From NCBI RefSeq assembly GCF_000373365.1, contig NZ_KB891234.1, positions 1 through 42,418 of the forward strand: DNA of 42,418 nucleotides, given 5' to 3'. Source of the DNA: Parafrankia discariae (lineage in GTDB: Bacteria > Actinomycetota > Actinomycetes > Frankiales > Frankiaceae). This document shows positions 1 through 42,418 of the stretch, piece by piece. Positions within the stretch are counted from its first letter, which is position 1. Each line of letters begins with the position of its first letter. The position numbers and the translations under genes were made by a program. The notes under the pieces were generated by a model that searched no databases, had not been told where the DNA came from, and saw only the letters and a list, made by a program, of their open reading frames with translations.

Positions 1-302
1 GACGACTACCAGGTCCGCGACTGGCGGGCCTGGTACGCCCACATCACCCTGTCCATGCTCGCCTACGCCACCCTCGCCGCCGTCCGCGCCGAGCAGGTAA
101 AAGGGGCAGCACCCACACCTGTCAGGACATGATCGGACTGACAGTACCGGAGATCCGCAGACTGATCGCCACCCTCCTCCACCGGCTCCACCCACCCGCC
201 TTCGTCTGGGCCTGGTCGACCTGGCGCAGACGCCGTCAACACCAGGCCAGACGCTGCCACTACCGACGGCGAGGACACCCACAAGTGCCGTTGCAGTATT
301 AG
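1..302 (+). pseudogene. IS701-family transposase, C-terminal remnant with frameshift
   Basis: The first 44 codons (1-132) read in frame 1 as the C-terminal part of an IS701-type DDE transposase, with the characteristic stretch VRDWRAWYAHITLSMLA. This frame stops at 130-132. The expected final part (LTVPEIRRLIATLL, then WSTWRRRRQHQARRCHYRR) continues in another frame at 129-302, so a -1 shift somewhere between about 98 and 128 restores the protein. The shift lies near a run of A4G4 at 99-105. The 5' part of the gene is outside the window. The family assignment rests on recognised motifs. The element is probably dead, but programmed frameshifting or a sequencing error is not excluded. It ends one base from the stop of the convergent XRE gene, with no visible terminal inverted repeat. 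Confidence 0.8.
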
Positions 303-303
303 C

Positions 304-1566
304 TCACAGCCACGACGGACATGGCTGGCCGCCTGCCAGCGCCCTCCCCAGCTCCGCTACGCCATCGGCGTCCGGCGCTGACAGAGTCAGCGACCGGTGC
401 AGTCGGGCCACCCGGCCCCGCACCGACTGAGTCGGCCACGCCGCATCCAACGCCAGGGTCTCCAGCCCGCCGGCCGCCGCCGCCCCCGGGTCCGACACGG
501 CGAGGACCTGCGCACCGGCGAACGTGACCAGCGCCCGCGCCTGAAACTCCTCGGCGGGTAGCCCGGACAACGCCTCCGCGACCCGGGGCCGCACCTCGGC
601 GGCACGGCCGATCTCCGCGTAGGTCAGCGACCCGTACACCAGCTCCTCACCCTCGTCCCACAGCCCGGCCCCTGGTGCCGGGGGCAGGCCGGCGGGTGCG
701 CCTGCCATCAGCCGCAACACGTCCAACGCCTCGTCGTGGCGTCCGGCCGCGCCGAGCGCCACCGCCTGGTAGGCGGCGAGCCGGGGACGCACGTACGGAT
801 GGGCGCCGGGGATCGCCCGGCCTGCGATGTCCGCCGCCTCGTCGAACCGGCCGGCTTCCCGGGCCGCGCACGACCGGTTCCCCGCGATGCTCCCCGTCAG
901 GATCGGGTCGTTCGCCTGGTCGGCGTACTGCGCGGCCAGCGCACCGAACGGCGCGAGCTCGGGACGGCCGATGTGCCCACCGATCCTCGACGCATAGTAG
1001 GCGTACGTGCCAGCGAGCCGGGTCACGGTCGTCCGGTCATCGAGCCGAAGCCGGCTGTCGAGCAGTGTGATCGCGGCCGACAGCCGGTCGAGAACGACCG
1101 GGAGCAGCTCGTCCAAAGGGGTGGACCAGTAGCGGACCGCGATCGCGGTCGCGTCACCTTCGAGCTGGGCGAGCTTCACGGGGCTGACCGCCGCGGACTC
1201 GGCGGCGAGTGCCGCGGACGCGCGGGCCGCGACGTCGAGCGCGGCGGCTATCGCCGGCGTGGTCACACCGAGCGTGCCGAGCCGGAGCAGATCACGACGG
1301 TCCGTCGGACTCACCTCCCTGTCCGGCAAGCCGGCTTTCATCGCAGCGACCTTGCTTCTCCAGCGTGTGAGTTCATCGCCGGTTCCGCAATACGCATCGA
1401 GCTTGCGGGCCGCGGTCTCCGACATCAGCCGAACACCGCTCTCCATGTTGATCAGTGCGGGGCGGTCGATGCCCGCCCCTTCAGCGAACCGGGTCTTCGG
1501 CATCGAGCCGCGTAACTCGGTGACTCGCCGTGCAAGCGCCGCCAGTTCCAGCTTCCACGGCTCCAT
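304..1566 (-). CDS. XRE-family HTH regulator with C-terminal TPR-like helical domain
   Basis: About 420 residues. The N-terminal 70 or so hold a Cro/C1-type helix-turn-helix (around MPKTRFAEGAGIDRPALINM). The rest is Ala/Leu/Arg-rich helical repeat sequence typical of the TPR-like sensor domains of actinobacterial XRE regulators. I chose the ATG at 1566 because a purine-rich AGGGGGC lies about 8 bases upstream. An in-frame ATG at 1611 would put the start inside the direct-repeat operator at 1592-1633. The gene diverges from the small ORF, radical SAM and phosphotransferase genes on the plus strand, so it probably controls them and itself (inference). The effector is unknown. The gene stops one base from the transposase remnant, so a slightly altered C-terminus is possible. 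Confidence 0.85.
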   Translation of the reverse strand: MEPWKLELAALARRVTELRGSMPKTRFAEGAGIDRPALINMESGVRLMSETAARKLDAYCGTGDELTRWRSKVAAMKAGLPDREVSPTDRRDLLRLGTLGVTTPAIAAALDVAARASAALAAESAAVSPVKLAQLEGDATAIAVRYWSTPLDELLPVVLDRLSAAITLLDSRLRLDDRTTVTRLAGTYAYYASRIGGHIGRPELAPFGALAAQYADQANDPILTGSIAGNRSCAAREAGRFDEAADIAGRAIPGAHPYVRPRLAAYQAVALGAAGRHDEALDVLRLMAGAPAGLPPAPGAGLWDEGEELVYGSLTYAEIGRAAEVRPRVAEALSGLPAEEFQARALVTFAGAQVLAVSDPGAAAAGGLETLALDAAWPTQSVRGRVARLHRSLTLSAPDADGVAELGRALAGGQPCPSWL

Positions 1567-1591
1567 GCCTGCCCCCTGCGGCCCGGGGTGT

Positions 1592-1633
1592 GTGTAGTCG
1601 CTACACCACACCTACACCACACCTACACACATC
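1592..1633. promoter_or_regulatory. Operator-like array: 11-bp direct repeats plus inverted half-site
   Basis: CTACACCACAC occurs at 1601-1611 and 1612-1622, with a third, diverged copy starting CTACAC at 1623. The 11-bp spacing puts the copies on one face of the helix. The first copy also forms a dyad, GTGTAG-TCG-CTACAC, at 1592-1606. The array sits just upstream of the XRE start at 1566 and between the divergent genes. Autoregulation by the XRE protein is an inference. Confidence 0.6.
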
Positions 1634-1721
1634 TTGTAACTGATCCCGTACCTAAACAGACTTCATGTGTGCCGGCAGAGTAGCCGGACTTTCACCCCCG
1701 GCGCAGGAGGAGGGACACACG

Positions 1722-1928
1722 ATGGCTCCCGAACCCGAACGCGCCGGGGAGGGCCGCGATCCGACGCCCCCCAGGCCCGCCGACGGCACATCCGGGCCGG
1801 GCAGCGACGTCGACGCGGCCGGCCCCGGACGGCGGCGCCCGATCGCACCGCACGTCCGGGGCCGCACCCGAAGATCCGTCTTCGGGTGTCGTATCTGCCG
1901 CCGCCGGCAGTCCGGCGCCGGCGCCTAA
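1722..1928 (+). CDS. Small hypothetical protein, 68 aa, with C-terminal CxxC
   Basis: The ATG at 1722 follows a strong ribosome binding site (AGGAGG about 10 bases upstream). The product is 68 residues: an acidic, Pro/Gly-rich N-terminal half, then an Arg-rich C-terminal half ending in GCRICRRRQSGAGA. I recognise no domain. It is the first plus-strand gene after the operator and lies directly before the radical SAM gene, so it could be a substrate peptide for that enzyme or a small metal- or nucleic-acid-binding protein. Neither is demonstrated. An overlapping reading frame in the same region has no ribosome binding site and looks like a shadow. Confidence 0.45.
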   Translation: MAPEPERAGEGRDPTPPRPADGTSGPGSDVDAAGPGRRRPIAPHVRGRTRRSVFGCRICRRRQSGAGA

Positions 1929-1932
1929 GACC

Positions 1933-2019
1933 GGGGCCGCCAGGGGACGGGCGGCCCCACCAGTCCCCATCCCGACTGCGCCGGCTGGCCATCTGACGCG
2001 GTCGGGATGGGCCCAGCCG
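1933..2019 (+). promoter_or_regulatory. Tandem, partly alternative hairpins in leader of radical SAM gene
   Basis: Hairpin A pairs GGGGCCGCC (1933-1941) with GGCGGCCCC (1950-1958): 9 bp, loop of 8. Hairpin B pairs CCCATCCCGAC (1966-1976) with GTCGGGATGGG (2001-2011): 11 bp, loop of 24. Inside the loop of B, CGGCTGG (1982-1988) can instead pair with CCAGCCG (2013-2019). The second pairing crosses the first, so B and the alternative are mutually exclusive or form a pseudoknot. The block lies between the small ORF and the radical SAM gene. An attenuator or processing role is inferred. Confidence 0.5.
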
Positions 2020-2095
2020 CCTGCTCCGGTGCCGATCAGATCCGCCGGGGCAGGCGGCGCCTTGCGGAGTCACCCGCGACAGGAGGAGCACGATC

Positions 2096-2989
2096 ATGTC
2101 CACTGCGACCGTCGAGCCGACTACGTTCCTATGGTTGGAGATCACCGGGCGGTGCCAGCTCGAATGCACCCACTGCTACGCCGACTCGTCCCCCCTCGGG
2201 GACCACGGGACGATGAGCACCACCGATTGGCGCGCGGTGATCGACGCCGCCGCCGAACTCGAGGTGGGCATGGTCCAGCTCATCGGTGGTGAACCGACTC
2301 TCCACCCCGACCTACCCGACCTGGTCGACTACGCGCTGACGGCCGGCATCGACGTGGAGATCTACACGAACCTGCTCCACGTCACCGACGCGCTGTGGAA
2401 GGTATTCACCCGGCCGGGAGTCCGGCTGGCAACCAGCTACTACGCCGCCGACCCAGCCGGGCACGAGGCGGTCACCGGTCGGAAGGGCTCCCACGGCCGG
2501 ACCCGCGCGAACATCGCCGAAGCGGTCCGCCGCTCGGTGCCGCTGCGGGTCGGGCTGATCGACACCGGTAACGGCGGGGACGTCGATGCCGCCCACGCCG
2601 ACCTGCTCACCCTCGGCGTGTCCGACGAAGAGATCGGCATGGACCAGGCCCGCGGCTTCGGCCGCGCCGCCACCATCGACGTCGACCTGGGCGGCACCTG
2701 CGGGGACTGCGGGCACGGCACCGCCGCCATCGGCCCGGACGGCACCGTGACCCCGTGCGTGTTCACCCGGCATGCTGTCGCCGGGAACGTCCACTCGACC
2801 GCGCTCGGGGCGATCCTCGCGGGCGGGTCGTTCAGCGCGCAGGTGGAGCGCCTCGACCAGCTCCGCCGCACGACGACGGTGGCATGCAAGCCGAACCCGA
2901 AGTGCGCCCCGGCGTCGTCGTGCGCCCCGTCGTGCACCCCGTCGGACACGGGAAACAAGGGGTCGAACTGCAAGCCGAAGGGGAAGTGA
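2096..2989 (+). CDS. Radical SAM enzyme with Cys/Pro-rich C-terminal tail
   Basis: A 297-residue protein with a good ribosome binding site (AGGAGG before ATG 2096). The radical SAM cluster motif is C20-x3-C24-x2-C27 in GRCQLECTHCYAD, and the SAM-binding GGEP is at 64-67. A second Cys set (C202, C205, C221, in TCGDCG and TPCVF) resembles a reduced SPASM-type auxiliary cluster site. After about residue 262 comes an unusual tail with Cys264, 270, 276, 280 and 292 separated by Pro, Ser, Asn and Lys. I recognise this as an actinobacterial radical SAM family with Cys/Pro tails and no assigned reaction. The small upstream ORF is a candidate substrate, and the next gene starts 7 bases after the stop. 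Radical SAM membership is firm; the function is unknown. Confidence 0.92.
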   Translation: MSTATVEPTTFLWLEITGRCQLECTHCYADSSPLGDHGTMSTTDWRAVIDAAAELEVGMVQLIGGEPTLHPDLPDLVDYALTAGIDVEIYTNLLHVTDALWKVFTRPGVRLATSYYAADPAGHEAVTGRKGSHGRTRANIAEAVRRSVPLRVGLIDTGNGGDVDAAHADLLTLGVSDEEIGMDQARGFGRAATIDVDLGGTCGDCGHGTAAIGPDGTVTPCVFTRHAVAGNVHSTALGAILAGGSFSAQVERLDQLRRTTTVACKPNPKCAPASSCAPSCTPSDTGNKGSNCKPKGK

Positions 2990-2996
2990 TCAGCGG

Positions 2997-3860
2997 ATGA
3001 AGTGGTTGCCGGTCCAGGTCGATGACGCCTGGATGGAGACGGTCTGGCGCGACGGCGCGGCACGGCTCGACGTCGAGCCGCAGGCCACGCCGACGCCCAG
3101 CGCATCCGGGAACGTCATCGGCGGACCGGTGACCCACCGCGGGGAAACGGCGTGGCTGCGGGTCGCGCCGTTCATCGCGGATGCCATGGACCTGGAACCG
3201 TGGCGAGGCACGCGCGACGCTGCGGTGCTGACCGGCATCCGCAAGCCGGAGCTGCTCGACAGCACCGAGTGGACGACCGGCCCCGACCCGGTGCCGATCC
3301 CGGTCTGCGCCGAGCTGATGACCTACGCGTCCGACCCGGTCGCAACCCCCGGGGACCAGTACCTCGAGCGGCCGGTCGACCTGTCCCCGGGCTGGCTCGC
3401 TGGCCTGCGGACCTCGTTGGATGCGCTCGCCGGCCAGCCGACCACCCGGGAGATCTGGGGGAACCGGCCTGACCGGTACGCCAACCTGTTCCACGCCTTC
3501 GGCTGGTCGCTGCCCGCCGACGTCGTGCCGAGATGGGGGTCCACCGAGCATCTTGATCTGCACTGGGGCAACATCACCGTGCCGAACCTGATGATCCTGG
3601 ACTGGGAGCACTGGGGGGTCAATGTGGCCGGGTACGGGGCGGCCCGGTTGTACTGCACCGCGCTCGCTGTCCCCACGGTGGCCGCGCAGATCTTCAGTCT
3701 GTTCGCGGATGTGCTGGACAGCCCGTCCGGCCGGTACGCGATCCTCGCGAACGCCGCCGGCATCCTCAGCGACTTCACCCACTACCGGGACGAGGCCGGG
3801 CTCTGCCCGGCCCTTCATCGGGTCGCCCGCACGCTGCTGGAGCCGAGGCCGGGAGGCTAG
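2997..3860 (+). CDS. Aminoglycoside-phosphotransferase-like (APH/CHK fold) protein
   Basis: A 287-residue protein starting 7 bases after the radical SAM stop, so translationally close. The C-lobe holds the APH catalytic loop HLDLHWGN (H185, D187, N192), and the metal-binding Asp is in LDWEHWG (D202). The N-lobe has GNVIGG and a strand ending AWLRVAP. There Arg55 sits where the ATP-contacting Lys is expected, which is unusual. The family phosphorylates small molecules (aminoglycosides, choline, homoserine) or acts as a kinase-like binding protein. The substrate here cannot be read from sequence. The context suggests it acts on the product or precursor of the radical SAM step (inference). Confidence 0.85.
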   Translation: MKWLPVQVDDAWMETVWRDGAARLDVEPQATPTPSASGNVIGGPVTHRGETAWLRVAPFIADAMDLEPWRGTRDAAVLTGIRKPELLDSTEWTTGPDPVPIPVCAELMTYASDPVATPGDQYLERPVDLSPGWLAGLRTSLDALAGQPTTREIWGNRPDRYANLFHAFGWSLPADVVPRWGSTEHLDLHWGNITVPNLMILDWEHWGVNVAGYGAARLYCTALAVPTVAAQIFSLFADVLDSPSGRYAILANAAGILSDFTHYRDEAGLCPALHRVARTLLEPRPGG

Positions 3861-4067
3861 CGGGACTGGCGCGGGGTGTTCCACGGGGGATGATCGTTGA
3901 CCGATTGGGCGTGTCGTAACCCCGTGTCAGAGGGACTGGGGTCGGGCGGTGACCACGCCGAGACAGGTCCGGTGCGGGTGCCGCTCGACGTAGGTGGCCG
4001 TCAAGCTCGTCTATACATCCGCCCTCCGTGTCACAACTCCAGGCGGTCGGGTGGGTACCGTGCGCAC

Positions 4068-4595
4068 ATGACTCGGATCTTCGGTGTGGACGCTGAGACA
4101 GACGGGCTCTACGGCAGGGTGTGGGCAGTCGGCGCCGTCGTGCTCGACCCCGACACCGGCGCGGTGCAGGCGAGATTCCGCGGGCAGATCAGTCCTGGGG
4201 AGGTCACGGACCCCTGGACCCGGGCGCACGTGGTGCCGGTGGTGGACCTGCCGGTGTACCCCTCGCGGGCGGTGCTCCTAGACGGCTTCTGGGGGTTCTG
4301 GGAGAAGCACCGGGACGGCGTCGAGTGTGTCGCTGACGTCGGTGCGCCGGTCGAGGCGGGTCTGTTCCGGGCCGCGGTCGAGCAGGACGCGGCGGGCCGG
4401 TGGAAGCGTGGACCGTACCCGCTGCACGAGCTTGCGTCGGCGTTGTGGATGGCCGGGTTCGATCCGGACGTGGACCGGCGGGAGTTCTGCGGCCGGCCGG
4501 ATCTCACCGCGCATGACCCGGTGGATGATGCTCACGCAGCGGCGTTGTGCTGGGCCCGCCTCGCTGGGCTGCGAGTCGGTGCGACGGCCGGCTGA
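4068..4595 (+). CDS. DEDDh 3'-5' exonuclease-fold protein (DnaQ-like)
   Basis: About 175 residues. ExoI motif FGVDAETDG carries D8 and E10. An ExoII-like segment is ADVGAPVEAGLF, with Asp near residue 91. ExoIII is HDPVDDA, with H149 and D154. All catalytic positions of a DEDDh nuclease are therefore present. I chose the ATG at 4068 because protein-like sequence begins there; upstream in-frame sequence from about 3897 is low quality and the ribosome binding site is weak. The gene follows the phosphotransferase gene after about 207 bases that hold no clear gene, so it may be transcribed separately. It ends at the strong hairpin at 4607-4647. A larger DEDDh protein is encoded at 8621-9346 in the element operon. 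Nucleic-acid 3' end trimming is the likely activity. Confidence 0.8.
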   Translation: MTRIFGVDAETDGLYGRVWAVGAVVLDPDTGAVQARFRGQISPGEVTDPWTRAHVVPVVDLPVYPSRAVLLDGFWGFWEKHRDGVECVADVGAPVEAGLFRAAVEQDAAGRWKRGPYPLHELASALWMAGFDPDVDRREFCGRPDLTAHDPVDDAHAAALCWARLAGLRVGATAG

Positions 4596-4606
4596 GTCGT
4601 CCCGGG

Positions 4607-4647
4607 ACGGAAACGGCCCTGCACCCTGGGGGCAGGGCCGTTTCCGT
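4607..4647. terminator. Bidirectional terminator-like hairpin, 16-bp perfect stem
   Basis: ACGGAAACGGCCCTGC (4607-4622) pairs with GCAGGGCCGTTTCCGT (4632-4647) around a 9-base loop. It lies between the stops of two convergent transcripts (4595 plus, 4670 minus). There is no long U-run on either side, which is common in high-GC actinobacteria. Confidence 0.85.
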
Positions 4648-4669
4648 GTTCCGCGCGGGCCGGAGCCAG

Positions 4670-5026
4670 TCAGCCGGGCTTCGGCCCGCCGGCCGCGTCC
4701 AGACCGACGATCGTGGCGAGGTCGGGGAGGGCGCTGTCCGGTACCTGCTCGGCGAGCCGGCCAGCAGCTGCCATGATCGTGTAGATGGTCTCCGGGTCCC
4801 AGCGGGCGGCGTGCTCGGCGGGAAGCGCCCGCAGGAACGCGCCAATAGGCTCATCATCCGCCGAGGGGTCCAGGCGGACCTGGAGATAGACCGTTGTCCT
4901 AACGGACCGCCACCTACCCAAGAGGGAGAGCGCGGCTACGGACGCGGCCTTGGCCCCGATGTCCTTCGCCGCGCGGCGGATCTGGTCGCGGAGCACGGCC
5001 GGCGGGGCGGTCGGGTTGCCGCTCAC
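4670..5026 (-). CDS. Hypothetical protein, 118 aa
   Basis: Last gene of the minus-strand element operon. It overlaps the previous gene by 4 bases (ATGA at 5023-5026) and stops just before the terminator at 4607-4647. The sequence is mostly helical and mixed-charge (RDQIRRAAKDIGAKAASVAAL near the start, then a strand-rich TTVYLQVRLDP), with no Cys and no membrane segment. No family recognised. Strong GC3 bias and the overlap support it as a real gene. Confidence 0.7.
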   Translation of the reverse strand: MSGNPTAPPAVLRDQIRRAAKDIGAKAASVAALSLLGRWRSVRTTVYLQVRLDPSADDEPIGAFLRALPAEHAARWDPETIYTIMAAAGRLAEQVPDSALPDLATIVGLDAAGGPKPG

Positions 5027-5478
5027 TGGTCGTTCCCGCTGCCGGCCACGAGGGCGTCAGCGACGGAGTGCAGGTGCTCGGCGAGCTGCTCCATGGTCAT
5101 CCGGCAGGCGTGGAGCTGGACGCGGGCGATCCCGTCGTTGTCGACGAGGACCACCGCGGCGTTGTCTGCGAGCAGGTCGACGGGGACGGCTCCGTCTGGC
5201 ATGCCGTGCGCGCGCCGGTCCGGGCGGCGGCGTGCGGTGCCGGCCGGGTGGGTCGGATGGGGCCGGGGCGCGGCGGTGACGTGGTCGATGGCGGAAGCCA
5301 GGGCCGTCTCGTACGCCGCTGACTGGCGGGCCTGTCCGGGCTGGTACTCCTCGCCGATGAGGCGACGCAGGTCGGCCGGGATGATCACCCAGTGCCGACC
5401 ACACATGATCATCGTGCTTGGGATGCGGACTCCACACGGCGAGGCCGGGCAGGAGCGCAGGCCGTCAGGTGAGGTCAT
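5023..5478 (-). CDS. Hypothetical protein, 151 aa, N-terminal Cys cluster
   Basis: Starts by ATGA overlap with the preceding gene (5475-5478) and ends by ATGA overlap with the next. Three Cys lie in the first 30 residues (CPASPCG, then IMCGRHWVI), which could form a small metal site. The C-terminal 50 residues look like a folded domain (PVDLLADNAAVVLVDNDGIARVQLHACRMTMEQLAEHLHSV), possibly a strand pair plus an amphipathic helix. The Arg/Pro-rich middle (about 70-95) is likely a linker. I do not recognise the family. Confidence 0.7.
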   Translation of the reverse strand: MTSPDGLRSCPASPCGVRIPSTMIMCGRHWVIIPADLRRLIGEEYQPGQARQSAAYETALASAIDHVTAAPRPHPTHPAGTARRRPDRRAHGMPDGAVPVDLLADNAAVVLVDNDGIARVQLHACRMTMEQLAEHLHSVADALVAGSGNDQ

Positions 5479-5606
5479 CGGGGGTTGCTCCTGGTCAGGA
5501 CTCGGGCGACGAGAGCGACGCTCGCCGCGGGAAGGGTGGCGGCGGCGATGGCACCGACGATGGTGGCGCCGATGAGGAGGCCGACCGCACTGTCACGGAC
5601 GATCAT
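5475..5606 (-). CDS. Small single-span membrane protein, 43 aa
   Basis: The start at 5606 is supported by AGGGAG about 9 bases upstream and by overlap with the tail of the preceding gene. Residues 7-36 or so form one hydrophobic span (VGLLIGATIVGAIAAATLPA, continuing), followed by a short basic tail. It resembles the small membrane peptides common in phages and integrative elements. A longer reading upstream to 5747 is Pro/Arg-rich and looks non-coding in this frame. Function unknown. Confidence 0.6.
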   Translation of the reverse strand: MIVRDSAVGLLIGATIVGAIAAATLPAASVALVARVLTRSNPR

Positions 5607-5856
5607 CAGGTGTCTCCCTGGGTGGGCCGGACCGAGTGAGGTGGAGCAGCGCGGATGCGGCGAGGGTCTGCCCTTCGCGGAGCGTCTCGGCGGCGATGAC
5701 TCCGGCGAGGGCTTCGGCGGCGGCGGCGAGCCGGCGCCGGGTGGCATGATCGGATTCGACGAGTTCGGCGATGTGGCTGATTGCCCGGTCGGGTACCGGG
5801 GTGGGGCCGGTCCCGCCCGGCGTGGGCTGGGCGGGACCGGCGTTCGTGATGGTCAT
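5593..5856 (-). CDS. Hypothetical protein, 87 aa, helical
   Basis: Starts with ATGA overlap on the stop of the gp3-like gene (5856) and overlaps the next small gene by 14 bases. The N-terminal 25 residues are Pro/Gly/Thr-rich. The remainder is a long amphipathic helix region (RAISHIAELVESDHATRRRL, continuing to LREGQTLAASALLHL). No known domain. Position inside a run of overlapping genes supports translation. Confidence 0.65.
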   Translation of the reverse strand: MTITNAGPAQPTPGGTGPTPVPDRAISHIAELVESDHATRRRLAAAAEALAGVIAAETLREGQTLAASALLHLTRSGPPRETPDDRP

Positions 5857-7025
5857 CAGACGGTGGCGGTTTCGGGGTCGGGGGTGGCCTGCGCTTCGGC
5901 GGCGAGCAGGTCGAGGATGTGCGCGCGTAGCGGGGTGAGGGGTGCGCCGGGTGGAAGCAGGTCTTCGGGCAGGCACTCGTCGAGCAGCCGGAACCGGAAG
6001 CTGCCGGCCTTGGTTGCGACGGCGCGGATCTGCTGGACACGGTCAGGGGCAGCGGCGGGGATCTTGTTCAGGTCCTGCACGGCCCGGCGGATCATGTTGA
6101 TGATCTGTTCGGGGCTGTACTCGGTGGGGCCAGCCGGGTCGAGGCCGGGCCGGGTAGTCGGCAGGGCCTGCGGTGCGGTCGGGCCGGCGGGCCCGGCAGT
6201 GATCTGCGGCCGGCTGGTCGGCATACCCAGGGGAGCGCGGTCCCGGCCGGCGGCGAGTTCGGCCATAGTCCGGGTCTGCGCCAGGATCGCGCTCTCCGAC
6301 TCCGGGACGATGAGACGCGGCACGACGAACGTGTGGCCCGGCTCTCCCGGGGCGCCGGGGGAAGTCCGCCAGTCCAGCACCAGCGTGGCCGCGATCAGCC
6401 GCGGCTGGCCGGCGAGCAGCTCGTCGAGGGTGCGGATCGTGCCGCCCTGCTCGACGGTGCCGTTGTAGCCGCCGCAGTCCACGCGCCACACCCCGACGCC
6501 GGGCAGGTCGACGAGGCGGACCCGGAGGCGGCTCACCGGCCGGCACGCGGCAGGCGGGTTCTGCCGGGACAGCGCGACCCTGGTCCGGTCATCCTCCGGG
6601 CATTCGCATCCGTCGCCGGTCTTCTGGTTGATCCCGCCTGGGCCGGTGCAGCGCCGCACGCACCGGCCTCCGGACCACAGTTCCATCCACTGATCCACCG
6701 CGTTGGAGGGGAGCAGGTGCACGGGGAGTTCTCGGGTGGTGGTGATGACCTCCCATTCGGGGGCTGGCTGCGGCCCGCGCCGCGGGCCGCCGTCGCCTCC
6801 GCGGGCGGGCTTCTGCCAGATCTGCGGGACGCCTCCCCACAGCGCGGCGGCAGCCTCGATCGCCTCCCGCGACGTGGACGTGAGGCGCCAGGTCTCCAGC
6901 TTGACGGGGCGGATACCTTCGCCGCCGCCGCGCTTCTGGTAGGTGGCGGAGGTGCCGGGGCGGATACGGCCGTCCTGGGCTCCGGCCTGCTGCGCCTGGC
7001 GGATGGACGCGACGAGGATCGGCAT
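5856..7025 (-). CDS. PhiC31 gp3-like recombination directionality factor family protein
   Basis: A 389-residue protein. The N-terminal 260 residues resemble the gp3-like domain seen in actinophages and integrative elements: an opening of the GRIRPGTS type, RPVKLETWRLTS, a WEVITTTRELPV strand and the Cys-bearing QWMELWSGGRCVRRC. A second Cys pair (CECP) follows, then GVWRVDCGGYNGTVE. In phage phiC31, gp3 binds the serine integrase and switches it to excision. Here the only visible integrase is a tyrosine recombinase, so the role may differ. The C-terminal 100 residues are a Pro-rich linker plus a helical tail. The stop overlaps the next gene; the start lies 1 base from the nuclease stop. The family call is from motif memory and should be profile-checked. 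Confidence 0.75.
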   Translation of the reverse strand: MPILVASIRQAQQAGAQDGRIRPGTSATYQKRGGGEGIRPVKLETWRLTSTSREAIEAAAALWGGVPQIWQKPARGGDGGPRRGPQPAPEWEVITTTRELPVHLLPSNAVDQWMELWSGGRCVRRCTGPGGINQKTGDGCECPEDDRTRVALSRQNPPAACRPVSRLRVRLVDLPGVGVWRVDCGGYNGTVEQGGTIRTLDELLAGQPRLIAATLVLDWRTSPGAPGEPGHTFVVPRLIVPESESAILAQTRTMAELAAGRDRAPLGMPTSRPQITAGPAGPTAPQALPTTRPGLDPAGPTEYSPEQIINMIRRAVQDLNKIPAAAPDRVQQIRAVATKAGSFRFRLLDECLPEDLLPPGAPLTPLRAHILDLLAAEAQATPDPETATV

Positions 7026-7026
7026 G

Positions 7027-8196
7027 TCAGGCCGCCTTTCTGCTGGTCGTGCCGGCGGGGGTGGTGTCCGGCCAGGCCCGGCCTTCGAGCGCGAGCAGGC
7101 CGCGGGCGAGCTCCAAGCGCTTCGCTCCGATGCCGGGCGTGCCCAGGTAGGCGGCCGGGCCGTACTGCTCCAGGTCGGCCAGGGTCAGCACCGGCTCCTG
7201 CTGGAGCGCGAGCGCGGCGGCGACCGCGGCGGGGATACCGGGCAGGCCAGTCAGGGACAGGCTGTCGCCGTCGGGCTGCACGCCGATGCCGGCGGCGGCC
7301 CGGTGGTGGGTGTGGGGGCCGTGGAACCATCCGACGGCGTGGCGCCAGGCGTGCCGCATCCCCTTGGTCAGCAGCACGGGGTGCAACTTCCAGCCAGCAG
7401 GGGTGACGTGGAGGACCGCGCCGCCGCCGGCCCGCGGCATCCGGACCAGGGGGCCGCCGGTCTTCGGGTCTAGGTGGGTGCACTCGGCGTAGCCCACCAG
7501 CTGGTGAGCGGCGTCGGGCCGCACCTCCTTGCCGGTCTTCAGATCGACGACGATCACGACGCCGGCAGGGATGACGCCGAGGAGCCGCGCGCCGCCGCCC
7601 TGCTCGCGGGGCAGGCGCTCGATCACCGGAAGCGGGAACGGCAGGATCAGCCCGAGGTCAGTGGTCCCGGAGTAGCGGAGCACCTCGTGGTGAACGGTGG
7701 CTTCCGCCCACACGATCTGGTCCGGGTCCGGGGCGCAGCGAGCGAGGAAGTCCAGCAGCACCGGAATGAACGGGGTGATGCGCCGCCAGGCGTCGTCGTC
7801 GAAGTTCCGCGGCTCACCCTTCAGGTGGGCTTCCAGCCAGGCGTGGACCTGCACGCCGGTTTCCGCGGCGTCATCGGCGATCCGGTCGCTCGTCTCGGCG
7901 GCGAGCGTGACCGCGACGTTGCGGCCTTCCACCGCAGCACGGGCCGGCACTGGGCCCGCTCGGTCGGTGAGCCCGGCCGCGGTACGGGCCCGCTCCTCGG
8001 CAAGGTCCGCGAGGATCGGGCCGTTGTCGAACGCGAACCCGGCGGCTTCCCGCGCCGCCCAGGGGCGAAGCTGCCACTTGACGAACGTGCGCCCGAGGAT
8101 CGTTGTCACGGATGGCCACCGACGGTCGCTCTCCGGGTCGCGGCCGGGCGTCCACCACGGGTTGTCGTACCAGTGCTCATCGTCCTGGTCGGCCAT
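7027..8196 (-). CDS. PD-(D/E)XK nuclease (RecB/Cas4-like) with C-terminal HhH-like region
   Basis: A 389-residue protein. Nuclease motifs are YSGTTDLGLIL (motif Asp, about residue 172-182), VIVVDLKTGKEV (D-x-K) and HQLVGYAE (the QxxxY-type helix seen in RecB-family nucleases). An upstream helix with HAWLEAHLKGE fits the conserved N-terminal His/Glu region. The C-terminal 90 residues contain YLGTPGIGAKRLELARGLLAL, which resembles a helix-hairpin-helix DNA-binding motif. The protein is likely a phage or element exonuclease for replication or recombination. It sits between a small Cys-rich protein and the gp3-like gene in one operon. Catalytic family is confident; the exact role is inferred. Confidence 0.85.
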   Translation of the reverse strand: MADQDDEHWYDNPWWTPGRDPESDRRWPSVTTILGRTFVKWQLRPWAAREAAGFAFDNGPILADLAEERARTAAGLTDRAGPVPARAAVEGRNVAVTLAAETSDRIADDAAETGVQVHAWLEAHLKGEPRNFDDDAWRRITPFIPVLLDFLARCAPDPDQIVWAEATVHHEVLRYSGTTDLGLILPFPLPVIERLPREQGGGARLLGVIPAGVVIVVDLKTGKEVRPDAAHQLVGYAECTHLDPKTGGPLVRMPRAGGGAVLHVTPAGWKLHPVLLTKGMRHAWRHAVGWFHGPHTHHRAAAGIGVQPDGDSLSLTGLPGIPAAVAAALALQQEPVLTLADLEQYGPAAYLGTPGIGAKRLELARGLLALEGRAWPDTTPAGTTSRKAA

Positions 8197-8621
8197 CAGA
8201 ACACCGGCCCCTCGTCAGGGACCGGAGCGTTCAGCGCGCCGAGCGCGACCGCGCGGACCTGGTCGGGGGACAGGCGGGTGTCGTGCGCGAGCCGGTACAA
8301 CGCCTGCCGCATGCCCTGGGCTCGCGCATCCTCGTACGGGGTGAGGGCCGCCCGGTACACCGCGGCATACACGCTGTCCCGGACGTCGGCCGGGCTGTAG
8401 CGCCACAGGCCCTCGACGACCTCGCGCAGGTGCCGCAACTCACTGAGCAGCTCGGCAACGTACTCGGCGTGCTCGGCCTCACGGCAGTCACAGCCGGGCC
8501 GGTGTTCAGTGCACGCCCCCCACCGAGGGTCGCAGGTGTCGCGGGGCGGCCGGTATCCATCGTCGATACGGACCTGGCCGCCGCGGTAAAGGGTGGGCCG
8601 GAGCGCGATCTCGGTGCCCAT
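8196..8621 (-). CDS. Hypothetical protein, 141 aa, Cys cluster
   Basis: The start shares one base with the exonuclease stop (TGATG at 8619-8623), and the stop shares one base with the nuclease start. Residues 30-46 contain four Cys (TCDPRWGACTEHRPGCDC), suggesting a small zinc site. The C-terminal 90 residues are helical (AEYVAELLSELRHLREVVEG, then RDSVYAAVYRAALTPYEDAR). No recognised family. Sandwiched between two nuclease genes, it may assist element DNA metabolism. Confidence 0.72.
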   Translation of the reverse strand: MGTEIALRPTLYRGGQVRIDDGYRPPRDTCDPRWGACTEHRPGCDCREAEHAEYVAELLSELRHLREVVEGLWRYSPADVRDSVYAAVYRAALTPYEDARAQGMRQALYRLAHDTRLSPDQVRAVALGALNAPVPDEGPVF

Positions 8622-9346
8622 CAGAACGGAGGCTCATCGGAGTAGGGCACCGGGACCGGGACCGGGGTCCGTGACGTCAGACCGGCCAGGGACAGCACCC
8701 GGTCGAAGACGTCCCGCACGTGACGGGCATCGGCCAGCGCCTCGTGCCGGTGGGCCGGGTCGCTGTGCACGCCGAGTCCCTCGGCGAGCGAGGTGGACGA
8801 CCAGGGCAGGGTGAGCGCGCGCTCGTCGGCACCGGCGCCGTCCGGCCGCTCCCCGAACGCGGTCCCGAGGTAGAAGCCCCACGCGACGGCGCCGATGTCC
8901 ACGGGCCGGTAATGGCAGATGAGGGCCTGGCCGTGATGGCGCAGCCACGGGCGTAGGTGGCCCGCGTCGAACGAGGCGTTGGAGCCGATGAGTACGGCGC
9001 CGTCTAGCGTGGGGGCCAGCCAGCGCGCGAACGCGAACGGGTCCGACCAGCGCCGCCACCCGTCGTCGCTCTCCCCGGCAAGGTCGTGCCAGCTGCCGTC
9101 GGCATCGGACAGCCCCGCCGTGCGCTCGTAGTAGCGGCCGATCCGCAAAGCCTGCGGGTCTGCCCGGTCCAGGTCCGGACGGACCATCACCTGCCACTCC
9201 TCGTCGGGCTTGCCCCGACGACGGACGATCAGCCCGAACTCCCATGACTCCCCACCCCGGGTGGGGTCGAGCGCGGTGGTCTCCAGATCCACGAACACGA
9301 TCTTCTCGAAGGCCAGCGCGGCGGCCGGCATGGCGAGGGCGTTCAT
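8621..9346 (-). CDS. DEDDh 3'-5' exonuclease (DnaQ/epsilon-like)
   Basis: A 241-residue protein with all exonuclease motifs: ExoI FVDLETT (D20, E22), ExoII NASFDAGHLRPWL and ExoIII HEALADARHV (His and Asp five residues apart). It overlaps the upstream gene by ATGA (9343-9346) and the downstream gene by one base. The family removes nucleotides from 3' ends of DNA or RNA. In phages and mobile elements such stand-alone copies act in replication, repair or host nucleic-acid turnover. A Pro/Val-rich tail (TPVPVPVPYSDE) ends the protein. Of the two DEDDh genes in the window, this is the larger and more canonical. Confidence 0.9.
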   Translation of the reverse strand: MNALAMPAAALAFEKIVFVDLETTALDPTRGGESWEFGLIVRRRGKPDEEWQVMVRPDLDRADPQALRIGRYYERTAGLSDADGSWHDLAGESDDGWRRWSDPFAFARWLAPTLDGAVLIGSNASFDAGHLRPWLRHHGQALICHYRPVDIGAVAWGFYLGTAFGERPDGAGADERALTLPWSSTSLAEGLGVHSDPAHRHEALADARHVRDVFDRVLSLAGLTSRTPVPVPVPYSDEPPF

Positions 9347-9708
9347 ACCGGCACCCCGATGATGTCGTCGAGCGGGTCGCCGTCGTCGAGGAGACCCAGC
9401 GCGACCACCAGGGCGAGCGGCCCACCATCAACGGCTCCGGCGAGCAGACCCGTGGGGCTGAGCGGCGCGTAGGGCCGGCGGGTCCGGCAGGCCGGGCAGT
9501 GCGGGTGCTGCGCGTCGGGGGCGCCGAGGATGACGGTGTCTCCGGGGATCTGGATGTTGTGGCCGCAGATGAGCGGCAGCCGGTAGAGCCGACCTGCCCT
9601 GCGCGGTGTCGTACTGTTAGTCACTGCTGCTCCACTGGGGTAGTCGCCGGGCCCCGCTCCACGCCCCCCGCTTTGCCGCGCCTGGGGTGGGAGTGGGGCC
9701 CCGGTCAT
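9343..9708 (-). CDS. Hypothetical protein, up to 121 aa, Zn-ribbon-like
   Basis: The start at 9708 overlaps the HTH gene stop by ATGA but has no ribosome binding site. An in-frame GTG at 9624 has GGAG about 6 bases upstream and begins where the sequence becomes protein-like (VTNSTTPRRAGRLYRLPLICGHN), so the mature protein may be 93 residues. A CGH motif and a CPAC motif about 22 residues later suggest one zinc site. The C-terminal 45 residues are hydrophobic/acidic (PLALVVALGLLDDGDPLDDI). Family unknown. Confidence 0.65.
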   Translation of the reverse strand: MTGAPLPPQARQSGGRGAGPGDYPSGAAVTNSTTPRRAGRLYRLPLICGHNIQIPGDTVILGAPDAQHPHCPACRTRRPYAPLSPTGLLAGAVDGGPLALVVALGLLDDGDPLDDIIGVPV

Positions 9709-9959
9709 GTCTGGGGCTGGTCCGCGCCGTGTCTGGTGATCGCGGTGATGGGTACGCCGAGGGCTTCGGCGATTCGTTCGACCCGCTCTCTCCGGGTGCT
9801 GCGGACGGCGCCTATGCGTAGTTGATGTATGAGTGCGTGGCTGGTGTCGAACGTGGGGCGCACCTCGGCGGCGAGGCCGCGTTCGGTCCAGCCGACCTTG
9901 GTCATCGCGCTGTCCAGCCCTTCACTGTCGATTGGCAGGTGGTTAGCCCGGATTCGCAT
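9705..9959 (-). CDS. Small HTH (XRE/Cro-like) protein
   Basis: First gene of the ten-gene minus-strand operon, about 84 residues. The fold looks like a Cro/C1 HTH: SAMTKVGWTERGLAAEV as helices 1-3, an HQLRIGAVRSTRRERVE stretch and ALGVPITAI at the end. I chose ATG 9959 because GGGGAGG lies about 11 bases upstream. A GTG at 9971 is also in frame but overlaps that ribosome binding site. It is divergent from the repressor-like gene at 10155, giving a phage-style pair of opposed HTH genes across a repeat-rich control region. A Cro- or excision-activator-type role is inferred. Confidence 0.72.
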   Translation of the reverse strand: MRIRANHLPIDSEGLDSAMTKVGWTERGLAAEVRPTFDTSHALIHQLRIGAVRSTRRERVERIAEALGVPITAITRHGADQPQT

Positions 9960-9998
9960 CAGTGGTTTCACCTCCCCTCAGGTTGGTTGCACCGTGTT

Positions 9999-10114
9999 AC
10001 ATCGTGATGTTGTTTCGCTACGCAACACTACGCAGCTCGCTACGCAGAGGCAAGGAGGCGCGACACGACGCGCCCACGGGGAACACAACTCGCACCAGTC
10101 GAGAGGGTGCGTAG
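9999..10114. promoter_or_regulatory. Divergent control region with CTACGCA repeats
   Basis: Between the two divergent HTH genes lie ACATC-GT-GATGT (9999-10010), three direct copies of CTACGCA (10018-10024, 10028-10034, 10040-10046), an inverted copy TGCGTAG (10108-10114) and a GGCGCG/CGCGCC dyad near 10056-10073. The arrangement looks like a repressor/antirepressor switch. Which protein binds which site cannot be told from sequence. Confidence 0.5.
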
Positions 10115-10154
10115 CGTCCCCGTACGCGCCCATCCGTCCTGGCACGATGGGCAG

Positions 10155-10817
10155 GTGACCTCCCTATCCCCGGACCCCGGCGAGCCCGAGGCGGCCACCG
10201 CTCAGACCGCCGACTCAGCCACGCCCCTCCAGCGGCTCATCCGCGACGCGCCGTGGAACCCTTCCGAGATCGCCCGCCGGTCAGCCTCGGCCGACGGCAC
10301 GGGCGCGCTCGACCGGACGACGGTGTGGAGGATGCAAGAAAAGCCAATCCAGCGGTTTCCAACCTCGGCGACGATCGCCGCACTGGCCCGCGGTCTAGGC
10401 ATCCATCCGGCCAGGGTGGATGAAGCGGCGAAGGCGTCCGTGCAGCCTGCCGGCCGGCGGGCTGCCGATCCGGAGACCGAGAGCGCGGAGGCAGCACTGG
10501 CCGCGCGGGCCCAGGTAGTCGCGGACCGCCTCGTGAGGATGCCCGAGCCGGGCCGCAGCCGACTACTTTGGGTGATGGAGATGGCCGTGCTGGGTAGCGT
10601 CCAGATGACGAGCGAGCAGCCCTCCTCCGATACAGACAGTGACGACGACGCCCGCGAACCGGAAATGACAGAAACTACCGTCACGAAGGCAACAGGAATG
10701 TACAATCACGCCCGTGGGCTACCCAGCGGCGAGAAAAAGCGGCTGGGTGAAGCTCTCGCTAGGACTCTGACTGGTAGCCCATCACCGCTTGAAATTCCTC
10801 AAGAGTCTGACGGGTAG
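10155..10817 (+). CDS. Repressor-like HTH protein
   Basis: About 220 residues from GTG 10155; GTG 10107 is an in-frame alternative whose extra residues read poorly. Residues 20-90 or so contain an HTH: LQRLIRDAPWNPSEIARRSA, then DRTTVWRMQEKPIQRFPTSA, then IAALARGLGIHPARVDEAA. The middle is an acidic, Ser/Asp-rich linker (SSDTDSDDDAREPEM), followed by a short helical tail (GEKKRLGEALARTL). Position opposite the element operon suggests the maintenance repressor of the element. The last 59 bases overlap the convergent gene ending at 10759. A LexA-type self-cleavage domain is not visible. Confidence 0.72.
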   Translation: MTSLSPDPGEPEAATAQTADSATPLQRLIRDAPWNPSEIARRSASADGTGALDRTTVWRMQEKPIQRFPTSATIAALARGLGIHPARVDEAAKASVQPAGRRAADPETESAEAALAARAQVVADRLVRMPEPGRSRLLWVMEMAVLGSVQMTSEQPSSDTDSDDDAREPEMTETTVTKATGMYNHARGLPSGEKKRLGEALARTLTGSPSPLEIPQESDG

Positions 10818-11028
10818 CCCGATGCGCAGCAACGGCGTCGGAGCGGGCTTTTTCGCTAGCACTACCGTCCTTCATGACTGCGGCATACCCGCGTAGACGC
10901 TGAACCGTTTCGGCCATCTCATCGAACCCGGGGAGTATCTCGTCGTCTTCGGCGTCGACGAACTCCTCCCAGGCCCTCCGCTCAGCCGCCTCGCGGCACC
11001 GGTCAGACGATTCACCAATATCCCCCAC
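10759..11028 (-). CDS. Hypothetical acidic helical protein, 89 aa
   Basis: Starts at GTG 11028 with GGGGGCG about 10 bases upstream; sequence upstream in this frame is low-quality Arg/Gly text. The product is acidic and helical (REAAERRAWEEFVDAEDDEI, then DEMAETVQRLRGYAAVM, then RATRQTLEEFQAVMGYQ). No domain recognised. It starts 14 bases after the stop of the preceding small gene, so the two are probably co-transcribed. Its 3' end overlaps the repressor-like gene antisense by 59 bases. Confidence 0.6.
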   Translation of the reverse strand: MGDIGESSDRCREAAERRAWEEFVDAEDDEILPGFDEMAETVQRLRGYAAVMKDGSASEKARSDAVAAHRATRQTLEEFQAVMGYQSES

Positions 11029-11042
11029 GCGCGCTTCGCCCC

Positions 11043-11354
11043 CTACGGCTTGGCCGTTGACGACCCCGGCGCTGCCGCCGCGCGCCGACGCGCGGCCACC
11101 GAGGCCGCGGAGGCGCGCAAAGCCTGCGCTCTGATCGCCGCGTCCACGGCCCGGTTCACGTCGGAATCGGTGAGAGTCTCCCCGCGCCGCTCGGCGGCGG
11201 CCAGGACGGCCTCTCGGGCCCGCCGGCGTTTCCCCTCGTTCATCGCACGCGCGTTCGCGGACGTCCCGCCGCCATGGGCGGCTCGCGCGTATCCCCCGAT
11301 ACGTGCTGCTGTCTGCCTCGGGCTGGCTGTCATGCGGAAATGATGCGTCGACAT
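11043..11354 (-). CDS. Hypothetical basic helical protein, 103 aa
   Basis: Arg/Ala-rich, basic and helical (RIGGYARAAHGGGTSANARA, then KRRRAREAVLAAAERRGE, then DVNRAVDAAIRAQALRASAA). Similar small basic proteins are common in actinophages and integrative elements and may bind DNA. No specific family is recognised. ATG 11354 or the second ATG at 11333 (MTASPRQTAAR) could be the start; neither has a clear ribosome binding site. It lies 14 bases upstream of the acidic small gene, a possible basic/acidic partner pair. Confidence 0.6.
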   Translation of the reverse strand: MSTHHFRMTASPRQTAARIGGYARAAHGGGTSANARAMNEGKRRRAREAVLAAAERRGETLTDSDVNRAVDAAIRAQALRASAASVAARRRAAAAPGSSTAKP

Positions 11355-11537
11355 GCAACATCATGTCGCGTAGGCGCGCGCTGACGGCGGACCGGAGGCT
11401 GGATTCCTCAGCCTTCCCCCCGATGTGCATGGGGCAAGTCCAGCACAGCCGACCCGCGTGGGTCGTGCATCTACAGGGCTGTGTTGGCTACGTGTCGTGA
11501 CGGGGCACGTGAATCCTGTTCGTCACGGACTGTGCAT

Positions 11538-11564
11538 CCCACAGTGTGCTCGTACCACTGTGGG
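11538..11564 (-). terminator. Hairpin directly after the integrase stop
   Basis: CCCACAGTG (11538-11546) pairs with CACTGTGGG (11556-11564), 9 bp with a 9-base loop, starting at the base after the integrase stop codon. A second dyad, CGTGACG (11496-11502) with CGTCACG (11521-11527), lies further downstream. Termination is the simplest reading; integrase arm sites are an alternative. Confidence 0.6.
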
Positions 11565-12521
11565 CTAATAGCGGTCGTCCGTGGCCACGCGCTTGGCGTA
11601 CGTCAGCGCCCGGTCAGCGGCGGTCGCCTTGGCGTAGTGACGGACCATCGCCGTGGAGTCCCATCCCATGATTTCCATCAGGTCGCCCTCGTTGCCGCCT
11701 TCGCGTAGATGCCGGTCTGCATACAGGTGGCGGAACAGGTGCCAGTGCAGGTCTTGCGTGATCCCGGCTTGGCGAGCGCGCAGTTGGAGTACCCCGCGCA
11801 TCGCGCCGTACCCCAAGCCCTGAGTCCCCCGGGAGGAAAGCCACAGGGCGGGGATGCGGGCTGAGCGATGCCGGGCGCGCTCCCGGAGGTACCGGTCGAG
11901 CGCGTCGGCGGTCTTGTTCCCGAAGGTTACAGTTCGCGCCTTGTTGCCCTTGCCGAGGACCGTGATCCTGTCTCGCGTCATGTCGAGGTCGTCGAGGGTG
12001 AGGCCGACGATCTCTGCCCGCCGGGCGCCGGTCGAGAGGAAGGTCCGGATGATCGCGTAGTCGCGGCGGTCTCGGAACGTCTTGCCTGTGCGGCAGGTGT
12101 TGAGCAGGGCGACCACGGTCTCCTGATCAATTACGGGTCGCGGCTTTGCCTGCGCCCGGATAGGTTCAATCTTTGCCATTGGCGATACGTCTATATCTTC
12201 ACGATCAACAAGAAACTTGAAGAACGCTCGCATAATGAGACGACGGTTCTCGATCGTGACCGCTGCCAGCGTCCCCGAACTGCTCGCCAGTAGATCCTCG
12301 ATGCCATCACGGACCAGTCGGGTGTCCCCCGGCCCTGACGGCCTCTCTCCTTCGGGCAGCGACACGAGGTGGTCGACCATCCGCCCCAACGCGATCCCGT
12401 AGAGGCGGATGGTCGAGGGCGCGAGTCCTTTGATCTTCGCGTTGCGCCAGTAGCTGCGCAGATAGGACTCCCATTCGGCGCGGCAGGCGGCGGCTGACAG
12501 ATCGACCGGGGCAGGTGGCAT
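11565..12521 (-). CDS. Tyrosine recombinase/integrase
   Basis: A 318-residue XerC/D-like integrase. The N-terminal SAM-like core-binding domain (about 10-115) is followed by the catalytic domain with R167 (STGARRAE), K191 (LGKGNKART), H261-x2-R264 (HLFRH), W287 (GWDS) and the nucleophile Y296 (VRHYAKA). All catalytic residues are present, so it is probably active. The ATG at 12521 lacks a clear Shine-Dalgarno sequence. The gene lies about 140 bases from a dyad at 12661-12677 that marks the junction with chromosomal ppk2 sequence, the usual place for int next to its attachment site. Confidence 0.93.
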   Translation of the reverse strand: MPPAPVDLSAAACRAEWESYLRSYWRNAKIKGLAPSTIRLYGIALGRMVDHLVSLPEGERPSGPGDTRLVRDGIEDLLASSSGTLAAVTIENRRLIMRAFFKFLVDREDIDVSPMAKIEPIRAQAKPRPVIDQETVVALLNTCRTGKTFRDRRDYAIIRTFLSTGARRAEIVGLTLDDLDMTRDRITVLGKGNKARTVTFGNKTADALDRYLRERARHRSARIPALWLSSRGTQGLGYGAMRGVLQLRARQAGITQDLHWHLFRHLYADRHLREGGNEGDLMEIMGWDSTAMVRHYAKATAADRALTYAKRVATDDRY

Positions 12522-12607
12522 GACCCAGGAGGGTAGACGATCGCGCCTGAAAATATCCGTACGTACAAACGCCTAGCGCGTAGCGTGTCTCCCTAACGGA
12601 TCTTAAT

Positions 12608-12628
12608 ATCCCTTGTCTTGCAAGGGAT
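12608..12628. other. Short perfect hairpin near the element end
   Basis: ATCCCTTG (12608-12615) and CAAGGGAT (12621-12628) form an 8-bp stem with a 5-base loop. It lies between the integrase start and the putative crossover site. It may be an arm-type binding site or a small terminator. Confidence 0.4.
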
Positions 12629-12660
12629 TTCCTCTAAGGGCCATGCCCCTAATGATGTTC

Positions 12661-12677
12661 GTGTAGTTCGCCTACAC
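12661..12677. other. Putative attachment (crossover) site, attR
   Basis: GTGTAG-TTCGC-CTACAC is a 6-bp inverted repeat around a 5-bp spacer, the architecture expected for a tyrosine recombinase core site. Recognisable ppk2 coding sequence begins at 12667, inside the dyad, and unrelated element DNA lies on the other side. The matching left copy is not found in the window, so the core length is unknown. Confidence 0.55.
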
Positions 12678-12885
12678 CGACATCCGGCAGGCCCCGTGGT
12701 ACGTGGTCGACGCGGACGACAAGCGCAGCGCCCGGCTGAACCTGATCAGCCATCTGCTGTCGATGGTGCCCTACGAGGCCCTCCCCTACCCCGCCGTCGA
12801 CCTGCCGCCGCGCCAGGACCGGGCCTACAAGCGCCCGCCGATCGACAGCCAGACCTGGATCCCCCGCCGCTACGCCGTCGAGTGA
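12667..12885 (+). pseudogene. Polyphosphate kinase 2 (PPK2), orphan 3' end
   Basis: The last 73 codons read as the C-terminus of a PPK2-family kinase (TDIRQAPWYVVDADDKRSAR, then LNLISHLLSMVPYE, then a PPIDSQTWIPRRY ending). Intact PPK2 proteins are about 260-300 residues and transfer phosphate between polyphosphate and nucleotides. Here the preceding in-frame codon is TAG, no start is available, and the catalytic Walker-type motifs are absent. The fragment begins exactly at the dyad 12661-12677, so it is best explained as the 3' end displaced by site-specific insertion. The 5' part should be at the other end of the element, outside the window. Its stop overlaps the convergent trpEG gene by 16 bases. 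Confidence 0.85.
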
Positions 12886-14852
12886 CCGCCCAGCCGGGCG
12901 GGGGCGAGCAGCAGCTCCGTCAGCAGGTCACGCAGAACCTCGTGACCGTCCAGGCTGAGGACCGACTCCGGGTGGAACTGGAGCCCGGCGAACGTCGGCC
13001 CGCGCAGCGCGTGCACCGCCGCGTCCCGGCCGCCGGTGTGGTCGTGGCCGCCGGTGTGGTCGTGGCCGCCGATGTGGTCGCGGGCGAGCCGCACCACACC
13101 ATGGGAGGTGAGGAGCTCGTCCTGGTCGAACTCCGCGGTGAACGTGCTGTAGAAGCCGACCCGGCGCCGGTGGCCGAACAGGTCGATGTCGCGAGCCAGC
13201 CCCTGGTAGGTGGCCTCCCGGCGACGCAGGCGCAGCCCGAGCAGGCCGGCGAGGAGCTGATGGCCGAGGCAGACGGCGAGCATCGGCCGCCGCCGGGCCA
13301 GCAGGTCGGCCACGACACCACGCATCGCTGCCATCCGGGGGTCGTCACGCGTCGTCGGATCTCCCGGGCCGGGGCCGGGCACCACCAGGTCGAACCCGGT
13401 GGTGTCCCCGGCCGAGTGCCACGGCCGCACGGTGACCGTCAGGCCGAGAGCGCGCAGCTGGTGGGCGAGCATCCCGGTGAAGGTGTCCTCGCCGTCGACG
13501 ACGAGCGCCGACCGACCGGCCAGCCCGGGAACCGTGTCCGGCGTCGCGGTGCGCTCCGACATCCAGAACCGGGCCAGGCCGCGGTTGCGCCCGGCGAGTG
13601 CGGCGGCGATCTCCGGGTCGGCTCCCAGCGGAGCGGTCGCGCCGGCGCCTGTGCCGGCGGTCGCGGCCGGCTCCGGGGCGGTCACGGACGGGCGCAGGCC
13701 CAGCGCGGCGAGCAGCCCGGCGGCCTTCGTATGTGTCTCCGCCGTCTCCCCGTCCGGGGTGGAATGGCGGACGAGGGTCGCGCCGACCGGCACGCGCAGC
13801 TCGCCGCCGGGTGAGATCTCCGCCGTCCGGATCAGGATCGGCGCGTCGAGGGTCTGCCCGCCCGCCTCGTCCCGGCCGAACAGGGCGAGTACGCCGCCGT
13901 AGTAGCGCCGGCCACGACCCTCGTGCCGGGCGATCACCCGGAAGGCGTTCTCCAGCGGGCTGCCGGTGACGGTCGGGGCGAACATCGTCTCGCGCAGCAC
14001 CTCCCGGACGTCGAGGCGTCCCCGCCCGGCCAGCAGATACTCGGTGTGGACGAGATGCGACATCTCCTTGAGGTACGGCCCGAGCACCTGCCCGCCCCGC
14101 TCGGCGACCCGGGCCATCATCTTCAGCTCCTCGTCGAGCACCATGAACAGCTCGTCGATCTCCTTGTGGTCAGCCAGGAACCGCAGCAGCGCGCCGCGGT
14201 CGGGTCCGGAGGCCGGCAGCCGGTGGGTGCCGGAGATCGGGTTCATCCGCACCAGGCCCTCGTCGACGCTGACGTGCCGCTCCGGGGTCGCCCCGACCAG
14301 GACGCGGGTCCCGGTGTGGACGAGGAACGTCCAGTAGGCGCCGCGTTCGCCGATGAGCAGACGGCGCAGCGCGGCGAGGGCGGCGGCCAGCGGCGGGCCC
14401 GCGATCGTGGCGGTGTAGGTGCGGTGGATGACGAAGTTCGCGCCCTCCCCACGGCCGATCTCGGCGCGGAGCACCTCGCCGACGATCTCGGCGTACCGCT
14501 CGTCACCGATGTCGAACCGCCCGCCGGTGGCGGTCACGGCACCAGCCGGCAGCGCCGCGAGGGCGGCCGGCAGCGGCACCCGTTCGTGTCCGCCGACCCG
14601 CAGGCACTCCAGCGCGGCACCGTCGTCGACGCAGGCGAAGCCCCGCTCGACGATCTGCCGGAACGGCACGAGCGCCAGCGTGCGCGGCCCGGCCGGCCCC
14701 GGTGGCAGCGGGATGTCGGCCAGCTGGGAGACCACTTCGACGTCGCCGGTGAGGACGTCGAGGTGATCGGCGCCGTCGCGGCGCAGCAGCGCGAACGGGC
14801 CGGGGTCCGCGCCCGCGGCGAGCGCGGCGAGCAGGTGGCGGAGCAGTTCCAT
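12870..14852 (-). CDS. Fused anthranilate/2-amino-2-deoxyisochorismate synthase (TrpEG/PhzE type)
   Basis: A 660-residue fusion. Residues about 110-385 are the chorismate-binding synthase domain, with MNPISGTHR, a DHKEIDELFMVLDEE stretch and APTVTGSPLENA. Residues about 440-650 are a class I glutamine amidotransferase with PGPGPGDP, the nucleophile C528 in AVCLGHQLL, and H627/E629 in FHPES. Glutamine-derived ammonia is used to aminate chorismate. The motif style (MNPISGT, PGPGPGDP) is closer to PhzE than to classical TrpE, but a Trp attenuator precedes the gene, so tryptophan supply is the likely role. A His/Gly repeat insert lies at about residues 590-608, shortly before FHPES. ATG 14852 has GAGGAAA upstream. 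Confidence 0.88.
   Translation of the reverse strand: MELLRHLLAALAAGADPGPFALLRRDGADHLDVLTGDVEVVSQLADIPLPPGPAGPRTLALVPFRQIVERGFACVDDGAALECLRVGGHERVPLPAALAALPAGAVTATGGRFDIGDERYAEIVGEVLRAEIGRGEGANFVIHRTYTATIAGPPLAAALAALRRLLIGERGAYWTFLVHTGTRVLVGATPERHVSVDEGLVRMNPISGTHRLPASGPDRGALLRFLADHKEIDELFMVLDEELKMMARVAERGGQVLGPYLKEMSHLVHTEYLLAGRGRLDVREVLRETMFAPTVTGSPLENAFRVIARHEGRGRRYYGGVLALFGRDEAGGQTLDAPILIRTAEISPGGELRVPVGATLVRHSTPDGETAETHTKAAGLLAALGLRPSVTAPEPAATAGTGAGATAPLGADPEIAAALAGRNRGLARFWMSERTATPDTVPGLAGRSALVVDGEDTFTGMLAHQLRALGLTVTVRPWHSAGDTTGFDLVVPGPGPGDPTTRDDPRMAAMRGVVADLLARRRPMLAVCLGHQLLAGLLGLRLRRREATYQGLARDIDLFGHRRRVGFYSTFTAEFDQDELLTSHGVVRLARDHIGGHDHTGGHDHTGGRDAAVHALRGPTFAGLQFHPESVLSLDGHEVLRDLLTELLLAPARLGGHSTA
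13029..13082. repeat. Three 18-bp tandem repeats inside trpEG
   Basis: The unit GCCGCCGGTGTGGTCGTG is exact at 13029-13046 and 13047-13064, with a third, diverged copy at 13065-13082. In protein it gives a repeated DHTGGH-type hexapeptide in the amidotransferase domain. Being a multiple of three, copy number can change without breaking the frame. Confidence 0.9.
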
Positions 14853-14923
14853 GGTCGTTTCCTCGGTGGCCGGGCGGCCGCCTGGACTCGGCGGTCAGCC
14901 CTGCCCCGGAAGGGGAAACGACG

Positions 14924-14947
14924 GCGGCCGCCGGACAGGGCGGCCGC
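14924..14947 (-). terminator. Attenuator terminator hairpin of trpEG leader
   Basis: On the minus strand GCGGCCGCC pairs with GGCGGCCGC (arms 14939-14947 and 14924-14932, loop of 6), followed by a short T/C-rich stretch. Leader segment GGCGGCC (complement of 14975-14981) can instead pair with GGCCGCC in the first arm, forming an antiterminator. Together with the leader peptide this is the standard transcription-attenuation layout. Confidence 0.8.
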
Positions 14948-14956
14948 GGGAGAGAT

Positions 14957-15019
14957 CTACGCGCGGTGGGAGTGGGCCGCCACTGTGGCGGGCCACCAGG
15001 AGTTCATCCGCGCGAGCAT
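14957..15019 (-). CDS. Trp leader peptide (attenuator), 20 aa
   Basis: A 20-codon ORF from ATG 15019 to TAG 14957-14959, with two adjacent Trp codons at positions 8 and 9 (MNSWWPAT). Stalling at these codons when charged tRNA-Trp is scarce would cover the first leader segment (dyad around 14976-14993). Segment 2 would then pair with segment 3, disrupting the terminator at 14924-14947. The ORF is too short for standard gene finding. The peptide itself probably has no function beyond being translated. It lies 104 bases upstream of the trpEG start. Confidence 0.85.
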   Translation of the reverse strand: MLARMNSWWPATVAAHSHRA

Positions 15020-15119
15020 GGCGTCACCCTAGCCGATCCGTCAGGACCGGGCGCGCGTGCCCGCTCCGCCGTCCGGCCCAGGCGGGCTCACCGGGATTCG
15101 AGCGGCTCCGCCGGCGGAG

Positions 15120-15551
15120 TCAGCCGAGGCGTTGGCCGTACACGTGCTCGACGGTCATCACCATGAGCACTCTGCGGTCGGACACCATGACCGAGCGGTA
15201 CTCAGGCCAGTCCGGATGCTCCCCGGCGGCCACCCGGTAGTAGTTCACCAGCGCCTCGACCTCGGGGCCGTGCGGGTCCGCCCCCGGCCCGGTGAGGGTC
15301 ACCGGGCCCTCCGCGGTCGCCCAGGACCGGCCGTCGGGGCTCGTGACCTCCAGCGCGGCCCAGGGGTTCCGGCGCAGGTTCGCCGTCTTGGCCCGTCCCT
15401 CGGTCATGGACACGTGGAGGGCTCCGGACTGCCGCTCGTAGAACGGCAGTACCGGCGACAGCTGCGGACGGCCGTCCGATCTGATCGTGGCCAGGACACC
15501 GAGCCGGCTCTGCGCGAGCAGGGCGTGCGGATCGAACGGTGAGTCGGTCAT
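15120..15551 (-). CDS. PPOX-class F420/FMN-dependent oxidoreductase
   Basis: A 143-residue split-barrel flavin/F420 protein of the pyridoxamine-phosphate-oxidase-like superfamily. Visible family features are LGVLATIRSDGRPQLSPVLP near the N-terminus, HVSMTEGRAKTANLRRNPWA, and VEALVNYYRVAAGEHPDWPEY. Length matches actinobacterial 'PPOX class F420-dependent' enzymes, which reduce or oxidise small hydrophobic substrates with F420. The substrate is unknown. It diverges from the secreted hydrolase gene across a 352-bp gap. Confidence 0.87.
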   Translation of the reverse strand: MTDSPFDPHALLAQSRLGVLATIRSDGRPQLSPVLPFYERQSGALHVSMTEGRAKTANLRRNPWAALEVTSPDGRSWATAEGPVTLTGPGADPHGPEVEALVNYYRVAAGEHPDWPEYRSVMVSDRRVLMVMTVEHVYGQRLG

Positions 15552-15903
15552 GTACTGGCGAAACCGCGACCGGAGGCCCTCTGTTCCAGGCGGGTCGGGC
15601 GCTGGGCGGGGTCATCGTCCCGTGCGCTGTGGCGTCCGGCTCCTTGACGACCCCGACGCCGACGCCGATCCCGACCCCGATTACGACCTGTGGGCCCTCG
15701 CCGGTCCGGGTCATTCTCCGCGCCGAAGGCGAGCCTTTCCCCGAGCAATTAAAAGCCCGCGACCACCGGCGACGGAGCGGAAAGAACGCCGCCGGGAAAT
15801 GGCACTTCGGTGCCAGCCACCGGATGAGCCCGGGACCTCGGATCAGATTGACGCAAGAATTGCCGCCTCCCATCTCAGGACGGAAAACAGGTGGAGGTTT
15901 AAC
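15552..15903. other. Divergent intergenic region, 352 bp, no gene seen
   Basis: Separates the PPOX gene from the hydrolase gene. It contains a short GACGCC/GATCCC-type hexamer run near 15650-15685 and a purine-rich GGTGGAGG ribosome binding site just before ATG 15904. In-frame sequence upstream of 15904 lacks protein-like composition. No clear promoter or operator was identified. Confidence 0.6.
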
Positions 15904-17469
15904 ATGCCCTTTCCGCGATTACTGAGCAGGCGCGTCACCGCGCTGCTCGCCACGGCGGTCTGCACGTCCGCGGTGCTCGCGATCTGCGGCCCGGCCGCGA
16001 CCGCGGCGCCGGGAGCAGGGGCGGGGGCGGGCACCGGAGCGGGCACCGTCGCGTCCCCGGCGATCACCCTGCCGGCGGCCGGCAGCCACGGTTTCCCCTT
16101 CCAGGCGGAGGATCCGGCCCTTCTCGCGGCCAGGGGCTACGTGGAGCGGGAGTTCCTGTTCGGTGGCACAGCCACCGCTTACACCAGGAACGGCACGTTC
16201 GGCTCGGATGGCAGATGGCAGGTGACACCGGGCACGCAGGCCCCGTACCAGAGCCGGATGCTGGTCCGTTACCCGGCGGACCCGGCGAAGTTCAACGGGA
16301 CCGTCCTGGTCGAGTGGTTCAACGTCAGCGGTGGCATTGACGCGCAGGTGGACTGGACGACCATGCGCGAGGAGATCCTGCGTTCCGGCTACGCCTATGT
16401 CGGCGTCTCCGCCCAGCAGCTCGGCGTCAACGCGACGGGGGACTACCCCGGCCTCAAAGCCTGGGACCAGGCCCGGTACGGAACTCTCGACCACCCCGGC
16501 GACCAGTACTCGTACGACATCTTCTCGCAGGCGGCGCAGGCGCTGCGCACCCCGAACGGACCGAACCCGCTCGGGAGACTCAGGTTCACGAAGCTGCTCG
16601 GTGTGGGTGAGTCGCAGTCCGCGATGCGTCTGACGACCTACGTCAACGCGGTGGCTCCGGTGGCCCGGGTGTACGACGGCTATCTCATCCACAGCAACAT
16701 GGCGGCACCGCCCCCGCTGAACGCCGACCCGGCGGAGACGATGCCCAATCCGACTCTCATCCGCACCGATCTGAGGGTGCCGACCTTCGTCGTGCTGACC
16801 GAGACCGACATGACGTTCCATGTGACCGCCCGGCAGCCGGACTCGGCGACCGTGCACACCTGGGAGCTCGCCGGCACCTCCCATGCCGACCAGTGGCTTC
16901 TCACCACCGGGCAGCCCGTGTACGAGCGCATGTTCGGCAAGCCCGTTCCGCCTCGCGACTGCGGGGCCGGCACACCGCCCATCAACGACGGCCCGGCGCA
17001 CTACTCCCTGAACGCCGCCCTGGCGGCCGTGAACCGGTGGATACGGGGCGGGCCCGCGCCGGCCACCGGCACGATCCTCAGCATGCAGGGCAATGCGCCG
17101 GTCCGTGACCCGGCCACCGGGCTGGCCCGCGGTGGCATCCGGCTTCCGGACGTCGCGGTGCCCACCAGGACCCTGACGGGACAGCGCTTCGCCGAGGGTG
17201 CCGCGGCCCTGTTCTGCGGCCTGTTCGGCGCGACCGACCCGTGGAACGGCGACGCCGATCCCTGGGACACGCACAGCGCGGGCGACCCGTCGAACCCGAC
17301 CGCGCCGCAGACCGCGGAGCCCGTGCTTCGCCAGCTCTACCCGACCCACACCGACTACGTGAACAAGGTACGGGCAGCGGCCTGGACGTCGGTGTTCCAC
17401 GGGTTCCTGACCCCCGCTGACGCCAGGACCATCGTCACCGCGGCGCAGAACTCCACTGTGGGGGGCTGA
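15904..17469 (+). CDS. Secreted alpha/beta-hydrolase-domain protein
   Basis: A 521-residue protein. Residues 1-37 or so form a Sec-type signal peptide (basic LLSRRV start, hydrophobic ALLATAVCTSAVLAI, and an ATAAPGAG cleavage region), followed by a Gly/Ala-rich linker. The nucleophile is the Ser of GVGESQSAMR, with a later ELAGTSHADQW segment that fits the catalytic His. Overall it matches the large actinobacterial 'alpha/beta hydrolase domain-containing' family, whose substrates are mostly unknown. Exported ester or amide hydrolysis is inferred. ATG 15904 is supported by GGTGGAGG. The neighbouring lipocalin-like gene is convergent. Confidence 0.88.
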   Translation: MPFPRLLSRRVTALLATAVCTSAVLAICGPAATAAPGAGAGAGTGAGTVASPAITLPAAGSHGFPFQAEDPALLAARGYVEREFLFGGTATAYTRNGTFGSDGRWQVTPGTQAPYQSRMLVRYPADPAKFNGTVLVEWFNVSGGIDAQVDWTTMREEILRSGYAYVGVSAQQLGVNATGDYPGLKAWDQARYGTLDHPGDQYSYDIFSQAAQALRTPNGPNPLGRLRFTKLLGVGESQSAMRLTTYVNAVAPVARVYDGYLIHSNMAAPPPLNADPAETMPNPTLIRTDLRVPTFVVLTETDMTFHVTARQPDSATVHTWELAGTSHADQWLLTTGQPVYERMFGKPVPPRDCGAGTPPINDGPAHYSLNAALAAVNRWIRGGPAPATGTILSMQGNAPVRDPATGLARGGIRLPDVAVPTRTLTGQRFAEGAAALFCGLFGATDPWNGDADPWDTHSAGDPSNPTAPQTAEPVLRQLYPTHTDYVNKVRAAAWTSVFHGFLTPADARTIVTAAQNSTVGG

Positions 17470-17573
17470 CCGAGCCGGCGACAGCCGGAGCCCGGCCCGC
17501 GGGCCGCCCACAGGCCGCCTCCGGCGCCGTCGACTCCCGGCCGAACCCGGGCCCGGCGGCGCCGGAGGCGCCC

Positions 17574-17639
17574 GTGGTCACCGGGCGGCAGTGGTCACCG
17601 GGCGGCAGTGGCCACCGGGCGGCAGTGGTCACCGGGCGA
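17574..17639. repeat. 17-bp tandem repeats between convergent genes
   Basis: GTGGTCACCGGGCGGCA is exact at 17574-17590 and 17591-17607. A one-base variant lies at 17608-17624 and a partial fourth copy at 17625-17639. The last copy includes the stop codon of the minus-strand gene, so copy-number change could move the C-terminus. Confidence 0.9.
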
Positions 17640-18675
17640 CCGTGTCGCTCACGCTGGAGCGCTCCATCATGCCGTTCGCGGTCTCGCCGTCCCAGGTGTA
17701 GCGGGAGATGGCCTGTTGCAGGTTCAGGCGCTGGGAGCCGATGTCCGCGCCCATCACCGCGAAGGTCGACAGGAGCGACTCGCCGTGGATCGTCGCCGTC
17801 CGGCCGTCCTCGGTCTCGAGGGTGACGGAGACGTCCTCGCCGGCGGGCCGCAGCTCGCGCAGCCAGGGCGCGTCGACGACCCGGGCCGGGACGAGCGCGC
17901 CGTCGCCCTCGAAGAGGAAGCCCTCGTTGAAGGTCGGCCTGCCGTCGGCCCGCGGCGGGTACAGGCAGAGGCCAAACGCGCGCCCGCTCGGGAACAGCGC
18001 CGACTGCCAGACGTGCCCGCGGAAGGTGGCCAGCCGGCGGATGCCGGCGCGCCGGATCCGCAGGCCGCCGCCGTTGAGCTCGCGCACCTCGCCGTCGACC
18101 CGCAGGTGGCCGGTGACCCGGGCGAGCTGCTCGAAGCGGGGGCCGCCCATCAGGTCGCCCTCCTCCTGGGTGGCGAGGACCCGACCGGCCTCCTCGAGGA
18201 GCGAGCCGTTCTCCCACGGCGGTACCGCGGGCCTGATGTCGAGTTCGAGGGACACCTCGGCCGTCGGACCGCCGGTGACGCCGCGCTGCCAGCCGCCGAT
18301 CTGCCTTTCGGCGGAGGTGACCACGGCGGGGCCCTCCAGCCGCATCCTCCAGTGCCGGTAGGGCTCGACGAGCTCGAAGGACAGCGGCCCGGCGCCCAGG
18401 ACGCGGGCCCTGCCGTCCGCGCCCAGCGGGTCGTGCGCCTTCCTGGGCCCGTACATGTTGAGCACCCGGCCGTCGGCGAACGCGATGTTCACCTGGATGT
18501 CGTGGGTGTCCCACTGGTCCGCGGTGGCCTCGATGCCGGTCCGGGGTAACCCGAACTCGACGCCGTCGTCCCAGATCCACGCGTTGACCGACTCGCGCAT
18601 GTCCGGGTTGTCGGGCTGGGCGGGGAACACGTACTCCCGGTCGTCGCCGAGACCGCCGGTCAGGTCGATCGCCAT
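17629..18675 (-). CDS. DUF7064/DUF7065-type lipocalin-like protein
   Basis: A 348-residue protein from ATG 18675, with GGAGGAGG directly upstream. The sequence is strand-rich with many Trp and Gly (YVFPAQPDNPDMRESVNAW, WDTHDIQVNIAFADGRVLN, RLEGPAVVTSAERQIGGW, RYTWDGETANGMMER). This matches a hypothetical family common in mycobacteria and Frankia, often near lipid, steroid or xenobiotic genes, with a fold resembling CrtC/AttH lipocalins. No catalytic residue can be assigned. There is no signal peptide, so it is probably cytoplasmic. The stop codon lies in the 17-bp repeat block. Confidence 0.82.
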   Translation of the reverse strand: MAIDLTGGLGDDREYVFPAQPDNPDMRESVNAWIWDDGVEFGLPRTGIEATADQWDTHDIQVNIAFADGRVLNMYGPRKAHDPLGADGRARVLGAGPLSFELVEPYRHWRMRLEGPAVVTSAERQIGGWQRGVTGGPTAEVSLELDIRPAVPPWENGSLLEEAGRVLATQEEGDLMGGPRFEQLARVTGHLRVDGEVRELNGGGLRIRRAGIRRLATFRGHVWQSALFPSGRAFGLCLYPPRADGRPTFNEGFLFEGDGALVPARVVDAPWLRELRPAGEDVSVTLETEDGRTATIHGESLLSTFAVMGADIGSQRLNLQQAISRYTWDGETANGMMERSSVSDTVAR

Positions 18676-19044
18676 GCTGCCTCCTCCACGTCCCGCTCGG
18701 CCGGGCACCCACGCGCCCGCGCCGCGGAACAGCTCTTCAGGTGTTCAGCTCTTCAGGTGTTCGGCTCCGGGCCCTCCGCCTGCCGTGCCTCGTGGACCCC
18801 AGCTCCCCGAGCAGCAGGCGGCGGGCCTCGACGAAGCCGGCGTGGATGTCGAGATCCACGCTGTCGAGCACCGGGCGTTCGAAATTTCCCCCCTCTTCGG
18901 TCGGGAATCTTTGATGGCAGCATAGTGTCACGAATATGGGTGGGCCCGCAATGGCCGAAGGCCTGACCGGACGGCCCCGGAAACACGAAGAGGCCTGTGG
19001 CCGACGACGATGTCGTCGGCCACAGGCCTCTCGGGACAGCCAGG
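18676..19044. other. Intergenic region with tandem repeat and possible ORF remnant
   Basis: No convincing full gene. AGCTCTTCAGGTGTTC is tandemly duplicated at 18731-18746 and 18747-18762. On the minus strand, 18737-18931 could encode 64 residues from a GTG. Only its middle (PVLDSVDLDIHAGFVEARRL) has clear coding-style codon use, so it may be a remnant. The terminator of the liv operon lies at 18990-19030. Confidence 0.5.
18990..19030 (-). terminator. Intrinsic terminator of liv operon, 19-bp perfect stem
   Basis: GAGGCCTGTGGCCGACGAC (18990-19008) pairs perfectly with 19012-19030 around a 3-base loop. On the minus strand the stem is followed by CTTCGTGTTT, a modest T-rich tract. It lies just after the stop of the last gene of the operon at 19045. 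Confidence 0.9.
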
Positions 19045-19533
19045 TCAGGTCGAGACGGACTCCTTCGCCACCGGCTCCGCGGCCGACGACTCCGCGGCCG
19101 ACGACTCCGGCTCGGCAGCCACTGCCTCGACAGCCGCCGCCTCGGCGGCGGGCTGCGCCGCGGCGACCGGGGCGACCGGGCTGGTGACGGCCTCGACGCC
19201 GGCCAGCCGGTCGCCGAGCAGGGCCAGGTCATAGGACTGGCGGGCCATCCAGAACCGCAGGAAGCCGGTCAGGGAGTAGCGCAGGAACAGCGCCGCCCCC
19301 ACCACGCTCGCCACCACACCACCCAGGCCGAGCGCGAGGGCGTCGCGCTGGACGAGCGGGTCCCGGGTGCCGTGCGACATCGCGTACGCCGTCACGCCGA
19401 GCACGGCGCCGACCACCATCAACGCCACGCCGAGCCGAACCCAGAGGCGGGGCCGGCCGGCCGCCGGGTCGGGGATCTTCAACTCCCCGAGCTCGCGGAC
19501 GAAGCGGTCCGCCCGCGCGTCAGTGGACGTCAT
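19045..19533 (-). CDS. Two-span membrane protein in liv operon
   Basis: A 162-residue protein overlapping livF by 4 bases. Two hydrophobic spans are separated by a short loop: LWVRLGVALMVVGAVLGVTA, and ALALGLGGVVASVVGAALFL. They are followed by a LRFWMARQSYDLALLG segment and a low-complexity Ala/Glu/Ser tail. I do not recognise a named family. Similar small membrane proteins occur at the end of some actinobacterial liv-type operons. A role in transporter assembly or regulation is only a guess from position. The tail contains duplicated SSAAE codons. Confidence 0.8.
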   Translation of the reverse strand: MTSTDARADRFVRELGELKIPDPAAGRPRLWVRLGVALMVVGAVLGVTAYAMSHGTRDPLVQRDALALGLGGVVASVVGAALFLRYSLTGFLRFWMARQSYDLALLGDRLAGVEAVTSPVAPVAAAQPAAEAAAVEAVAAEPESSAAESSAAEPVAKESVST

Positions 19534-20237
19534 GTGGAACTCCCCAGATAGAGGGCGGATAGTTCGGCGCGCAACTCGCTGTCGGGGGCGCCCTGGCGTT
19601 CGACCCGTCCACGCACCAGCACCGCCGCGTGGTCGGCGATACCGAGAACCGCGGCGGCGAACTGCTCCACCACCAGGACGGCGACGCCCTGCTGGGCGAT
19701 CTCGGCCACCTGCTCGTAGAGCCGGGCGACCACCAGCGGGGCGAGTCCCATGGACAGCTCGTCGAGGAGCAGGACGGCGGGGTCGGTGGCCAGCCCGCGG
19801 GCGAGGGCGAGCATCTGCTGCTCCCCGCCCGACATGCTGCCCGCCGCCTGGTTGGCGCGCTTCGCGAGGATGGGGAACCGCGCGAACGCGATCTCCTCGA
19901 TCTGCTCCCGGGAACGACCGGTGAAGGTCATCATCAGGAGGTTGTCCCGGACGGACAGGTTGGGGAAGACCCCGCGTCCCTCCGGGATGAGGCAGACCCC
20001 CGCGCGCGCCAGATCGCGGGGGTTCGCTCCGGTCATGTCCCGCCCGCCGAACAGCAGCCGACCGGACTGCGCCGGATGCGTGCCGGCGGCGACCTTCAGC
20101 GTGGTCGTCTTGCCCGCGCCGTTCGGCCCGAGCAACGCGACCACCTGACCCGCCGCGACGCTCAGGCTCACACCGTGCAGCACGGTGATCTTCCCGTAGG
20201 CGGCGCGGACGTCCCGCAGTTCCAGCAGGGGTGTCAC
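19530..20237 (-). CDS. livF: Branched-chain amino-acid-type ABC transporter ATPase (LivF)
   Basis: A 235-residue ATPase from GTG 20237, which overlaps the livG stop by GTGA. Walker A is GPNGAGKTT, the signature is SMSGGEQQM, Walker B is AVLLLDELSMGL, and the switch His is replaced by Gln in VVEQF, as in many LivF proteins. ARAGVCLIPEGRGVFPNLSV is typical of LivF. It pairs with LivG to power the LivHM permease. The solute bound by this system may be an amide, amino acid or aromatic compound and cannot be fixed from sequence. Confidence 0.95.
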   Translation of the reverse strand: MTPLLELRDVRAAYGKITVLHGVSLSVAAGQVVALLGPNGAGKTTTLKVAAGTHPAQSGRLLFGGRDMTGANPRDLARAGVCLIPEGRGVFPNLSVRDNLLMMTFTGRSREQIEEIAFARFPILAKRANQAAGSMSGGEQQMLALARGLATDPAVLLLDELSMGLAPLVVARLYEQVAEIAQQGVAVLVVEQFAAAVLGIADHAAVLVRGRVERQGAPDSELRAELSALYLGSST

Positions 20238-20947
20238 GCCGCGTCTCCCAGGTAGGCGGCCAGGACGAGCTCGTCGCGGCGGATCTCCTCCGGGGAGCCG
20301 GCGGCGATGACCTTTCCGAGGTCGAGCACGTACAGGTCGTCGCACACGCCCATGACCAGATCCATGTCGTGTTCGACGATGACCACGGTCGTCCCGTCGG
20401 CGGCAAGCGAACGCAGCAGGTCGGCGAACCGCTCGGTCTCCTCGGCGTCCTGCCCGGCGGCGGGCTCGTCGAGCAGGAGGAGCTTCGGCCGGACGGTCAG
20501 CGCCCGGGCGACCTCCACCAGCCGGGCGACGCCCGTCGGCAGCGTGTCCGAGGAGGTGTCCGCGATGTCGGTCAGGCCGAGCCTGGCCAGCACCTCGGTC
20601 ACCACGGCCGCCGCGTTGCGGCGCTGCGGGCCGAGCTCCGCCGCGACGAGGAGGTTGTCGCGCACGCTGAGGCGGCCGAACAGCTCCAGCCGCTGGAACG
20701 TGCGGGCCAGCCCGTGCTTGCTGCGCCGCGACGGGCCCAGCCGGGTCACGTCGCTGCCGTCGATGAACACCTGCCCGGACGACGGCCGACGCAGCCCGGA
20801 GATCACGTCGAACAGGGTGCTCTTGCCGGCCCCGTTCGGCCCGATCAGCCCGGTGACCCGCCCGCTCTCGGCCGCGATGGCGACGCCGTCGAGGGCGCGC
20901 ACGCCCCCGAAGGCGACCGTCACGTTCTTAACCTCCAGCAATGCCAC
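20234..20947 (-). CDS. livG: Branched-chain amino-acid-type ABC transporter ATPase (LivG)
   Basis: A 237-residue ATPase with a GTG start at 20947 inside the end of the permease gene (20-base overlap). Walker A is GPNGAGKST, the Q-loop region is ARTFQRLELF, the signature region reads LPTGVARLVEVARAL, Walker B is KLLLLDEPAAG, and the switch is VIVEHDMDLVMGV. The signature is degenerate (PTGVARLVE in place of the usual SGGxQR/LSYGxQRRLE). ATP hydrolysis motifs are otherwise complete. It works with LivF. Confidence 0.95.
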   Translation of the reverse strand: MALLEVKNVTVAFGGVRALDGVAIAAESGRVTGLIGPNGAGKSTLFDVISGLRRPSSGQVFIDGSDVTRLGPSRRSKHGLARTFQRLELFGRLSVRDNLLVAAELGPQRRNAAAVVTEVLARLGLTDIADTSSDTLPTGVARLVEVARALTVRPKLLLLDEPAAGQDAEETERFADLLRSLAADGTTVVIVEHDMDLVMGVCDDLYVLDLGKVIAAGSPEEIRRDELVLAAYLGDAA

Positions 20948-23045
20948 GGGCCAGCACCTCCTCGTCCTCCCGGCGCCAGGCCCGGCGCACGCCCCACCAT
21001 TCGACGGGGACGTCCGCCTCCTCGGTGGGCTTCGCCTCCAGGACCTGCGCGTAGGTCTGCGCCGCGACGATCAGGACCAGCGCCAGGGTGAAGGTCACCC
21101 AGCCGTCGAGCACGTCCCCGAGCTGGAGAACCCAGAGCACCACGAGGGCGGCGATGAGCCCGCCCAGCAGGGGCTTGTTCCGCCCGAGCGGCTCGGCGCC
21201 GGCGCGCATCTCGGGAACGGCGCCGTCCGGGTTGCGGGCGAGGCCGAGACCGGCCAGACCGGGCAGCACCGAGGTGATGTTCTGCGCGAACGTCCCCGCC
21301 GCGGAGATCACGGGGAACGACCCGCCCAGCGCGACACCCGAGAACAGGCCGTTGCCCACCGCGGTGAGGCCGCCGACCACGGCGATCAGGAACAGCGGCA
21401 GGCCGGCGACGAGGCCGAACTGCTCCGCGGTGACCGACCGCTGCTGCATGCCGTAGAGCGCCCCACCGAGACCGGCGATGCCGGCGGACAGGGCGAAGAC
21501 CGCCACCTTGGACCGCAGCAGGTTGCCGCCGAGGGTGGCGTAGGCCGCCTCACTGTCGCGCAGCGCGATGAGCTGACGGCCGAACCTGCCCCGGCGCAGC
21601 CACGCCACCGCCAGGGTGGTGATCGCGAGCCAGACCGCGGAGAACACCATCAGCTCGGAGCCGTCGTCCAGCCGCCAGCCGAACAGCGACGGCCCGGAGA
21701 CGTCGACGGTGCCCCCGTCGTACAGCGAGATCTTCGCCCCGAACAGGTCGAACGCGGGCAGGGTGAAGATCCACCGGTCGAGGATGACCGCGAAGGCCGC
21801 CGTGCCCAGCGCCAGGTACACGCCGGACAGCCGCAGCGCCGGCAGCGCGACCAGCGCGCCGGCCGCCCCCGAGATCACCACGGTGGCCGCGAGCGCCCAG
21901 ATCCCGCCGCCGGAGCCCATGTGGGCCCAGACGGCGGCGCCGATACCGGCCATGCTGAGCTGGCACAGCGAGATCTGCCCGGCGTAACCCGCGAGCGGGA
22001 CGTAGGACAGCGCGATCACGCCGAACGAGAAGATCTGCCCGTAGGTGATCAGATCGCCCTCACCCAGCACCGAGGCCAGCACGACCCCGAACACCACGAT
22101 CGCCCCGGCGAACACCAGGGTCCCCCGCACCGACGGGACGGCGACCGGGCGGGCCTTCGTGTCCCGGCCGCGCAGCCGCCGGTGCGGGAACACCAGCAGG
22201 GCCAGGAACAGCAGCAGCGCGGGCGCCGCGAGCCGCAGTCCCGGCAGGTAGTCGTTGCTCGGCAGGTACCCGGTCAGGTAGCTCTCCAGGCAGCCGACGA
22301 CGACCGCGCCGAGGAAGGTCAGCGGCAGGCTGCGCAGCCGTCCGAAGATGGCCGCCGTGTAGGCGCTGACGATCAGCAGCGAGAGCTGGCTGGCGTCCAG
22401 CGAGACCGACGGCGCGATGAGGATGCCGCCGATCGCCGCCAGCTGGGTGCCGAGGATCCAGGCGACCTGGTTCGAACGGACCGGGTTGGCGCCGGTGAGG
22501 CCCACCAGCGCTCGGTCGTCGACACTCGCCCGCATCTCGGCGCCGATGCGCGTCCCGTAGAGCAGGACGCGCAGGCCGATCGCGACCGCCACCGCGACGA
22601 TCATCGTCAGGGCCTGGTGCCAGGTGATCGTGGCGGGCCCGATGTCGATCGCGGCGCGGTCGGCGAAGAAGGTCGGCAGCGACCTCGCCTCGTTCGGGTC
22701 CCAGATCCACCGGGCGATCGCGATGAGGCCGCTGAGCAGCGCCACCGTCATCACCAGGCGTTCGGCCTCGCCCAGGCCCTGGACCGGTCGGAGCACCACC
22801 CGTTCGACCAGCAGGCCGAATCCGGGCGCGAGCACGACCAGTACCAGGACCAGCGCGATTGGTACCGGCAGCCCCCAGCCCTCGGTGAGCTGCCAGTACA
22901 CGAACGCGGCCATCATGCCCGCGGCACCGTGCGCGAAGTTGAACACGCCGGTGGTGGTGTAGGTGAGCACCAGACCGCTGCCGATGATGGCGTAGATCGC
23001 GGCGGTGCTCAGCCCCACTAGCCCGAAGGTGAACAGCTGTTCCAT
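20928..23045 (-). CDS. Fused LivH-LivM permease
   Basis: A 705-residue membrane protein. The N-terminal half (about 1-290) is a LivH-type permease (IYAIIGSGLVLTYTTTGVFN, then FAHGAAGMMAAFVYW). The C-terminal half is LivM-type (YVPLAGYAGQISLCQLSMAG, then LRDSEAAYATLGGNLLRSK). About 16-18 spans in total are expected. The two permeases are usually separate genes; fusion makes a single-chain heterodimer. A cytoplasmic acidic tail (EAKPTEEADVPVEWWGVRR) ends the protein. The start ATG at 23045 directly abuts the stop of the substrate-binding gene. Confidence 0.94.
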   Translation of the reverse strand: MEQLFTFGLVGLSTAAIYAIIGSGLVLTYTTTGVFNFAHGAAGMMAAFVYWQLTEGWGLPVPIALVLVLVVLAPGFGLLVERVVLRPVQGLGEAERLVMTVALLSGLIAIARWIWDPNEARSLPTFFADRAAIDIGPATITWHQALTMIVAVAVAIGLRVLLYGTRIGAEMRASVDDRALVGLTGANPVRSNQVAWILGTQLAAIGGILIAPSVSLDASQLSLLIVSAYTAAIFGRLRSLPLTFLGAVVVGCLESYLTGYLPSNDYLPGLRLAAPALLLFLALLVFPHRRLRGRDTKARPVAVPSVRGTLVFAGAIVVFGVVLASVLGEGDLITYGQIFSFGVIALSYVPLAGYAGQISLCQLSMAGIGAAVWAHMGSGGGIWALAATVVISGAAGALVALPALRLSGVYLALGTAAFAVILDRWIFTLPAFDLFGAKISLYDGGTVDVSGPSLFGWRLDDGSELMVFSAVWLAITTLAVAWLRRGRFGRQLIALRDSEAAYATLGGNLLRSKVAVFALSAGIAGLGGALYGMQQRSVTAEQFGLVAGLPLFLIAVVGGLTAVGNGLFSGVALGGSFPVISAAGTFAQNITSVLPGLAGLGLARNPDGAVPEMRAGAEPLGRNKPLLGGLIAALVVLWVLQLGDVLDGWVTFTLALVLIVAAQTYAQVLEAKPTEEADVPVEWWGVRRAWRREDEEVLARGIAGG

Positions 23046-24437
23046 TTACTTGAGGTCGCTCAGGCTCTTGCCGACGCTGGCCAGGGTCAGCGGTGTGCCG
23101 TACGAGCCCGTGTACTTGACGGAGGGGGCGTCGCAGCGGAACACACCGGTGTCAGCGCCGAAGTCCGCGGGCTTCCAGCCGTCCGCGCCGGCCTGCACGA
23201 CGTTGAAGCACTTCAGCGGAGCGTCGGCCTTGGTGATGTCGACGGAGGCCTGCAGGCCACCGGCGGTCCAGGCGGTCTGCTCCCGCGCCGTGTCGTAGAG
23301 GCACTTGCGGGTGAGGTCGTCGCCGCACTCCTTGGCCGACTGGGCGAACAGCAGCCAGGACGAGAAGGCACGCAGCGCCGGGAAGGTGACCTCCGCTTTG
23401 GGTGCGTACTGCCTGTAGAGGTCCAGGACCTTCTGGATGGCGGGGACCTCGTCGGCCACCTCGAGCGGCGCGACACCGCTGAGGTCGGCCAGGTTGTTCT
23501 GGTCGCTGATGGAGGCACCCGCGAGCTCGACGAACGCCGATCCGTAGGCGTTGCTGTTGGCGTCGATCCAGTCGAGCTTGTAGTCGATCGACGAGAGCAC
23601 CTGCTCGAGCTTCGCCAGGCTGCGGAAGTCGCCCTGGAAGACCAGGCCCTTCACGTTCTTGCTCTTGAGTGCCTGGGCGTAGGGCGTCCAGTCCGAGACG
23701 CCGGCCGCCGGGTAGAGGTCGTTGTAGGTGACCGTCCCGCCGGCCTTCTGCACGGCCTCCACCGTCTGGTCCCCGATGACCTTGGTGACCGGGGAGTCAC
23801 CGGCGATGATGCCGACCGAGCTGGCCGAGGCCGGGTAGGCCTCCTTCAGCAGCCAGTTGAAGTAACCGGCGTAGCGGATGTAGGAGTGCCCGGCGCCGAT
23901 CGCGTCGATCTGCAGGTCCGAGCCGATGTTCTCCGGCTGGCTGGTCTGCGCGGGGATGTCGGGCAGCAGGCACTTGAGCCGCTCCTCGACACCGCCGGCG
24001 TCGAGCGCGGAACCGCCACCGACGATCGCGAAGTCGTCGCGGCAGGACTCGATCATCCGCTGGCGGACCTCGAAGATCTTCGAGTCCCGCAGGTTGTAGG
24101 CGATCTTGCGACCGTTGATGCCGCCGGCCGCGTTGCACCACGAGGTGAACACCTTGGCGGCGTCGTCGAACTCGGAGTTCTTGGTGAAGCCGACGTCGCT
24201 GAAGACACCGACGCTGATCTCGCTCGCGGTCACGCCCTGGGCGGGCGCGCCCGTCGGGCTGCCGGAGCCGCAGACGTCCTTCAGGTCACCGAAGTCACCC
24301 GCGGCGACCGTGGACCCCTGGGTGGCGGGAGTGTCCTCACTCCCTAATTCGCCGCCCGAGTCGCGGCCACATCCGGCGACGAACACGGTCACCGCTGCGA
24401 GGGCAGCGACGACCGCGACTGTTCTACGGGGTCTCAC
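23046..24437 (-). CDS. ABC transporter substrate-binding lipoprotein (LivK-like)
   Basis: A 463-residue periplasmic-binding-type lipoprotein. The signal peptide is RPRRTVAVVAALAAVTVFVAGC with the lipid-attached Cys at 23. The rest fits the type I (Leu/Ile/Val-binding) fold: SEISVGVFSDVGFTKNSE, an AAGGINGRKIAYNL region and ASASSVGIIAGDSPVTKVIG. At 463 residues it is longer than E. coli LivK, as usual in actinobacteria. It is the first gene of the operon, which reads livK, livHM, livG, livF, membrane protein. The ligand is unknown; amino acid, amide or aromatic acid are all possible. Confidence 0.92.
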   Translation of the reverse strand: MRPRRTVAVVAALAAVTVFVAGCGRDSGGELGSEDTPATQGSTVAAGDFGDLKDVCGSGSPTGAPAQGVTASEISVGVFSDVGFTKNSEFDDAAKVFTSWCNAAGGINGRKIAYNLRDSKIFEVRQRMIESCRDDFAIVGGGSALDAGGVEERLKCLLPDIPAQTSQPENIGSDLQIDAIGAGHSYIRYAGYFNWLLKEAYPASASSVGIIAGDSPVTKVIGDQTVEAVQKAGGTVTYNDLYPAAGVSDWTPYAQALKSKNVKGLVFQGDFRSLAKLEQVLSSIDYKLDWIDANSNAYGSAFVELAGASISDQNNLADLSGVAPLEVADEVPAIQKVLDLYRQYAPKAEVTFPALRAFSSWLLFAQSAKECGDDLTRKCLYDTAREQTAWTAGGLQASVDITKADAPLKCFNVVQAGADGWKPADFGADTGVFRCDAPSVKYTGSYGTPLTLASVGKSLSDLK

Positions 24438-25478
24438 GGATCTCCTCCTCTTGCTATCCCGACCGGCCGCGTCACCAGGGCTACCTGGTCATCCGGGTGC
24501 TACCGGGTGGCTGTACAACGCGGATCAACCGAGTCCGGTCGGGCTGGGCACGCTGGAGCAACCGAGCGGCCACCGGGAACCGGGGAGTGCGGCGATCAGA
24601 TCGCGGGTGACATTCACGTTTCATGATGAAGTAAGTGTCACTACCAGTTTCCGGAAGGCTCCTTCTCGGTGCGAGGAAACTATCGGCTCCGACCGCGAGA
24701 ATCAAACCCGTCCGGCCGGGTCCCGGCCGGCGGCACGGGCCGCTCGCGGGCCCATCTCACCGGGCGGCCAACGCACGGGCATCCCACCCCGCGCCGGCAA
24801 CCGGGCGCCGCCCTGGGCGATGCCGGGGATGCCGTTGTCACGCTAGCCGACCGGCTAGACGCCGCAGTCGTCCCATGGGGTCGGTCGCCGGCCGGCGACC
24901 CGGGATCGGAACAGTGGCCGGACCGGCACGGATCTTGACTCCCAGTCAGCGGGAACTCCACTTCCGCACCAGACCGGGCAGGCCCACCCTGACCTGGGAA
25001 CACCCGTCCGCGAGACAGCGACGGAGCGTCGCGGGCGGGCGAGCGGCGGCCCGGGGCGGCAGACCACTCGGGACACGACGGCGAAGGTCGCCGAACGGTG
25101 TCAGGCGCCGCCCGCCGGCCGGCGCGCGACCGGCGCGACCCCCGCCAGGTGGCGAACTTCACAAATCACTCGAAGCATGTCGATCTCACCAGGCGCCGGG
25201 CGCGCGACCTCGTCCCCGACGGGTGGCCACCGCGGCGGCCCGGGTCAGCCGGCGGCCGAGATCCAGGATCTCGTCGACGGGTACCGGCCGGTCCGGCCCG
25301 GGAACCGGTCGACATGCTGTACCCGGCGCCTTTCGGCCGGCCGAAAACAGCGCTGACCGTGGCCGACGTCGAAGCCGCCCACGAGGCGGGGACGGCGGCT
25401 GGTCCCCCGCCGGTACCGCGCCGAAAGCCCTCCGGTCGCCCCGGACGGTGCGGCGGGCCACCCGAAGGCGTCGGTGCG
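24438..25478. other. 1-kb intergenic region without a recognisable gene
   Basis: Lies between the divergent-facing ends of livK (start 24437) and the nitrilase (stop 25479). Open frames exist on both strands but read as Arg/Pro/Gly text without motifs. A large dyad is at 24607-24641 and small palindromes such as TAGCC-GACC-GGCTA lie near 24845. It may hold the liv promoter and decayed coding DNA. Confidence 0.55.
24607..24641. promoter_or_regulatory. Operator-like dyad upstream of livK
   Basis: Outer arms GTGACATTCAC (24607-24617) and GTAAGTGTCAC (24631-24641) match as inverted repeats at 9 of 11 positions. Between them lies the palindrome TTCATGATGAA (24620-24630). The site is about 170 bp upstream of livK. 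No regulator gene is adjacent, so the binding protein is unknown. Confidence 0.45.
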
Positions 25479-26327
25479 CTAGCGCACCGACGAACCGGCC
25501 GTCCCCAGACGGCGGTGGGTGAGCACCGGGAACTCCGCGCGCACGGCGGACAGCCTGGCCCGGTCCAGCACCGCCCGCAGCATCTGCGGGCCGGTGCCGG
25601 CGCGGGCCAGCACGGTGCCCCACGGGTCGACGACGAGGCTGGTGCCGGCCAGCTCCACTCCCCCGTGCCGGCCGGCGGCGTTGCAGGCGACGACGAAGAC
25701 CTGGTTCTCGACCGCCCTGGCCCGCACCAGCAGCTCCCAGTGCTCCAGGCGGGCCAGCGGCCAGGCCGACACCACCACGACCACCTCGGCGCCGCGGTCG
25801 ACCAGCAGCCGGAACAGCTCGGGGAACCGCAGGTCGTAGCAGGTGGCCAGGCCCACGGCGCCGAGCGGCGTGGATGCGACGAGCACGTCGTCTCCGGCGG
25901 TCAGCAGGGTCGCCTCGGCCGACTCGTGGCCGAACAGGTGGATCTTGCGGTAGTGGCCCAGCAGGGCGCCGTCCGGGCCGGCGAGGACGGTGGTGTTGTG
26001 CAGCGCCCCGCCGGGAGCGCGCTCGACGATGCTGCCGGTGACCAGGTGCAGACCACGCTCGGCCGCCACGGCCCGCAGCGCGCCGACCGTGGGGCCGGCC
26101 AGCTCCTCGGCGTCGGCGCGGTAGCGGTCGAAGTGGAAGTAGCCGGTGCGCCACAGCTCGGGCAGGACGACCAGGTCGGCCCCGCCGGTGCCGAGCCCGC
26201 CCGCGCCGGCCCCGCCGGTGCCGAGCCCGCGCAGCTCGGTCAGGACGCGCGCGCCGCGGTCGGCCGCCGGCTCGTCGTCCGGGCAGGCGAGCTGGAACAG
26301 CACCACCCGCACGGAAGCACCGGTCAC
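25479..26327 (-). CDS. Carbon-nitrogen hydrolase (nitrilase/omega-amidase superfamily)
   Basis: About 282 residues from GTG 26327. The catalytic triad is visible as Glu in VVLPELW, Lys in YRKIHLFG and Cys in ATCYDLRFPE, with the later SAWPLARLEHWELLVRARA typical of the superfamily. These enzymes hydrolyse small amides, nitriles or carbamoyl compounds in the cytoplasm. A Gly-rich GTGGAGAGGLGTGG insert before the first motif comes from a 30-bp near-direct repeat (about 26177-26230). It diverges from the P450 gene; whether they share a pathway is not known. Confidence 0.9.
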   Translation of the reverse strand: MTGASVRVVLFQLACPDDEPAADRGARVLTELRGLGTGGAGAGGLGTGGADLVVLPELWRTGYFHFDRYRADAEELAGPTVGALRAVAAERGLHLVTGSIVERAPGGALHNTTVLAGPDGALLGHYRKIHLFGHESAEATLLTAGDDVLVASTPLGAVGLATCYDLRFPELFRLLVDRGAEVVVVVSAWPLARLEHWELLVRARAVENQVFVVACNAAGRHGGVELAGTSLVVDPWGTVLARAGTGPQMLRAVLDRARLSAVRAEFPVLTHRRLGTAGSSVR

Positions 26328-26398
26328 GCCCCCATGCTGGACCAGCCGTACCGGCCTGTCGACGGCCGTCCGCCGCCGGGGATCAACCCGCGCAAATG

Positions 26399-26427
26399 TT
26401 GACTGCGCCATACAATCAGATGATTCT
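26399..26427 (+). promoter_or_regulatory. Candidate promoter/operator of the P450 gene
   Basis: TTGACT (26399-26404) is followed after 17 bases by GATTCT (26422-26427), a weak -10. The -10 overlaps a perfect dyad, AATCA-GA-TGATT (26414-26425). The region is locally AT-rich against the background and lies between the divergent nitrilase and P450 genes. Moderately speculative. Confidence 0.4.
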
Positions 26428-26573
26428 GTGAGGGGCATCACCCGACGCACGACAGGCCCGGGCCGGGCGGGCGTCGGGGTGCGTACCAGGCAGAACGGCG
26501 ACCAGGGAGCATCGATCGTGGCGGACGTACCCCACAACACAGCGGCACCGACGGCACTGACGGGGGCGCGGCG

Positions 26574-27800
26574 ATGACGACGGTGACGACGGACACCAGC
26601 GACGCCACCGGCGACGTCTACTACGACCCGTACGACTTCGAGATCGACGCCGACCCGTACCCGGTGTGGCGGCGGATGCGGGACTCCGTGCCGCTGTACT
26701 ACAACGCCAAATACGACTTCTACGCCCTCAGCCGGTTCGACGACGTCGAGAAGGCCATGGGCGAGCCGGACATCTTCCTCTCGGGCCGCGGCACGCTCAT
26801 CGAGCTGATCAGGTCGGACATCCGCTTCCCACCGGGCAACATCCTCTTCGAGGACCCGCCCCTGCACGACCTGCACCGCGGCATCCTCGGCCGGGTCTTC
26901 ACCCCGCGCAGGATGCTCGCGATCGAGCCGGAGGTGCGCGCGTTCTGCGCCCGCTCGCTGGACCCGCTGGTGGCCGCCGGCGACTTCGACTTCATCGCCG
27001 ACCTCGGCGCCCAGATGCCCATGCGCACGATCGGCATGCTGCTCGGCATCCCCGAGCAGGACCAGGAGGCGATCCGCGACGCCATCGACGAGGGCCTCAC
27101 CCTCACCGAGGGCGCGCCGAAGCCGCTGCCCGATGATCCCCTCGCCCGCTCCGAGGGCATGTTCGCCGACTACCTCGACTGGCGGGCGCGCAACCCCTCG
27201 GACGATCTCATGACCGACCTGATCACCGCCGAGTTCGAGGACGAGACGGGCACGACCCGCCGGCTGACCCGCGCCGAGGTCCTGACCTACGTGAACATGC
27301 TGGCGAGCGCCGGCAACGAGACGACCGCCCGGCTGATCGGCTGGACCGGGAAGATCCTCGCCGAGCACCCGGACCAGTTGCGGCAGGTCGCGCAGGACCG
27401 CTCGCTGGTCAACCAGGTGATCGAGGAGGTGCTCCGTTTCGAGGCGCCCTCCCCGATCCAGGCCCGCTACGTCGCCCGGGACGTCGAGGTGCACGGCCAG
27501 ACGGTGCCGGAGGGCAGCGTCATGGTGCTGCTCAACGGCTCGGCCAACCGTGACGACCGCCAGTTCGTCGACGGCGACAGCTTCGACATCCACCGGTCGA
27601 TCAGCCGGCACGTCAGCTTCGGCCGCGGGCTGCACTTCTGCCTGGGCGCCGCGCTGGCCCGCCTCGAGGGACGGGTCGCGCTGGACGAGGTGCTCAAGCG
27701 CTGGGACCACTGGGAGGTCGACTACGACCGCGCCGTGCAGGCCCGCACCTCCACCGTCCGCGGTTGGGCGAAGCTCCCGGTCACGGCGACGCCGCGGTGA
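26574..27800 (+). CDS. Cytochrome P450
   Basis: A 408-residue bacterial class I P450. The I-helix oxygen-binding motif is ASAGNETTARL, the K-helix ExxR is in EEVLRFEAP, and the heme loop is FGRGLHFCLGAALARLE with ligand Cys356. The sequence style fits the large actinobacterial CYP107/CYP125-like soluble group; no subfamily can be assigned by eye. It needs ferredoxin and reductase partners, which are not nearby. The VOC gene follows after 79 bp and may be co-transcribed. Substrate unknown; a hydroxylation or lipid/terpenoid role is possible. Confidence 0.95.
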   Translation: MTTVTTDTSDATGDVYYDPYDFEIDADPYPVWRRMRDSVPLYYNAKYDFYALSRFDDVEKAMGEPDIFLSGRGTLIELIRSDIRFPPGNILFEDPPLHDLHRGILGRVFTPRRMLAIEPEVRAFCARSLDPLVAAGDFDFIADLGAQMPMRTIGMLLGIPEQDQEAIRDAIDEGLTLTEGAPKPLPDDPLARSEGMFADYLDWRARNPSDDLMTDLITAEFEDETGTTRRLTRAEVLTYVNMLASAGNETTARLIGWTGKILAEHPDQLRQVAQDRSLVNQVIEEVLRFEAPSPIQARYVARDVEVHGQTVPEGSVMVLLNGSANRDDRQFVDGDSFDIHRSISRHVSFGRGLHFCLGAALARLEGRVALDEVLKRWDHWEVDYDRAVQARTSTVRGWAKLPVTATPR

Positions 27801-27879
27801 GCCACGCCCGCGCGGCGGGCACCGAGGTACGACCAGGGCCGGCGGACCGGAAGCCGGCGAAACCTACTGAGGGAGCGCC

Positions 27880-28269
27880 TTGACGCTGCAGCGGATCGAG
27901 GTCGGGCTGGTCAGCATCGACGAGTCCCTGGCGGAGTTCTACGCCGTCACGTTCGGGATGGAGCGGCTGCCCGCCATCGAGGCCGGTCCCGGAGTCGTGC
28001 ACCGGCTCCGGGCGTCGGGCATCGTGATCAAGGTGATGGTGCCCAAGCGGGCGCCGGCCACCACCGAGCCGGCCACGCGCTTCTTCGCCGCGACCGGCCT
28101 GCGGTACATCACCCTCTACTCCGACGATCTCGACGGCATCGTCGAGCGGGCCACGGCCCACGGCGGCAAGGTGACACACGGCCCCTCGGCCATCGGGCCC
28201 GGTGTGCGCATCGCCGTCCTGCAGGACCCGGACGGCAACGCGGTGGAGGTGGTCGAGGGCGCCTCCTGA
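27880..28269 (+). CDS. VOC (glyoxalase/dioxygenase) family protein
   Basis: A 129-residue single-module VOC protein starting at TTG 27880, with GAGGGAG 5-8 bases upstream. It has two beta-alpha-beta-beta-beta halves: LVSIDESLAEFYAVTFGMER, and YITLYSDDLDGIVERATAHG ending in LQDPDGNAVEVVE. The C-terminal Glu of the metal site is present, but the N-terminal His is replaced by other residues, so the metal site may be incomplete. It lies 79 bp after the P450 gene; a shared pathway is inferred. Confidence 0.85.
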   Translation: MTLQRIEVGLVSIDESLAEFYAVTFGMERLPAIEAGPGVVHRLRASGIVIKVMVPKRAPATTEPATRFFAATGLRYITLYSDDLDGIVERATAHGGKVTHGPSAIGPGVRIAVLQDPDGNAVEVVEGAS

Positions 28270-28276
28270 GGAGCCC

Positions 28277-29110
28277 TCACTCCTGCCCGGGCGGCTCGAC
28301 GAGCTGGGCTCGCAGCCGCGCGGGCAGGTCGGGGGCGATCCCGGCGACCTCCTCGAGGTAGCCCGGCACCGACCCGTGACGTTCGGTGAGGGTCGCGAGC
28401 AGCGTGCTCAGGGCCTGCCGGGGCGCGCCGAACACGACCCGGTAGTGCTCGACGTCCACGTCGGTGCCCGCGAGCCGGCGCCGCAGCCGCGCCATCTTGG
28501 GGTCGGTGTAGTGGACGGTGCTGAGCTCGAAGTCGTCGAGGATCAGCGACTCGTCGACGCCGAGCAGCGACAGCAGCAGCGCGGCGGCGACCCCGGTCCG
28601 GTCCTTGCCGGCCGTGCAGTGGAACAGCGCCGGCGTCGCGTCCGGCTCGGCGAGCCCGGTGAGGAGACGGCCGAACGCCGCCGCGCCCGTCTCGGCCATC
28701 GCGTCGTAGACGCGGGTGAGGAAGTCCGGTGGCACCTCGGCCAGCCGGCCGGCGACGACGAGGTCGGTGAGGTCCTTGTTCCGCGCCGCGCTGCCGCCGA
28801 TGGCGAGCCGTTCGCGCCGGACACCGCCGGGCAGCAGCGACGGCGCCAGCTCGATCTCGGCGTCGGTCCGCAGGTCGTATACGACCCGCAGGCCGAGCCG
28901 CTCGACGGCGGTCAGGTCGGCGGCGGTGAGGCGGTGCAGGGCCGCGGACCGGTAGACCCGGCCCCAGCGCACCCGGCCTCCGTCCGCGGTCGGGTATCCG
29001 CCGAGGTCACGGACGTTGACGGCGCCCTCGAGGCGCACCAGCCGCGATCCGCCCCCGCCCGGCCCGGGCTCGGTCGTCACCGTCGCCCGCTGGGCGTGGC
29101 GACGCCCCAC
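28277..29110 (-). CDS. Tyrosine/lipid phosphatase (PTP, MptpB-like family)
   Basis: A 277-residue protein with the P-loop HCTAGKDRTGVAAALLLSLLG (Cys near residue 165) of the Y_phosphatase3 family, as in mycobacterial PtpB. NVRDLGGYPTADGG near residue 32 is the other family hallmark. The family dephosphorylates phosphotyrosine or phosphoinositides. GTG 29110 is the annotated start; an in-frame GTG 11 codons later (VTTEPGPG) is an alternative. The gene is convergent with the VOC gene and divergent from uppP. Confidence 0.9.
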   Translation of the reverse strand: MGRRHAQRATVTTEPGPGGGGSRLVRLEGAVNVRDLGGYPTADGGRVRWGRVYRSAALHRLTAADLTAVERLGLRVVYDLRTDAEIELAPSLLPGGVRRERLAIGGSAARNKDLTDLVVAGRLAEVPPDFLTRVYDAMAETGAAAFGRLLTGLAEPDATPALFHCTAGKDRTGVAAALLLSLLGVDESLILDDFELSTVHYTDPKMARLRRRLAGTDVDVEHYRVVFGAPRQALSTLLATLTERHGSVPGYLEEVAGIAPDLPARLRAQLVEPPGQE

Positions 29111-29321
29111 AACAGCCGCAGAACTTCACTCTTCATGTTGAGAACTCTATTCTGCCGTCGCGACCGCGGCCGGGCGGCGGCCCCGCGGAGCCGTTCCGGG
29201 CGACCCGGCCGGGCCCGCGGAGACCACCACATCGTCCTCACACGGGGGTGGTCCTACTCTGCGGGGCACATGACCGCGCGCGGCCGGCGCCGCGCCCGAA
29301 GCAGCCAGGGGATCCAATCCG

Positions 29322-30158
29322 GTGAGTGCGATCAGCGTCGGCCAGGCCGTCCTCCTCGGGGTCGTCGAGGGGGTGACGGAGTTCCTCCCCGTCTCCTCCA
29401 CCGGCCATCTCAAGATCACGGAAGGGCTGCTGGACATTCCCGTCGACGACAAGTCGGTCGTCGCGTTCACCGCCGTCATCCAGGTCGGCGCGATCGCCGC
29501 GGTGCTGCTGTACTTCTTCGGCGACATCCGACGCTTCGTCGGCGCCTTCGCGAACGGGCTCACCGACCGGGAGGCCCGGCAGCGCCACGACTTCAAGTTC
29601 GCCTGCTGGGTCTTCTACGCGACGCTGCCCGTGGTCGCCGTCGGGCTGGCGGCCAAGTCCCTGATCGACGGGCCGCTGGCCTCGCTGTGGGTCGTCGCCG
29701 GCTCGCTGCTGGCCGGCAGCGCCGTGATGTGGTTCGCCGACCGGTTCGGCCGCCGCAAGCGCGGCGAGGACGACATCGACCTCACCGACGCCATGGCGGT
29801 GGGCTCCTCGCAGATCCTGGCGCTGCTGTTCCCCGGCTTCTCCCGCTCCGGCGCGACGATGTCCACGGCGCTGGTGCGCGACCTGGACCGGGTGGCGGCG
29901 ACCCGGCTGTCGTTCTTCCTGTCGATCCCGGCGCTCACCGGAGCCGGGCTCTACGAGCTGAAGGACGCGGTGGGCGGGGGCGTCTCGGTACTTCCGCTGG
30001 CCGTCGGGACGCTGGTGTCGTTCGTCGTCGCCTACGCCTCGATCGCCTGGCTGCTGCGGTATGTCGCCCGGCACTCGTTCGACCTCTTCGTCGGCTACCG
30101 GGTCGCCGTCGCGGCGGTCCTGATCGGGCTGCTGGCCACCGGCACGCTCAGCACCTGA
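29322..30158 (+). CDS. uppP: Undecaprenyl-diphosphatase (UppP/BacA)
   Basis: A 278-residue polytopic membrane protein with both BacA signatures: GVVEGVTEFLPVSSTGHL (catalytic Glu) and PGFSRSGATMS (catalytic Arg/Ser). It removes a phosphate from undecaprenyl diphosphate on the outer face of the membrane so the lipid carrier can be reused for peptidoglycan and other glycans; overproduction gives bacitracin resistance. GTG 29322 matches the family N-terminus. A two-component system starts 20 bases downstream. Confidence 0.96.
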   Translation: MSAISVGQAVLLGVVEGVTEFLPVSSTGHLKITEGLLDIPVDDKSVVAFTAVIQVGAIAAVLLYFFGDIRRFVGAFANGLTDREARQRHDFKFACWVFYATLPVVAVGLAAKSLIDGPLASLWVVAGSLLAGSAVMWFADRFGRRKRGEDDIDLTDAMAVGSSQILALLFPGFSRSGATMSTALVRDLDRVAATRLSFFLSIPALTGAGLYELKDAVGGGVSVLPLAVGTLVSFVVAYASIAWLLRYVARHSFDLFVGYRVAVAAVLIGLLATGTLST

Positions 30159-30178
30159 CGGCCCTCTACGATCGGGCG

Positions 30179-30886
30179 GTGCGGGTACTGGTCGTGGAGG
30201 ACGAGGAGCGCACCGCGGATCTGCTCCGCCGGGGCCTGACCGAGGCGGGCTACGCCGTCGACCTGGTGCACGACGGCACGGACGCCGTCTGGCAGGCCGG
30301 TGAGATCTCCTACGACGCCATCGTGCTCGACCTGATGCTGCCCGGCATCGACGGCTTCGAGGTCTGCCGCCGGCTGCGGGCGGCCCGGCGGTGGTCCCCG
30401 ATCCTGATGCTCACCGCCCGCGGTGACGTCGACGACCGCATCCACGGCCTCGACGCCGGGGCCGACGACTACCTGGCCAAACCGTTCAGCTTCGGTGAGC
30501 TGACGGCCCGGCTGCGCGCGCTGATCCGCCGCGGCGCCGTCGAGCGGCCGGCCACGCTGCGGGTCGGCGACCTGCACCTCGACCCCGCCGCGCGCAGCGT
30601 GCGGCGCGCGGGCGAGCCGGTCGACCTGTCCGCCAAGGAGTTCTCGTTGTTGGAACTGCTGATGCGCCGCCCCGGCGAGGTCCTCTCCCGGAGCTACATC
30701 CTGGATCACATGTGGGACCTCGGCTACGACGGCACGTCCAACGTGGTCGACCAGTACGTGCGGTACCTGCGCCGCAAGATCGACGCGGTGGACGGCCCGT
30801 CGCGGATCGAGACGGTCCGCGGCGCCGGCTACCGCCTGCGCGCCGAGCCCACCGGCGCCACCGGCGCCACCCGGACCGGGACGTAG
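30179..30886 (+). CDS. OmpR/PhoB-family response regulator
   Basis: A 235-residue protein from GTG 30179. The receiver domain (1-120) has VVEDEERTADLL, phospho-acceptor D51 in IVLDLMLPG, and AKPFSFGEL with the conserved Lys. A winged-helix DNA-binding domain (about 125-220) ends LRRKIDAVDGPSRIETVRGA. It starts 20 bases after uppP and 5 bases before the kinase gene, so the three are likely one transcript. Signal unknown; cell-envelope stress is a reasonable guess from neighbours. Confidence 0.94.
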   Translation: MRVLVVEDEERTADLLRRGLTEAGYAVDLVHDGTDAVWQAGEISYDAIVLDLMLPGIDGFEVCRRLRAARRWSPILMLTARGDVDDRIHGLDAGADDYLAKPFSFGELTARLRALIRRGAVERPATLRVGDLHLDPAARSVRRAGEPVDLSAKEFSLLELLMRRPGEVLSRSYILDHMWDLGYDGTSNVVDQYVRYLRRKIDAVDGPSRIETVRGAGYRLRAEPTGATGATRTGT

Positions 30887-30891
30887 CGCCC

Positions 30892-32373
30892 GTGCCGCTG
30901 CGGGTGCGACTGACGCTGCTGTTCGTCCTGGGCACCGCCCTCGTGCTCGCCGCGGCCGGTGTCCTGTTCTACGCGCTGCTGCGCACCAACCTGCGGGACT
31001 CCGTGGACGCGAACCTGAGCACCCGGATGGCCGTGCTCGTCGCGCAGGTCCCCGCCGCGGCGGACCCGGCCGGGCAGCTGCGGGCCTACGGCGCCGGGCC
31101 CGCCCAGCTGCTGCGGCCCGACGGCTCCGTCGCCGCCTCGAACGACAGCGCGGGTCCCGGCCCGCTGCTCGGGCCCGGGCAGGTGGCCACCGCGCTCGCC
31201 CGCCCGGAGTGGTTCACCTCCGGGCGGCTGCCGGAGCCCGGCGACGACGACGACACGGAGGAGGCCCGCGTGCTGGCCGTCCCGGTACGGACCGGGGCGC
31301 GGGAGGAGGTCCTGCTCGTCGCGACCAGCACCGACCTGACCGACTCGGCCGAGGACCGCATCCGCAACATCATGGTCGGCGCGACGGCGCCAATGGTCGC
31401 GCTCGCCGGGCTCGCGGCCTGGCTGCTCTCGGGCGCGGCCCTGCGCCCGGTCGACCGGATGCGCCGCCAGACCGCCGCCATCAGCGAGTCGGACAGCTCC
31501 GCCGAGCTGGACGTGCCCGCGACCCGCGACGAGATCGCCGCGCTGGCCGCCACGATGAACAACCTGCTGCGCCGGCTGCACGCCGCCCGCGCCCGCGACC
31601 GGGCGTTCGTCGCCGACGCCGGGCACGAGCTGCGGACCCCGCTCACCAACCTCAAAGCCGAGCTCGAGCTCGCCGGGCGCCCGGCGCGCACCCGCGACGA
31701 GCTGGTCGACGCGGTCGCGGGCGCGGCGGAGGAGACCGAGCGGCTGATCCGGCTCGCCGAGTCGCTGCTCGCGCTCGCCCGGATGGACAGCGGCATCACC
31801 GCCCCGCGACGGCTCGACGTCGCGGACCTGCTCGAGCGGGCCACCCGCGCCGCGACCGGCCATGCCGGGACCAGGCATGTCCACCTGCGCCTGGACGCCG
31901 CCCCGGGCCTCACCGTGGACGCGGACCCCGACATGCTCCGCCAGGCGGTCGACAACCTGGTGGCCAACGCGATCCGCCACGCGCCGCCCGGCAGCACCGT
32001 CGACGTGCGGGCCGGGCCGGGCGCGGCCGGGCCCGGCGCGGCCGGGAGGACCGTCGTCGTGCGGGTACGTGACCGCGGCCCGGGATTCCCCACGGACTTC
32101 CTGCCACGCGCCTTCGAGCGGTTCAGCCGCGCCGACGCCGCGCGCACCCGCGACCACGACGCCACCGGTACGGGGCTCGGGCTCGCCATCGCCGCCGCGG
32201 TGGCCCAGGCCCACCAGGGGACCACGGCCGCCGCCAACAACCCTGACGGTGGCGCCGTCGTCACCCTCACCCTGCCCGCCGCGGGCGGCCCTGACCAGGC
32301 GGCCCCGGGCGGACGGCAAAATCATGGGATGCCCGCCCTCGACCCCGGAGCCGACCCGAGGGACAGACCGTGA
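30892..32373 (+). CDS. Sensor histidine kinase
   Basis: A 493-residue protein from GTG 30892. It has an N-terminal span (LTLLFVLGTALVLAAAGVLF), an extracytoplasmic region of about 130 residues with a DDDDTEE acidic patch, a second span (PMVALAGLAAWLLSGAAL), HAMP, HisKA with H245 in DAGHELRTPLTN, and an HATPase with N-box NLVANAIRHAPPGS and G-boxes RDRGPGF and GTGLGLAIAAAVAQAH. It partners the upstream response regulator. The stop overlaps the glycosyltransferase start by 4 bases, indicating an operon. Confidence 0.94.
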   Translation: MPLRVRLTLLFVLGTALVLAAAGVLFYALLRTNLRDSVDANLSTRMAVLVAQVPAAADPAGQLRAYGAGPAQLLRPDGSVAASNDSAGPGPLLGPGQVATALARPEWFTSGRLPEPGDDDDTEEARVLAVPVRTGAREEVLLVATSTDLTDSAEDRIRNIMVGATAPMVALAGLAAWLLSGAALRPVDRMRRQTAAISESDSSAELDVPATRDEIAALAATMNNLLRRLHAARARDRAFVADAGHELRTPLTNLKAELELAGRPARTRDELVDAVAGAAEETERLIRLAESLLALARMDSGITAPRRLDVADLLERATRAATGHAGTRHVHLRLDAAPGLTVDADPDMLRQAVDNLVANAIRHAPPGSTVDVRAGPGAAGPGAAGRTVVVRVRDRGPGFPTDFLPRAFERFSRADAARTRDHDATGTGLGLAIAAAVAQAHQGTTAAANNPDGGAVVTLTLPAAGGPDQAAPGGRQNHGMPALDPGADPRDRP

Positions 32374-33794
32374 CCCGCGCGCCTCAAGCGCTCTCATCAG
32401 CGTCACACGATCCAGCGGCGCAGCTCCCCTTCGTGAGAGGTTGTCCACTGCCATCACCAGCCCGCCCCAGCAGCCCGTCCGTCACCGCGCCCCGCGCCCC
32501 GGTGATCGCCCGGCAGCGGGAGCCGCTGCCCACCGTCCACGACCTGCCGCGCGTGCTGGTGGTGGCGGACAAGTTCCCCCCGACGATCGGTGGGATCCAG
32601 ACGTTCGCCTGCCGGCTCACCGCCGGTCTGCCCCCGGACCGGGCCGTCGTCCTCGCCCCGGCCCAGCCCGGTGACGCCGAGTTCGACGGCACCCTCGGCT
32701 TTCCCGTGATCCGCACCGAACACGGCATGATCACCTCACCGCGGGGCCGGCGGGCACTGCGGGCCGCCGTGCGGGAGCACGGATGCGAGGTGGCGTGGTT
32801 CCCGACCGCGGCCCCGCTCGGCGTGCTCGCGCCCGCGCTGCGGGAGGCCGGGGTCGAACGGGTGGTGGCCTCCAGCCACGGGCACGAGGTCGCCTGGTCC
32901 CGGCTGCCGCTCGGGCGGCAGCTCGTCAGCACCGTCGGCGCCCGGGTCGACGTGCTCACCTACCTCACCGAGTTCACCCGCCGCCGGCTCGCGGCGATCA
33001 CCCCGTCGGGGACCCGGCTGGCCCGGCTCACCGGCGGCGTCGACACCGAACGGTTCCAGCCGGGCGCCGGCGGGGACGAGATCCGCCGCGGGCTGGGCTG
33101 GTCGGACGAGCCGGTCGTGATCTGCGTGGCCCGCCTGGTCACCCGCAAGGGCCAGGACACGCTCATCCGGGGCTGGCACGACGTCCGGCGCCGGCACCCG
33201 CACGCGCGGCTGCTGCTGGTCGGCGGCGGGCCCGCCGAGGACCGCCTGCGCCGCCTCGCCGCGCGGTCCGGGGTGGCCGACGGCGTGCACTTCGCCGGTC
33301 CCGTGCCCGACGAGATCCTCCCCGCCTACCTGGACGCGGCGGACGTCTTCGCGATGCCGTCACGCACCCGGCTGTTCGGGCTCGACCTGGAGGGCCTCGG
33401 GCTCTCCGCGCTCGAGGGGGCGGCCAGCGGCCTGCCGGTCATCACCGGTGCCCAGGGCGGGGCACCGGACGTCGTCATCCCCGGCCGGACCGGCGTGGCC
33501 GTCGACGGGCACGACCGCACGGCGGTGGCCGCCGCGGTCGTCGACCTGCTCGACGACCCGCAACGGCGAGCGCGGATGGGTGCGGCCGGCCGTGCCTGGA
33601 TGCGGGCGGCGTGGGGCTGGGACACGCTCAGCGGGCGCCTCGCCGACATCCTCGGCGGGCAGACCATCGACGGGCCCGCCACCGACAGGCCGGGTACCGA
33701 CGCGCCGGGCGCCGTGGCCTGGGCCGGGGCGCCCGCCGCGGTGGGCGACGACCGGGTCGGCGTGACGGTGCCGGAGCGCGGCGATGGTCGTTGA
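32370..33794 (+). CDS. GT4-family glycosyltransferase (PimB-like)
   Basis: A 474-residue GT-B glycosyltransferase starting by GTGA overlap with the kinase gene. The acceptor-domain motif is DKFPPTIGGIQTF, with SSHGHEVAWSRLP. The donor domain has ARLVTRKGQDTLI, LLVGGGPAEDRL and EGLGLSALEGAASGLPVI, containing the E-x7-E motif. The GGIQT motif is typical of PimB-type mannosyltransferases acting on phosphatidylinositol mannosides, but the acceptor cannot be fixed by eye. The first 50 residues are Pro/Ser-rich and may not belong to the real start. The stop overlaps the next gene by 11 bases. Confidence 0.9.
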   Translation: MTRAPQALSSASHDPAAQLPFVRGCPLPSPARPSSPSVTAPRAPVIARQREPLPTVHDLPRVLVVADKFPPTIGGIQTFACRLTAGLPPDRAVVLAPAQPGDAEFDGTLGFPVIRTEHGMITSPRGRRALRAAVREHGCEVAWFPTAAPLGVLAPALREAGVERVVASSHGHEVAWSRLPLGRQLVSTVGARVDVLTYLTEFTRRRLAAITPSGTRLARLTGGVDTERFQPGAGGDEIRRGLGWSDEPVVICVARLVTRKGQDTLIRGWHDVRRRHPHARLLLVGGGPAEDRLRRLAARSGVADGVHFAGPVPDEILPAYLDAADVFAMPSRTRLFGLDLEGLGLSALEGAASGLPVITGAQGGAPDVVIPGRTGVAVDGHDRTAVAAAVVDLLDDPQRRARMGAAGRAWMRAAWGWDTLSGRLADILGGQTIDGPATDRPGTDAPGAVAWAGAPAAVGDDRVGVTVPERGDGR

Positions 33795-34773
33795 GGCGCC
33801 GGCCGAGGCCGTCGGGCCGGAGCCCGCGAGCGGCCGGCGGCCGGCCGCGGGGACGGCGAGCCACCGCTGGCGGACGGCCCTGGCCTGCGTCGTCCCGCTG
33901 CTCGCGGTGCTCTGGCTGCTGCACGGCTGGTCGACGGTCACGGCGAGCGTCGACCACCTGGCGAACGCGCGCCCGGGCTGGCTCGCCGTCGCGGTGCTCG
34001 CCGCCCTGCCGACCTGGATCGCGGGAGCCGCCAGCCTGCAGGGGGCCGTGGCCCGGCGGTTGCCCGTCGGGCCGATGCTGGCCGTGCAGGTGGCGGGAAG
34101 CGTCGCCAACCATGTGCTGCCCGCCGGTTTCGGGGTCGGGGCCGTGAAGCTCCGTTTCCTCAACCGGCACGGTGTCCCGCTGCGCGAGGCGGTGGCCGCG
34201 GTCGGACTCGACGCCACCGCCGGGGTGATCACGCATGTGGCGGTCCTCGTCGTGCTGCTCTCGGGCGGGTTCGCGCACCTGGGCGGGCCACCGGGCGGAC
34301 TGCTCGCCACGGTGGCCGCGGCGCTGGTCGGGCTGCTCGCGGTCGGCTGGGCGCTGCCACCGGTCCGACGGGCGGCCCGGCGCGGCCGGGCGCACGTGAC
34401 GGCCCAGGCCCGGATGCTGGCGGAGATCCTGCGGGAGCCGAGCCGGGCGATGCTGCTGTGGGGCGGCTCCGCCGCGATCCCGCTGCTGCACGCGGCGACC
34501 CTGCTGTTCGTGGTGCGGGCGCTGCACCTCCCACTGGGTGCCGGCGCGGTGTTCGCCATCTACTACCTGGCCAGCAGCGCGTCCGCGCTCATCCCGTCAC
34601 CGGGTGGCTTCGGCTCGCTGGACGCCGCGCTGACCGCGGCGATCGTCGCGGCGGGGCAGTCCCCCACCTCGGCCCTCGCCGCCGTCCTCGGGTACCGCCT
34701 GATCACGGTGTGGATCCCGCTCGCGCCCTCGGCCTGCGTCATGGCGGCGCTGGTCCGCCGCGGCCACCTCTGA
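33784..34773 (+). CDS. Lysylphosphatidylglycerol-synthase-type membrane protein
   Basis: A 329-residue protein with about 7-8 membrane spans, starting by overlap with the glycosyltransferase gene. It matches the LPG_synthase_TM/UPF0104 family: VAGSVANHVLPAGFGVGAVK, GLDATAGVITHVAVLVVLL, and SSASALIPSPGGFGSLDAAL with the conserved PSPGG-type loop. The family includes the flippase part of MprF and proteins that move lipid-linked sugars. With the glycosyltransferase just upstream, flipping of a glycolipid across the membrane is a plausible but unproven role. Confidence 0.88.
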   Translation: MVVEAPAEAVGPEPASGRRPAAGTASHRWRTALACVVPLLAVLWLLHGWSTVTASVDHLANARPGWLAVAVLAALPTWIAGAASLQGAVARRLPVGPMLAVQVAGSVANHVLPAGFGVGAVKLRFLNRHGVPLREAVAAVGLDATAGVITHVAVLVVLLSGGFAHLGGPPGGLLATVAAALVGLLAVGWALPPVRRAARRGRAHVTAQARMLAEILREPSRAMLLWGGSAAIPLLHAATLLFVVRALHLPLGAGAVFAIYYLASSASALIPSPGGFGSLDAALTAAIVAAGQSPTSALAAVLGYRLITVWIPLAPSACVMAALVRRGHL

Positions 34774-34911
34774 TCCGACCGCCGCGGGCGACGGCCCTGT
34801 CGGCGGTCCGCGCCCGCCGGCACCGGCGAACACATGTGCCCGGCCCGCGGGAAATTACGTCGGTCGACGTGACCGGTGGAGGCGACGACCGGCGGCACCG
34901 ACGGAGCCCCG

Positions 34912-35760
34912 CTAGAGGCGGGTGGCGACCTGGATCAGCCCGGCGAGGGCCCGGGAGCGGCTGTGCGGCGGCCAGGCGATCACCGTCGTCACCAGGGGCG
35001 CGTCCGGCACCGCGACGGTGGCGAGGTCGCGGCGCAGGTGGACGCGGCACGACTCCGGCAGGACCGCCGAGGCGCGGCCGAGCGCGATCAGCTGGAACAG
35101 CTGCGCGGAGTCCCGGGCCTGCGGGCCGGGACCGTCCGGGTAGGTGCCGTCGGGTCGGGGCCAGCGTGGCAGTGGCAGGCCGGGCAGCGCGGTGACGTCG
35201 GCCATCCGCAGCTGGGCCCGGCCGACGAGGGGATGGCCTGCCGGCAGCACCACGACCTGCCCCTCGGTACTCAGCTCCTCGGTGTCGAACCCGGTCGTGG
35301 CGTCGAAGGGCCGGTGCAGCAGCGCGACGTCGGCCCGACCGTCGCGCAGCAGCCGGCCCTGCTCTGCGACCCCGCACAGGACGACGTCGACCGGGACCGC
35401 GCCGGGTTCGGCCGCGTAGGCGTCGAGCAGTTTGGAAAGCAGTTCGCTGGACGCTCCGGCCTTCGTGACGAGGACCAGGCCGGGCTGGCCGGTCACGCCG
35501 AGGGCGGCGCGCTGGCTGCGGCGGGCCGCGGCGTCGACCGCGTCGAGGGCCGCCCGACCCTCGACCAGCAGCACCGCTCCGGCTTCGGTCAGCGTGACCG
35601 TGCGGCTGGTGCGGTCCAGCAGGACCACCCCGAGCCGCCGTTCGAGCTGCCGGATGGCTCTCGACAGCGGCGGCTGCGAGATCCCGAGGCGCTGGGCGGC
35701 CCGCCCGAAGTGCAGCTCCTCGGCGACGGCGACGAAGTACCGCAGCTCGCGCGTCTCCAT
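34912..35760 (-). CDS. LysR-family transcriptional regulator
   Basis: A 282-residue protein from ATG 35760. The N-terminal winged HTH is typical (RELRYFVAVAEELHFGRAAQ, then RLGISQPPLSRAIRQLERRL, then VVLLDRTSRTVTLTEAG). The C-terminal half is the periplasmic-binding-like effector domain. It diverges from a short-chain dehydrogenase gene across 138 bp that contains a dyad at 35825-35843, the classic LysR arrangement in which the regulator controls the neighbour and itself. Effector unknown. Confidence 0.93.
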   Translation of the reverse strand: METRELRYFVAVAEELHFGRAAQRLGISQPPLSRAIRQLERRLGVVLLDRTSRTVTLTEAGAVLLVEGRAALDAVDAAARRSQRAALGVTGQPGLVLVTKAGASSELLSKLLDAYAAEPGAVPVDVVLCGVAEQGRLLRDGRADVALLHRPFDATTGFDTEELSTEGQVVVLPAGHPLVGRAQLRMADVTALPGLPLPRWPRPDGTYPDGPGPQARDSAQLFQLIALGRASAVLPESCRVHLRRDLATVAVPDAPLVTTVIAWPPHSRSRALAGLIQVATRL

Positions 35761-35824
35761 GGCCTCAAGATACGGCCGGACGATCTGGCGCGCCGTGGCC
35801 GGGAGCGGGCGGACGCCCTCGGAT

Positions 35825-35843
35825 CGATACCCGGGGGGTATCG
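35825..35843. promoter_or_regulatory. LysR-type operator dyad
   Basis: CGATACCC (35825-35832) and GGGTATCG (35836-35843) form a perfect inverted repeat with a 3-base centre. Within it ATAC-N7-GTAT fits the T-N11-A rule for LysR sites. It lies between the divergent lysR and SDR genes. Confidence 0.65.
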
Positions 35844-35898
35844 CCGCCCACCCAGACGGTGTTGGTGAACCGTTGGGACCGCGGACAGGATCGGCTGT

Positions 35899-36630
35899 AT
35901 GAGCGAACGGACGATCGCGCTGGTCACAGGCGCGAACAAGGGAATCGGGTACGAGATCGCGGCCGGCCTCGGCGCCCTCGGCTGGAGTGTCGGTGTGGGA
36001 GCCCGGGACGCGGGACGCCGGGAGGCGGCGGTGGAGAAGCTGCGCGCGGCGGGCGTCGACGCGTTCGATGTGCCGCTGGATGTGACCGACGACGCGAGCG
36101 TGGCCGCCGCGGCCGAGCTGATGACGGAGCGGGCCGGCCATCTCGATGTGCTGGTCAACAACGCCGGGGTGACCGGCGGCATGCCACAGACGCCCACCAC
36201 GGTCGATCCCGCGACCGTGCGCAGGGTCGTCGAGACCAACGTGCTCGGGGTCATCCGTGTCACCAACGCGATGCTGCCACTGCTGCGTCGCTCGGCGGCG
36301 CCGCGGATCGTGAACATGTCCAGCAGTGTCGGCTCCCTCACCCGGCAGTCCGGCTCCGGCGGCGAGCACACGACAGGTCCGGTCTCCGGCGCGTACGCGC
36401 CGTCGAAGACCTTCCTCAACGCCATCACCGTCCAGTACGCCAGGGAGCTGCGGGACAGCAACATTCTGATCAACGCGGGCTGTCCCGGCTTCTGCGCGAC
36501 CGACCTCAACAACTTCCGCGGAGTCCGCACCCCGGAGCAGGGCGCGGCGATCGCGATCCGGCTCGCGGCCCTGCCCGACGACGGGCCGACCGGCGAGTTC
36601 TTCGAGGACGCCGGGGTGGTTCCCTGGTGA
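35899..36630 (+). CDS. Short-chain dehydrogenase/reductase (SDR)
   Basis: A 243-residue classical SDR: coenzyme motif TGANKGIGYE, NNAGVTGG, catalytic Ser in NMSSSVGS, and YAPSK with Tyr/Lys. The TGANKGIG style and the large insertion before YAPSK resemble the carbonyl-reductase-like, NADP-using subgroup. It is divergent from the LysR gene and likely controlled by it. Substrate unknown. The gene ends 72 bases before the stop of the giant kinase gene, with which it is convergent. Confidence 0.93.
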   Translation: MSERTIALVTGANKGIGYEIAAGLGALGWSVGVGARDAGRREAAVEKLRAAGVDAFDVPLDVTDDASVAAAAELMTERAGHLDVLVNNAGVTGGMPQTPTTVDPATVRRVVETNVLGVIRVTNAMLPLLRRSAAPRIVNMSSSVGSLTRQSGSGGEHTTGPVSGAYAPSKTFLNAITVQYARELRDSNILINAGCPGFCATDLNNFRGVRTPEQGAAIAIRLAALPDDGPTGEFFEDAGVVPW

Positions 36631-36702
36631 TGACACGCCGACACCCCGAGACGCCCTCCGGCCGGACCGCCGCGGGCCCGCGGCGGCACCGAACCGGGGG
36701 GC

Positions 36703-39700
36703 TCACCGGGCGGCGGGGTGCGGGAGGGGGCCTTCCACCCGGTCCCGGCCGGCGCGCTTGGCCCGGTAGAGCTCGACGTCGGCGCGTTCGACGAACGCCG
36801 CCACGCCGTCGCCGGGAACAGGAGTGGTCGCCGCGACCCCGATGCTCACCGTGACGATCCGGTGGATCACCAGCGGATGCGGCTCGGCCAGCCCGGCGAC
36901 CGCGCGGCGCAGCTGCCGGGCCAGCTCGACGGCGGTCCGCGCGCCGGTGTCGGGCATCACGACGGCGAACTCCTCCCCCCCGAACCGCGCCGCCGTGTCG
37001 GTGGGCCGCAGGTTCGCGGCCAGGCCGGCGGCGACCCGCTGCAGGCACCGGTCACCGGCGGAGTGCCCGAAGTGGTCGTTGTAGAGCTTGAAGTGGTCGA
37101 TGTCGATCATCGCCAGCGCGATCGGCGTCGAGTGCAGCCAGGCGCGGTGCCACTCGGCGTCGAGGACCTCCTCGAGGCGCCGCCGGTTCGCCAGGCCGGT
37201 GAGCGAGTCGGTACGGGAGAGCTGCTCCAGCCGCCGGTTGGCGGCGGCGAGCTGCTTCGTCCGCTCGGCGACCTTGCGCTCCAGCGAGGTGTACACCAGG
37301 GCGTTGTCGAGCGAGACGGCCAGCTGACCGGCGATGAGCATGATCCCTTCGAGGCGCTCGGTGGCGAACGCGCCGCGGATCATCCGGTTCTCCAGCAGCA
37401 GCATCGCCCGCAGCCCACCGCGGATCATGATGGGCACGGCCAGCAGCGAGCAGCGGTCGATGTCGGTGAAGTACGGGTCGCGGCAGAACCGGTCGTCGCG
37501 GACGGAGTCGGCGACGACGACGGGCTCCCGGGTGCGTTCGGCGTAGCGGACGACCGAGGCCGGCAGCAGACGCCGCCGGGCGGCCTCGGGCAGCGGCACG
37601 GAGCCGCCGTCCCCGACCGGTACCAGCCAACCCTGATCCTGCTGGTCACGGAGCAGCAGGTGGACGCCGGTCGCGCCGGCCATCTCCGACAGGATGCCCG
37701 CGACCCTGGCCCGCAGCCCGCCGACGTTGGTCTCGGAGCTGAGCGTGCGTGACGCCGCGACGATGCCGAGCAGATCGATGGTCCCGGTCGTCAGGACGGC
37801 GCGCCGCCCTGCCGGTGAGTCCGCGGCCGACGCGTCCGCCGGCACCGGCACCGGCGCCGGGCGGGCCACGCCGGCGGCCGGACCCGCCGCGTCGGGCCCG
37901 GTGAGTCCGCCGGGCCCGGCGGGCAGCGCCGGATGGGCCCAGTCGAGCTGGGCGACCTTCGCCGTCGCGCCCCAGGCGAGGTAGTGGCGGCGGGCGGCGG
38001 CGAGCAGCGCGTGGCCGGCCTCCTCCATCCCGTGCGCCAGGTAGAACCGCGCCGCGCGCTCCAGGATCAGCGCCCGGTGCCACGGCCGGGCCCGGGTGGC
38101 GGCCTCCCGCTGCGCCACGTCGTACGCGTACGCCGCCTCGCGGAACTCCCCGGCCGCCCAGGCCCGCTCCGCCTCCACCAGGCGCAGCAGGTGCAGGTAG
38201 TTGGACGGCGCGTCGGCCGCGCGCGCCGCCAGCCAGTCGATCGACTCGTCCAGCTCGGCCAGCACGGCGGCGCGCCGGGACGGCACCGCGCCCCGGGCCT
38301 GGCTGGCCAGCGCCAGCGAACGCAGCAGCCGCGCCAGCACCGTCGAGTAGTGCGCCTGGACGGCCGGCAGCACCGCCGTCGCCCCCATGGTGTGCCGGGA
38401 CAGCTCCACCGGGTGGTCGAGGATGGCCGCGGCGACCGCCCGGGTGATGTGCAGTTGGGCGGCGGCCAGCGGGTTGGCGGCCAGCAGCTCCGCGCCCAGC
38501 CGGCCCAGGTCGGACGTCCCGTCGGCCGCCGGGGGACCGGCCGTGCCGCGGAGCACGTCCGTCAGGTGGCGGTACATGCGGAACGTCTCCTCGGCGTGGC
38601 CGTTGCCGGTGCACGCGGCGAACGCCAGCGCCTCGTCGACCTCGGCGGCGGCGACGTCGAGGGACGGCGCGCAGTCGAACAGGCTGTACACCAGCACGTA
38701 GTGGGTCCAGCACGCGTTCTGCAGGTCGCCGCCGAGGATCAGGCCCTCCAGGGCACGGCGCGCCGCCTCCACGTTCTCCTCGAGCGGGTCGAACCAGTGG
38801 CCGGTGCCGAGCACATACAGGAAACGCACCTGCCACAGGGCGGGTTCGTAGCCGCGGGCCCGGCAGACCTCGATGATCCGCCGCAGCACCCGCCACCCGG
38901 TGCGATAGTCGTCGCGCCAGACGACGGCGACGAACCCGGCGTGGCCGGCAGGGCCGGCCAGGGCCGGGCCGGGACCGTCCCGGATCCACATCCGCAGTGT
39001 CTGCACGGTCAGCCAGGCCAGCATCTGCTGGTCCTCGAAGAACGCGGCGGGCATGAGCCGGTTGATGAGCTCGACGGCGCCGGACCCCGCCAGGTCGGCG
39101 CCGGACCCCGCCCGGTCCGCGCCGCGGGCGCGCCGCAGGTCGTCGGCCGTCGTGGTCCGCTCGAGCCACTGATTGAGCGTGTCCAGGCCGCGGTCGATCT
39201 CCCCGTCGAGGTCGTCCCGCTCCGGAATGGCGAGGCCGAGCCGCCGCAGCTGCTGGTAGCCCAGGCTCAGCGCCGCGCCGGCCCGGCCCCGGTTGGTGAG
39301 GCTGCTGACCTGGACCAGGGTCGCGGCCGTGCGCCGCGCCGGGTCGGCGCACAGCCGGCCGAGGGTCTCGTACTCCTCGTCGGCGTCCTCCAGCCGGCCG
39401 AGCATGTACAGGGCGGCGTGCCGGCCGGTGTGCACCTCGATCAGCTGATCGGTGTCCGCTGGGTCGGTGAACGCCACCGCGGCGGCCAGCAGCCGCTCCA
39501 CCAGCGGGTAGTTGCTCAGCAGCGTGGCCTCGTCGGCGGCACGCCGCAGCAGGTCGGCGGTCAGCCGCCGCTCCGCGGGCAGGCGCACCTCGTCGAGCAC
39601 CAGCAGGTACTGCGCGGCCGCGACGGCGAGATACTCGGGCCGGCCGGCGAGCCGCCGGGCCAGGGCCAGCCGCAGAGCCCGCTCCGCCGGCCCGGTGAGG

Positions 39701-41796
39701 CCGGCCAGGACGGCCTCCTGCGCCCGGTCGTGGCGGAAGCGCACGCCGCGTCGCCCGTCGGTCTCCAGCACCAGCAGCCCGCGCGCGAACGCCGGGGCGA
39801 GCCGCCGCTCAAGCTCCCACGCCGCCTGCCCGGTCGCGGCCGCCAGAAGCTCGAAGCCCACCTGGCCGGCCAGGCACGCGGCCACCGCCAGTGCCTCCCG
39901 GGCGGGCGGGGCCAGCGCCGCCACCCGGGCGCGCAGCAGCTCGATCACGTCCGCCCGGGCGAACCGGGCGCGCAGCGTCTCCGGCGCCCACCGCCAGCGG
40001 CCGGCCACCCGGGTCAGCAGGCCGTCGTGGCGCAGCAAGTTGACCAGCTCGACCGTGTCGTACGGATTGCCCCCGGTGGTCGGCGCGATCAGCCGCGCGA
40101 GCTGCCGGCCGCGCTCCGGAGGCAGCCGCAGCAGGTCGGTCACCATGGCGGCCTGGTCGGGCGGGGGCAGGTTCCGCAGCCGCAGGTGGCGCGGCCCGGC
40201 CGGCTGGCGCCGCCAGCGCGCGAGCATCGGCGCCAGCGGGTGCGTGGCGTCGACCTCGTCGTCCCGGTAGGCGCCGACGACCAGCAGCCCCTCGTGGTCC
40301 TTCTCGCCGCCGAGGATCAGGTCGAGCACGCCGAGCGGGGTCCGACCGGCCCACTGCAGGTCGTCGATGAAGATCACCAGCGGACGTTCCCGGGACGCGA
40401 CGGCGCGCAGCGTCTCGGCGGCGCCGCGCTGCGCACGCACCTGCGCGGTCATCGGGTCGCCCGCCTTCGGCGGGATCCGCAGCAGCGCGGCCAGCTCGGG
40501 CACCACAGCGGCGGCCATGCCGGCTCCGGGGCCCAGCCCGCCCAGGAGCCGCTCCCGGACCTCGTCCAGGGAGCCCTCCGGCTCGGCCAGCAGCAGCCGG
40601 CCCAGCGCCCGCAGCGCCTGGCGGACCCCGTCGTACTCCTGGTCCCGCCGGTACTGGTCGAACTTGCCCGTCACGAACCAGCCGCCGGCACCGGCCACAA
40701 TCGACCGCAGCTCGTTCACCAGGGACGTCTTCCCCACCCCGGGCGCCCCGGCGACGAGAATCCCGCGGCAGCGGCCCGCCACCGCGTCGGTGAACGCCGC
40801 GCGGAGCTCGCCGGTCTCCCGTTCCCGGCCGGCCAGCCGGGACGGCGTCAGCGGCCGCGCCGGAAGATCGTGCTCGCCGGGCCGCACGCACGCGCCGCGG
40901 CGCACCAGGACGAGGTCGAGGGCCAGGCCCTCGGCACTCTGGTAGCGGTCGTCCGGCTCCTTCTCCAGCAGGTGCATGACGACGTCCGACAGCCCGGCCG
41001 GCAGTGCCGGGTTCATCACCGACGGCGCCACGGGCACCCGGGTGAGATGGTCGTGGATGATCCGCAGCGGGTCACCCGAGCCGAACGGCGGCGCGCCGGT
41101 CGCCAGCTCGTACAGGGTGGCGCCGACGGCGTACAGGTCGGCCCGCTGGTCGACGGGGCTCCCCGTCCAGCCGGTCTGCTCCGGCGCGAGGTAGGGCACC
41201 GTCCCGACGATCTCGTTGTGATGGGCGAACCCGGGCTGGATCTCGGTGGCGGTCGTCGCGAGCGCGAAGTCGATCAGGTACGGCCGGTTCCCGGCCCGGT
41301 TCACCACGATGTTCGCTGGGCTGATGTCCCGGTGCAGCACACCGCGCCTGTGCATCCCCGCCACCGCCCGGGCGAGCGCCCCGGCCAGGTCGACCAGCTC
41401 GACCGGGTCCATGGGCGTGGCCCGCCGGGACAGGTCCGCGCCGCCGACGTCGGCAAGCAGGAGGCCGCCGATGCCGGCCAGCGGGACGCCGCCCCTGTCC
41501 GCCAGCAGGGGGGCGGAGCCCGCGCCGTCGAGCTCGGCGGCCCGCAGGGCGGGGCCCGGGCCGTCGGGCCCGGCGGTCGCCAGGTGTGCGACCCCCTCGA
41601 CCCCGGCCAGCCGCTCGAGGATGTCGACCTCGTGGCGCAGCCGCCACCAGGCGCCCGGACCCAGCGGCTCCTTGCGGATCACGCTCCCGGCCGGGAGCAG
41701 CAGCCTCGTCACCCTGGTCCGGGCCGTCTCGTGCAACAGCTCCGTTCGCACCACCGCCGGCGGATCCCGGCTCGGCGGCGTCCGCTGGGATCCCAT
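36703..41796 (-). CDS. Ser/Thr kinase - AAA-type ATPase - GAF - GGDEF fusion
   Basis: A 1697-residue protein from ATG 41796 (TTG 41802 is in frame). The kinase domain (about 20-310) has HRDISPANIVVN near residue 154, but the magnesium loop reads DFA (LIDFALAT) where DFG is usual, and APEQTG is present. The AAA/STAND-type ATPase (about 330-700) has Walker A APGVGKTSLVNELR near 350 and Walker B FIDDLQWAG near 475. A long helical, TPR-like region follows (about 700-1300). GAF is at about 1345-1490, then a coiled coil (ERTKQLAAANRRLEQLSR). The GGDEF domain has RFGGEEFAVVMPD near 1607 and an inhibitory RPTD five residues before it. It is likely a cytoplasmic, c-di-GMP-making sensor. Confidence 0.93.
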   Translation of the reverse strand: MGSQRTPPSRDPPAVVRTELLHETARTRVTRLLLPAGSVIRKEPLGPGAWWRLRHEVDILERLAGVEGVAHLATAGPDGPGPALRAAELDGAGSAPLLADRGGVPLAGIGGLLLADVGGADLSRRATPMDPVELVDLAGALARAVAGMHRRGVLHRDISPANIVVNRAGNRPYLIDFALATTATEIQPGFAHHNEIVGTVPYLAPEQTGWTGSPVDQRADLYAVGATLYELATGAPPFGSGDPLRIIHDHLTRVPVAPSVMNPALPAGLSDVVMHLLEKEPDDRYQSAEGLALDLVLVRRGACVRPGEHDLPARPLTPSRLAGRERETGELRAAFTDAVAGRCRGILVAGAPGVGKTSLVNELRSIVAGAGGWFVTGKFDQYRRDQEYDGVRQALRALGRLLLAEPEGSLDEVRERLLGGLGPGAGMAAAVVPELAALLRIPPKAGDPMTAQVRAQRGAAETLRAVASRERPLVIFIDDLQWAGRTPLGVLDLILGGEKDHEGLLVVGAYRDDEVDATHPLAPMLARWRRQPAGPRHLRLRNLPPPDQAAMVTDLLRLPPERGRQLARLIAPTTGGNPYDTVELVNLLRHDGLLTRVAGRWRWAPETLRARFARADVIELLRARVAALAPPAREALAVAACLAGQVGFELLAAATGQAAWELERRLAPAFARGLLVLETDGRRGVRFRHDRAQEAVLAGLTGPAERALRLALARRLAGRPEYLAVAAAQYLLVLDEVRLPAERRLTADLLRRAADEATLLSNYPLVERLLAAAVAFTDPADTDQLIEVHTGRHAALYMLGRLEDADEEYETLGRLCADPARRTAATLVQVSSLTNRGRAGAALSLGYQQLRRLGLAIPERDDLDGEIDRGLDTLNQWLERTTTADDLRRARGADRAGSGADLAGSGAVELINRLMPAAFFEDQQMLAWLTVQTLRMWIRDGPGPALAGPAGHAGFVAVVWRDDYRTGWRVLRRIIEVCRARGYEPALWQVRFLYVLGTGHWFDPLEENVEAARRALEGLILGGDLQNACWTHYVLVYSLFDCAPSLDVAAAEVDEALAFAACTGNGHAEETFRMYRHLTDVLRGTAGPPAADGTSDLGRLGAELLAANPLAAAQLHITRAVAAAILDHPVELSRHTMGATAVLPAVQAHYSTVLARLLRSLALASQARGAVPSRRAAVLAELDESIDWLAARAADAPSNYLHLLRLVEAERAWAAGEFREAAYAYDVAQREAATRARPWHRALILERAARFYLAHGMEEAGHALLAAARRHYLAWGATAKVAQLDWAHPALPAGPGGLTGPDAAGPAAGVARPAPVPVPADASAADSPAGRRAVLTTGTIDLLGIVAASRTLSSETNVGGLRARVAGILSEMAGATGVHLLLRDQQDQGWLVPVGDGGSVPLPEAARRRLLPASVVRYAERTREPVVVADSVRDDRFCRDPYFTDIDRCSLLAVPIMIRGGLRAMLLLENRMIRGAFATERLEGIMLIAGQLAVSLDNALVYTSLERKVAERTKQLAAANRRLEQLSRTDSLTGLANRRRLEEVLDAEWHRAWLHSTPIALAMIDIDHFKLYNDHFGHSAGDRCLQRVAAGLAANLRPTDTAARFGGEEFAVVMPDTGARTAVELARQLRRAVAGLAEPHPLVIHRIVTVSIGVAATTPVPGDGVAAFVERADVELYRAKRAGRDRVEGPLPHPAAR

Positions 41797-41956
41797 CCGC
41801 AAACCCCCACACCGAGCAGCGTGCTGCCCACCCGTCCAGTCTGCCCCGGATCACGGGCTCACCAACGGGACGGCCGCGGGCGGCCCGCGACAGCTCGCGA
41901 TGGCTCACAGCGGCTCGTGACGGCTCTCGACGCGGCCGGCGCGGGCCCGGGCGCGG

Positions 41957-41985
41957 TTGCTTTCGGGGCCCGCGAAGGCTATAAG
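41957..41985 (+). promoter_or_regulatory. groEL promoter (sigma-70/HrdB type)
   Basis: TTGCTT (41957-41962) and TATAAG (41980-41985) with a 17-bp spacer. The expected start near 41992 falls inside the CIRCE operator. Confidence 0.8.
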
Positions 41986-41989
41986 TGGG

Positions 41990-42418
<429 letters not shown>

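Follow-up and report, generated by a model that had tools for sequence, protein, structure and literature searches.

The radical SAM protein of the window (the whole stretch of 42,418 nucleotides that was analysed) ends in five Cys-x-Pro (C-x-P) units, and purifying selection acts on the C-x-P tail that this protein shares with its relatives. Judging from the sequences, we assign a probability of about 0.5 to the reading that the locus encodes a system for peptide modification in which the radical SAM enzyme itself bears the substrate as a C-terminal fusion. In a wider version, which we put forward a little more tentatively, such proteins would be self-modifying maturases whose own C-x-P core peptide is an exchangeable C-terminal module going together with a matching second enzyme, either a PIMT-like methyltransferase or an APH-fold kinase, and would represent a hidden peptide class in actinobacteria and their plasmids. 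In the literature searched (abstract openings, few subscription journals) neither a radical SAM enzyme fused to a core peptide nor a C-x-P tail was found.

The frequencies given below refer to 94 aligned rows, which are the best-scoring related loci and not all matches, so that they are skewed towards relatives of the window. Radical SAM matches of at least 150 residues were kept, giving 95 rows and, after removal of the duplicate L182, 94; L038, L040, L057, L058, L060 and L061 are absent because their radical SAM match is short or broken.

Upstream elements and the small open reading frame

As stated in the preliminary description, a gene for an XRE-like regulator, here classed as NsdA-type, lies divergent from the radical SAM gene (304–1566, minus strand). 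Its profile matches are weak or below the cut-off (HTH_3 of Pfam, E 0.12; NsdA_fam_reg of NCBIfam, E 1.7e-11 and 44 bits with a cut-off of 75), and homologues are found at 7 of 45 radical SAM loci. The repeats that had been described as an operator are present as well: at 1592–1631, with no strand assigned, CTACACCACAC direct repeats with copies of CTACAC starting at 1601, 1612 and 1623 accompany a GTGTAG half-site at 1592. Their operator function is a possible one, and the XRE-like regulator, acting on these repeats, may govern expression. The hairpin leader consists of two strong hairpins on the plus strand (1964–2060), with folding energies of −33.8 kcal/mol for 1964–2013 and −36.1 kcal/mol for 2014–2060; the second has DNA matches 5' of two related radical SAM genes, L055 and L057. 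The open reading frames at 4068–4595 and 4670–5026 gave no above-cut-off family match in Pfam or NCBIfam, and no membership in the unit was found for them.

The substrate had previously been proposed to be a 68-aa open reading frame upstream of the radical SAM gene (1722–1928, plus strand). The reading frame exists, with the strong ribosome-binding site and the CxxC that had made it a candidate. Its GC content by codon position is flat (0.78/0.76/0.84), without the bias of its neighbours (0.66/0.55/0.92 in the radical SAM gene), and a search of 99 related loci, including L042, the other copy carried by this genome, gave not a single homologue at E 1e-3. A tblastn search with composition statistics switched off and E up to 10 gave 2795 matches in these loci, the top ones being of low complexity and mostly reading through stops. 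Because of the flat GC content and the missing homologues the reading frame is unsupported as a gene of the system and probably lies outside it. It is highly improbable that it encodes the substrate of the radical SAM enzyme and the kinase, and the conservation beside homologous radical SAM genes by which the preliminary description had wanted it judged is not seen in the 99 loci.

Further candidates for a separate precursor were rejected because they occur only in part of the set, such as the small reading frame c7, which precedes the radical SAM gene at a few loci, or a reading frame labelled by eye as DUF397-like.

The radical SAM protein and its partner

The radical SAM gene (2096–2989, plus strand) encodes 297 aa with a SPASM/Twitch-type half. 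Fold and CxxxCxxC motif (Cys 20, 24 and 27; 2153–2176, plus strand; cysteine in 91 of the 94 aligned rows and a gap in 3) place the protein in the radical SAM superfamily (PF04055, E 4.4e-15), and the SPASM domain PF13186 is matched with E 5.3e-6 and 27.1 bits, above the cut-off of 21.5. The auxiliary cysteines noticed earlier are nearly invariant: Cys 202, 205 and 221 (2699–2758, plus strand) are kept in 91, 94 and 93 of the 94 rows, respectively, and are probably ligands of an auxiliary cluster. The second cysteine set of SPASM proteins with two auxiliary clusters is CX2CX5CX3C; the spacing in the window tail differs from this and varies across tails, so that the window protein does not conform to this type.

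Matches by fold were SkfB, SuiB, EpeE and BtrN, with BlsE and DesII as further neighbours, and the RiPP maturase SkfB was the top match among solved structures both by fold and by sequence profile. Fold and cluster motifs are common to the window protein and the SPASM/Twitch maturases SkfB, SuiB, CteB and EpeE, which act on separate precursor peptides. In NCBIfam the best 25 matches were all far under their cut-offs. The predicted model has a mean pLDDT of 70.4, with values below 50 in the tail; since it was built from 6 sequences only, the low values were not counted as evidence of disorder.

The phosphotransferase-like gene was confirmed 7 bases behind the radical SAM stop codon (2997–3860, plus strand). 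It belongs to the family APH1 and carries the catalytic loop HLDLHWGN...LDW (3549–3608, plus strand), whose residues H185, D187, N192 and D202 are invariant across 18 aligned APH1 homologues. This loop, HxDxHxxN...DW, is common to the APH phosphotransferases (PF01636). Unlike 11 of the 18 aligned proteins, which match PF01636 with E 0.01 or better, the window protein has no Pfam match and so does not reach the gathering score; it is assigned as APH-fold and kinase-like through its motif and its relatives. An arginine (in WLRV) occupies the usual position of the ATP-binding lysine of APH enzymes. In the PDB the family profile gave only weak matches (best E 0.036), and the AlphaFold model (mean pLDDT 45.7) was left unused.

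The gene behind the radical SAM gene is not always a kinase. Among the 94 rows it encodes a PIMT-like methyltransferase in 43, APH2 in 22, APH1 in 15 and a small protein in 9, and none was recognised in 5. The unit of radical SAM and phosphotransferase genes proposed before does recur, an APH1 or APH2 gene being located within 1.1 kb 3' of the radical SAM gene on the same strand in 37 rows, of which 11 also have an AAA gene. Plasmid-borne examples are a radical SAM and methyltransferase pair on the Streptomyces anthocyanicus plasmid NZ_CP109276.1 and a radical SAM and phosphotransferase pair on the Amycolatopsis japonica plasmid pAmyja1. In the other 57 of the 94 rows no phosphotransferase was recognised, a finding that the preliminary description had named in advance as speaking against it.

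The kinase-like partner also raises the question whether the two genes act in the synthesis or modification of a small molecule that the APH-like enzyme phosphorylates, as in aminoglycoside resistance. APH enzymes (PF01636) are established as acting on small molecules; BtrN, BlsE and DesII are among the fold neighbours named above; and plasmid neighbourhoods of related loci contain a cytochrome P450 (L211), a DUF6415 natural product biosynthesis protein (L210) and a separate gene annotated as aminoglycoside phosphotransferase (L213). We nevertheless consider this quite improbable: the commonest partner, the PIMT-like methyltransferase of 43 rows, belongs to a family known from RiPPs, and the C-x-P tail would be left unexplained.

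The Cys-x-Pro tail and its inheritance

The tail of the window protein comprises the five units CKPNPKCAPASSCAPSCTPSDTGNKGSNCKPKGK (2885–2986, plus strand); Cys, Ser, Thr and Lys are abundant in it. Alignments, counts and selection mark it as a candidate built-in substrate. It had gone unremarked in the earlier work on this DNA.

C-x-P units make up the C-terminus in 90 of the 94 rows; for the count of 90 tails L039, L059, L134 and L135 were omitted and the tails of L132 and L127 were trimmed by hand. Leaving aside the first cysteine of each tail, 312 of 323 cysteines in 87 distinct tails are in C-x-P, compared with 64 ± 7 (maximum 95) in shuffled tails; in the radical SAM bodies this holds for 2 of 631 cysteines. 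When the start of the tail was taken from the alignment, the figures were 116 of 119 in 36 tails and 24 ± 4 in shuffles (L039, L059, L127, L134 and L135 omitted, L132 trimmed). Over 17 pairs, some of which share a row, pS and pN were 0.416 and 0.088 in the tail and 0.350 and 0.118 in the body. Other arrays of at least three C-x-P units in the loci searched were radical SAM-derived pieces at L134 and L135 and about a dozen further arrays judged by eye to be in a non-coding frame.

Could the tail be a metal-binding region, that is, a degenerate SPASM half with extra Fe–S ligands? In 73 of the 91 rows with a C-x-P the first one follows Cys 221 by 39–44 residues, roughly the distance at which SPASM enzymes have further ligands, and a profile places it near the PqqE cysteines, in a weak second domain. 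The first tail cysteine may be a ligand of an auxiliary cluster. For the tail as a whole such a function is rather unlikely, as 2–9 units with Cys–Cys spacings of 2–13 are hard to reconcile with one fixed metal site and 36 of 90 tails have just 2–3 units (10 of 90 only two). Moreover, the Pfam SPASM match of the window protein stops at residue 257, ahead of the tail, and metal binding gives no clear reason why the tail should go with the partner.

That it does so is seen at the locus L053. Its radical SAM body is 56–70% identical per segment to that of L048, which has an APH1 partner, and 48% identical to that of L056, whereas 23 of 24 tail residues are the same as in L056 and the methyltransferases of L053 and L056 are 85% identical. 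A scan within the radical SAM gene alone located the breakpoint at nt 763, just ahead of the tail: 68 of 226 informative sites are L056-like before this position and 45 of 49 after it (chi2 63; maximum of 14 in 1000 permutations). A scan reaching into the non-homologous partner genes overstates the signal (chi2 232) and was not used. L053 is consequently a chimera of a body from a kinase-type cluster with an L056-like tail and methyltransferase, and its tail travels with the partner enzyme, not with the body. More generally, the C-x-P tail and a variable neighbour enzyme seem to be passed on jointly. Since the partner gene lies next to the tail, their joint inheritance could be due to linkage alone. 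Synonymous divergence between L053 and L056 is as high in the tail (0.50, 16 sites) as in the body (0.53); the likeness of the two tails is therefore maintained by constraint in addition to exchange.

A weaker pattern of the L053 kind was observed at L044. L161 was set aside as a module swap, its body being a mosaic of unsure placing. On the body tree (92 rows, two short-body rows omitted, labels of L132 and L134 set by hand) the partner label changes 7 times. The idea that the tail predicts the partner better than the body was rejected, nearest body and nearest tail being correct in 85 of 89 cases each.

A tail following its partner could also serve as a linker for docking or regulation by which the partner is recruited, the true substrate being another protein or peptide encoded elsewhere. 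Tail type does tend to follow partner type, and tail ends are conserved per partner, for example as C-x-P-R near the end of 21 of 22 APH2 tails. A docking motif would, however, need no 2–9 units at free spacing, nor would almost all tail cysteines have to be held in C-x-P, and we regard this function as unlikely.

Possible modification of the tail

No separate precursor common to the related loci was noticed among the small-ORF candidates inspected; for a RiPP-like system the radical SAM tail is the candidate. The enzyme may carry the peptide that it modifies, and this would account for the failure to find a peptide gene of its own next to such gene pairs. Peptide modification by the cluster, as first suggested, stays plausible, with the tail as a better candidate substrate than the small reading frame.

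In the built-in substrate reading, the radical SAM body would modify, and probably cross-link, the C-x-P cysteines or their neighbours, either in the tail of the same polypeptide or in the tail of a second protomer. A second change would then be made by the partner; it could be aspartate methylation or isomerisation with a PIMT-like enzyme and phosphorylation with an APH-like enzyme such as that of the window. The tail may afterwards be cleaved off as the product; neither a protease nor an exporter was noticed as a common neighbour of the related loci.

Asp is present in 87 of 90 tails and Ser or Thr in all 90, irrespective of the partner. Asp immediately before Cys is commoner with a methyltransferase partner (26 of 41 against 12 of 49 other tails). 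Ser or Thr occurs shortly before the last Cys in 22 of 22 APH2 and 4 of 4 APH1 tails but in only 2 of 11 AAA+APH1 tails. As proof of target residues, partner-specific composition was rejected, the signal being too weak.

Enzyme and core peptide in one protein are known from borosins types I–III (PMC11285071). The likeness to OphMA lies in this fusion, which here is a candidate fusion only; the borosin enzyme is a backbone-N-methyltransferase, whereas the enzyme domain here is a radical SAM protein. In 2023, 249 rSAM-PAMT gene clusters were reported for which no precursor was found (PMC10787088). In gene pairing, a radical SAM gene beside a PIMT-type methyltransferase gene, they resemble the 43 of 94 rows in which a PIMT-like gene follows the radical SAM gene. 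The part of that report considered here mentions neither the tail as substrate nor a kinase partner. The window pair itself, with an APH-like gene in place of the methyltransferase, is not an rSAM-PAMT cluster.

If the built-in substrate reading is true, the tail would offer a testable answer to such precursor-less clusters (PMC10787088), and cross-linked peptides could be produced by using the fused and swappable tail as a convenient handle. Mining for separate short precursor genes would then overlook a widespread class; the radical SAM protein was present in 78 of 297 genomes of one family and in 50 of 295 genomes of one genus.

The gene cluster and its 68-aa open reading frame

All elements claimed for this cluster in the preliminary description are present, namely a regulator gene (304–1566, minus strand), repeats (1592–1631), a 68-aa open reading frame (1722–1928, plus strand), hairpins (1964–2060), the radical SAM gene (rSAM; 2096–2989, plus strand), whose product matches Pfam Radical_SAM and SPASM, and an APH-like phosphotransferase gene (2997–3860, plus strand). 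The rSAM/kinase pair is real, and the same genome (7.9 Mb) carries a second rSAM/APH-like pair of the same kinase family (locus L042). The second rSAM is 66% identical to that of the window; its gene contains one in-frame TAG, and the part coding for the C-terminal tail is free of stops. Against NCBIfam the top 25 matches of the window rSAM were all far under their cut-offs. As a tyrosine-recombinase-like integrase gene (11565–12521, labelled by eye) is found about 8 kb from the cluster, the cluster may be part of an integrated element. The window closes with the beginning of a GroEL-like chaperonin gene (42129–42418, by eye).

The 68-aa open reading frame had been proposed as the substrate of the two enzymes. 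Homologues were sought initially at E 1e-4 in 45 loci with an rSAM gene and 18 surrounding APH-like relatives; tblastn at E 1e-3 found none in the vicinity of rSAM relatives (99 loci, 54 of them just 3.3–3.9 kb in length). Moreover, its GC content by codon position is flat, in contrast to the neighbouring genes. The substrate is therefore very probably not this open reading frame. Two related rSAM genes (L055 and L057) are preceded by DNA that matches the second hairpin; there, a DUF397-regulator-like open reading frame (by eye) lies between hairpin and rSAM gene.

The C-x-P tail of the radical SAM proteins

Beyond the final conserved cysteine of their domains, the rSAM proteins terminate in an array of Cys-x-Pro (C-x-P) units, two to nine per tail. 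When an alignment was used to set the tail start (36 tails), C-x-P accounted for 116 of the 119 further cysteines, compared to 24 ± 4 in shuffled tails and 1/232 in the rest of the protein (the body). In a larger set (90 of 94 aligned relatives, tails counted from the first C-x-P, that one excluded) the figures are 312 of 323 for 87 distinct tails, 64 ± 7 for shuffles (maximum 95) and 2/631 for the bodies. Over 17 pairs, some sharing a protein and three having a tail pN above 0.2, pS/pN was 0.416/0.088 for the tail and 0.350/0.118 for the body. The rSAM body of L057 contains a frameshift; across the 34 tail codons this locus and the window are separated by six synonymous changes and one non-synonymous change. 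By eye, a stretch of about 20 residues is tandemly duplicated in the tail of L172.

We consider this fused tail the strongest substrate candidate. The enzyme would first cross-link its own C-x-P tail, which would then serve as substrate for a methyltransferase partner encoded behind it. The tail could thereby be the missing precursor of the 249 rSAM-PAMT clusters (PAMT, a PIMT-type methyltransferase) that PMC10787088 describes without a precursor; by the same logic, kinase partners would phosphorylate the tail. We give this reading a probability of about one half, and docking, metal binding and small-molecule readings jointly account for most of the rest. Concerning metal binding, the first C-x-P follows Cys 221 at a distance of 39–56 residues (39–44 in 73/91), and the cysteine of this first unit may instead be a ligand of the auxiliary cluster.

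Partner genes and their association with the tail

The same-strand gene behind rSAM in the 94 relatives encodes a PIMT-like methyltransferase (43), a kinase of a second APH-fold family, APH2 (22), a kinase of the window's partner family, APH1 (15, of which 11 also have an AAA ATPase), a protein of about 110 aa (9) or no recognised partner (5). At L034, L041, L120 and L121 the ATPase gene is placed between the rSAM and APH1 genes. Among the five, L132 falls by eye into the small-protein group and L134 into the methyltransferase group; at L134 (4992–7292) a transposase gene splits the rSAM gene, the tail lying beyond it directly before the methyltransferase gene. L206, L208 and L136 form a group without recognised partner; the tails of L206 and L208 are long and have in common an ending other than C-x-P.

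The last cysteine is preceded, at a distance of at most three residues, by a Ser or Thr in 22/22 APH2, 4/4 APH1, 2/11 AAA+APH1 and 27/41 methyltransferase tails. Since only 2/11 AAA+APH1 tails have it, yet 27/41 methyltransferase tails do, this is no proof of tail phosphorylation.

The methyltransferase of L047, the only one scanned, matched TIGR04188, the ATP-grasp peptide maturase system methyltransferase (E 1.4e-65, 222 bits, cut-off 380), and PCMT (E 3e-13). An APH1 alignment comprises 18 proteins, half of them from loci without rSAM match; 11 of the 18 match PF01636 with E ≤ 0.01. Of three APH2 proteins, one scores above the cut-off of PF01636. APH1 proteins also occur where no rSAM relative was found (e.g. 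L137–L148), so that this kinase family is wider than the rSAM system.

When mapped on a tree of the bodies of 92 rSAM proteins, the five partner labels require seven changes; APH2 and the small protein constitute a single group each, and methyltransferase and APH1 partners are intermixed in the window's clade (eight proteins). L053 is a clean chimera, its body resembling one locus and its tail and partner another. Per segment, its body is 56–70% identical to L048 (APH1 partner) versus 48% to L056, while 23 of 24 tail residues (recount) are identical to L056 and the methyltransferases of both are 85% identical. DNA windows of L053 and L056 share 42–73% identity before the tail and 73–97% from the tail onward. 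A breakpoint scan of the L053 rSAM gene alone located the changeover at nucleotide 763, some 22 residues ahead of the first cysteine in the tail; 68/226 informative sites before and 45/49 after it are L056-like (chi2 63; maximum of 1000 permutations 14). An earlier scan (chi2 232) was set aside because it extended into the non-homologous partner genes. As synonymous divergence from L056 is high in the tail (0.50, 16 sites; body 0.53), the near-identity of these tails also reflects constraint.

In most of its segments the body of L044 is nearer to that of the window, and its tail resembles L052 or L047. At L057 an N-terminal methyltransferase remnant directly behind the APH1 gene is a sign of partner replacement. 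At 55–60% body identity, tails had a mean similarity of 0.33 when the partner was shared (212 pairs) and of 0.16 when it differed (40 pairs), the pairs not being independent. Against a tie between tail and partner counts that the nearest body and the nearest tail predict the partner equally well (85/89 each), and that adjacency alone favours their joint inheritance.

Distribution of the radical SAM relatives

Of 393 genomes sampled from the class, 32 have an rSAM relative at E ≤ 1e-40; at E ≤ 1e-45 relatives occur in 78/297 genomes of family f17 and 50/295 of genus g24, which we take to be Pseudonocardiaceae and Streptomyces. The named matches comprise eight loci (Streptomyces, Actinopolyspora and Frankia), 27 plasmid records and two Mycobacterium abscessus prophage records. 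Of the plasmid records, 22 are from Streptomyces, two each from Amycolatopsis and Embleya, and one from Paraburkholderia, a host outside the actinobacteria. Plasmid copies are annotated as radical SAM protein followed by protein-L-isoaspartate O-methyltransferase, phosphotransferase or methyltransferase domain-containing protein. In Mycobacterium phage prophi68-1 (L209, MW584157.1) an rSAM relative is situated close to the integrase, at the end of the prophage. As annotated, its gene ends early, and a C-x-P array lies in frame beyond the stop codon.
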